Translations under genes and position numbers: made by a program
Notes under the pieces: model-generated
Told to the model about the DNA's origin: nothing
What the model saw: only the letters and a program-made list of their open reading frames with translations
Database searches by the model: none
Shown: piece by piece, positions 1 through 40,118 of the stretch
Layout of the letters: each line of letters opens with the position of its first letter
Position numbering within the stretch: position 1 is the stretch's first letter
From: an uncultured Pleomorphomonas sp.
GTDB taxonomy: Bacteria > Pseudomonadota > Alphaproteobacteria > Rhizobiales > Pleomorphomonadaceae
Reading direction: 5' to 3'
Assembly (NCBI GenBank): GCA_937868725.1
Contig: CALMMQ010000075.1
Coordinates: 1 to 40,118, forward strand
DNA length: 40,118 bases

Positions 1-23
1 TGCCCCCGCAACCAACAGTCAGA

Positions 24-55
24 CAGCTTCGATCCAGCCGGATCGAAGCTGTTTT
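24..55 (+). terminator. Rho-independent terminator of an upstream gene
   Basis: A perfect 12-bp stem (24-35 with 40-51) closes a 4-base loop and is followed by TTTT at 52-55. The T-run lies on the plus-strand side, so it ends a plus-strand gene that lies left of the window. Confidence 0.8.
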
Positions 56-300
56 GCTATGGGCGAAGGCGCAAGCTGATCTGCCCAAGCTCGCCCATCG
101 CTGCAGACGTATTCGCAAAGCGGATCCTGCCGGCCTGATCGTCTCGCCGGCCAGTCCGGCTGCCCCGATCTTGACGCGCCAGCGCTCGTAGTCCTGGCGC
201 CAATGTCCACGCCACCGGCCTATAACATCCGCCGATCAGGGTGCACCAACCTGATCGACAAGCGGCCGCTCAGACCTTTGAATCTGGTGCGGGTTCTTTT
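56..300. other. Non-coding stretch with an inverted repeat
   Basis: I find no convincing gene between the left-edge terminator and the TetR gene; open frames here are short or run on as antisense frames into the TetR gene. The one structured element is an 8-bp perfect inverted repeat, CGATCAGG (233-240) and CCTGATCG (250-257), separated by 9 bases. A TATAAC hexamer lies just before it at 221-226, without a matching -35 element. Confidence 0.4.
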
Positions 301-324
301 CGACCTGACGATTCAGTCAGGTCG
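301..324 (-). terminator. Hairpin just past the TetR stop
   Basis: A perfect 9-bp stem, CGACCTGAC (301-309) with GTCAGGTCG (316-324), lies 10 bases beyond the TetR stop codon. On the minus strand it is followed by A residues rather than T residues, so it is a transcript-end hairpin at best, not a classical rho-independent terminator. Confidence 0.35.
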
Positions 325-334
325 GAAAGCGCTC

Positions 335-925
335 CTAGCGGTAGATCTTGCAGATGGCTTCCGCTGCCGTCCGGGCGGCTTCCTTCACGTCGCGTACCTG
401 GTCGCTACCATAGAGCAGCGGCTCGGCGACGCCCGATTCCAGCAGCCCCTTGAACAAGATGGCCGCCAGTTCGGGCGAATCGACGAGGATATCGCCGGCG
501 TCGCGCCGCTTGGCAAAGAATGCCGTCAGCGCGTCCAGCACCTGCCGCGGGCCGAGCTTGTAGACCTCCGATCCAAGCCCGCTGGCGAAGCCATCGTTCA
601 TCACGGTGCGCTGGAGGGCCAGGATTTCCGGCTGGGTCAGGAACTTGAGATGCCAGACGCCAAAGTCGGACAGCGTCTCGACGACGCTTTTCGACGATGA
701 CAGCAGATCAAGAACCAGACGCCCGCGCTCGGCCAGTGCGTGGGTCACGGCAGCGGCAAACAGCGCTTCCTTGGATTGGAAGTAGTTGTAGAGCGTCGCT
801 TTCGAACCGCCCACCTTGGCGGCGATCGCCGACATGCTGGCGCGCTCAAAGCCGACCTGTTCGAACACCGCCACCGCAGCCTCGATGATCGCACATCGTT
901 TCTCGTCAGTCTTGGTGCGCACCAC
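335..925 (-). CDS. TetR/AcrR-family transcriptional repressor, AefR-like C-terminus
   Basis: A 196-residue DNA-binding regulator of normal TetR length. The N-terminal helix-turn-helix is clear around residues 28-55 (MSAIAAKVGGSKATLYNYF), and the C-terminal half resembles the AefR-like ligand domain found in regulators of efflux pumps and stress genes. The start is a GTG preceded by GGGAG about 5 bases upstream; an in-frame TAA lies 10 codons further up, so the N-terminus cannot extend far. The divergent neighbour is a small unknown gene, and an AACTG-N7-CAGTT inverted repeat sits in the shared intergenic region as a plausible operator. Its target is not shown by the sequence; the RND pump in this window lies 23 kb away. 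The family is certain, the ligand unknown. Confidence 0.93.
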   Translation of the reverse strand: MVRTKTDEKRCAIIEAAVAVFEQVGFERASMSAIAAKVGGSKATLYNYFQSKEALFAAAVTHALAERGRLVLDLLSSSKSVVETLSDFGVWHLKFLTQPEILALQRTVMNDGFASGLGSEVYKLGPRQVLDALTAFFAKRRDAGDILVDSPELAAILFKGLLESGVAEPLLYGSDQVRDVKEAARTAAEAICKIYR

Positions 926-986
926 GATCTCCCACTTGTGATCGAACAGATAGAATTATGACTTGCCGCCGACAAGCCACATATAT

Positions 987-1003
987 AACTGAACAGTACA
1001 GTT
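987..1003. promoter_or_regulatory. Candidate TetR operator between divergent genes
   Basis: AACTG (987-991) and CAGTT (999-1003) form an inverted repeat with a 7-base centre, inside an AT-rich patch (ATATATAACTG) in otherwise GC-rich DNA. It lies 62 bp from the GTG of the TetR gene, in a typical autoregulation position. The link to this regulator is inferred from location only. Confidence 0.4.
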
Positions 1004-1178
1004 TGCATTTGGGGCCACAATGGGGCATTGGTATATCGGCCAGACGACAACCAAGCGGCAGTCGGCCGCCCCGCAGTCGACGACCTGCCGCTCGGATGCC
1101 GCCGGGCGTCGACCGCTTTCCCATCCCCGCGAACCGGGATCGGCGCCAGAGCGCCGCAGCCACCGACGGAGCCCGTTG

Positions 1179-1427
1179 ATGCCTGACGACGCAACGCAGC
1201 TACACGGCAAGAGCCACTGCCGCCTCCGCCTGATCATTGAGCGCAGCGACGACGCCCATCCCTGGCGGCTTGTCGAGCGCACCGTGGTGCTCGAGCTCAA
1301 CGAGCCACAGGATATCGACGGCGATCGCAGCATCGGACGCCAACTCGGCGCCAAGAAGTGGGCGGAGATCAACCGCGACATCGCTGACGAAATCCTGCGA
1401 ATCATCAGAAGCCACACTGCCGGCTGA
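1179..1427 (+). CDS. Small conserved-looking hypothetical protein (82 aa)
   Basis: An 82-residue soluble, charged protein with no signal peptide or membrane segment; I do not recognise the family. Codon use is strongly biased to G/C in the third position, as in the neighbouring genes, which supports real coding. ATG at 1179 is chosen because GGAG lies 7 bases upstream (1168-1171); the open frame extends further upstream, to 1020, but with no ribosome site. The C-terminal half (around LGAKKWAEINRDIADEILRI) looks like an amphipathic helix pair. It lies between the TetR gene (divergent) and the bcs operon, separated from bcsN by a 192-bp intergenic region with its own regulatory boxes, so it is probably a separate unit, possibly controlled by the TetR protein. 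Confidence 0.65.
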   Translation: MPDDATQLHGKSHCRLRLIIERSDDAHPWRLVERTVVLELNEPQDIDGDRSIGRQLGAKKWAEINRDIADEILRIIRSHTAG

Positions 1428-1461
1428 GCCCGGCGCCGCGTCCGGATTGGCATATTGCCGG

Positions 1462-1475
1462 TTGACGCCAGTCAA
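1462..1475. promoter_or_regulatory. FNR/FixK-type box upstream of bcsN
   Basis: TTGAC (1462-1466), GCCA, GTCAA (1471-1475) is a perfect palindrome and matches the TTGA-N6-TCAA pattern known for FNR/FixK regulators of alphaproteobacteria. A TATAGC hexamer at 1494-1499 would put the box centre near -38, close to the class II activator position. Binding is not proven; the spacing is a few bases short of ideal. Confidence 0.5.
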
Positions 1476-1516
1476 GGCCGTTACCACGACGATTATAGCG
1501 GCCTCGCCAGTCTTGG

Positions 1517-1532
1517 TTAATTCGGAGTTAAC
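1517..1532. promoter_or_regulatory. CtrA-type box upstream of bcsN
   Basis: TTAA (1517-1520), 7 bases, TTAAC (1528-1532) is an exact match to the CtrA consensus TTAA-N7-TTAAC. It is also a GTTAA-N7-TTAAC palindrome. It lies 88 bp before the bcsN start. If transcription starts near 1506 from the TATAGC hexamer, CtrA would bind just downstream of the start site, which is a repressing position. That direction of effect is inference. Confidence 0.55.
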
Positions 1533-1619
1533 ACATTGCAGCACTAAATGACGCGGCGGGGCAAGGGCTCCAACGGCGCACGGCGGCACCTGCCCCGGCC
1601 CGGCAACGCGGGAAGTCAG

Positions 1620-2705
1620 ATGCGGGTCCTGTCCACAATCTCGGCGGCAATCCTGATCACGCTGGTGGCCGGTTGTGCCAACCGGCCCGGTCTCGACCGA
1701 TTGGGAACGGCCGAGGCGGTGCCGGCGACCCAAGCCATGGTCTTTCCTGCGCCCGGCGGTCCGGCGATCACCGCGGTCGTCGGTCAGCACAACATCGACG
1801 GGGCCCAGCAGACCATTGCGCTCGCCACTCACGCAGCGACGGTCGGCGAGAACTACATCAAGGTTCGCCTCATCACCCGCGCCGGCGGCGCCATTGACAA
1901 CTCTCCCGGCGATCCGCCTGCCGATCTCCGGCTTGAAGACGTACGCCGCGCCCTCGTCAGCGAGTTTCCCGGCGTTGCCATGACCATGTCCGACGCCTTC
2001 GTGCAGAACAGCTTCGGCCCCTTCGGCTATGCCACCGGCACCAGCCCGCACGGTGATGGCTGCGTCTACGCCTGGCAGCAGATCCGGGCCGCTTCCAGCG
2101 ATCAGTCCATTCTCAGCAACACCGGCCGCATCGCCCTGCGTCTTCGCCTCTGCGCCGCCGGACAAACACCGCATCAGCTGATCATGACCATGTATGGTCT
2201 CACCATCGTCGCCGCCCTCGACGGCCACGACTGGAACCCCTACGGCACGCCGGCACCGGCCGATCCGCGCCTCGCTGCCGGCAGCGGCCCCATCCTGCCG
2301 CCGCACGACCGGCTGGTCTGCGCGACCACCGGCGTCTGCGTCGACGCCAGCCCGGCCGATCAGGGCCTCGCCGCCCTCGGCACCAGCCCATCCCCGGCGC
2401 CGGTTGCCCGTTTCGCCGCCGCCCCCCAGCCGATCGCCCCCCAGCCCACCGCCTTGCCGGCGAACCCGCTGCCGCCGCCCCCAGCGGCCACCTCGACCAT
2501 GCCCGCCATTCCGGCACCGACGACGGCGGCCGCCAACGCGGCGCCGATCGCCATCCCCGCCCCCACCGCTGTTGCGGCCGACCACCCTGCCCCGGCGGCC
2601 GCCCTGACGGCCATCGCCCCAATATTGCCGTTAACAAGTTCTTGCACTGACACCGCAGTTTTTAGCTGTGCCCGTAATGACGATCATAACTCGCCGGTGC
2701 CATGA
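1620..2705 (+). CDS. bcsN: Cellulose biosynthesis lipoprotein BcsN
   Basis: A 361-residue BcsN-family protein, found in rhizobial-type cellulose operons directly before bcsA; its exact role is unknown. ATG at 1620 has GGGAAG (1610-1615) just upstream. Residues 1-18 form a lipoprotein signal with a lipobox ending at Cys19 (LVAGC), so it should be a lipid-anchored envelope protein. The folded part covers about residues 30-245 and has several cysteines; residues about 250-335 are a Pro/Ala-rich linker. The last 25 residues are encoded by an AT-richer patch and look unlike the rest, so the true conserved end may lie earlier. bcsA follows after 29 bases. Recognised from operon position and the lipoprotein plus BcsN-like core; the family call is fairly sure. 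Confidence 0.8.
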   Translation: MRVLSTISAAILITLVAGCANRPGLDRLGTAEAVPATQAMVFPAPGGPAITAVVGQHNIDGAQQTIALATHAATVGENYIKVRLITRAGGAIDNSPGDPPADLRLEDVRRALVSEFPGVAMTMSDAFVQNSFGPFGYATGTSPHGDGCVYAWQQIRAASSDQSILSNTGRIALRLRLCAAGQTPHQLIMTMYGLTIVAALDGHDWNPYGTPAPADPRLAAGSGPILPPHDRLVCATTGVCVDASPADQGLAALGTSPSPAPVARFAAAPQPIAPQPTALPANPLPPPPAATSTMPAIPAPTTAAANAAPIAIPAPTAVAADHPAPAAALTAIAPILPLTSSCTDTAVFSCARNDDHNSPVP

Positions 2706-2734
2706 ATGAGTGGACGCACAGGCGGAGACGATGA

Positions 2735-4927
2735 ATGAGTTCTGGCAAGTTCGCGACCGTGATGTTCTGGCTGGTGGTGATGGCGGGCTTCCTGGTGCTG
2801 GCGACGCTGCCCGTTTCCATGCAGGCCCAGCTCGTCACCGGCGTCTTCGTCGTCGTCATCATGATCGTCATCAAGGAACTCAAGGCCGAGGGACCCTGGC
2901 GGCAGCTGGCGCTGGCGCTTGGCTTGACCGTCGTCGGCCGCTACGTCTACTGGCGCACCACCCAGACCCTGCCGCCGACCAACCAGTTGCAGAACTTCAT
3001 CCCCGGCGTGCTGCTCTACGGCGCCGAAATGTACAACGTGCTGATGCTGCTGCTCAGCCTGTTCGTCGTGGCAAGCCCGCTCAAGCCGCGCGAGGCGCCA
3101 AAGCCGACGCGCTGGCCGAGCGTCGACATCTTCGTGCCGACCTACAACGAAGACGCTGGCCTGCTTGCCAACACGCTCGCCGCCGCCAAGGCGCTCGACT
3201 ACCCCGGCGACAGGCTGAACGTCTGGCTGCTCGACGACGGCGGCACCGACCAGAAATGCCAGTCCGCCGACCTGCTGGTCTCGCGCACCGCCATCGCCCG
3301 GCGCGCCGAACTATCCGCGCTCTGCCAGGAGCTCGGCGTCCATTATCTTGCCCGGCCGCGCAACGAGCACGCCAAGGCTGGCAACCTCAACTACGGCCTT
3401 GAGCACTCGTCCGGCGAACTGATCGCCGTCTTCGATGCCGACCATGCCCCAGCCCGCGAGTTCCTGCGCGAGACCACCGGCTATTTCGAACAGGACGACA
3501 AGCTGTTCCTGGTCCAGACGCCACACTTCTTCATCAATCCCGACCCGCTCGAACGCAACCTCAGAACCTTCGACTTCATGCCGAGCGAGAACGAGATGTT
3601 CTACGGCATCATCCAGCGCGGCCTCGACAAATGGAACGCCGCCTTCTTCTGCGGTTCGGCCGCCGTGCTGCGCCGGGCGGCGTTGGCCACCACCCATGGC
3701 TTCAAGGGCTCGTCGATCACCGAGGACTGCGAGACGGCGCTGGCGCTGCACGCCGCCGGCGGCACCTCCGTCTACGTCGACAAGCCGCTGATCGCCGGCC
3801 TGCAGCCAGCCACCTTCGCCAGCTTCATCGGCCAGCGCAGCCGTTGGGCGCAGGGCATGATGCAGATCCTGATGTTCCACTTCCCGCCACTGAAGCGCGG
3901 CCTGACGCTGGCCCAGCGTCTCTGCTACATGTCGTCGACGCTGTTCTGGCTGTTCCCGCTGTCGCGGATGATCTTCCTGCTGGCGCCGCTCTGCTATCTG
4001 TTCCTCGGTCTCGAGATCTTCTCGGCCTCCGGCACCGAGTTCTTGGCCTACATCATGACCTACATGATGGCCAACCTGATGCTGCAGAACTACCTCTATG
4101 GTTCGTTCCGCTGGCCGTGGATCTCCGAGCTCTACGAATATGCCCAGTCGCCGCACCTGTTGCCGGCCATCGTCTCGGTGTGGTTCAACCCGCGCAAGCC
4201 GACCTTCCGCGTCACCGCCAAGGACGAAGCCATCGATTCAAGCCGGCTGTCGGAAATCGGCACGCCGTTCTTCGTCATCTTCGCCCTGCTGGTCGGCGGT
4301 GTCATCGCCACCGTCTGGCGGCTTTACACCGAACCCTACAACGCCGACGTGGCCGTGGTGGTCGGCGGCTGGAACCTCCTCAATCTGGTGCTGGCCGGCT
4401 GCGCCCTCGGCGTCGTCTCCGAACGCGCCGACCGTCAGGCGTCGCGCCGCGTCGCCGTCAACCGCCGCTGCGAGTTCCGCCTCGGCGACATCTGGTACGA
4501 GGCCTCGCTCGCCAACGTCTCGACCATGGGCGCCGGTCTGCACGTCTTCCATCAGGGCGCCTTCGAGGCGCCGGCCGGCTCGACCGGCGAAATCCGCTTC
4601 CGCGTCCACGACGGCGCCGACGACATCAGCGTGCCGGTGGCGGTGCGCCGCTGCCACGCCCAGGGCAACAACCTGTTCATCGTCGGCTGTGAGTACAAGC
4701 CGACCGAGCCGCAGCACCGCCGCGCCATCGCCGACCTGATCTTCGCCAATTCGGAGCTGTGGACCAGCTTCCAGGCCAGCCGGCGGCACAACCCCGGCGT
4801 GGTGCGCGGTACCATCTGGTTCGTATCGCTGGCCCTCTACCAGATGCTGCGCGGCCTCGGCTACCAGATCAGCCGGCGTGGTGGCGAACCGTCCCGACCG
4901 CGGCCTTTCGGGGGGAAGTCGCCATGA
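2735..4927 (+). CDS. bcsA: Cellulose synthase catalytic subunit (UDP-forming), BcsA
   Basis: A 730-residue inner-membrane processive GT2 enzyme that polymerises UDP-glucose into beta-1,4-glucan and exports the chain. Membrane helices occupy about residues 10-110. The GT2 core shows the first Asp in DDGG (167-170), the metal-binding DAD (234-236), TED with the catalytic base (329-331) and QRSRW (367-371). More helices follow (about 395-460 and 510-560), with the FRVT gating-loop motif at 491-494. The C-terminal PilZ domain (about 565-665) has the Arg-rich c-di-GMP motif (RRVAVNRR) and NVSTMG (594-599), so activity should require c-di-GMP. GGAG lies about 10 bases before the ATG. Its stop overlaps the bcsB start as ATGA, showing translational coupling. 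Confidence 0.97.
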   Translation: MSSGKFATVMFWLVVMAGFLVLATLPVSMQAQLVTGVFVVVIMIVIKELKAEGPWRQLALALGLTVVGRYVYWRTTQTLPPTNQLQNFIPGVLLYGAEMYNVLMLLLSLFVVASPLKPREAPKPTRWPSVDIFVPTYNEDAGLLANTLAAAKALDYPGDRLNVWLLDDGGTDQKCQSADLLVSRTAIARRAELSALCQELGVHYLARPRNEHAKAGNLNYGLEHSSGELIAVFDADHAPAREFLRETTGYFEQDDKLFLVQTPHFFINPDPLERNLRTFDFMPSENEMFYGIIQRGLDKWNAAFFCGSAAVLRRAALATTHGFKGSSITEDCETALALHAAGGTSVYVDKPLIAGLQPATFASFIGQRSRWAQGMMQILMFHFPPLKRGLTLAQRLCYMSSTLFWLFPLSRMIFLLAPLCYLFLGLEIFSASGTEFLAYIMTYMMANLMLQNYLYGSFRWPWISELYEYAQSPHLLPAIVSVWFNPRKPTFRVTAKDEAIDSSRLSEIGTPFFVIFALLVGGVIATVWRLYTEPYNADVAVVVGGWNLLNLVLAGCALGVVSERADRQASRRVAVNRRCEFRLGDIWYEASLANVSTMGAGLHVFHQGAFEAPAGSTGEIRFRVHDGADDISVPVAVRRCHAQGNNLFIVGCEYKPTEPQHRRAIADLIFANSELWTSFQASRRHNPGVVRGTIWFVSLALYQMLRGLGYQISRRGGEPSRPRPFGGKSP

Positions 4928-7197
4928 AGCGCCTGGCCCTGCTGCTGCCGCTCCTCCTGGTGCCGAGCATCGCCCTCGCCGAGACCGCCCCCTTCGACAT
5001 GAGCGGCGAACGCCAGTCGGTAACGCCCGAGGCCACCGCGCCGGCAAGGCCCGTCACCATCGCCACCCCCGTCGAGACGCCACCGCCGAGCCGGCACTAC
5101 ATCCTGCCGACCGGAGAGACGACGTTGTCCGGCGAGACCGACCGGCGCGTCTGGTCGCTCAACCTCGACGCCGCCACTGCCGCCTCGGCGACGGTGCTGT
5201 CGCTCGGCTACAGCAACGCCGTCATGGTGGCACCGGAGCTGTCGACGCTCACCGTCACCGTCAACGACCAGCAACTGGCCAGCGAGGCCATCCAGGCCGT
5301 CGAAAAGCCGGCGACGCTGCGTCTCACCCTGCCGCCCGGCCTGCTCAAGTCCGGACCCAACCGCTTCGCCGTCACGGCAAAGCAGCGCCACCGCACCGAT
5401 TGCACCATCGCCTCGACGTACGAACTCTGGACCCGCCTCGACCCGGCAACGTCGTTCCTTGAGCCGGCCAACGGCGGCGCCGACAACAGCCTCGACGCCA
5501 TCAGGGCCGTCGGCGTCGACGCGAACGGTGTCAGCCGCTTCACCATCCTGGCGCCCGCCCTCGATCAGCCCGCCGCCGTCGCGCCGCTGCTGCGCCTGTC
5601 GCAGGCGCTCAGCCTTGCCGCCGCCATGCCGCGCCAGGCGGTGAGCTTCGTCAAGGACACGCTGCCGCCGGCCGCGCCGGGTCAACTGGCGCTCGTCGTT
5701 GGCACGCCGGCCGAGGTGGCCGCGCTGCTGCCGAACCTCCCGGCCTCGAGCGCCGACAAGCCGTTCATCGGCCTGGTGCCCCACGGCGGCGCCATGGTGC
5801 TGGCCATCGTCGGACCGGACTGGGGCGCCATCGCCAGCCTGGTGAGCGGTCTGTTGCCGGCGTCGGCACAGGGCGATGCCGCCTCCCTCGCAACCGCCGC
5901 CTGGCAGGCGCCCGACGCGCCGCTGGTGACCGGCGACCGCCAATTGTCGCTGGCCGAGCTCGGCTTGCGGACGGAAGAGTTCTCCGGCCGCCAGTTCCAC
6001 GCCGATGTCGCCTTCGCGCTGCCAGGCGACTTCTACGCCAACGCCTACGGCGAAATGATCGTGCGCCTCGACGCCGCCTTCTCTCCGGAGGTGCGCGCCG
6101 GCAGCCGGTTCAACATCTACGTCAACGGCCACATCGCCTCGTCGGTGCCCATCAACGCCGTCGGCGGTTCGATCCTCAAAAGCCTGCCGGTGCGCGTCAC
6201 CATGCGTCACCTGCGCCCCGGCCTCAATCGCCTGACCTTCGAGGCCGACCTCGCCACCGCCGCCGACGCCGCCTGCCTGCCCGGCGCCACCGCCACCGCC
6301 GCGCCGCGTTTCGCCCTGTTCGACACCACCAGCATCGACATTCCGCGTTTTGCCCGCGCCGGCCAACGGCCCGACCTCGCCGCGCTGACCGCCATCGGCT
6401 ATCCCCTTGCCACTGGCGATCGGCCGGTGGCGCTCTACCTCGATCACATCGGCACCGACACGCTGTCGGCGGCCGGCACGCTCCTCGGCAAACTGGCGCT
6501 CAAGGCCGGTCGTCCCATCGATGTGCAGCCGACTACGGCGCTGACTGGCATCGCCGCCGGCCCGGCCGTGCTGATCGCGGCCGCCGACCACCTGCCGCCC
6601 GACGTGCTGGTTCGGTTCAACATCGCCGCCGATGTCGCCAGCCGCTGGCCGTCCGGGGCCCCCACCGGCGCGACGACGCCAGCCGCCACCCTCAACGGCT
6701 GGCGCGACCGCCTCGCCGCCGACAACGGCAATCCGCTGATGCGGGCTGTTGCCTGGGTGCGATCGAACTTCGACCTGTCATCGACCGGCTGGCATCTGGC
6801 TGCCGGCGTGCCGCCGGCCTTCCTGCCCGATCCCTCGACCAGCGTACTGGCCGCCGCCGGCGACAACCCGGCCGGCGACGCCGACTGGCTGCTGGTCACC
6901 ACGCCCGACGGCGCCCATCTCGTCGACGGCGTCGAAACGCTGACGCGCGAGGCCAACTGGCAGCGCCTGTCCGGCTATGTCTCGGCCTACGCTCCCGCCG
7001 CCGATCGCATGGACAGCGCCAGCTTGCCGACGCGCTTTGTCGGCGTCGGCACGTCGGGGCTGGCCAATCTACGCCTCATCGCCGCCAACTGGCTGTCGTC
7101 GAACCTGCTTGCCTTCGTCGGTCTGGTGCTGGTCTTCGCCGTACTGCTGGCCGCCACCACCACCGCGATGCACAACCGCTTCGGGAGGCGCGACTGA
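4924..7197 (+). CDS. bcsB: Cellulose synthase periplasmic subunit BcsB
   Basis: A 757-residue periplasmic partner of BcsA that guides the nascent glucan across the periplasm and whose C-terminal helix is needed for catalysis. ATG at 4924 overlaps the bcsA stop (ATGA). Residues 1-20 are a cleavable signal peptide ending in ALA; the body is a large beta-rich region with the usual tandem carbohydrate-binding/flavodoxin-like layout, and a single membrane helix lies near the C-terminus (about residues 725-748, LLAFVGLVLVFAVLLA) before a short basic tail. Length fits the family. The next gene starts within its stop codon (TGATG). Confidence 0.95.
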   Translation: MKRLALLLPLLLVPSIALAETAPFDMSGERQSVTPEATAPARPVTIATPVETPPPSRHYILPTGETTLSGETDRRVWSLNLDAATAASATVLSLGYSNAVMVAPELSTLTVTVNDQQLASEAIQAVEKPATLRLTLPPGLLKSGPNRFAVTAKQRHRTDCTIASTYELWTRLDPATSFLEPANGGADNSLDAIRAVGVDANGVSRFTILAPALDQPAAVAPLLRLSQALSLAAAMPRQAVSFVKDTLPPAAPGQLALVVGTPAEVAALLPNLPASSADKPFIGLVPHGGAMVLAIVGPDWGAIASLVSGLLPASAQGDAASLATAAWQAPDAPLVTGDRQLSLAELGLRTEEFSGRQFHADVAFALPGDFYANAYGEMIVRLDAAFSPEVRAGSRFNIYVNGHIASSVPINAVGGSILKSLPVRVTMRHLRPGLNRLTFEADLATAADAACLPGATATAAPRFALFDTTSIDIPRFARAGQRPDLAALTAIGYPLATGDRPVALYLDHIGTDTLSAAGTLLGKLALKAGRPIDVQPTTALTGIAAGPAVLIAAADHLPPDVLVRFNIAADVASRWPSGAPTGATTPAATLNGWRDRLAADNGNPLMRAVAWVRSNFDLSSTGWHLAAGVPPAFLPDPSTSVLAAAGDNPAGDADWLLVTTPDGAHLVDGVETLTREANWQRLSGYVSAYAPAADRMDSASLPTRFVGVGTSGLANLRLIAANWLSSNLLAFVGLVLVFAVLLAATTTAMHNRFGRRD

Positions 7198-9227
7198 TGC
7201 CCCTGAAACTCCGGCCATTCCTGCTTGCCGCCACCGCCGCGCTGGCCCTGACGGTCGCCGCCCGCGCCGACGACAGCGCCGCCGATCTGCTACAGATCGC
7301 CGAGGCCACCACCCCGCCGCCGGCCGTCAAGGCCCCGGCGGAGGAGCCGAACGTCGACCTCAGCGCCCTGCGCTACTTCGCCCGTCAGGGCGACACCGAA
7401 CGCCTCAAGACCGAAATCGCCCGTCTCAAGGCGCTCTATCCATCGTGGGTGCCCCCCGCCGATCCGCTGACCGCCGGCACTGCCGACAAGGCGCTCGACG
7501 CCATGTGGCAGCTTTACGGCGACGGCAAGTACAGCGAACTGCGCCAGGCCATCGCCAAGCGCCAGGCCGCCGAGCCGGGCTGGCAGGTGCCGGCCAATCT
7601 CCTCGCCCAGCTCACCGACGCCGAGGCCCGCCAGCGCCTGCTCGCCGCATTCGGCGGCAAGCAATATGCCACCGTCGTCGAGATCGCCGCGACGAGCCCG
7701 GGCCTGTTGACCTGCGCCGAACCGGAAGTGCTGTGGGACGTCGCCGAATCGTTCATCCGCAGCGACCGTGGCGACCGTGGCGGTGACGTCTACGGCTACC
7801 TCCTCAAGAACTGCGATGACGCCGCCGTGCGCAAGGCAACGGTGCAGAAGGCAGCCGGCCTGCTCTCCTATGGCGCCATGCAACCCCTGCTCGCCCTCGA
7901 ACGCAACGGCGAGTTCGACAGCCTGCGCGACGATCTCGCCCGCCGCTACGTCGGCGCCGCCGATGCCGACACCTCGCTGGTGATCGATCCGGCCTACGTC
8001 GATCGGGCGCACCGGCTGGCCGACAGCTCCGGCAAGGCCGAGGACGCGCTGCTCTACGGCTGGTATCTCTGGCTGCGCGACAAGTCGCCCGACGCCGGCC
8101 GCTATTTCGCCGCCGCCCGGGCCCGCGCCGATTCGGCGTCGGCCTCGCAAGGACTGGCGCTCGTTCGCATCGCCGAGGGCAAGTTCCTCGAGGCCGAAGC
8201 CATCATGTATGGCTGGCGCGACACCTCGGCCGACGCCATGGCCACCTATCTCGCCGCCACGGCCAGCCTCATCGCCAAGACACCGGTCGAAGCCATCGAC
8301 GCCAACGTGCTGAAGCGCATCGCCGATGTCGTCCTCGCCCGTCGCGACGCCGCCACGGCCCAGCAGTTCGGCTGGTACGCCCGCGCCTTCGGCGCCATGC
8401 CGCTGGCCCGACAATGGTTTGAAACAGCGCTGACCTTCAAGCCGGACGATGAACCGTCGGCCTATGGCCTCGCCGTCACCGACCTCGATCTCAAGGACAA
8501 GGGGGGCCTTGCCAGCGTGCAGGCCGCCTGGGCCAGCCGTTCACCGCGCATCGCCGCCGTCGGCCACGCCGTCGCCGCCCAGCCGCCGCCACCACGGCCG
8601 GCCCCGCTTCCCACGGCCACGCCGCCCGTCGCCGCGCCCCTCGCCTACGGCCCGATCACCACGCCGACCGTGGCGCCGCCGCGACCGGCCACCGCGCAGA
8701 CGCCCCGCCTTGCCGCCGCGGCGCCGGGTTGCGCCCACGCCGCCGTCGGGGGCAAGGCCGCCTCGGCCCTCAGCCAGGGCTGGTGCCTCATGGAGCTCAA
8801 GCGTCCCGCTGCCGCCATCGCCAGCTTCGAGGCGGCGGCGGCAAGCCCGCACCTCGGCGATCGCCAGCAGGCGGCACGCGGCAAGGCGCTTGCCTACCTG
8901 CGGCTGGGTCTGATCAACGAAGCGGCGCTCGCCGCCACCGGCACGCCGCTGCCACCCGCCCAGGCGGCCGAGCTGCAGATTGCCATCCTCGGCGACCGCG
9001 CCGTCGCCGCCTTCAACGGCAAGCGCTTCCGCGAAACCATCCTCTACCTCGACCAGCGCGCCGCCCTCAGGGACGAACCTGTCGACCTCATGGTGTTGCG
9101 CGGCTATGCTTACTTCCGGCTCGGCCGCACGTCCGACGCCGAACGCATCTTCCGAGCGGTGGCGGCAACCGGCAACCGCGATGCCACGCGCGGCCTCAAC
9201 GAGGTGATGCAATCGGCGGCCCGCTAG
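7197..9227 (+). CDS. Periplasmic TPR protein of the cellulose operon (BcsK/BcsC-N-like)
   Basis: A 676-residue exported protein with a signal peptide (residues 1-24, ending ARA). It consists of helical TPR-like repeats over about residues 45-455, a Pro/Ala-rich linker (about 458-508), and a second TPR block (about 515-670) starting with a Cys-containing segment. It lacks the beta-barrel expected of full BcsC. TPR proteins in this position occur in rhizobial cellulose operons (named BcsK in some schemes) and are thought to scaffold export through the periplasm. Its ATG shares one base with the bcsB stop, so it is co-translated. No outer-membrane porin is in view. The operon role is well supported, the family name less so. 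Confidence 0.8.
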   Translation: MPLKLRPFLLAATAALALTVAARADDSAADLLQIAEATTPPPAVKAPAEEPNVDLSALRYFARQGDTERLKTEIARLKALYPSWVPPADPLTAGTADKALDAMWQLYGDGKYSELRQAIAKRQAAEPGWQVPANLLAQLTDAEARQRLLAAFGGKQYATVVEIAATSPGLLTCAEPEVLWDVAESFIRSDRGDRGGDVYGYLLKNCDDAAVRKATVQKAAGLLSYGAMQPLLALERNGEFDSLRDDLARRYVGAADADTSLVIDPAYVDRAHRLADSSGKAEDALLYGWYLWLRDKSPDAGRYFAAARARADSASASQGLALVRIAEGKFLEAEAIMYGWRDTSADAMATYLAATASLIAKTPVEAIDANVLKRIADVVLARRDAATAQQFGWYARAFGAMPLARQWFETALTFKPDDEPSAYGLAVTDLDLKDKGGLASVQAAWASRSPRIAAVGHAVAAQPPPPRPAPLPTATPPVAAPLAYGPITTPTVAPPRPATAQTPRLAAAAPGCAHAAVGGKAASALSQGWCLMELKRPAAAIASFEAAAASPHLGDRQQAARGKALAYLRLGLINEAALAATGTPLPPAQAAELQIAILGDRAVAAFNGKRFRETILYLDQRAALRDEPVDLMVLRGYAYFRLGRTSDAERIFRAVAATGNRDATRGLNEVMQSAAR

Positions 9228-9258
9228 CGGCGGCCGCCGGATCGAGGAGAAGGCAGGC

Positions 9259-10122
9259 ATGGCCGAAGACGACGCAGCAGCGCTTCCCCCGCGCGCATTC
9301 CGCGAACTGCGCGACCTCATCGTCACCAATCGTTCCAAGCTGCCCAAGCGGCTGGCGCAGGTTGCCGCCTACGCCATCGACTACCCCGACGACATGGCCT
9401 TCGGCACCGTGGCCCGCATCGCCGAGGCAGCCGAAGTCCAGCCGTCGACGCTGATTCGCTTCGCCAAGGCGCTCGGCTACGATGGTTTCAGCGACCTGCA
9501 GGCGGTCTTTCAGGAGCGGCTGCGCAACCGGCCGGCCAACTACGACGAACGTCTCACCTCCCTCGACAGCCACGCCGCCGGCATACCGTCGCCGGGCGCG
9601 CTCATCGAAGGCTTCTGCGGTGCCGCCCGCCGTTCGCTCGAACGGCTGGTCGAACGGGTCGACATCGTCAAGATGGACGCCGCCGCCCGGCTGCTCGCCC
9701 AAGCCGACACCGTCTATCTCGTCGGCCAGCGCCGTTCCCACCCCATTTCCGCCTACCTCAACTACGTGTTCGGCAAGCTGCGTGTCCGCTCGGTGCTGAT
9801 CGGCTCGCCCGGCGGCACCGATCGCGAAACGCTGAGTTTCGCCGGCCCGCGCGATGCCGCCGTCGTTGTCAGCTTCACGCCTTATGCCCCAACCACCGTC
9901 GAGTACAGCCGCCAACTGACGCGTCAGGGCACGCCGTTGATCATCATCACCGACAGCCCGTTCAGCCCGCTGGTCTCGGAAAACGGTGTCTGGTTCGAGA
10001 TCGTCGAAAATGACTTCGAGGGCTTCCGCACCATGGCCGCCACCATGACGCTGGTCATGGCACTGGCCGTGGCCGTGGCCGAGGAGCGGCGCGGCAGCGA
10101 CCGAAACGCCACGCCCGGCTGA
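9259..10122 (+). CDS. MurR/RpiR-family regulator (HTH plus SIS domain)
   Basis: A 287-residue transcription factor. The N-terminal RpiR helix-turn-helix lies at about residues 30-85 (VARIAEAAEVQPSTLIRFAKALG) and the SIS sugar-phosphate-binding domain at about 125-255 (YLVGQRRSHP at its start, VVVSFTPYAPTT in the loop region). Such regulators sense phosphosugars or aminosugar phosphates. It starts 31 bases after the TPR gene with a strong GAGGAGAAGG ribosome site and no visible terminator between, so it is likely co-transcribed with the cellulose genes. That would allow phosphosugar status to feed back on polysaccharide synthesis, which is inference. Confidence 0.93.
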   Translation: MAEDDAAALPPRAFRELRDLIVTNRSKLPKRLAQVAAYAIDYPDDMAFGTVARIAEAAEVQPSTLIRFAKALGYDGFSDLQAVFQERLRNRPANYDERLTSLDSHAAGIPSPGALIEGFCGAARRSLERLVERVDIVKMDAAARLLAQADTVYLVGQRRSHPISAYLNYVFGKLRVRSVLIGSPGGTDRETLSFAGPRDAAVVVSFTPYAPTTVEYSRQLTRQGTPLIIITDSPFSPLVSENGVWFEIVENDFEGFRTMAATMTLVMALAVAVAEERRGSDRNATPG

Positions 10123-10148
10123 ATTCGGCAGGCCTCGCCACGCCCGCG

Positions 10149-10180
10149 ATTGGTATCCAATGGTGCATTGTCAGGCAATT
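10149..10180. promoter_or_regulatory. Overlapping ATTG/CAAT boxes before the LysR gene
   Basis: ATTGG-TAT-CCAAT (10149-10161) overlaps CAATG-GTG-CATTG (10158-10170), and another ATTG...CAAT pair follows (10167-10179). Such interlocked dyads are typical of LysR-type autoregulatory sites. It lies about 165-190 bp before the start codon. No divergent gene is present, so the site would serve the LysR gene itself or the preceding transcript end. Confidence 0.35.
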
Positions 10181-10340
10181 CAAGCCTTTGTCGCCTCGTG
10201 TCCGTAGCGATGCGGTTGCCGCCCCCTGACAGAATGTCTATTGCCCTAGCTTCGGTCGATCCGCACAATGCCGCGCCATCGAACGTTCGCCGTGGCCTAG
10301 CGACCGCCAGCCGGTCGGCAATCAACGAAAGGGCATCTCC

Positions 10341-11273
10341 GTGCTGATGCGACACACCACGCTCAAGCAACTGCGGTTTCTCTCCGCAGTCATCAAGACG
10401 GGCACGGTGACCGCCGCATCGCAAGCGATGAACGTCACGCCGCCGGCCATCACCGCCCAGGTGAAGGCGCTCGAAGATCTGGTTGGCCTGCCGCTGCTCG
10501 AACGCGTCGGCGACCGCTACATCGCCACCTCGGCCGGCGCCGAGATCGCCGACACACTGGCCCGCATCGAAGCCCTGCTCAACGAGTGCTCCAGCGCCCT
10601 CGCCGAGATGCGCGAAGCCGGCTCGGGCCGCATCGCCATCGGCGTCGTTTCCACTGCCCGCTATTTCGCCCCCACCGCCATCGCCGCCTTCCGCAAGGAA
10701 CGGCCCAAGGTCGACATCGACCTCAAGGTCGGCAACCGTGACGAAACAATTCTCGCCTTGCGCAACTACGAGATCGACCTGGCCATCATGGGCTCGCCCC
10801 CGACCGAGTTCGAGGTCGAAGCCATGGCCATCGGCAGCCATCCGCAGGTGATGATCGCCTCGCCCGACCATCCGCTCGCCCACGTCCGCAACATCGACCC
10901 GCGCTCGCTGGTCGGCGAGACCTTCCTGGTGCGCGAGCTCAACTCGGGCACGCGCAACAGCTTCAACAAGCTGATGGCCCAGTACACCGGCGGCCGCGAG
11001 CTGCGCGAGTTCGAAATGGGCTCCAACGAGACCATCAAGCAGGCCGTCATGGCCGGTCTCGGCATCTCCTTCATTTCCTCGCACACCATCGCCAACGAAC
11101 TGGCGGCCGGCCGTCTGGTCATCCTCGACGTTACCGGCTTGCCGATTATCAAGACGTGGTACGTGGTGCGGCGCAAGGACAAGCGGCTGATGCCCTCTTC
11201 CGAGGCGCTGTTCGCCTTCTGGCAGAAGCACGGCGCCGAATTCCTGCCCAAGATTTCCGGCAAGGCAAACTGA
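10341..11273 (+). CDS. LysR-family regulator, CbbR-like
   Basis: A 310-residue LysR regulator with an N-terminal winged helix (residues 6-65, TLKQLRFLSAVIKTGTVTAA) and a periplasmic-binding-like effector domain (about 90-300). The segment GSNETIKQAVMAGLGISFIS and the C-terminal LPIIKTWYVVRRKDKRL closely follow CbbR, the regulator of Calvin-cycle genes. No rubisco or cbb gene lies in the window, so the target is unknown. Start: GTG at 10341 has GAAAGGG 7 bases upstream; ATG at 10347 is the alternative. The preceding 218 bp are non-coding and hold the dyads described separately. Confidence 0.93.
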   Translation: MLMRHTTLKQLRFLSAVIKTGTVTAASQAMNVTPPAITAQVKALEDLVGLPLLERVGDRYIATSAGAEIADTLARIEALLNECSSALAEMREAGSGRIAIGVVSTARYFAPTAIAAFRKERPKVDIDLKVGNRDETILALRNYEIDLAIMGSPPTEFEVEAMAIGSHPQVMIASPDHPLAHVRNIDPRSLVGETFLVRELNSGTRNSFNKLMAQYTGGRELREFEMGSNETIKQAVMAGLGISFISSHTIANELAAGRLVILDVTGLPIIKTWYVVRRKDKRLMPSSEALFAFWQKHGAEFLPKISGKAN

Positions 11274-11340
11274 CGGCGCCCAGCCGTCGCTGCGCCGACC
11301 CGCCAGGGCGGAGGCTCAAGCCCTCGCGAGGAGATTTGTC

Positions 11341-12165
11341 ATGTCCGCCGTCCAGCCGTACCGCATCGTCGAAGCGCTCTGTGCCTCCGGCAAGGGCTCT
11401 GAAGCGCTCAAGGAAGACCGGCTGGTGACCACCGCCGACTTCGTGGCGGTGATCGACGGTGCCACCTCCTCCGGACCGATCGATGGCCGGCCGGGTGGCA
11501 TCGTCGCCGCCGAGACGGTGGAGACCGTCGTCCGCACCCTGCCCGCCGATACGACGGCCGGCGACTTCGCCCGCCGCGCCTCCGAGGCGCTGGCGGCCCG
11601 CATCGGCGCCTGGCCCGACGACAGCCGCATGCGCCCGTCGGCGGCCGTGGTCGTCTGGAGCGTCGCCCGGCAGGAGGTCTGGCGCATCGGCGACTGCCAC
11701 TTCCGTCTCGACGACCGCGTCTTTGCCGGCGAAAAGGACGTCGACAAGGTGTCCTACGCCTTCCGCTGCGCCGTGGTGAAGGCGCGCCTCAGGCTGGGTC
11801 TGAGTTCGGTCGAGGCGGAGCGACGTATCAAGACGCTGGAACAGCCGTTCATGCCGCTCGTCAGCCTGCAGCACGCGTTTCTCAACGTCGACAGCGCCGA
11901 TCCGCTGGCCTACGGCGCCCTTTGCGGCAAGCCGGTGCCGTCCCGCTTCGTCGAAGTGCAGTCCACCGTCGGCGTCCGCACCGTCGTGCTGTGCTCGGAC
12001 GGTTTTCTCGATCCGGCCGCCACGCTCGATCAGGGCCTAGAGGCCATCGACACCGTCCGCCGCGACGATCCGCTGATGATCGAGCGCGTCACGGGATCGC
12101 GGCCGTTCCCGCCCGATGCCCGCTTCTTCGACGACACCACCTATATCCGCCTGGCGCTCGCCTGA
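11341..12165 (+). CDS. PP2C-like protein phosphatase domain protein
   Basis: A 274-residue cytoplasmic protein with PPM/PP2C-like motifs: EDR (about residue 26), FVAVIDGATS (about 33-42, metal-binding Asp-Gly), WRIGDCHF (about 117-124), LCSDGF (about 218-223) and DDTTYI near the C-terminus. These fit the metal-coordinating aspartates of Mn/Mg-dependent Ser/Thr phosphatases, though the protein is diverged and could act on something else. GAGGAG lies 8 bases before the ATG. It follows the LysR gene by 67 bases in the same direction and converges tail-to-tail on otsB with only 2 bases between stops. No partner kinase is visible. Confidence 0.7.
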   Translation: MSAVQPYRIVEALCASGKGSEALKEDRLVTTADFVAVIDGATSSGPIDGRPGGIVAAETVETVVRTLPADTTAGDFARRASEALAARIGAWPDDSRMRPSAAVVVWSVARQEVWRIGDCHFRLDDRVFAGEKDVDKVSYAFRCAVVKARLRLGLSSVEAERRIKTLEQPFMPLVSLQHAFLNVDSADPLAYGALCGKPVPSRFVEVQSTVGVRTVVLCSDGFLDPAATLDQGLEAIDTVRRDDPLMIERVTGSRPFPPDARFFDDTTYIRLALA

Positions 12166-12167
12166 GC

Positions 12168-12920
12168 TCAGCTGCCCCAGCGACTGAGATAGGTGTCGAA
12201 CAACGTCCAGGTGTCGGTCGGCGTGCCGATGTAGCGATCGACGCCGGCGACGTTGCGGTCGACGGCGATGCCGAAGCCGCCGAGTTCGCGTGCCGCCGCG
12301 AAGGCCGGCGCATCCGGCATGTCGTCGCCGATGTGCACCGGCACGCGACCGAGGAACGGGCTTTCGCTCATGAACGCCTTGAGCGCCACGCCCTTGTTGG
12401 CATCGGCCGGGCCGATGTCGATGCAGCCGCGACCGGCGATGGCCGTCAGCGAGGGGGCGAGCAGGCTGTCGACAAGCGCGTGCAAGCCGTCGAACACCGA
12501 CTGGTCTTCGCCCCGGTGCACCAGCGCCATGGCACCGACCTTCCAGTAGACGTGCACGGCCGGATAAGCGGTGCTCACCGCCTCGGCCACCTCTTCCAGC
12601 GACCGGCGCTCGTCCGGCGTCTGGACCGGCGACACGCGCCGGCCGTCGCCATAGCGGCGATCGGCGCCCTGAATGCCGGCCATCGGCAGCACCAGCGAGC
12701 CGAATTCCATGTCGCCGGTCTCTATCGACCGGCCGGTGATGACGGCCAGGGCACCGCCAAGCAGATCGTGCAATCGCGACAGCACCGCCAGCCGGTCCTC
12801 GTCAAGCCCGCGCCGCCGCTCGCCGAAATGCGCCTCGATCAGCGTGCCGTCGATGTCGAGAAACAGCGCCAGTCGCTCGGGGGATGGCAGCCGCAGCGCC
12901 AGTTCGGAAGGATCACTCAA
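12168..12920 (-). CDS. otsB: Trehalose-6-phosphate phosphatase
   Basis: A 250-residue HAD-superfamily phosphatase that releases trehalose from trehalose-6-phosphate. The catalytic motif DIDGTL is near residue 22, the motif II region (VITGRS) near 60, and GDDMPD near 200 supplies the metal-binding aspartates; length matches OtsB. The start is a TTG with GAGG about 9 bases upstream; no better in-frame ATG exists. No trehalose-phosphate synthase gene is in the window, so OtsA must be encoded elsewhere or the substrate differs. The next gene upstream on the strand is the MFS exporter, 152 bp away. Confidence 0.85.
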   Translation of the reverse strand: MSDPSELALRLPSPERLALFLDIDGTLIEAHFGERRRGLDEDRLAVLSRLHDLLGGALAVITGRSIETGDMEFGSLVLPMAGIQGADRRYGDGRRVSPVQTPDERRSLEEVAEAVSTAYPAVHVYWKVGAMALVHRGEDQSVFDGLHALVDSLLAPSLTAIAGRGCIDIGPADANKGVALKAFMSESPFLGRVPVHIGDDMPDAPAFAAARELGGFGIAVDRNVAGVDRYIGTPTDTWTLFDTYLSRWGS

Positions 12921-13072
12921 CGGATAACCTCGGATTTTCGGACGGGACCGGGCGATCCGCGAGAGACCGTCCGGTTGGGCATGTAGATAAGCGTGTGGCC
13001 AAACTCAACAGCGGCCACGTTGAATCGTTCCATTCCACCATTCGTGACCGGCGAACGCAAGTCCTGGCCGCT

Positions 13073-14521
13073 TCAACTCGGCGGCTGGCCGCGCAACGGC
13101 CGCTCTTCCAGCCCCAGCAACAGCACCAGCGTGCCGATCTGGATGGCCGCCGCTGTCAGGTACAGCCAGCGGAAAGCGGCGACGATGTCGGCTCGCGCCA
13201 CATCCGGCAAGCCGCCGCCACCGTTCATGTGTGCGCCAAGTCCGGCGGTGGCCAGGATGGCGCCAAAGATAGCGATGGCGATGACGCCGCCCAGCGAGCG
13301 GACGAAGGCCAGCGCCGCCGTTGCCGTGCCGAGATCGCGCGGCTGCGCCGCGTTCTGCACCGCCACCATGGCCACGGGAAACAGCGTGCCAAAGCCGAAG
13401 CCGGCGATGGCGATGATCGCTTCGCCGACGGCGAACGGTGCCGTGTCGAAGACGAAGGCCAGAAGCGTCAGGCAAACGATGGACAGCACCGCGCCGGCCA
13501 CCGGCGCTGGCTTGTAGCGCTTGCCGCGGCGCAGGATGCGGCCCGACAGGTTCGATCCCACCACCGAACCGGCCATCAGCGCCACCATGGAGAAGCCGGC
13601 CGCCGACGGATTGAGGCCCCCGACGAACTGCAGCGCCATCGGATAGAAGACGGTGATGCCGAGAAAACTCGCCGACGCCAGGAAGCTGGCGCCGCCGGCC
13701 CGGGCGATGACGCCGTCGGTCGTAACGCGCGGCGGCAGCAAGGGCTCGGGCAGCCTGGCCTGCGACCAGACGAAGCCGGCGTAGAGCCCCGCCGAGGCGA
13801 CGATCAGCCCGATGATCAGCGGCGACGCCCAGGGGTAGCTCGCCCCGCCCAGCGTCAGCGCCAGCAGAAAGGCCACGGTGGCCAGCGAAATGAGCGCCGA
13901 ACCGGTCATGTCGAGCCGGTGCGGCTGGCGTCGGAACGGCAGCTTGCCAAGCGGCTTCAGCGACAGGACGATGGCCACGGCACCGATCGGCAGGTTGATC
14001 CAGAAGATCGCCGACCAGTGGACGTATTCGGCGAGCAGACCGCCGACCACTGGTCCGCCGAGGCTCGACGTCGCCCAGACGCTGGCGATGTAGACCATGT
14101 ACTTGCTGCGCTCGCGCGGCGGCGCCACATCGCCGATGATGGTCTGGACGATGGACAGCAGGCCGCCGCCGCCAACGCCCTGCACCGCCCGGCCAACGAT
14201 CAGCACCGCCATCGACGGGGCGAGCGCCGCCACCACCGACCCGATCAGGAACACCGCCACGGCGATGTACAGCATCCGCCGCCGCCCCCGCAGGTCGGCG
14301 AGCTTGCCGTAAAGCGGGGTCACCGTCGTCGAGGTCAGGAGATAGGCCGAAATCACCCAGGAAACCCAGCCGGCATCGCCAAGCTGACGGCCGATCACCG
14401 GCAGCGCCGGGGCAACGATCGTCTGGTCGAGTGCCGCCAGGAACATGGCGAGCAGCGCGGCGATGACGATGCGGCGCTTGTCGTCTTCCCCCAGCGCGGC
14501 GGGCGTCTGTAGCACGGTCAT
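13073..14521 (-). CDS. MFS multidrug exporter, DHA2 (14-TMS) type
   Basis: A 482-residue inner-membrane proton-driven exporter. The N-terminal segment ALDQTIVAPALPVI is typical of DHA2 drug/H+ antiporters, and motif A (GKLADLRGRRRM) lies in the loop between helices 2 and 3 at about residue 70; helices continue to about residue 465, enough for 14 spans. Start ATG at 14521 has only a weak upstream AAAGA, but the hydrophobic N-terminus argues against the longer frame. It is divergent from the dipeptidase gene across a 226-bp non-coding region. Substrate cannot be told from sequence. Confidence 0.93.
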   Translation of the reverse strand: MTVLQTPAALGEDDKRRIVIAALLAMFLAALDQTIVAPALPVIGRQLGDAGWVSWVISAYLLTSTTVTPLYGKLADLRGRRRMLYIAVAVFLIGSVVAALAPSMAVLIVGRAVQGVGGGGLLSIVQTIIGDVAPPRERSKYMVYIASVWATSSLGGPVVGGLLAEYVHWSAIFWINLPIGAVAIVLSLKPLGKLPFRRQPHRLDMTGSALISLATVAFLLALTLGGASYPWASPLIIGLIVASAGLYAGFVWSQARLPEPLLPPRVTTDGVIARAGGASFLASASFLGITVFYPMALQFVGGLNPSAAGFSMVALMAGSVVGSNLSGRILRRGKRYKPAPVAGAVLSIVCLTLLAFVFDTAPFAVGEAIIAIAGFGFGTLFPVAMVAVQNAAQPRDLGTATAALAFVRSLGGVIAIAIFGAILATAGLGAHMNGGGGLPDVARADIVAAFRWLYLTAAAIQIGTLVLLLGLEERPLRGQPPS

Positions 14522-14747
14522 GAGTGGGTCTTTCGCGTAGGTCGCGGGGCGTGAAACCGATCGGCACGATAAGTCGTCCGGCCGGCGAATTCCAGCCACC
14601 CCGGTCGCGGCATCACGGCAACCGTTGACCGCCGCGGCGCCGGCGGCTACCTCTTGCTCATCCAGCCAGCCTGCGGCGTCTGCCGCCACGCTGACATCGA
14701 CCGGCCGCACGGCTCGGAAATCTCTCGCAGCGGCAAGGGGCAATCCA

Positions 14748-15803
14748 TTGATCCAACCGGTTTTTGACGGGCACAACGACGTCCTGCTGCGTCTGTGGCA
14801 GCATGCCCGCAGCGGCACCGACCCGGTGCAAGAATTCGTGAGCGGCGTGCCCGTCGGCCATATCGACGGTCCGCGCGCCAAGGCGGGCGGCCTCGTCGGC
14901 GGCCTCTGCGCCATCTTCCTGCCGTCGGCGCACATCGGTCCGCCGCCCGAACGCCAGCCGCCGTTCCGCCTGCCGTTGCCAAACCCGCTCGATCCCGCCG
15001 CGGCGCTGCAGGCGGCGCTGGCCATAGCCGCCATTGCACTCCGGCTCGACCGGGCTGGGGCCTGGCGTCTTTGCCGCTCCGTCGCCGACATCGAAGCCGC
15101 CTGCGCCGCCGAGCTGTTCGCCGCCGTCCTCCACATGGAGGGCTGCGAGGCACTCGACCCCGACCTCGACGCCCTGACGGTGCTTCACGCCGCTGGCCTG
15201 CGCTCGCTCGGCCCGGTTTGGAGCCGGCCCAACGCCTTCGGCCACGGCGTGCCCTTCGCCTTTCCCTCGAGCCCCGACACCGGTCCCGGCCTCACCGAGG
15301 CCGGTTTCCGCCTGGTGCGGCAGTGCAACCGCCTCGGCATCGTCGTTGACGTCTCGCACATCACCGAGGCGGGCTTCTGGGACATCGCTGGCGTCACCGA
15401 CCAGCCGATCGTCGCCAGCCATTCCAACGTCCATGCCCTGACGCCCGCGTCCCGCAACCTGACCGACCGCCAGCTCGATGCCATCGCCGAGAGCGGCGGC
15501 ATCGTCGGGCTCAACTATGCCACCGTCTTCCTGCGCGCCGACGGTCTCGACGACGCCCGCACACCGCTCGCCGACATGGTCCGCCATATCGACTATCTGG
15601 TTGAACGCGTGGGCATCGACGGCGTCGGTCTTGGCTCGGACTTCGACGGCGCCACCGTGCCCGAGGGCATCGGCGATGCCGCCGGCACGCAAAATCTCGT
15701 CGCCGCGCTGCGCAACGCCGGCTATGGTGACGAGGAACTGGACAAGATCTGCCGCCGCAACTGGCTGCGCGTGCTGGCGCAAACCTGGGCCAAGCCAACC
15801 TGA
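14748..15803 (+). CDS. Membrane-dipeptidase-like zinc hydrolase (peptidase M19)
   Basis: A 351-residue M19 (renal dipeptidase) family metallo-hydrolase that cleaves dipeptides, often with a D-residue. The metal-binding HxD is at residues 9-11 (DGHND); other ligands appear in HMEGCE (about 130), DVSHI (about 203) and ASHSN (about 225), and GLGSDFDG lies near 300. No signal peptide is seen, so it is probably cytoplasmic. Start TTG at 14748 is chosen because AAGGGG lies 7 bases upstream and HxD near the N-terminus matches the family; no in-frame ATG closer to it has a ribosome site. The GH5 gene follows after 26 bases. Confidence 0.9.
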   Translation: MIQPVFDGHNDVLLRLWQHARSGTDPVQEFVSGVPVGHIDGPRAKAGGLVGGLCAIFLPSAHIGPPPERQPPFRLPLPNPLDPAAALQAALAIAAIALRLDRAGAWRLCRSVADIEAACAAELFAAVLHMEGCEALDPDLDALTVLHAAGLRSLGPVWSRPNAFGHGVPFAFPSSPDTGPGLTEAGFRLVRQCNRLGIVVDVSHITEAGFWDIAGVTDQPIVASHSNVHALTPASRNLTDRQLDAIAESGGIVGLNYATVFLRADGLDDARTPLADMVRHIDYLVERVGIDGVGLGSDFDGATVPEGIGDAAGTQNLVAALRNAGYGDEELDKICRRNWLRVLAQTWAKPT

Positions 15804-15829
15804 CGCCGGCCTGTCCCAAAGGGGCTTTG

Positions 15830-17086
15830 ATGTCGCCGTTCCGTTTTGCCATCCGTCTCGGCCTCGCCGCGCTCGCCGTATGCGCCGGATTCTCCGCCAG
15901 CGCCATCGAGCTCCGGCGTGGCGTCAACTTCGAGCTCTGGCAGCACTGGACGAGCCGCAGCGCCTTCGTCGCCGCCGACTACGACCGGACGAACTTCCCC
16001 GACTGGTCGAAGGCGATCACCGACACCCAGCTCGCCCGTCTGCGCGCCCAGGGCTTCGATTTCGTCCGCCTCAACGTCGATCCCTCGCCGTTCTTCTGGA
16101 TCGAGGCCGACGGCAACAAACTGCTCGATGCTGTCCTTACCGCCACGCGTCGCCTCCAGGCGGCCGACTTCAAAGTCATCGTCGATCTCCATCTCGTGCC
16201 CGACATGGATGACCGGCCGAACGGCCTGCACTGGGTGCTCGGCACCGGCGACGTCAAGAAACCCGAAGGCTTTGCCCGCTACACGGCACTGGTCGGCAAG
16301 GTCGCCGGCCGCCTCGCCACGCTGCCGGCCGACCGTACCGCGCTCGAAGTGATGAACGAACCCGATCAGGACTGGTTCTCGCATCTCGCCCTGACCGACC
16401 GCTGGCCGGAACAGCTCAGGACGCTGCACGCCGCCGCCCGCGCCGCCGCGCCGCAGTTGCCACTGATTCTGTCCGGCGCTCGCGGTGGCGACATCGACGG
16501 CCTCATGCGCCTCGATCCCGGCAAGATCACCGACGACGCCAACGTCATCTGGTCCTTCCACTATTACGAACCCTACGAGATCACCCATTCCGGCCTGCCG
16601 TGGGAAAGCGACGCCCGCCACTTCCTCGTCGGTCTGCCCTTCCCCGCCTATCGCCTCGACTTCGGCCTCGAAGAGCGGCTGCGCCTGCGCGCCCGCGCGG
16701 CCATCGACGCCGAGGTGAGCGCGGCCAGCGCCCGGGCGGCGCTCTACGCCAAGGTCGACGAGACCATGACCGCCTTCCGGGCCGCCAAGTACGGTCCAGA
16801 TACCATCGACGCCGCCTTCGGTCGCGCCGCCGGCTGGGCGACCGACCATGGCATCGCGGCGAACCGCCTGCTGCTTGGCGAGTTCGGCGTCTTCCAGGAC
16901 CACGTTGCCCTCGATACGCGGGCGGCCATCCTGGCGGCGATGCGTCAGGCCGCCGAGGCGCACGGCTTTGCCTGGGCCGTCTACACCGCCGGCCTCACCC
17001 AGCCGAACCAGTCGTTCTCGATCATCGGCGATCCTGCCACGCTCGCCGTCGAGCCGGAGATCGCCACCGCCCTCGGCCTGCGCTGA
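15830..17086 (+). CDS. Secreted GH5 cellulase-like glycoside hydrolase
   Basis: A 418-residue exported beta-glycanase. Residues 1-25 form a signal peptide (ending SASA). The TIM-barrel shows the GH5 acid/base Glu in EVMNEPD (about residue 177) and the nucleophile Glu in LLLGEFG (about 351), with GFDFVRLNVDP as the strand before. AAAGGGG lies 5 bases before ATG 15830. Cellulose operons usually include a GH8 enzyme (BcsZ); here none is in the operon, and this GH5 protein 6.6 kb downstream could provide the trimming. It forms a likely transcription unit with the dipeptidase before and the acyltransferase after it. Confidence 0.88.
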   Translation: MSPFRFAIRLGLAALAVCAGFSASAIELRRGVNFELWQHWTSRSAFVAADYDRTNFPDWSKAITDTQLARLRAQGFDFVRLNVDPSPFFWIEADGNKLLDAVLTATRRLQAADFKVIVDLHLVPDMDDRPNGLHWVLGTGDVKKPEGFARYTALVGKVAGRLATLPADRTALEVMNEPDQDWFSHLALTDRWPEQLRTLHAAARAAAPQLPLILSGARGGDIDGLMRLDPGKITDDANVIWSFHYYEPYEITHSGLPWESDARHFLVGLPFPAYRLDFGLEERLRLRARAAIDAEVSAASARAALYAKVDETMTAFRAAKYGPDTIDAAFGRAAGWATDHGIAANRLLLGEFGVFQDHVALDTRAAILAAMRQAAEAHGFAWAVYTAGLTQPNQSFSIIGDPATLAVEPEIATALGLR

Positions 17087-17162
17087 AGCCGGCGCTCATA
17101 CATCGGCAACCCATTGTTGGTATGCTGCGTACAGATTGGACCCCGCGACCGATGAGAGCACG

Positions 17163-18197
17163 ATGGCGGCAGCAAGACTGGCCTATCTCGATGACGCTCG
17201 TGCCCTTGGCATAGCCCTGGTGGTGTTCGGCCATGCCTTCGGCTCGATCGAGCATGATGGCGGCGGCCCGTCCGGCACGTCCATCGACACCACGCTATCG
17301 GCCATCTACACCTTTCATATCCCGCTGTTCTTCTTTCTGGCCGGCATGTCGCAGCGCCTGAGTTCGGCGCATGCGCCGCAGGCCATGACCCGGTCGCTGA
17401 TCCGCACCGTCCTCTACCCCTACGTCGTCTGGACGCTGATCATCGTCGGCCTCAAGAGCCTGTTCTCGGGGGTCGCCAACCACGTGCCGCACCTCGGCGA
17501 CATCGCCGCCATCCTGCTGTTCAACCCGGTCGACCACCTGTGGTTCCTGCATGTGCTGCTGGTGATCCGGCTGATCTGGCTGCTGGTCGAGCTCGCCAAC
17601 CGACCGTTCGTGCGCCCGCTCGTCGTCGTGGTGCCGCTGGTCGTCATCGTCGTGCAGAGTTTTGCCGGCCTGACCAACTTCCTGGTCTGGACCTGCTTCT
17701 GGGGCAGCTTCTATGGTCTCGGCACCTGTCTGGCCGCCGACCGCCTGCCGGCGATGGGCAAGGCCCCGCGCCTCGGCCTCGCCGCCCTCGGCGCCGTGGT
17801 CTGGGTGACCATTCTCTACCGCGTGCCGACCGTCAACGAGCAGGCCCCGAACCTGTTGCGCTTCCTGGTGGCGCTGGCGCCCATCGTCACGGTCATGACG
17901 CTGACCTCCTTCGCCCCACCGGCTCGCAGCCTGCCGCAGCGTCTCATCGCCTTCCTGGGCGAAGCCTCGCTCGCCATCTATCTCGCCCACACCGTCGTCG
18001 GCACCATCGTCCGCCTGGCGCTCGCCGCTGCCGGCTCGACCAGCATGACCGCCATGGTGATGGCCTACACGCTGTGCGGCCTCGCCCTGCCGGCCCTCGC
18101 CTACGCCCTGCTCGTCACGCTCGGCCGTCGCCACAACCTGCCGCTGGCCGCGCTCGCCGGCTTCGGCAGCGCCCGCCGGCTCGTCTATTTCCCCTGA
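17163..18197 (+). CDS. Acyltransferase-3 family membrane protein
   Basis: A 344-residue polytopic protein of the acyltransferase-3 (OafA/NodX-type) family, which usually O-acetylates cell-surface glycans. The N-terminal motif LDDARALGIALVVFGHAF carries the conserved His, TFHIPLFFFLAG follows in the second helix, and about ten hydrophobic helices continue to the end. ATG at 17163 gives the typical short N-terminus (MAAARLAYLDDARA). It follows the GH5 gene by 76 bases. Together they suggest surface polysaccharide modification, possibly of cellulose; the acceptor is not shown. It converges on glpK with 8 bases between stops. Confidence 0.9.
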   Translation: MAAARLAYLDDARALGIALVVFGHAFGSIEHDGGGPSGTSIDTTLSAIYTFHIPLFFFLAGMSQRLSSAHAPQAMTRSLIRTVLYPYVVWTLIIVGLKSLFSGVANHVPHLGDIAAILLFNPVDHLWFLHVLLVIRLIWLLVELANRPFVRPLVVVVPLVVIVVQSFAGLTNFLVWTCFWGSFYGLGTCLAADRLPAMGKAPRLGLAALGAVVWVTILYRVPTVNEQAPNLLRFLVALAPIVTVMTLTSFAPPARSLPQRLIAFLGEASLAIYLAHTVVGTIVRLALAAAGSTSMTAMVMAYTLCGLALPALAYALLVTLGRRHNLPLAALAGFGSARRLVYFP

Positions 18198-18205
18198 ACG
18201 GCGCC

Positions 18206-19705
<1,500 letters not shown>

Positions 19706-19766
19706 GTCTCCTCCCCTTCCCCGACCGCCACGCCCGCGACGCCTCCTCCCGGCGTCGCAGCAGCAA

Positions 19767-20156
19767 TCAGCTCGCCTGACTGGCGTTTGCCGCCGGTATA
19801 TCGCGTGTGGCGATGAAGTCGACCCCGAGGCCCAGCGCGTTGGCAACGATGACATCGCCCTCAACCACCGGTGCCCGCACAGCCACAGACCGCAGCAGCG
19901 CGATGCAGTCGAAGATCGCCGCCTTGGGTACGGCCGTCGCCGACATGATCGGCAGCAGCGGCAGCGCGCCGCCGACGACCCGCACCGTCGTCGTCACCAT
20001 GCGCCGGGGCGACACCACTTCCTCGGCGGCGTAGGCCTGGCCCTTGGCGCAGGTGAAGCCGGTCATGTCGACCACCGCGCCGTCCTCGACTACGACGTCG
20101 CCGCCGCAGCCGACCGGACAGCCGATGCACTGGATGGCGTGGACCTGCCTCAGCAT
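19767..20156 (-). CDS. DUF1667 Cys-rich subunit of the glycerol-3-phosphate oxidation module
   Basis: A 129-residue protein with an N-terminal CxxCxxxC cluster (Cys10, Cys13, Cys17) and Cys36, followed by the family pattern around [22 protein letters not shown]. The four cysteines look able to hold an Fe-S cluster, likely [4Fe-4S]. DUF1667 proteins are known to travel with a GlpA-like dehydrogenase and an FAD/NAD oxidoreductase in Clostridia and Thermotogae; all three genes are here in the same order. Its start overlaps the end of the oxidoreductase gene by 7 bases, so the two are co-translated. Function is inferred to be electron transfer. Confidence 0.85.
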
Positions 20157-21457
20157 GACGCTTCCTCCTCGTCAGCTGCCGCGGCCACCTCGTCGGGCGC
20201 CGCCACGATGGCGAACGCGAGCTGCGCCGCCGTGCCGATCAGCTTCAGCGGTACGTCGGCGACGATCATTTCCGAGGGCTTGACCACCCTGAGCTTGCGC
20301 TCGAACACGCGTTCGCCGTCGGCGAAGACCTGCAGGATCGACGGCCCCATCGGCCGCGAAGCGCGGAAATAGAAGCGTTCGCTCTTCTTGGTCCCGAGCG
20401 ACGGCGACAGCCGTTGCGGCACCACGGTACGGATGCCGTCGCCCGTCGTCACCGGCCGTTGCGCCTGGGATGACGGCAGTTCGCCCCTGGCGTAGAGCGC
20501 CGCCGAGCGACCGGCGATTTCCGCTTCCTGCGACACCCAGTCGACGAGGTCGTGGACGTGCAGCACGTTGCCGGCGGCGAAGAAGCCGGGGATCGACGTC
20601 TGGCGGTACTGGTCGACCAGCGCCCCGCCGGTGATGGGATCGAGGACGAGACCGGCGGCCCGGCCGAGTTCGTTTTCGGGAATGAGACCGACCGACAGCA
20701 GCACGCAGTCGCAGGCCACGTCGAAGGCGGTGTCGGCAATGATCTCCAGCCGCTCGTTGACACGCGACACGGTGACGCCGGTCACCCGGTCCCTGCCGTG
20801 GATGGCGGTGACGGAATGGCCGAGGTAGAGCGGGATGCCGAAATCCTCGAGGCACTGCACGATGTTGCGCGTCAGGCCGTTGGAATAGGGCATGATCTCG
20901 AACACCGCCTTGACCTTGACGCCTTCGAAGGTCATGCGGCGGGCCATGATCAGGCCGATGTCACCCGAGCCGACGATCACCACCTCGCGCCCCGGCAGGT
21001 AACCTTCCATGTTGACCATGCGCTGGGCGGCGCCGGCCGTGAACACGCCGGCCGGCCGGCTGCCCGGCGTCCGGATGGCGCCGCGCGTCCGCTCGCGGCA
21101 GCCCATGGTGTAGCAGACGGCCTTGGCCCGCACGACCTGCAGCCCAGCCTCGGGGCTGACGGCGGTGATGACGCCGCCCGGCTCGGCCGCCAGCACCGTC
21201 GTATCGAGCCAGACGTCGATGCCGGCGTCCTCGACCATGCGGATGTAACGGTGGGCGTAGCCGGGGCCGGTCAGCTCTTCCTCGAAACGGCGGAGGCCGA
21301 AGCCGTTGTGGATGCACTGCTGCAGGATGCCACCGAGCTCGCGGTCGCGCTCGATGATCAGCACCCGCTCGGCACCGGCGGCGCGGGCGCCAAGAGCGGC
21401 GGCCATGCCGGCCGGCCCGCCGCCGATGGTGACGACGTCATAGGCAAGCTCACGCAT
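20150..21457 (-). CDS. NAD/FAD-dependent oxidoreductase of the glp module
   Basis: A 435-residue pyridine-nucleotide-disulfide-type flavoprotein. An N-terminal FAD-binding GGGPAG lies at about residues 11-16, a second Rossmann motif (VIVGSGDIGLIMARRM) at about 160-175, and a GFFAAGNVLHVHDLVDWV segment near 290 closes the FAD site. The C-terminal extension (about 330-435) is unlike ordinary reductases. It should shuttle electrons between the dehydrogenase and NAD(P) or another carrier. Start ATG overlaps the upstream dehydrogenase gene by 8 bases and its own end overlaps DUF1667. It resembles the middle component of three-gene HcnB/GlpB-like dehydrogenases. Confidence 0.88.
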   Translation of the reverse strand: MRELAYDVVTIGGGPAGMAAALGARAAGAERVLIIERDRELGGILQQCIHNGFGLRRFEEELTGPGYAHRYIRMVEDAGIDVWLDTTVLAAEPGGVITAVSPEAGLQVVRAKAVCYTMGCRERTRGAIRTPGSRPAGVFTAGAAQRMVNMEGYLPGREVVIVGSGDIGLIMARRMTFEGVKVKAVFEIMPYSNGLTRNIVQCLEDFGIPLYLGHSVTAIHGRDRVTGVTVSRVNERLEIIADTAFDVACDCVLLSVGLIPENELGRAAGLVLDPITGGALVDQYRQTSIPGFFAAGNVLHVHDLVDWVSQEAEIAGRSAALYARGELPSSQAQRPVTTGDGIRTVVPQRLSPSLGTKKSERFYFRASRPMGPSILQVFADGERVFERKLRVVKPSEMIVADVPLKLIGTAAQLAFAIVAAPDEVAAAADEEEASC

Positions 21458-22943
21458 CGGCCTTCTCCTCGCTGCCGGCCAGGGGGCGCGGGAAGAACAG
21501 CCAGGATTGCGCCGAATCCTTGCGTACGTCGGTGATGGCGATCCCGAGTTCCCGCGCCAGGATGGCGGTGACGCGCGGGCCGCAGAAGCCGCCCTGGCAG
21601 CGGCCGGAGCCGGCCCGCACCCGCCGTTTGACGCCGTCGACGGTGCGCGCGCCGCAGGGCGAGGCGATGGCGGCGACGATCTCGCCCTCGGTGATGGTCT
21701 CGCAGCGGCAGATGACGCGGCCGTAGAGCGGGTTGCTGGCAATCAGCGCCGCCTGACCGGCCCGGTCGAGCTCATGGAAGCGCGGCCGCGCCGGATTGAC
21801 CGGCACGAAATCCGCCTTGGGCGTCAGCCGGAGCCCCATTTCGCCCAGCATCGCGACGATCACCTCACCAATGGCCGGCGCCGACGTCAGGCCGGGCGAC
21901 TGGATGCCGGCGGCGTGGACGAGGCCGGCCGCCGCCGGCGACGGGCCGATGACGAAGTCCTTGCCGGCCGCTGCTCTGAGACCGGCAAACTCGGTGATGG
22001 CCGTGTTGAGCGGCAGGCCCGGCACGATGCGGCGGGCACCGGCAATGATGCCCGAGAGCCCCTCGGGCGTCGTCTCGAGGTCACCCGGATCGTCGATGTC
22101 GAGGGCGTTGGGGCCGATGAAGGTGTTGCCGTGCACGGTGGGCGACACCAGGATGCCTTTCGACACCTTGTCGGGGGCCGGAAACAGCACCGTGTTGACC
22201 AGCGGCCCGACCGAGCGGTCGAACAGGATGTATTCGCCCCGACGCGGCCGGATGGTGAAGCTGTCGTCGCCAGCGAAGCGGGCGATCTCGCCCGAATAGA
22301 GGCCGGCGGCGTTGACGACGAAGCGCGTGGCGATGCGGCCGCGCGTAGTCCGCACCGCCCGGATGGCCTTGTCGGCCAGCTCGAAACCGGTGACGGCGCA
22401 TTCGGTGACGATGCGAGCCCCGTTGCGGATGGCATTCTCGGCAAAGCCGATGGTGGCCAGGAACGGACAGGCCACGGCACCGGTCGGCGCCCACAGCGCC
22501 CCTTGCGCCTCCGGCGACACGTTCGGCTCGTGGGTGAGCAACTGCTCGCGGCTCCACAGTTCCAGCCCTGGCACGCCGTTGTCGACGCCGCGCCGCCGCA
22601 GCGCTTCGAGCGTGGCACGATCGGCCTCGGTCCGGGCCACCACCAGCGATCCGGTCTCCCGGCGGGCGATGCCCAGCCCCTCGGCGATGTCCTTGTAGAG
22701 CGCCGCGCCGCGCACATTGAGGCGGGCCTTCCACGTGCCGGCATCGGCGTCGAAACCGGCGTGCAGAATACCGCTGTTGGCCTTGGAGGTGCCGGTGGCA
22801 ACATCCGGGGCACTTTCGATCACCACGATCGACAGCGCGTGACGCGACAGTTCGCGGGCGATGGCACAGCCGACGACCCCGCCACCGATGACCACGACGT
22901 CGGCGCTGGCCGGCAGGGGCGTCATTCCGAAATGATCCGTCAT
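21450..22943 (-). CDS. GlpA-like FAD-dependent glycerol-3-phosphate dehydrogenase with BFD domain
   Basis: A 497-residue flavoprotein that should oxidise sn-glycerol-3-phosphate to dihydroxyacetone phosphate. The DAO-type FAD fold starts with VVVIGGGVVGCAIAREL (residues 16-32), followed by the TSKANSGILHAGFD substrate-side segment near 52-65. The C-terminal BFD-like [2Fe-2S] domain (about 408-460) has CRC and, about 35 residues on, CQGGFC. Start ATG has GAGGAG about 8 bases upstream; the second in-frame ATG, six codons on, has none. It is the first gene of a four-gene unit ending in glpK, divergent from a DeoR-family repressor. The BFD tail and the two partner genes suggest a soluble complex rather than a quinone-linked GlpD. 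Confidence 0.9.
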   Translation of the reverse strand: MTDHFGMTPLPASADVVVIGGGVVGCAIARELSRHALSIVVIESAPDVATGTSKANSGILHAGFDADAGTWKARLNVRGAALYKDIAEGLGIARRETGSLVVARTEADRATLEALRRRGVDNGVPGLELWSREQLLTHEPNVSPEAQGALWAPTGAVACPFLATIGFAENAIRNGARIVTECAVTGFELADKAIRAVRTTRGRIATRFVVNAAGLYSGEIARFAGDDSFTIRPRRGEYILFDRSVGPLVNTVLFPAPDKVSKGILVSPTVHGNTFIGPNALDIDDPGDLETTPEGLSGIIAGARRIVPGLPLNTAITEFAGLRAAAGKDFVIGPSPAAAGLVHAAGIQSPGLTSAPAIGEVIVAMLGEMGLRLTPKADFVPVNPARPRFHELDRAGQAALIASNPLYGRVICRCETITEGEIVAAIASPCGARTVDGVKRRVRAGSGRCQGGFCGPRVTAILARELGIAITDVRKDSAQSWLFFPRPLAGSEEKADA

Positions 22944-22993
22944 GCCGGGACTCCTCGATGGGCGTGCGCGGGATCGAAGCCGTCCGGCATCGA

Positions 22994-23209
22994 TGGCAAA
23001 CGTTTTCGCTTGTAGTTCGTTTATGATCGATTTGCCAGCCATTACCATTCGATTGCCAGCGATGAAATCGGTATAATAGCGTAAGAACCGGTCAGAAATG
23101 TTCGGTCCATGTTCGCTGTACCGTTCGCTCACGGCAAAAGCGCCGCCAGCCGCCGGTGCGAACCTGTTCGCTTGGCGTCGTCATGGCTCCCGGAACGAAC
23201 AATTTCGTT
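22994..23209. promoter_or_regulatory. Operator region shared by the glp operon and the DeoR regulator
   Basis: This intergenic region is rich in TTCG/CGAA half-sites. ATGTTCG occurs twice (23098-23104 and 23109-23115), GTTCGC again soon after, GCGAAC-CT-GTTCGC (23158-23171) is a palindrome, and AACGAA-CAAT-TTCGTT (23194-23209) is another. E. coli GlpR sites contain TGTTCG half-sites too, so this fits a GlpR-type operator array. Separate elements are TTGCCAGC repeated with a 21-bp period (23032 and 23053), TGGCAAA at 22994 and a perfect TATAAT at 23072-23077. Confidence 0.55.
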
Positions 23210-23284
23210 GCACCAAACGCCAGAGTATGATGGCTCGACGTCGTCATCCTGCCCGCGCCGCCGGCCCCGATCTGGAACAATGCC

Positions 23285-24115
23285 ATGCCGCAAGTGCCAT
23301 CGCCCATCCTGCCGACGCCAGACCCCGCCGAGACCGGACCGGCCGGCCTCAACCCCCGGCAATCGGCAATCGTCGAGCGGGCCCGGGCCGAGGGCTTCGT
23401 GGCGGTCGAAGCGCTCACCGCCGCCTTCGACGTGACGCCGCAGACCATCCGCCGCGACATCAAGCTGCTGTGCGACCTCGGCATTCTGCGCCGCTACTAC
23501 GGCGGCGCCAGTCTGGTCACCAACACGCACAACATGGAATACGAGACGCGGCGCAACCTGATGGCAGCCGAAAAGGCGGCTATCGGCCGCCTGGTGGCCG
23601 AACACATCCCCGACGGCGCCTCGCTGTTCCTCAACGTCGGCACCACCACCGAGGCGGTCGCCCGTGCCCTGCTCGGCCATCGCGGCCTCAAAGTGATCAC
23701 CAACAACATCAACCTCGCCATCCTGCTGTCGCAGGGGCAGGACTTCGAAGTTTCGATCGCCGGCGGCCGCATCCGTCCCGACGACCTTGCCGTGGTCGGC
23801 GAGGCAACGGTGGACTTCATCAACAACTTCCGCGTCGATTTCGGCATCATCGGCATTTCTGGCATCGACTTCGACGGCACGCTGCTCGACTTCGACTTCC
23901 GCGAGGTCAAGGTGGCGCAAACGATCATCGCCAATGCCCGCACCGTGTTCCTGGCCACCGACCATTCCAAGTTCGGCCGCCGCGCCATGGTCAAGCTCGG
24001 CCACGTCTCAATGCTCGACGCCGTGTTCGTCGACCACGCGCCGCCGCAGCCGATGGCCGACCTGCTCGAACGCGAGCAGGTCTCCGTCCACGTCGCTTTT
24101 CCCGGCCGCGGCTGA
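23285..24115 (+). CDS. glpR: DeoR-family repressor, GlpR-type
   Basis: A 276-residue DeoR-family regulator. The helix-turn-helix covers about residues 30-75 (VEALTAAFDVTPQTIRRDIKLL), and the C-terminal sugar-phosphate sensor (about 90-260) has FLNVGTTTEAVARAL and the FLATDHSKFGR segment typical of GlpR and relatives. Its effector is probably glycerol-3-phosphate, inferred from the divergent glp genes. ATG at 23285 is the only suitable start; its ribosome site is weak. It has about 20 extra residues before the usual N-terminus. It converges on the RND gene with 6 bases between stops. Confidence 0.88.
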   Translation: MPQVPSPILPTPDPAETGPAGLNPRQSAIVERARAEGFVAVEALTAAFDVTPQTIRRDIKLLCDLGILRRYYGGASLVTNTHNMEYETRRNLMAAEKAAIGRLVAEHIPDGASLFLNVGTTTEAVARALLGHRGLKVITNNINLAILLSQGQDFEVSIAGGRIRPDDLAVVGEATVDFINNFRVDFGIIGISGIDFDGTLLDFDFREVKVAQTIIANARTVFLATDHSKFGRRAMVKLGHVSMLDAVFVDHAPPQPMADLLEREQVSVHVAFPGRG

Positions 24116-24121
24116 CGCCTC

Positions 24122-27100
24122 TCAGGACGCCGACGGCGCCTCGACCGCCGGCGTTTCCACCGGCCGGCGCGACAGCAGCGTCCGTAGCCGCTCGAACCCG
24201 ATGAAGATCGTCGGCGTGATAAACAGCGTCAGCACCTGACTGACCATCAGCCCGCCAACCACGGCGATACCCAGGGGCTGGCGCAGCTCGGCGCTGGCGC
24301 CGTGGCCGATGGCGATCGGCAGCGTGCCGAGCAAGGCGCAGAAAGTGGTCATCATGATCGGCCGGAAGCGTCGCACCGCCGCCTCGTGAATGGCCTCGCG
24401 CGCCACCTTGCCGTCCTCGCGCATCAGCTGCAGCGCCACGTCGACCATCATGATGGCGTTCTTCTTGACGATGCCGATCAGCATCAGGATGCCGATGAGG
24501 GCGATGATCGAGAAATCCATGCCGGAGAATTTCAACGCCAGCAGGGCACCGAGTGCCGCCGACGGCAGGCCCGACAGGATGGTCAGCGGGTGGATGAAGC
24601 TCTCGTAGAGCACGCCCAAGACGACATAGATGGTGAGAATGGCGGCAAGAATGAGCAGCGGCATGTTGGCCGTCGACTGGGCGAACACCTGCGCCGTGCC
24701 CGAATAGGAGGTGAACACCGTCGCCGGCAGGCCGATCTCCTGTTTGATGGCGTCGATGCGGGCCGAGGCATCGCCCAGCGACACGTTTGGCGGCAGATTG
24801 AACGACACGGTGATCGAGGTGAGCTGACCGGTCTGGTTGACCGTCACCGGGCCGGCGCGCCGTTCGATGTGGGCGAACGCCGACAGCGGCACCAGCGTGC
24901 CCGAAGACGAACGGAAGCGCAGCGAGGTTAGTGCGTCGTTGGACCAGTCGATGTTGGGATCATATTCGAGAATGACCGAGTAGCTGTCGCCGGTCGACTG
25001 GATGGTGGCCACCGACTGCTCGCCGAAGCCGTCGCCGAGCGTCTTGCGCAGCGCCTGCGCCGTGATGCCGAGCGCCTCGGCCCGATCACGATCGACAACG
25101 ATGCGGGCCTGCAGGGCGTTGTTCTGCAGGTCCGACGCCACGTCGGTGAACAGCGCCGGCTCGGCGGCCAGCGCGTCTCGCAGCCGTCCGGCCCAGTCGC
25201 GCAGCAGCCCGGCGTCGAGCGCCTGAACCACCAGCTGATACTGGCTCTGCGTCGAACGACCGCCGAGGCGCAAGCTCTGGACGGCGTTGACGTAGCTCGT
25301 CAGGCCGACGATCTGGCCAAGCGACTTGCGCAGCCGCGGAATGACCACGTCGAGCGGTTCGCGCTTGGCGGCCGGCTTCAACTGCACGAACATGCTGCCG
25401 GCGTTCATCGACGAGTTGCCACCACCGCCGGCCATGGCGGCGACGTGGGCGATGGCCGGGTCCTTGGCCACCACGGCGGCGGCGCGGGTCTGCAGCGCCG
25501 CCATCGCTTCGTAGGAAATGTCCTGGCGCGCCTGAGTGGAGATCGACAGCTGACCGGTGTCCTCCTGCGGCAGGAAGCTCTTGGGCAGGTCGACGAAGAG
25601 GTAGGCCGAACCGGCCACCGTGCCCAGGAACAGCAGGCCGATCAGCAGCGGGTGGCGGATGGTCCAGCCAAGGCAGCGGCCATAGCCGGCGGTCACGGCG
25701 GCAAAACCGCGATCGAACAGTCCGGCCGGACTCCAGCGCGCCGTCGGTGCCCCGATGTCGGCCGGCAGGCGGGCGGCGAAGGCCGGCGTTACCGTCAGCG
25801 ACACCAGCGCCGAGGCGGCAATGGCCAGCGACACCACCATGCCGAACTCGGTGAACAATCGGCCGATGACGCCGCCCATCAGCAGGATGGGCAGGAACAC
25901 GGCAATCAGCGATAGCGACATCGACACGATGGTCGAGGTCACTTCGGACGATCCCTTGAGTGCCGCTTCGAACGGCTTTTCACCCTGCTCGATATGGTGG
26001 ACGATGTTTTCGAGCATGACGATGGCGTCGTCGACCACCAGCCCCACCGACAGCGTCAGCGCCAGGAGCGACATGTTGTCGATCGAATAGCCGAGCGCGT
26101 ACATGGCGCCGAAGGCGATCAGGATCGACAGCGGCACGGCCACCGCCGGAATGGCCGTGGTGACCAGCTTGCCGAGGAACAGGTAGATCACCAGGATGAC
26201 AAGGCCGATGGTCAGCAGCAGCGAGAACTGCACGTCGGCGACGGCGGCGCGGATCGGCACTGAGTTGTCGTTCATCATCGACACCGTCACCGACGGCGGC
26301 AACTGCCCCATGATCGACGGCAAGGCTGCCTTGATGGCGTCGACCACCGCCACGGTGTTGGCGTCGGGCTGACGCTGCACGGCCAGCGTGATGGCCCGCG
26401 TGCCATCGTACCAGCTGGCCTGACGGTTGTTCTCGACGCCGTCGTTGACGCGCGCCACGTCGGAAAGGCGCACGGCGCCGCCCTTGGGATTGGCGATGAT
26501 CAGCGTCTGGAAGCCGGACGCCGCCGTCAGCTGCGTCGGCATGTCGAGCGTGATGGTCTGGCTGGCGTTCTCCATCGTGCCGATCGGCGACTGATCGTTG
26601 GCGGCGGCGAGCGCACTGGCCAGCTGGTCGAGGCCGATGCCGCGCGACGCCAGCCGGTCAGGATCGGCCTCGACGCGCACGGCAAATTTCTGCGAGCCGA
26701 AGATCTGCGCCTGCGCCACGCCGGAAATGGTCGAGATGGCCGGCGACAGAATGTTCTGGGCGATCGAGTCGAGCTCGGTCATCGGCAGCGTCGGGCTAGT
26801 GATCGACAGCATCAGAATGGGCGCATCGGCCGGATTGACCTTCCGATACGACGGATCGGTGGTCATGTTGTCGGGCAGACGGCGCTTGGCGACGTCGATG
26901 GCCGACTGAACGTCGGCGGCGGCGCTGTCGATGTTGCGCGTCAGATCGAATTGCAGGGTGATCGACGTCGAGCCGAGCGCCGAACGCGCCGAAATGGTGT
27001 CGATGCCGGCGATGGTCTGGAACTGCTTGATGAGCGGCGTCGCCACCGCCGTCGCCATGGTGTCGGGCGAGGCGCCGGACAGCTGGGCGCTGACCGAAAT

Positions 27101-27232
27101 GGTGGGAAAGTCGACGCGCGGCAGCGCCGCCACCGGCAACAGGCGATAGGCGAAGAACCCGGCCAACGACAGGCCGAGCGCCAGCAGCGTCACCGCCACC
27201 GGCCGCCGGATGAACAGGGCGGGCAGGCTCAT
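24122..27232 (-). CDS. RND efflux pump inner-membrane transporter (AcrB/MdtB-type)
   Basis: A 1036-residue proton-driven RND pump of the HAE1 multidrug class. The first helix starts at the N-terminus (FIRRPVAVTLLALG), and the proton-relay pair DD is seen in GLVVDDAIVMLEN around residue 400; the matching Lys lies in GIVKKNAIMMVD near 945. Two large periplasmic loops (about 35-330 and 550-860) and twelve helices fit the family, and the length is normal. The start overlaps the membrane-fusion protein stop (ATGA), so the two are co-translated. No TolC-type outer-membrane gene or dedicated regulator is adjacent. Substrates are unknown. Confidence 0.96.
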   Translation of the reverse strand: MSLPALFIRRPVAVTLLALGLSLAGFFAYRLLPVAALPRVDFPTISVSAQLSGASPDTMATAVATPLIKQFQTIAGIDTISARSALGSTSITLQFDLTRNIDSAAADVQSAIDVAKRRLPDNMTTDPSYRKVNPADAPILMLSITSPTLPMTELDSIAQNILSPAISTISGVAQAQIFGSQKFAVRVEADPDRLASRGIGLDQLASALAAANDQSPIGTMENASQTITLDMPTQLTAASGFQTLIIANPKGGAVRLSDVARVNDGVENNRQASWYDGTRAITLAVQRQPDANTVAVVDAIKAALPSIMGQLPPSVTVSMMNDNSVPIRAAVADVQFSLLLTIGLVILVIYLFLGKLVTTAIPAVAVPLSILIAFGAMYALGYSIDNMSLLALTLSVGLVVDDAIVMLENIVHHIEQGEKPFEAALKGSSEVTSTIVSMSLSLIAVFLPILLMGGVIGRLFTEFGMVVSLAIAASALVSLTVTPAFAARLPADIGAPTARWSPAGLFDRGFAAVTAGYGRCLGWTIRHPLLIGLLFLGTVAGSAYLFVDLPKSFLPQEDTGQLSISTQARQDISYEAMAALQTRAAAVVAKDPAIAHVAAMAGGGGNSSMNAGSMFVQLKPAAKREPLDVVIPRLRKSLGQIVGLTSYVNAVQSLRLGGRSTQSQYQLVVQALDAGLLRDWAGRLRDALAAEPALFTDVASDLQNNALQARIVVDRDRAEALGITAQALRKTLGDGFGEQSVATIQSTGDSYSVILEYDPNIDWSNDALTSLRFRSSSGTLVPLSAFAHIERRAGPVTVNQTGQLTSITVSFNLPPNVSLGDASARIDAIKQEIGLPATVFTSYSGTAQVFAQSTANMPLLILAAILTIYVVLGVLYESFIHPLTILSGLPSAALGALLALKFSGMDFSIIALIGILMLIGIVKKNAIMMVDVALQLMREDGKVAREAIHEAAVRRFRPIMMTTFCALLGTLPIAIGHGASAELRQPLGIAVVGGLMVSQVLTLFITPTIFIGFERLRTLLSRRPVETPAVEAPSAS

Positions 27233-28533
27233 GGCTGCACCTCCGCCTTGGCCTCGGCCGCCGGCTGACCGCCGCCCAGGGCGGCCTGCGCCGCGTCGAT
27301 CACCTTGAGGCCGGCCGACAGGTTGGCCTGGCCCTCGACGACGACGCGATCGCCGGCCGCCAGGCCGCTGGCGATACCGGACCGGTCGCCCGCCGCCAGC
27401 GCCACCGTCACTGGCGCCACCTTGACCTTGCCGTCGCCGTCGACGACGTAGACGATCGTGCCCCCCTGCGAGGGCTGCAGCGCCACCGAGGGCACTCCCA
27501 CCACCGGCTTGTTGCCGAGGATCGCCGTCACGGCCAGCGACTGACCGGGAAACAGGCGGCCATCGACGTTGGCCAGCGTCGCCTTGACGATGAACGTGCC
27601 GGAGGGACCGTCGACGTTGGCGTCGACGAAATCGACCTTGGCATCATAGGTCTTGTCGCCACCGAGCGGCGTTGCCGTCACCTCGACCGCGCCGCCGCCA
27701 GCGAGCGTATCCTGCACCAGCGCCACGTCGGACTCGGCCAGCGTCAGAGAAACCTGCAACGGATCGAGGCTGGTGAGGCGGACCACCGTGGCGCCCGGCT
27801 GGACCAGGCTGCCGACCACCACGCCGACCGAACCGAGGCGACCGTCGAACGGCGCCCGGATTTCCTTCTGGGCCAGCGTCACGACGTCGCCATCCACCGT
27901 CGCCTGATCGAGGGCCACCGTCGCCTGCGCCGTCTCGACCGTCGTCACCGCGTCCTCGAGCGATTGCTTCGATACGGCATCGGTGCTGAGCAGCAGCTGC
28001 TGGCGCTTCTGGACGTTGACGGCGTGCTCGAGCGAGGCCTGATCGCGGGCGAGCGCCGCCTTGTCCTTGGCAAGATTGGCGGCGGCGATGCGACTGTCGA
28101 GGCGCACGAGCACGTCGCCCTTCCGGACGTCGGCGCCATCGTTCACCAGCACCTCGGTGACGAGCCCCTGCGTTTCCGAAGTCACCATCAGGCTGGCCGG
28201 CGACACCACCGTGCCGATGGTCTTGCGCAGAATGGGCATCTTCTCGTCCACCGCCGCCACCGTGGCAACGTGCGGCGTGTCGCCACGGCGCCGACCGACG
28301 GACGCTCCGGCGGCGGCCGAGTCGGTCTTGCCCGGCTTGCCGGCCTTCTGTCCCGTGCTGTCGATCGCCGGGCCGCCGGGGTTGAGCTCGGCCGCCGATG
28401 TCTTCTGGCTGAAGCCGACCTTGGCCATGGCGTCGGTGACATAGGGCGAGGCGACAACCATCAGGTCATCCCGCCAATAGGCGCCGCCGGCCGCCACGGC
28501 CAGAACCAGACACAAGACGAGACCCTTGTTCAT
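27229..28533 (-). CDS. RND pump membrane-fusion (adaptor) protein
   Basis: A 434-residue HlyD/AcrA-type periplasmic adaptor that links the inner-membrane pump to an outer-membrane channel. The N-terminal segment (residues 3-20, hydrophobic) is a signal or anchor; a lipoyl half-motif (VLVNDGADVRKGDVLVRLD, about 150-170), a coiled-coil hairpin (about 175-240), the second lipoyl half and beta-barrel domains follow. ATG at 28533 is preceded by AAGGA about 10 bases upstream. Its stop overlaps the transporter start. It is separated from the ABC genes upstream by 159 bp carrying small palindromes. Confidence 0.93.
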   Translation of the reverse strand: MNKGLVLCLVLAVAAGGAYWRDDLMVVASPYVTDAMAKVGFSQKTSAAELNPGGPAIDSTGQKAGKPGKTDSAAAGASVGRRRGDTPHVATVAAVDEKMPILRKTIGTVVSPASLMVTSETQGLVTEVLVNDGADVRKGDVLVRLDSRIAAANLAKDKAALARDQASLEHAVNVQKRQQLLLSTDAVSKQSLEDAVTTVETAQATVALDQATVDGDVVTLAQKEIRAPFDGRLGSVGVVVGSLVQPGATVVRLTSLDPLQVSLTLAESDVALVQDTLAGGGAVEVTATPLGGDKTYDAKVDFVDANVDGPSGTFIVKATLANVDGRLFPGQSLAVTAILGNKPVVGVPSVALQPSQGGTIVYVVDGDGKVKVAPVTVALAAGDRSGIASGLAAGDRVVVEGQANLSAGLKVIDAAQAALGGGQPAAEAKAEVQP

Positions 28534-28618
28534 CGACCGCAATCCTTCAGGAACGTATCCATCGCCCGAGGTCGAACCGCCGACGCTGTCTCCGGTCCGG
28601 CTTCTTTTCCCGTTTGTT

Positions 28619-28679
28619 TTGGCCGGCCAATTGTGGCGGATCGGAGAAGGTTCCGTCGCAATTACATTTTGTTGCAATT
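28619..28679. promoter_or_regulatory. Palindrome and GCAATT repeats before the efflux operon
   Basis: TTGGCCGGCCAA (28619-28630) is a perfect 12-bp palindrome. GCAATT is repeated at 28658 and 28674 (16-bp period), and GCAA...TTGC form a dyad in the same AT-rich patch. The region lies 86-146 bp before the adaptor gene and is the only non-coding space that could hold its promoter. No clear -35/-10 pair is seen. Confidence 0.3.
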
Positions 28680-28692
28680 TCGGCCGCCGGGC

Positions 28693-30006
28693 CTACTGCG
28701 GGTTCTCCAGACTGAACAGTTCGGCATTCTCATCATAAGCGAACAGCTCGGCATAGCGGGCCCAGGCGATGACGGCATCCAGCGTCTCCTCGGCATACTC
28801 TTCCGACATGTAGTCCTCGAGTTCCTGACGGAAACGCGCCGTTGGCGCCGTGTGCGTCGGCCGTTCGTCGAGCACGCGGCGGATGAGACCGATGATCGGC
28901 ACGTAGGCGAGCAGATGCTGCGAGAACAGCTTCTTGCGGTCGTCGGTGCCGAAACCGGCGAAGGTCTTGCCGGCCTCGCTCAGGATGAGATCGCCTTCCG
29001 ACAGGCTGGCCAGGCGCAGCAGTTGCAGCGCCTCGGCGAGGTGGAACAGTTCGTCCGCCTCCATCTGCAGCCGGTCGGCCAGGATCGGCAGGTCGGCCTT
29101 GCCGTGGAACGGTTCGGCGGCCAGCGCCTCGATGAGGCCGGCCATCTCGTTGGTCGAGACCGGCTTCAGCTCCATGCCGACGCCGGTGCCGGGAATGCCG
29201 TCAGGGGCACTGGCCGGCTCGGGCTGGCGCTGCGTCATGCGGGCGTAGATACTGTCGACCAGCTTGCGGAAGGCCGGATCGAGGCGGTTGCGTGGGTGCG
29301 GCAGCTCGACGCGAATCTCGGTGGCGATGCGGCCGGGGTTGGACGAGAACACCAGAATGCGGTCGCACATCAGCACCGCTTCCTCGATGTTGTGGGTGAC
29401 GATCAGCACCGACTTCATCGGCAGCCGCCCCTCGACCCAGAGGTCGATGATGTCGGTGCGCAGCGTTTCGGCGGTCAGCACGTCGAGGGCCGAGAACGGC
29501 TCGTCCATCAGCATGACGTCGGGGTGGACGACGAGAGCCCGGGCGAAACCGACGCGCTGGCGCATGCCGCCCGACAGCTCCTTGGGATAGGCGCTCTCGA
29601 AGCCGTCGAGACCGATGAGGTCGATGGCCGCCAGCGCCCGCTTGCGCCGCTCGTCGGCGTCGATGCCGAGGGCCTCCAGCCCGAGCTCGACGTTCTGGAG
29701 CACGGTCAGCCAGGGGAAGAGCGCGAACGACTGGAACACCATCGCCAGTCCCTTGGGCGGCCCCTCGATGGGCTGGCCGCCGTAGAGCGCCTCGCCCGAT
29801 GACGGCGCCGACAGGCCGGCGATGATGCGCAGCAGCGTCGACTTGCCCGACCCGGACCGGCCGAGCAGCCCGACGATCTCGCCGGAGCGAATGGCCAGAT
29901 CGACGTTCTGCAGCACGACCAGATCGTCACCGTTGGCCTTGGGGAAGACGCGGCTGACCGCGCGGATGTCGATCAGCGTCTCGTTGACGGAAGAAACGGT
30001 GGTCAT
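28693..30006 (-). CDS. ABC importer ATPase with AAA-associated C-terminal domain (NitT/TauT-like)
   Basis: A 437-residue ATP-binding subunit. Walker A GRSGSGKST is at residues 49-57, the Q-loop MVFQSF near 92, signature LSGGMRQRV near 145, Walker B VMLMDEP near 167 and the switch His in VTHNIEEA near 203. Beyond about residue 290 comes the AAA-associated domain seen in a subclass of nitrate/sulfonate/bicarbonate-type transporters, which makes it longer than a plain ATPase. ATG at 30006 has AAGGAG 6 bases upstream. It starts 19 bases after the permease stop. The extra domain probably regulates the transporter; its ligand is unknown. Confidence 0.93.
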   Translation of the reverse strand: MTTVSSVNETLIDIRAVSRVFPKANGDDLVVLQNVDLAIRSGEIVGLLGRSGSGKSTLLRIIAGLSAPSSGEALYGGQPIEGPPKGLAMVFQSFALFPWLTVLQNVELGLEALGIDADERRKRALAAIDLIGLDGFESAYPKELSGGMRQRVGFARALVVHPDVMLMDEPFSALDVLTAETLRTDIIDLWVEGRLPMKSVLIVTHNIEEAVLMCDRILVFSSNPGRIATEIRVELPHPRNRLDPAFRKLVDSIYARMTQRQPEPASAPDGIPGTGVGMELKPVSTNEMAGLIEALAAEPFHGKADLPILADRLQMEADELFHLAEALQLLRLASLSEGDLILSEAGKTFAGFGTDDRKKLFSQHLLAYVPIIGLIRRVLDERPTHTAPTARFRQELEDYMSEEYAEETLDAVIAWARYAELFAYDENAELFSLENPQ

Positions 30007-30025
30007 GGCCACTCCTTTCCGGAAA

Positions 30026-31759
30026 TCAGGCAATGCGGAGGCGGCGTTCAGCGAACCCGTAGAGCGGGCGCCAGACGAGGCGATTGGTCAGCGTCACGAA
30101 CAGCGACATGACGACGATGCCCAGGACCACGCGGGGAAAATCACCGTCCGCCGTTGCCGCGGCGATGTAGGAGCCGAGGCCGGTGGCAGTCAGCGACTTG
30201 TCGCCCCAGCTCGCCGCCTCGGCGACGATCGAAGCGTTCCACGAGCCGCCCGAGGCGGTGATGGCGCCGGTGACATAGTAGGGAAATATGCCCGGCAGCA
30301 TGATGTTCTTCCACCAGCGCCAGCCGGTGATGTGCAGGCTGGCGGCGGCATCGCGCAGGTCGGAGGGGAAGGCCGAGGCGCCGGCGATGACGTTGAACAG
30401 GATGTACCACTGTGTCCCCAGGATCATCAGCGGGCTCAGCCAGATGTCGGGATCGAGATGCAGCCGCACGATCGCCACCACCACTACCGGGAAGGCGATG
30501 TTGGCGGGAAAGGCCGCCAGGAACTGCGCCAGCGGCTGCACGCGTTCGGCGACGCGCGGCCGGAGGCCGATCCACACCCCGACCGGCACCCACAGCAGCG
30601 TGGCGAGGGCGATCAGCACGGCGACGCGCAGGGCCGTGACGCAGCCCTTGCCGATGGCCTCGGCGAAATCGACCCAGCCGAGCGTGGCGCCGATGAAGCT
30701 GACCACGCGGTAGCCGATGAGCAGCGTGCCGCCGACCACCAGCACCAGCCACAGGCCGTCGACGAGGCGGACCGGCAGCGCGATATGGAGATGCAGCCGC
30801 CGCGGCCGCCAGCTGGGCAAAGCCAGCCGCCCCAGCCGGCCGAGCTGCCCGGCCACCATCGCCGTCATCGTCCGCAAGGCCCGTGTCTTGCGGAAGAAGT
30901 CGAGCACCCACGAGGTCGGCACATCGGCCGAGGCCGTCTGCTCGAAGCGGAACTTGTCGGCCCAGGCGACGATCGGCCGGAACAGCAGCTGGTCGTAGGC
31001 AAGGATGATGACCAGCATGACCGCCACCGCCCAGCCGACGGCGGCGAGATTGCGTTCGTGGATGGCCACGGCGACGTAGGAGCCAATGCCCGGCAGCGTC
31101 ACGGTGGTGTCGCCGACGGTGATCGCCTCCGAGGCCACGACGAAGAACCAGCCGCCGGACATCGACATCATGGCGTTCCACACCAGCCCCGGCATGGCGA
31201 ACGGCACATCGAGGTGCCAGAAGCGTTGCCACCAGGTGAGGTGGAAGCTGGCCGAGGCGTCCTCAAGGTCCTTGGGCAGGTTGCGCAGCGACTGGTACAT
31301 GGAAAAGGTCATGTTCCAGGCTTGGCTCGTGAAGATGGCGAACACCGACGCCAGTTCCGCTCCCAGCACCTTGCCGGGAAACAGGCCGAGGAAGAACACC
31401 ACCGTAAAGGTGAGGAAGCCGAGGATCGGCACGGATTGCAGCACGTCGAGCAGCGGGATCAACACCATCTCGGCCCGCCGGCTCTTGGCGGCCAGCGTGG
31501 CATAGCCAAAGGTGAAGATCAGCGACCAGAGGATGGCCGCCAGCATGCGCGCCGTCGTCCGGAGGGCGTAGCCCGGCAGATGCGCCGGATCGAGATCGAT
31601 CGACGGCCCGGCAATGGCGCTGAGCGGCTGGTTGGCGACGTCGACGCCGTAGACCACCAGCACCAGCAGGCCGATGACCAGCAGGAAGGCGGCAACGTCG
31701 AACAGGTTTGGCACCAGCCGGCGACCGACGGCGGCCGGGGCAATACGGTGAAAGACCAT
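30026..31759 (-). CDS. Fused double-domain ABC permease (NitT/TauT-like)
   Basis: A 577-residue inner-membrane permease with two tandem BPD-type domains, at about residues 60-270 and 370-570. Each carries an EAA-like coupling segment, seen as DLEDASASFHLTWWQRFWHLDVP and DLRDAAASLHITGWRWWKN-type stretches. One polypeptide thus replaces the usual permease dimer. ATG at 31759 has AAGGGT about 9 bases upstream; a GTG 17 codons further up lacks a ribosome site. No substrate-binding protein gene is adjacent, although importers of this class normally need one. The 390-bp leader upstream is structured. Confidence 0.9.
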   Translation of the reverse strand: MVFHRIAPAAVGRRLVPNLFDVAAFLLVIGLLVLVVYGVDVANQPLSAIAGPSIDLDPAHLPGYALRTTARMLAAILWSLIFTFGYATLAAKSRRAEMVLIPLLDVLQSVPILGFLTFTVVFFLGLFPGKVLGAELASVFAIFTSQAWNMTFSMYQSLRNLPKDLEDASASFHLTWWQRFWHLDVPFAMPGLVWNAMMSMSGGWFFVVASEAITVGDTTVTLPGIGSYVAVAIHERNLAAVGWAVAVMLVIILAYDQLLFRPIVAWADKFRFEQTASADVPTSWVLDFFRKTRALRTMTAMVAGQLGRLGRLALPSWRPRRLHLHIALPVRLVDGLWLVLVVGGTLLIGYRVVSFIGATLGWVDFAEAIGKGCVTALRVAVLIALATLLWVPVGVWIGLRPRVAERVQPLAQFLAAFPANIAFPVVVVAIVRLHLDPDIWLSPLMILGTQWYILFNVIAGASAFPSDLRDAAASLHITGWRWWKNIMLPGIFPYYVTGAITASGGSWNASIVAEAASWGDKSLTATGLGSYIAAATADGDFPRVVLGIVVMSLFVTLTNRLVWRPLYGFAERRLRIA

Positions 31760-32150
31760 GACAAGACCCTTGACGAACGCGAGTGGCAACAGGACCGGGC
31801 GCCAGAGCACGGCGCCGGCCCGGAACTGCGGGCGGTCAGAACAACGGTCTTCGAGACGGGAACGGGCCGGCGCCGAACGGCCGGTATCCCCTCACCGGGC
31901 CGGCGATCCCATCAAATGGCTTGGATTTCTTTGACATTTGGGCCCATCCTTTCGCGCCAACGCGCCGGGATGGGCCAGAGGACGGCTCACACGACGACGC
32001 GATTGGCAAAGCTGCTAGGTCGACTGTGACTGTCCATCATCATTCTGAAGGTTGGTGCGGCGGCGAACACCGGCGCTGAGAGCCTGATGATCCCGGCGGC
32101 TGTCATTGTCAAGCGCGCCAGGCATGCAGCGACGGCAGGCGAGACCCGTT
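31760..32150 (-). promoter_or_regulatory. Long structured leader of the ABC transporter operon
   Basis: No gene is supported in this 390-bp stretch. It holds a long hairpin with a 9-bp perfect stem, GGCCCATCC (31941-31949) with GGATGGGCC (31968-31976), and an inner CGCG-CCAA-CGCG loop structure. Neither strand has a T-run next to it, so it is not a simple terminator. GC-rich palindromic stretches around 31805-31910 lie between it and the permease start. A riboswitch or other leader control is possible, but I do not recognise a known riboswitch class. Confidence 0.35.
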
Positions 32151-32191
32151 AAAAACGACAGGGCGCCCGACATCCTCTCGGATGGGGCGCC
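32151..32191 (-). terminator. Rho-independent terminator of the DUF3563-like gene
   Basis: On the minus strand, GGCGCC arms (32186-32191 and 32162-32167) and an inner CATCC/GGATG pairing around a GAGA tetraloop form a strong hairpin, followed by CTGTCG and TTTTT (32155-32151). It lies about 40 bases after the small gene's stop. Confidence 0.8.
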
Positions 32192-32230
32192 AACAGCGTC
32201 GTTGTGGGGCGGCGCGTTGCCGCCGGCCGG

Positions 32231-32389
32231 TCAGAAGCCGAAGTTGCGGTTCAGCACGCCACGGCTGAGGTTGCGCTCGCGCGCCTCAAGGTCGTAGCGG
32301 TCACCGGCTTCGTTGAGGTAGGCCATCTCGCGCTCGACCTGGCTCGGGGTGCGGATCAGCTTGGCGGCGCGCTTGAGGGTGTTGAACAT
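32231..32389 (-). CDS. Small DUF3563-like protein (52 aa)
   Basis: A 52-residue basic protein, MFNTLKRAAKLI at its start and EREMAYLNEAGDRYDLEAR in the middle. The YL...DxYDLExR pattern resembles the DUF3563 and DUF1127 groups of short proteobacterial proteins; some DUF1127 members bind RNA in alphaproteobacteria. ATG at 32389 has AAAGGA about 8 bases upstream. It has its own promoter (TTTGTC, 17 bases, TATATT) and terminator, so it is a monocistronic unit with an about 62-base leader that carries three GACGAAAG repeats. High-copy small proteins of this type are often expressed under stress. The exact family assignment is tentative. Confidence 0.8.
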   Translation of the reverse strand: MFNTLKRAAKLIRTPSQVEREMAYLNEAGDRYDLEARERNLSRGVLNRNFGF

Positions 32390-32457
32390 CTGAGGTTCCT
32401 TTCGTCTCTCGCCGAGGGCTCTCGGCTTTCGTCTTTCGTCTTTTTCTCTACGCCCCG

Positions 32458-32486
32458 AATATAATGCGAATCCCGCAGAGGACAAA
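32458..32486 (-). promoter_or_regulatory. Sigma70-type promoter of the DUF3563-like gene
   Basis: On the minus strand TTTGTC (32486-32481) and TATATT (32463-32458) are separated by exactly 17 bases. Transcription would start near 32451, giving a leader of about 62 bases to the ATG. Confidence 0.6.
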
Positions 32487-32621
32487 AACGTATCTTGTGA
32501 AAGCCGCGTTCAGTTTTTCTGCAAGCGTCAGGCATCCGGCCCCGGCCGGGCCGGCCTGCCGGCATCAGGACGACGAACGGTGGAACAGACGTCAGGGAGG
32601 ATGAGCGGCGGCCCAGAATCA

Positions 32622-32649
32622 GAAAGTCCGGCACGAGGGCCGGACTTTC
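32622..32649 (-). terminator. Hairpin after tRNA-Lys
   Basis: A perfect 10-bp stem, GAAAGTCCGG (32622-32631) with CCGGACTTTC (32640-32649), lies 9 bases past the tRNA 3' end. On the minus strand the stem ends in TTTC and continues TGATTC, so the T-run is short but a terminator role is likely. Confidence 0.6.
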
Positions 32650-32658
32650 AAGAAACTT

Positions 32659-32734
<76 letters not shown>

Positions 32735-32778
32735 CTTCTGCTGAGCGGCGTTGAGCGCCGTTCCGGAGAAGATGGCGG

Positions 32779-32807
32779 CTTATAACCAGCACAATTTCGT
32801 TGCGCAA
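32779..32807 (-). promoter_or_regulatory. Promoter of tRNA-Lys
   Basis: On the minus strand TTGCGC (32807-32802) and TATAAG (32784-32779) are separated by 17 bases. Transcription would begin near 32772, about 38 bases before the mature tRNA. Confidence 0.7.
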
Positions 32808-33006
32808 GCCCCTTTGTGCAAAGAATGCAGAAAAAAGTGATAGCCTTTTATTTTCATATGGATACAAGCATCCCGCGCTGACTTCTTCCGCCAAACGCGT
32901 TGCAGACGGCCGCGCGGTCGGTCGGACAGGCCGTATCCGAACCAGGCTCAGCAACCCCCACGAGCGATGCGCGGACGACACCAGCAAATGCCCGAATCTT
33001 GGTACG

Positions 33007-33108
33007 TTTGCCGCAAAAACCGGCAAATTCATAGGCGGTTAACGACTGCCAACTATATTGGCGGCAGCTTTATGGGGAAAGCGACAAGCTGATTGCCGGT
33101 TGCGGCAA
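33007..33108. promoter_or_regulatory. Paired TTGCCG palindromes and a CtrA-like box before the FIST receptor
   Basis: TTTGCCG-N7-CGGCAAA (33007-33027) and TTGCCG-GTTG-CGGCAA (33093-33108) are two inverted repeats of the same half-site with centres about 83 bp apart. Between them TTCA-N7-TTAAC (33028-33043) matches the CtrA consensus in all but one base. The second palindrome ends 21 bases before the start codon. Protein binding is inferred from symmetry and repetition. Confidence 0.45.
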
Positions 33109-33129
33109 AATTATATGTCGGAGACATGC

Positions 33130-35181
33130 ATGTTCGGTAAGCTCCTTTCCCGTCGGCAGGACAAGGTCCTGGCCGAAGCCCCCCAGTCCGCGTCCTCCAC
33201 CGCGCCAGCCGACAGCGCCGTCGCGGCCCCGGCCGTCGTGCCGGTCCGCACCCTCAAGAGCGATGATCGGTTGACCGGCCTCTCGTCCGAGGACTTCCGC
33301 TTTGCCGGCGCGAGCGCCAGTCTGGTGCTGGCCTTCGTTTCCCCGCACGCCGATTTCGATGCCACCGTGCGCCGCATTTCCGCCCTCGCCGCCCCGGCCC
33401 AGGTCGTCGCCACCACCACGGCAGGCGAACTCTGTTCCAACGGTGCCGACAAGCTCTATTGCGAGGCGTCCGGCTCCTGGCGGTCGGTGGTGCTGCAGGT
33501 GTTCTCGCCCAAGCTCGTCGCCGGCGTCGAAGTCTTCGCCGTGCCGCTCTACTCCGAAGACCTGCGCTCCGGCCGCTCGTCGATGTCGCCCGACACCCGC
33601 ATCGACAAGATCGCCACCGCGCTGTCGAGCGTGCGGCCGACGCTGCGGCTCGATGCTCACACCACGTTCGCCCTGACCCTGGTCGATGGCCTTTCCATGT
33701 CGGAAAGCTACTTCATGGAGGCCATCTACCGTACCGGCCGCTTCCCCTGCCTGTTCGTCGGCGGGTCGGCCGGCGATGCCCTGACCTTCTCGCGCACGCT
33801 GCTCTATGACGGCCGCCGCGTGCTGCAGGACCACGCCATCGTCGCCTTCATCAAGCTGGCCGAGGGCCAGCGCTACGGCGTCATGAAGAGCCAGAACTTC
33901 CGCAAGATCGGTCCGAGCTTCGTCGTCGTCGACGCCAATCCCGACATGCGCACCGTCTCCGCCGTCACCGACGCCAAGTCGGGCAAGGTGGTGTCGCTGG
34001 TCAAGGCGCTCTGCGACGCGCTGCACGTCGAGCCGCGCGGCCTTGAGGCCGCCCTCAAAGGCAAGGCCTTCGGCATCGAACTCGGCTCGGAGCTGTTCGT
34101 GCGGTCGGTGTCGAAGATCGACCTCGACAAGGAGCGCTTCTATTTCTACTGCGACATCGGCGCCGGCGACACGCTGACCCTGCTCGAGGAGACCGATTTC
34201 GTCGAGCAGACGCGCAACGACATCGCCGCCTACCTGCGGGGCAAGCCGAAGCCGACGGCGATCTTGATGAACGACTGCATCCTGCGGCGCCTGTCCAACG
34301 CCGGCGTGCTCGGCCGCACCGGTGGCGTCAGCCCGGCACCGGTGGCCGGCTTCTCGACCTACGGTGAACTGTTCGGCATCAACGTCAATCAGACGCTGTC
34401 GGCCGTCGTCTTCTTCGCCGACGTCGCCACCGACTACGCCGATGACTACATCGACAACTTCCCGATCCATTACGCCAGCTTCGTCAACTACTTCACCCAC
34501 CGCCGGCTCAACCGCGTCGAGATTCTCAACAAGCTGCGCACCGGCGTCATCGACAAGATCTCCGAGCACCTCGACCTGACCTCGCGCGTCGACGACGTGC
34601 TGCGTGAGGTCTCCGGTGTCGGCAACGTCATCAACGGCATCCGCTCGGCCATGGGGTCGTCGAAGGAACAGCGGCGCGAAACATCGTCCAACACCGACGC
34701 CCTCGCCGCCCGCTTCACCGGCCTCAGCGAGGCACTCGCCACTCTCCGACAGGTGCTGGCGGTCATCGACAACATCACCGGTCAGACCAACCTCTTGGCC
34801 CTCAACGCCACCATCGAGGCGGCACGGGCCGGCGAGGCCGGACGCGGCTTCGGCGTCGTTGCCGGCGAGGTCAAGAAGCTTGCCAACGACACCAAGGCGA
34901 CGCTCGGCCAGACCCAGTCGGCCATCGCCGGCATCGAGGGCTCGCTGCGCGAGCTCGGCGCCATCATCGAGGCGACCAAGAAAGAATTTTCCGAAGAAGG
35001 GGAGCGCTACAAGCAGGTCATCGACAACGTCGAGGAAATCTTCGCCCAGAGCGGCAACTTCGAGCGCTCGATCGCCAGCCTGTCGTCGATCGTCGACACC
35101 CATCGCGACGGCGTCGCCCAGGCCAAGGCCCGCATCGACTTCCTGAAGCACCTCGACAACGGCCGCACCGAAGCGGCCTGA
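33130..35181 (+). CDS. Cytoplasmic chemoreceptor with FIST sensory domains
   Basis: A 683-residue protein that joins a FIST N/C sensory module (about residues 50-240 and 250-430; [24 protein letters not shown] and [11 protein letters not shown] are typical) to a methyl-accepting signalling domain (about 440-670). The signalling tip [20 protein letters not shown] lies near 552-571 and should contact CheA/CheW. There is no signal peptide or membrane helix and no HAMP domain, so it should be a soluble receptor. FIST domains are thought to sense small molecules such as amino acids. ATG at 33130 is chosen for GGAG (33120-33123) upstream; ATG at 33115 lacks one. No che genes are adjacent. A strong hairpin terminates it. 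Confidence 0.93.
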
Positions 35182-35207
35182 CCGGCTGCCTCGCCAAAGC
35201 GCAGATC

Positions 35208-35240
35208 ACGGCCGCTCCGTCAGCGACGGGGCGGCCGTTT
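35208..35240 (+). terminator. Terminator between convergent FIST receptor and PhzF genes
   Basis: ACGGCCGC (35208-35215) pairs with GCGGCCGT (35231-35238), and an inner CCGTC-AGC-GACGG stem extends it. TTT follows on the plus strand. It lies between two converging stops, so it may serve both genes. Confidence 0.7.
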
Positions 35241-35244
35241 GCTG

Positions 35245-36162
35245 TCAGACCAGAAGCTCGCCACGCGCCACGATGACGGCCTGGCCACCGATGCGGCCGC
35301 CGGTCAGCTTGCCCTTGTCGATGATGATCTCGAGCTCGATGAGGCTCGGCCGCCCCATCTCGTAGCCCTGCTCGATCAGTACCGTGTGGACGCCGTCGGA
35401 CGGCCGATCGAAACGGCGGATGACCGCCGAAAAGGCGCTGGCCGCCGAACCGGTGGCCGGGTCCTCGCCGATGCCGAGATCGGGCGCGAACATGCGGGCG
35501 TGCACGTGGTTGGCCTTGTTCACGACCTCGCGGCTGTAGGCGAAGACGTTGAGCTCCGCCTCGCCGAAGGCACCGGCCCACACCGACTTGTCGATGCGGA
35601 TGCGCCGCATAGCATCAAGCCCGGACAGCGGCAGGAAGACGAACTCCGGCCCGCCGGCGTGGAAGCACGACGGCACGTGGTTCTCGAAGCCGATATCGCC
35701 GCGATTGAGCCCCAGCGCCGAGGCAGCCAGTCCGACGTCGCCGTGGAAAGCCCGCTCTTCCGGCAGCTTGGGCAGGTCGAACACGGCCTTGCCGGTCTGG
35801 TTGGGGCTGATGACGGCGCCGCAGCGGACGAGGCCCACCTGCTCTTCCAGCACCACCATGGCGTCGGTTTCGCGCTCTATGCCCTGCAGGCGCTCGTGGG
35901 CGAGCAGCACCGCCGTGCCGACGGTGGGATGGCCGGCAAACGGCAGTTCCTTGCCGGGGGTGAAGATGCGCACGCGTGCCGAAACGCCCGGTCGCGACGG
36001 CGGCTCGATGAACACGGTTTCGGAGAGGTTGAACTCCCGGGCGATGGCCAACATGGCAGCCGTATCAAGCCCTTGAGAATCAAGCACGACCGCCAGTGGG
36101 TTGCCGGCCAGCGCCCGCCCCGTGAACACATCGACAATTGCATAACGACGAGCCACCCGCAT
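35245..36162 (-). CDS. PhzF-family isomerase/epimerase-like protein
   Basis: A 305-residue member of the PhzF family, with the diaminopimelate-epimerase-like double fold. The N-terminal pattern YAIVDVFTGRALAGNPLAVV, the active-site Glu in LSETVFI (about residue 47), FTPGKELPFAGHPTVGTA (about 67-84) and GIGEDPATGSA (about 222-232) are all present, and length is typical. Only a few members act in phenazine synthesis; no other phz gene is here, so the substrate is unknown. The ATG start gives the normal short N-terminus. It is divergent from the BA14K-like gene across 165 bp. Confidence 0.93.
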   Translation of the reverse strand: MRVARRYAIVDVFTGRALAGNPLAVVLDSQGLDTAAMLAIAREFNLSETVFIEPPSRPGVSARVRIFTPGKELPFAGHPTVGTAVLLAHERLQGIERETDAMVVLEEQVGLVRCGAVISPNQTGKAVFDLPKLPEERAFHGDVGLAASALGLNRGDIGFENHVPSCFHAGGPEFVFLPLSGLDAMRRIRIDKSVWAGAFGEAELNVFAYSREVVNKANHVHARMFAPDLGIGEDPATGSAASAFSAVIRRFDRPSDGVHTVLIEQGYEMGRPSLIELEIIIDKGKLTGGRIGGQAVIVARGELLV

Positions 36163-36327
36163 CCCCCTTCCAAAGCCACGCGAGGAGAGCGGTCACAATA
36201 GTTGTCGGCCTGCCTTAAGTCCACGTCCGAATTGACCCGAATTTCTCCATCGAACGTCCCCAATGCCAACAAAATCGCTGTGTAGTTAAGGGTCGAAGAA
36301 AAACCGGACCATCGTTCCGAGAGGTAG

Positions 36328-36792
36328 ATGAAGATGTCCAGGATCGCCGCGGCCGTCATCGCAATTCCCATGGCCGTTGCCGCGCCGCTGCCGGCGCTTG
36401 CCGATGGCTACTACCCGTACCCGCCGCCGTACGTCCACCACCACAACAACAGTGGGGCCAACATGCTGGCCGCCGGGGCGCTCGGTCTCATCGGCGGCGC
36501 GCTGATCGCCGGGGCCATGACCTCGCCGCCACCACCGGCCGTCGTCTACGCGCCGCCGCCACCCGTCGTCTATGGGCCGCCGCCGGTCGTCTATGCCGCG
36601 CCGCCACCGCCGCCCGTCGTCTATGCCCGGCCGCCGGTCTACGTCGCCAATCCGCCCGTCTACGCCGCCCCGCCCCAGGTACCGGCGCGCGTCGCCTGGT
36701 GCCAGGCGCGCTACCGCACCTACAACCCCTATAACAACACCTGGGTCGACAATTACGGCCAGCTGCGCGTCTGCGTTTCGCCCTACGGCTGA
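36328..36792 (+). CDS. Exported BA14K-like protein with a PPPxVVY repeat region
   Basis: A 154-residue envelope protein. Residues 1-26 form a signal peptide ending ALA; a glycine/alanine-rich hydrophobic stretch (about 38-58, LAAGALGLIGGALIAGA) may sit in the membrane. Residues about 62-120 are repeats of the type PPPxVVY. The end (WCQARYRTYNPYNNTW...LRVC) matches the C-terminal pattern of BA14K proteins, Rhizobiales envelope proteins known as Brucella immunoreactive antigens. GAGAGG (36319-36324) fits the ATG at 36334 better by spacing (9 bases) than the one at 36328 (3 bases), so the true protein may be two residues shorter. Confidence 0.85.
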   Translation: MKMSRIAAAVIAIPMAVAAPLPALADGYYPYPPPYVHHHNNSGANMLAAGALGLIGGALIAGAMTSPPPPAVVYAPPPPVVYGPPPVVYAAPPPPPVVYARPPVYVANPPVYAAPPQVPARVAWCQARYRTYNPYNNTWVDNYGQLRVCVSPYG

Positions 36793-36817
36793 CCGCCGGC
36801 CCATCGCCGACAAAGAA

Positions 36818-36851
36818 CGACGCCCGCCGGACAGCCATCCGGCGGGCGTCG
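36818..36851. terminator. Terminator between convergent BA14K-like and NUDIX genes
   Basis: A 14-bp perfect stem (36818-36831 with 36838-36851) and 6-base loop. On the minus strand it is followed by TTCTTTGTC, so it best ends the NUDIX transcript; on the plus strand it may also stop the BA14K-like transcript. Confidence 0.75.
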
Positions 36852-36878
36852 CGCTATCTGACTGACGGACAACGGGCC

Positions 36879-37613
36879 TCAGCCGAGCCCGAAGGCCCGG
36901 GCCCCGTCGCCGACCAGACTGGCGGCGAAGGTGCGGGCGTAGGGCATCAGCATCGGCGAATCGAGATCGTCGCCCGGCCGGAATGCCACCACCCGCGCCA
37001 GCTCGCGTTCTTCCTGGCGTTCGAGGTTGGCCATGATCTCGTCGACGAGGTCGCTAGCACGCGCGGCGAAGCGGAACAGCCGGCCGATCGCCACGCGCGG
37101 GCCGTCGAAAGCGGCCAGCATGCCCTCGCAGCGGGCGTCGGTGGCGATGAGGCCGGTCTCCTCGTTCAGTTCGCGTTCGATCGACGCCACCAGCCCGACC
37201 CGCCCCTCGGCGTCGCAATCGGACGGCTCCAGACTGCCGCCGGGCGGATAGATCTTGCCGGCGTTGGCGGTGGTATCGGCCATGACGCCGAAGATGATGG
37301 CGCCATCGGTGCTCAGCACCAGCGCCGACCCGAACAGGTTGCGAATGCCGACCTCCGGGAAGCCCCAGTCGCGCCAGGCGATGAAGCTGGCGAAATCGCC
37401 TTCGACGACATGGGCCGAGATGACGCCGTCCTTGATGGCGACGCCGCCCGGCAGCCCTGGCGCCAGCGCCCCCAGTACCTTGCCGTTCCAGAGGTGCGGA
37501 TTGGCCGCCACCTGGGCGCGCCAGTGCTCATCCACCCGCCCCCGGATCTCGTCCGTCAGCGGCCACGCCCCCGGAACCAGTTGCAATCGAACGTCATCAA
37601 CAGCCTGCAGCAT
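36879..37613 (-). CDS. NUDIX hydrolase
   Basis: A 244-residue hydrolase of nucleoside-diphosphate-linked compounds. The NUDIX box begins KIYPPGGSLEPSD and ends RELNEETGL (about residues 120-155), but is several residues longer between these two parts than the standard 23-residue box; the canonical Glu eight positions before RE is replaced. The catalytic REL-EE core is intact. The about 110 residues before the box form an extra N-terminal domain. ATG has GAGGTGA 7 bases upstream. The neighbours give no substrate. Confidence 0.85.
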   Translation of the reverse strand: MLQAVDDVRLQLVPGAWPLTDEIRGRVDEHWRAQVAANPHLWNGKVLGALAPGLPGGVAIKDGVISAHVVEGDFASFIAWRDWGFPEVGIRNLFGSALVLSTDGAIIFGVMADTTANAGKIYPPGGSLEPSDCDAEGRVGLVASIERELNEETGLIATDARCEGMLAAFDGPRVAIGRLFRFAARASDLVDEIMANLERQEERELARVVAFRPGDDLDSPMLMPYARTFAASLVGDGARAFGLG

Positions 37614-37724
37614 GAACGGTCACCTCATCGACGAGCCGTCCGTCATGGGACCACAAGGCGGCGCAATGGTGGCCGCGACTCGTCCGGTGCTCCAGTCTTG
37701 ACCAACGGCGCCGGCTCGACAAGG

Positions 37725-37760
37725 CAGGACCGGAGAACGGTTGCCCATCCCCCGGTCCTG
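37725..37760 (-). terminator. Hairpin downstream of the transmembrane chemoreceptor
   Basis: CAGGACCGG (37725-37733) pairs with CCGGTCCTG (37752-37760) around an 18-base loop, 22 bases after the chemoreceptor stop. No T-run follows, so termination is uncertain. Confidence 0.35.
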
Positions 37761-37781
37761 AGCCGTGATCGTCCAGTGCCG

Positions 37782-39455
37782 TCAGGCGGCGCGGATGCGA
37801 CCGACGAAGGCGCCCACCTTGGTCTCGAGCTGCTGGGCGCTGCTGGCCAGGCGCTCCATGGCGCCCAGGAGATCGCGCGAGGCGTGACCGCTGCGCTCGG
37901 CCGTGGCCCGCACCTCGACGATGGTCGAAGCCACCGATGACGCCCCGACCGCCGCCTCGCTGATATTGCGGGCGATCTCGCCGGTGGCGGCGTTCTGCTG
38001 CACGGCCGCCGACGCGATCGTCGAGGTGATCTCGTCGAGGTCGGCGATGCGCCGGGAAATGTCGGCGATCTTTTCGACCGACTGCTGCGTCGACGTCTGG
38101 ATCGTGCTCATCTGCGCTTCGATATCCTGCGTCGCCTTGCCGGTCTGGCTGGCCAGCGCCTTGACCTCGGAGGCGACGACGGCGAAACCGCGTCCCGCGT
38201 CGCCGGCCCGCGCCGCCTCGATGGTGGCGTTGAGGGCGAGCAGGTTGGTCTGCTCGGCGATCGCCTGGATCATGGCGACGATGGAGCCGACCTTGGCGGC
38301 GCTGTCGGACAGCAGGCGCACATCCTGGTCGGTGCGGCGCGTCTGCTCGACGGTGGCGCCGATCAGCCCCGCCGCTTCGGAAATCTGCCGGCCAATCTCG
38401 GCGATCGACGACGACAGCTCTTCCGAAGCTCCGGCCACCGCCTGGACGTTGGCCGACGTCTGTTCCGAGGTGGCCGCCACCGAGGTCGAACGATGGGCCG
38501 TCTCCTCGGCGTCGCGCACCATGGCTTCGGCCGCCGCCAGCGTTTTGCCGGCCGTCTGGGTGACGTTGCGGATCAGCTCGCCGACTTCGGTCTCGAACTG
38601 CAGCGCCACCTCGTTCATCATGGTCTGGCGCTGGACTGCCTGCTCGGCTTCGAGCGCCGCCTGCCGTTCCTTGAGGCGTGCTCCTTCCACCAGCGTGTCG
38701 CGGAACGTGCCCACCACCTGCCAGAGCCGACCGACCTCGTCGCTGCCCACCTTGTCCGGCAGCGACACCGACAGGTTGCCGGCCGTGAGATGACCGAGCG
38801 CGCCCGCCACCCTCAGCAGCGGCCGGGTGATGGTGGCAACGCCGATCCAGCTTGCCACGGCAGTGCCGACGATCAAACCGGCGACGGCGAGACCGATCAG
38901 CCAGTCGAAGCCGGTCTGGTAGTAGGCATCGATCGACACCCGCACCTCGTCGAGATTCTTCTTGTCGAGACCGACGAGCACGTCGACGTCGGCCTGCAAC
39001 TGCTTGCGGTTGGCCCGGTTCTCGTCGTTGTTGCCTTGCGTGTTGGCGGCCTGCGGCGACACCTCGGTGCCGAGGCGCGCCGTCTCGGTGCGGAAGGCCA
39101 TGAAGTCCTTGGCCTTGGCCACCACGGCGTCGAATTCGGCCCGGCGATCGGCCGGCACTTTCGGCGACCACGTCGCCATCAGGGCGTCGATGTCCTTGAG
39201 CCCCTTCACGATGCCATCGGCGAACGGCTTGGCCTTGGTGGTATCGGGCGCAGCATAGACGCCGCGCGATTCCATCACCACGGCAGTGATCAACCGGTTG
39301 AGATGCTCGCCGTAATAAACCCGCTCAGAGGCGACGGCAAACTCGTCGACGTGCGTGTTGTAGCCCTGCATGAAGCGGATGCCCATGACGGCAATGGCGA
39401 TGGCCACCAGGCCGAGCACGGCCACGATGGCATAGAGTTTGGTCTGGATCTTCAT
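37782..39455 (-). CDS. Transmembrane methyl-accepting chemotaxis protein
   Basis: A 557-residue chemoreceptor. A first membrane helix spans residues 7-27, a helical periplasmic sensor about 28-185, the second helix about 186-208, a HAMP linker about 210-262 ([20 protein letters not shown]) and the signalling domain to the end, with the CheA/CheW-binding tip [20 protein letters not shown] near residue 405-425. No C-terminal CheR pentapeptide is present. ATG at 39455 lies 7 bases after a GGGGG stretch; an upstream TTG would add four residues. Ligand is unknown. The upstream 260 bp are AT-rich and contain its promoter. Confidence 0.95.
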
Positions 39456-39713
39456 CGGCGCCCCCAAGCTGCGCGATTCTCTGTCTCGTCGATAGGCGAG
39501 CCGGTTGGAACTCTTATAAAAGACAATAATTTACATTGGTTTCCGAGGCGTTAAGTACTGTTGGCAGAAAAAGTTGAAGCACTGGGCAGTCCATCTTTTT
39601 GTCAAAGATGCCGAGAAAACTAACGAAATCTTGACGAAAAGACGGGGCGCCAGGCGATTGGCTGCCGGAGGCGGCGCGAGTTCAGTAAACCGCTTAGTTC
39701 ATCCCAACGTACT
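39456..39713. promoter_or_regulatory. AT-rich intergenic region upstream of the chemoreceptor
   Basis: No gene is supported here. The stretch is markedly AT-rich compared with the window, which fits a promoter for the minus-strand chemoreceptor. CATCTTT-TTGTC-AAAGATG (39592-39610) forms a 7-bp inverted repeat. CTAA-N7-TTGAC (39620-39635) is a weak CtrA-like match with two differences from consensus. Confidence 0.35.
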
Positions 39714-39744
39714 AAAGAAAAAGGCTCCGCCGTGGCGGAGCCTT
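39714..39744 (-). terminator. Rho-independent terminator of ilvC
   Basis: On the minus strand AAGGCTCCGCC and GGCGGAGCCTT form a perfect stem with a tiny loop, followed by TTTTTCTTT. It lies about 55 bases after the ilvC stop. Confidence 0.9.
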
Positions 39745-39798
39745 CCCGTTCTGCCTGCCGAGGCGGGCAATGGTGTTGCGGCCGGTCGGCCGCCGGCC

Positions 39799-40118
39799 TC
39801 AGTTGCGGGTCTTGTCGACCAGCTTGTTCTTGCCGATCCACGGCATCATGGCGCGCAGCTTCTCGCCGACCGCCTCGATCTGGTGGGCGTCGTTGTTGCG
39901 GCGGATGCCCTTGAAGCGGGCGGCGCCGGCCTTGTATTCCTGCATCCATTCGGACGTGAACTTGCCGGTCTGGATGTCCTTCAGCACGCGCTTCATTTCG
40001 GCCTTGGTATCGGCGGTGATGATGCGCGGACCCGACACGTACTCGCCCCACTCGGCGGTGTTGGAGATCGAGTAGTTCATGTTGGCGATGCCGCCCTCGT
40101 AGATGAGGTCGACGATCA
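39799..40118 (-). CDS. ilvC: Ketol-acid reductoisomerase, C-terminal part (cut by window edge)
   Basis: The last about 105 residues of a class I ketol-acid reductoisomerase, the NADPH- and Mg-dependent second enzyme of valine, leucine and isoleucine synthesis. The segments [28 protein letters not shown] and the C-terminal [10 protein letters not shown]...LVDKTRN are diagnostic of the C-terminal knotted domain. The frame stays open to the right edge, so the start and the NADPH-binding domain lie outside. A strong terminator follows. No other ilv gene is visible. Confidence 0.96.

Follow-up and report, generated by a model that had tools for sequence, protein, structure and literature searches.

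The closest described counterparts of the site analysed here are the full-site CtrA promoters of Caulobacter, in which the motif TTAA-N7-TTAA is found mostly near the -35 position and is associated with activation (PMC4287350). In Agrobacterium tumefaciens, predicted CtrA boxes precede two attachment-related genes, dgcB and Atu3318, whose products are a GGDEF protein and a LuxR-type regulator, respectively; the same report gives 39 changed genes in a pdhS2 mutant, with no cel gene among them (PMC7003649). Mutations in divK or pleD (celR) of Agrobacterium affect cellulose, which also ties the cell-cycle phosphorelay to cellulose, and c-di-GMP is named there as a primary regulator (PMC4018554). 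In the Rhodobacteraceae, the Crp/Fnr and CtrA networks are reported to overlap (PMC7232146). The word cellulose does not occur in a study on CtrA of Sinorhizobium meliloti (PMC4433202), and a limited search of the open-licence literature returned no statement that CtrA acts directly on a cellulose operon, although other publications may contain one. Within the limits of this search, a CtrA-cellulose promoter link is unreported.

We describe here a predicted CtrA site in front of a cellulose gene cluster of an uncultured Pleomorphomonas sp. (assembly GCA_937868725.1). The window, the whole stretch of DNA that was analysed, comprises 40,118 nucleotides of contig CALMMQ010000075.1. Its features relevant to this study, together with a second operon of the same genome, are as follows.

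335..925, minus strand: TetR-family regulator with an AefR-like C-terminal domain
1179..1427, plus strand: small ORF of 82 aa upstream of bcsN, with coding-like codon GC and no family match
1462..1475, no strand: TTGACGCCAGTCAA, FNR/FixK-like palindrome, not conserved, probably chance or of unknown use
1492..1520, minus strand: promoter-like TTAACC-17-TATAAT (10/12, 0.2 expected), facing away from bcsN
1516..1532, no strand: CtrA-type box GTTAATTCGGAGTTAAC, a perfect palindrome with TTAA-N7-TTAAC on both strands
1544..1549, plus strand: weak candidate -10 CTAAAT for bcsN, proposed from position only, with a start near 1556
1620..2705, plus strand: bcsN, which opens the cellulose cluster and encodes a predicted lipoprotein (PF17038, 5.4e-55)
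2735..4927, plus strand: bcsA, cellulose synthase catalytic subunit with a PilZ domain (TIGR03030, 888.8 bits, cut-off 699.1)
4759..7197, plus strand: bcsB ORF (PF03170, 7.6e-55), its likely start near 4924 overlapping the bcsA end (from the translation)
7197..9227, plus strand: TPR protein, BcsK-like by position only, with weak TPR matches below the Pfam cut-offs
Contig 44, 74991-81587 (G000:C44:74991-81587; L086, L087): second cellulose operon, bcsA2-bcsB2-GH8-bcsN2

A cellulose cluster with the order bcsN-bcsA-bcsB-bcsK has been described (PMC9012009). The ORF tool placed the start of bcsN at 1548; an ATG at 1620 is the likelier start and gives the protein a lipoprotein-type signal peptide, MRVLSTISAAILITLVAGC, as judged by a lipobox pattern and not by a trained predictor. 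With the start codon at 1620, the CtrA-type box is located 104 to 88 bases upstream of it. The sequence TTAATTCGGAGTTAAC at 1517-1532 is an exact match to the CtrA motif TTAA-N7-TTAA(C), and because the G at 1516 completes the perfect palindrome GTTAA-N7-TTAAC, TTAA-N7-TTAAC is matched on both strands. The mean number of such matches in shuffled windows was 0.00. When scored against the extended CtrA motif, the box reaches 12/13 on the minus strand versus 9/13 on the plus strand. The preliminary description of this DNA had placed the FNR/FixK-type box at 1462-1475, the CtrA-type box 41 bases further on and a TATAGC hexamer at 1494-1499 between them, and all of these positions are correct.

Compared with the Caulobacter promoters, the locus has the same palindromic motif, here at what we infer to be a -35 place, and a CtrA ortholog is encoded in the genome (424.7 bits, cut-off 350); the difference is that the target here would be a cellulose operon. 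The cellulose genes of the window are also unlike the products of dgcB and Atu3318, and a direct promoter site is proposed here in contrast to the c-di-GMP route emphasized for DivK and PleD.

Of the 20 genomes of the family, 7 carry a BcsN gene, as do 80 of 397 genomes from the order, the latter being a sample of a larger group; the total is 82 genes. The upstream regions of 81 of these were scanned, this genome's two included; the remaining gene (G015) lies at a contig end and has no upstream sequence. At least 8 of the 10 fixed bases of GTTAA-N7-TTAAC are present in 46 of the 81 regions, covering 11 of 16 families, and one of this genome's own two regions is among them. The boxes are also similarly placed, with 31 of the 46 located between -135 and -85 relative to the chosen bcsN start, a figure slightly biased in favour of clustering by the breaking of position ties towards -115. 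Elsewhere in these loci, 420-base windows reached 8/10 in 12 of 522 cases, and groES upstream regions did so in 0 of 28 (30 loci from a longer match list, two of which have short flanks). The groES set is the fairer control, since the other windows of the bcsN loci are mostly coding. When up to one mismatch is allowed, TTAA-N7-TTAAC is present in 40 of the 81 regions versus 1.7 expected from shuffled copies, and the exact form in 10 versus 0.2. The box is absent at the 8/10 level from 35 of the 81 regions, which belong to type-2 genes with bcsN not in first place and also to genes of the window type (e.g. G329, G261, G393 and G173). The predicted CtrA box before bcsN is widely conserved, though not universal; the preliminary description had looked to relatives for the box being kept before bcsN, and the 46 of 81 regions bear this out.

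The columns outside the selected bases carry additional information. C is favoured after the first half-site (0.52), and C (0.64), A (0.62) and T (0.48) are favoured at the end of the second, so the emergent consensus of the boxed loci reads GTTAAC-N6-TTAACCAT. CAT follows the box in 18 of 45 boxed loci, in five families. The CtrA motif is known in a CCAT-bearing form (TTAACCAT), and the consensus of the predicted sites fits it. The orientation of the extended motif among the 45 boxed loci is mixed (23 forward, 16 reverse and 6 ties). It is noted that in loci of family f17 (e.g. L088 and L050) additional TTAAC half-sites (TTAACGTTAAC) are found immediately upstream of the box.

A sample of 385 genomes from the wider class contained 12 with BcsN, nine of them outside the order. 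Within the genus, 2 of the 13 other members (G001-G013) have a bcsN match, of the window type in G012 and of the other type in G007, and cellulose operons therefore look patchy at this level.

Named relatives were represented by 24 bcsN loci, 6 from genome contigs and 18 from plasmid records, the latter selected for species spread from 40 of 65 bcsN-bearing plasmid records. Species may be shared between this set and the order sample, and the two counts cannot be treated as independent. The box is found at 8/10 or better in 14 of the 24, including Rhizobium tropici CIAT 899, R. grahamii, R. lusitanum, R. jaguaris, R. etli, R. leguminosarum and Neorhizobium petrolearium. It is missing at the other ten, which comprise all five Sinorhizobium loci (S. 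meliloti GR4 included), both Pararhizobium loci and one locus each of Shinella, Allorhizobium and Rhizobium. On the evidence of these sequences, the putative CtrA-cellulose link was lost or never gained in the box-less lineages. Six records (L260, L262, L264 and L266-L268) are the five Sinorhizobium and the one Shinella, all lacking the box before bcsN. Shinella zoogloeoides is reported to produce cellulose (PMC9012009).

The second cellulose operon of this genome differs in gene order, and its BcsN is of a distant type. A perfect GTTAA-N7-TTAAC is located at 81571-81587 of contig 44, about 80 bases upstream of the earliest start codon that the bcsA2 ORF allows; the likelier ATG starts of bcsA2 sit further into the ORF. 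The gene 5' of this box encodes a DEAD-box helicase and is on the same strand. The two cellulose operons carry 2 of the 10 perfect GTTAA-N7-TTAAC palindromes in the genome. Seventeen relatives in which bcsA precedes bcsN and the bcsA start falls within the stretch were compared by scanning from 500 bases before to 60 bases after the projected bcsA start. A box stands at the head of bcsA at 9/10 in four of these relatives and at 8/10 in five, while 8 of the 17 have none at 8/10. Where present, the predicted box marks the head of the operon irrespective of which gene comes first.

Across the genome, the exact CtrA motif gives 34 oriented matches versus 7 for a reversed control, at 24 distinct sites. 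Apart from the site in the window there are 23, and the surroundings of 18 of these were surveyed through 30 flanking ORFs chosen by length, 17 of which match no family. The neighbours identified include FlhA, FliX, RpoD, a GGDEF-EAL protein, an L,D-transpeptidase, a murein endopeptidase and BcsA2, as well as transporters, an outer-membrane protein, a stress protein and an Abi-like protein. In Brucella abortus the rpoD promoter is reported to be bound by CtrA (PMC2877005). The CtrA-like character of this predicted neighbourhood is a qualitative picture. The upstream region of this genome's own ctrA has no box better than 7/10. It should be mentioned that contigs C1 and C2 give the same matches at a constant shift of 21 bases (a CtrA-motif site, response regulators and groES), and one stretch seems to be present twice in the assembly.

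Across families, an AT-rich block is found 12-17 bases 3' of the box, which is reached in 11 of 1000 rotations. Its position would place a candidate -10 for bcsN at 1544-1549 with transcription starting near 1556, and the CtrA box would consequently lie over the -35 and not just past the start. The preliminary description had assumed another geometry, with the first box at an activator position and the second just past the start site. This geometry is doubtful, since TATAGC coincides in part with the rear of a minus-strand TATAAT that faces away from bcsN. TATAGC was rejected as the -10 of bcsN because this minus-strand TATAAT is all that the promoter scan yields at that place. We also rejected an RNA structure (hairpin or leader) in the region of the boxes, the fold z being -0.87 with 38 of 200 shuffles equally good.

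Taken with its sequence, its conservation, the extended-motif match, the box of the second operon and the encoded CtrA ortholog, the box at 1516-1532 is a well-supported predicted CtrA target. We consider it likely that CtrA directly controls the bcsN-bcsA-bcsB cluster through this box, whichever the sign of the control. The predicted site would place the cluster under the CtrA cell-cycle phosphorelay, with phosphorylated CtrA binding over the -35 of a promoter that has its -10 near 1544-1549 and its start near 1556. If CtrA acts as an activator, cells whose CtrA is active would build the synthase, and c-di-GMP, through the BcsA PilZ domain, would decide when it works. The TTGAC-N4-GTCAA box would have no conserved part in this scheme. 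Against the CtrA reading stands the missing box in 35 of the 81 regions, 10 of the 24 named loci and 8 of the 17 bcsA-first relatives. Also to be counted against it are the lack of cel genes among those changed in the A. tumefaciens pdhS2 mutant, the ctrA upstream region with its boxes at 7/10 or lower, the better minus-strand score of the extended motif, and a weak bcsN -10 in a region where a perfect TATAAT points in the opposite direction. As for the sign, activation is favoured, at roughly an even chance; this is a lean, not a result, and it has against it the weak -10 of bcsN, the mixed orientation of the motif and the repressing boxes of dgcB and Atu3318 in Agrobacterium.

Repression by CtrA through the same box is the best-surviving alternative. 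It is included in, and not additional to, the likelihood given to direct CtrA control, and we regard it as unlikely, though far from negligible. Here CtrA would block RNA polymerase, so that motile cells whose CtrA is active make no cellulose, and the block is released when CtrA is lost. Expression of A. tumefaciens dgcB and Atu3318 rose when TTAA was replaced by AATT in their predicted CtrA boxes, as would be expected for repression, and the Atu3318 box is located at -109 from the start codon, much like the box of the window (PMC7003649). More Congo Red is bound by a pdhS2 mutant (PMC3577659), and in an A. tumefaciens transcriptome ctrA is down on days 0 and 3 and celB is up on day 4, a weak indication given the many changes (PMC9138961). 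However, the AT-rich block is found where a -10 belongs if the box covers the -35, a place at which the full motifs of Caulobacter mostly go with activation (PMC4287350).

A role of the box in leftward transcription is improbable. In this case the box would mainly drive the TTAACC-17-TATAAT promoter, producing an antisense RNA or serving the TetR gene, and its adjacency to bcsN would be incidental in this species. This promoter is the sole promoter-like site returned by the scan of 1400-2750, with 10 of 12 positions matched where 0.2 such sites are expected; its TTAACC hexamer overlaps the CtrA box, and the extended CtrA motif is the better one on the minus strand. It would read antisense into the 82-aa ORF and towards the TetR gene. 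However, a leftward gene at 956-1453 was rejected because the codon GC of this ORF is unlike that of a coding sequence, whereas the 82-aa ORF on the plus strand is coding-like. At the corresponding place, leftward hexamers in the other 44 boxed loci all score 4/6 or less, and the constant neighbour of the box across families is bcsN, by which, it should be mentioned, the loci were chosen.

Use of the site by a TTAA-binding regulator other than CtrA is, in our view, still less probable. CtrA-type sites can be shared, as ChIP peaks of the Brucella silencer MucR overlap CtrA sites (PMC10746212), but the consensus TTAAC-N6-TTAACCAT fits the CtrA motif, and the same motif adjoins flagellar genes and rpoD in this genome.

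The preliminary description had proposed dual control, with FNR/FixK activating from 1462-1475 at low oxygen and CtrA acting as a repressor just past the start. Its CtrA half is upheld in that the box recurs (46/81, and the second operon), whereas its FNR/FixK half is not. Both motifs are present in the window, where TTGACGCCAGTCAA is the only exact TTGA-N6-TCAA. With 0.20 expected and at least one found in 17 of 100 shuffles, TTGACGCCAGTCAA taken alone is barely above chance. Among the 81 bcsN upstream regions the exact form occurs once, in this genome (0.4 expected), and the form with at most one mismatch in 11 (7.7 expected); the named loci have it in 0 of 24 and 5 of 24, respectively. The nearest relatives with a window-type bcsN, G012 of the same genus and G016 of the same family, have no TTGA-N6-TCAA within one mismatch before this gene, and the alignment columns at the place of the box carry at most 0.23 bits. 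Low-oxygen control of bcsN from TTGACGCCAGTCAA was rejected on these grounds, and conservation of the FNR/FixK box before bcsN did not hold up.

FNR-type control as such probably exists in this organism. Three Crp/Fnr proteins have FixK as their best NCBIfam match (78.6, 119.8 and 89.1 bits, below the cut-off of 300). TTGAY-N4-RTCAA occurs at 11 sites in the genome versus 2 in the control, of which 3 have the form of the window, 6 are mixed, with one of these preceding an Rrf2-family gene, and 2 are TTGAT-N4-ATCAA. The clearest FNR-type site, TTGATCTTAATCAA, is located between hemN and ccoN. It shares the TTGA-N6-TCAA form with the window box; however, it is a TTGAT-N4-ATCAA beside classic oxygen-regulated genes, while the window box is a TTGAC-N4-GTCAA that is not conserved. 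The TTGAC-N4-GTCAA form occurs at 3 sites versus 2 in the control, and the two outside the window lie within a coding-like ORF and between the converging ends of an ABC-transporter gene and repC. SinR and FnrN are reported to affect biofilm maturation in Agrobacterium (PMC4018554), and the mixed half-sites, which make C-containing half-sites possible, leave a small chance for low-oxygen control. Nothing found here ties FNR-type control to cellulose, and the dual low-oxygen design is not supported, being the least probable of the readings considered.

Cellulose synthesis in these bacteria has mostly been explained by c-di-GMP so far. We lean slightly towards a broader view, in which CtrA would directly control cellulose synthase operons in much of the order, as an old link that has tracked the operon head through changes of gene order; two keys would then operate together, CtrA setting when the synthase is built and c-di-GMP when it is run. 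Rhizobium tropici and R. etli are among the well-studied rhizobia in which the predicted box offers a simple site for testing. If direct CtrA control is true, then with a conserved site at the head of two different cellulose operons, cellulose would join flagella among the direct outputs of the cell cycle at the level of transcription.
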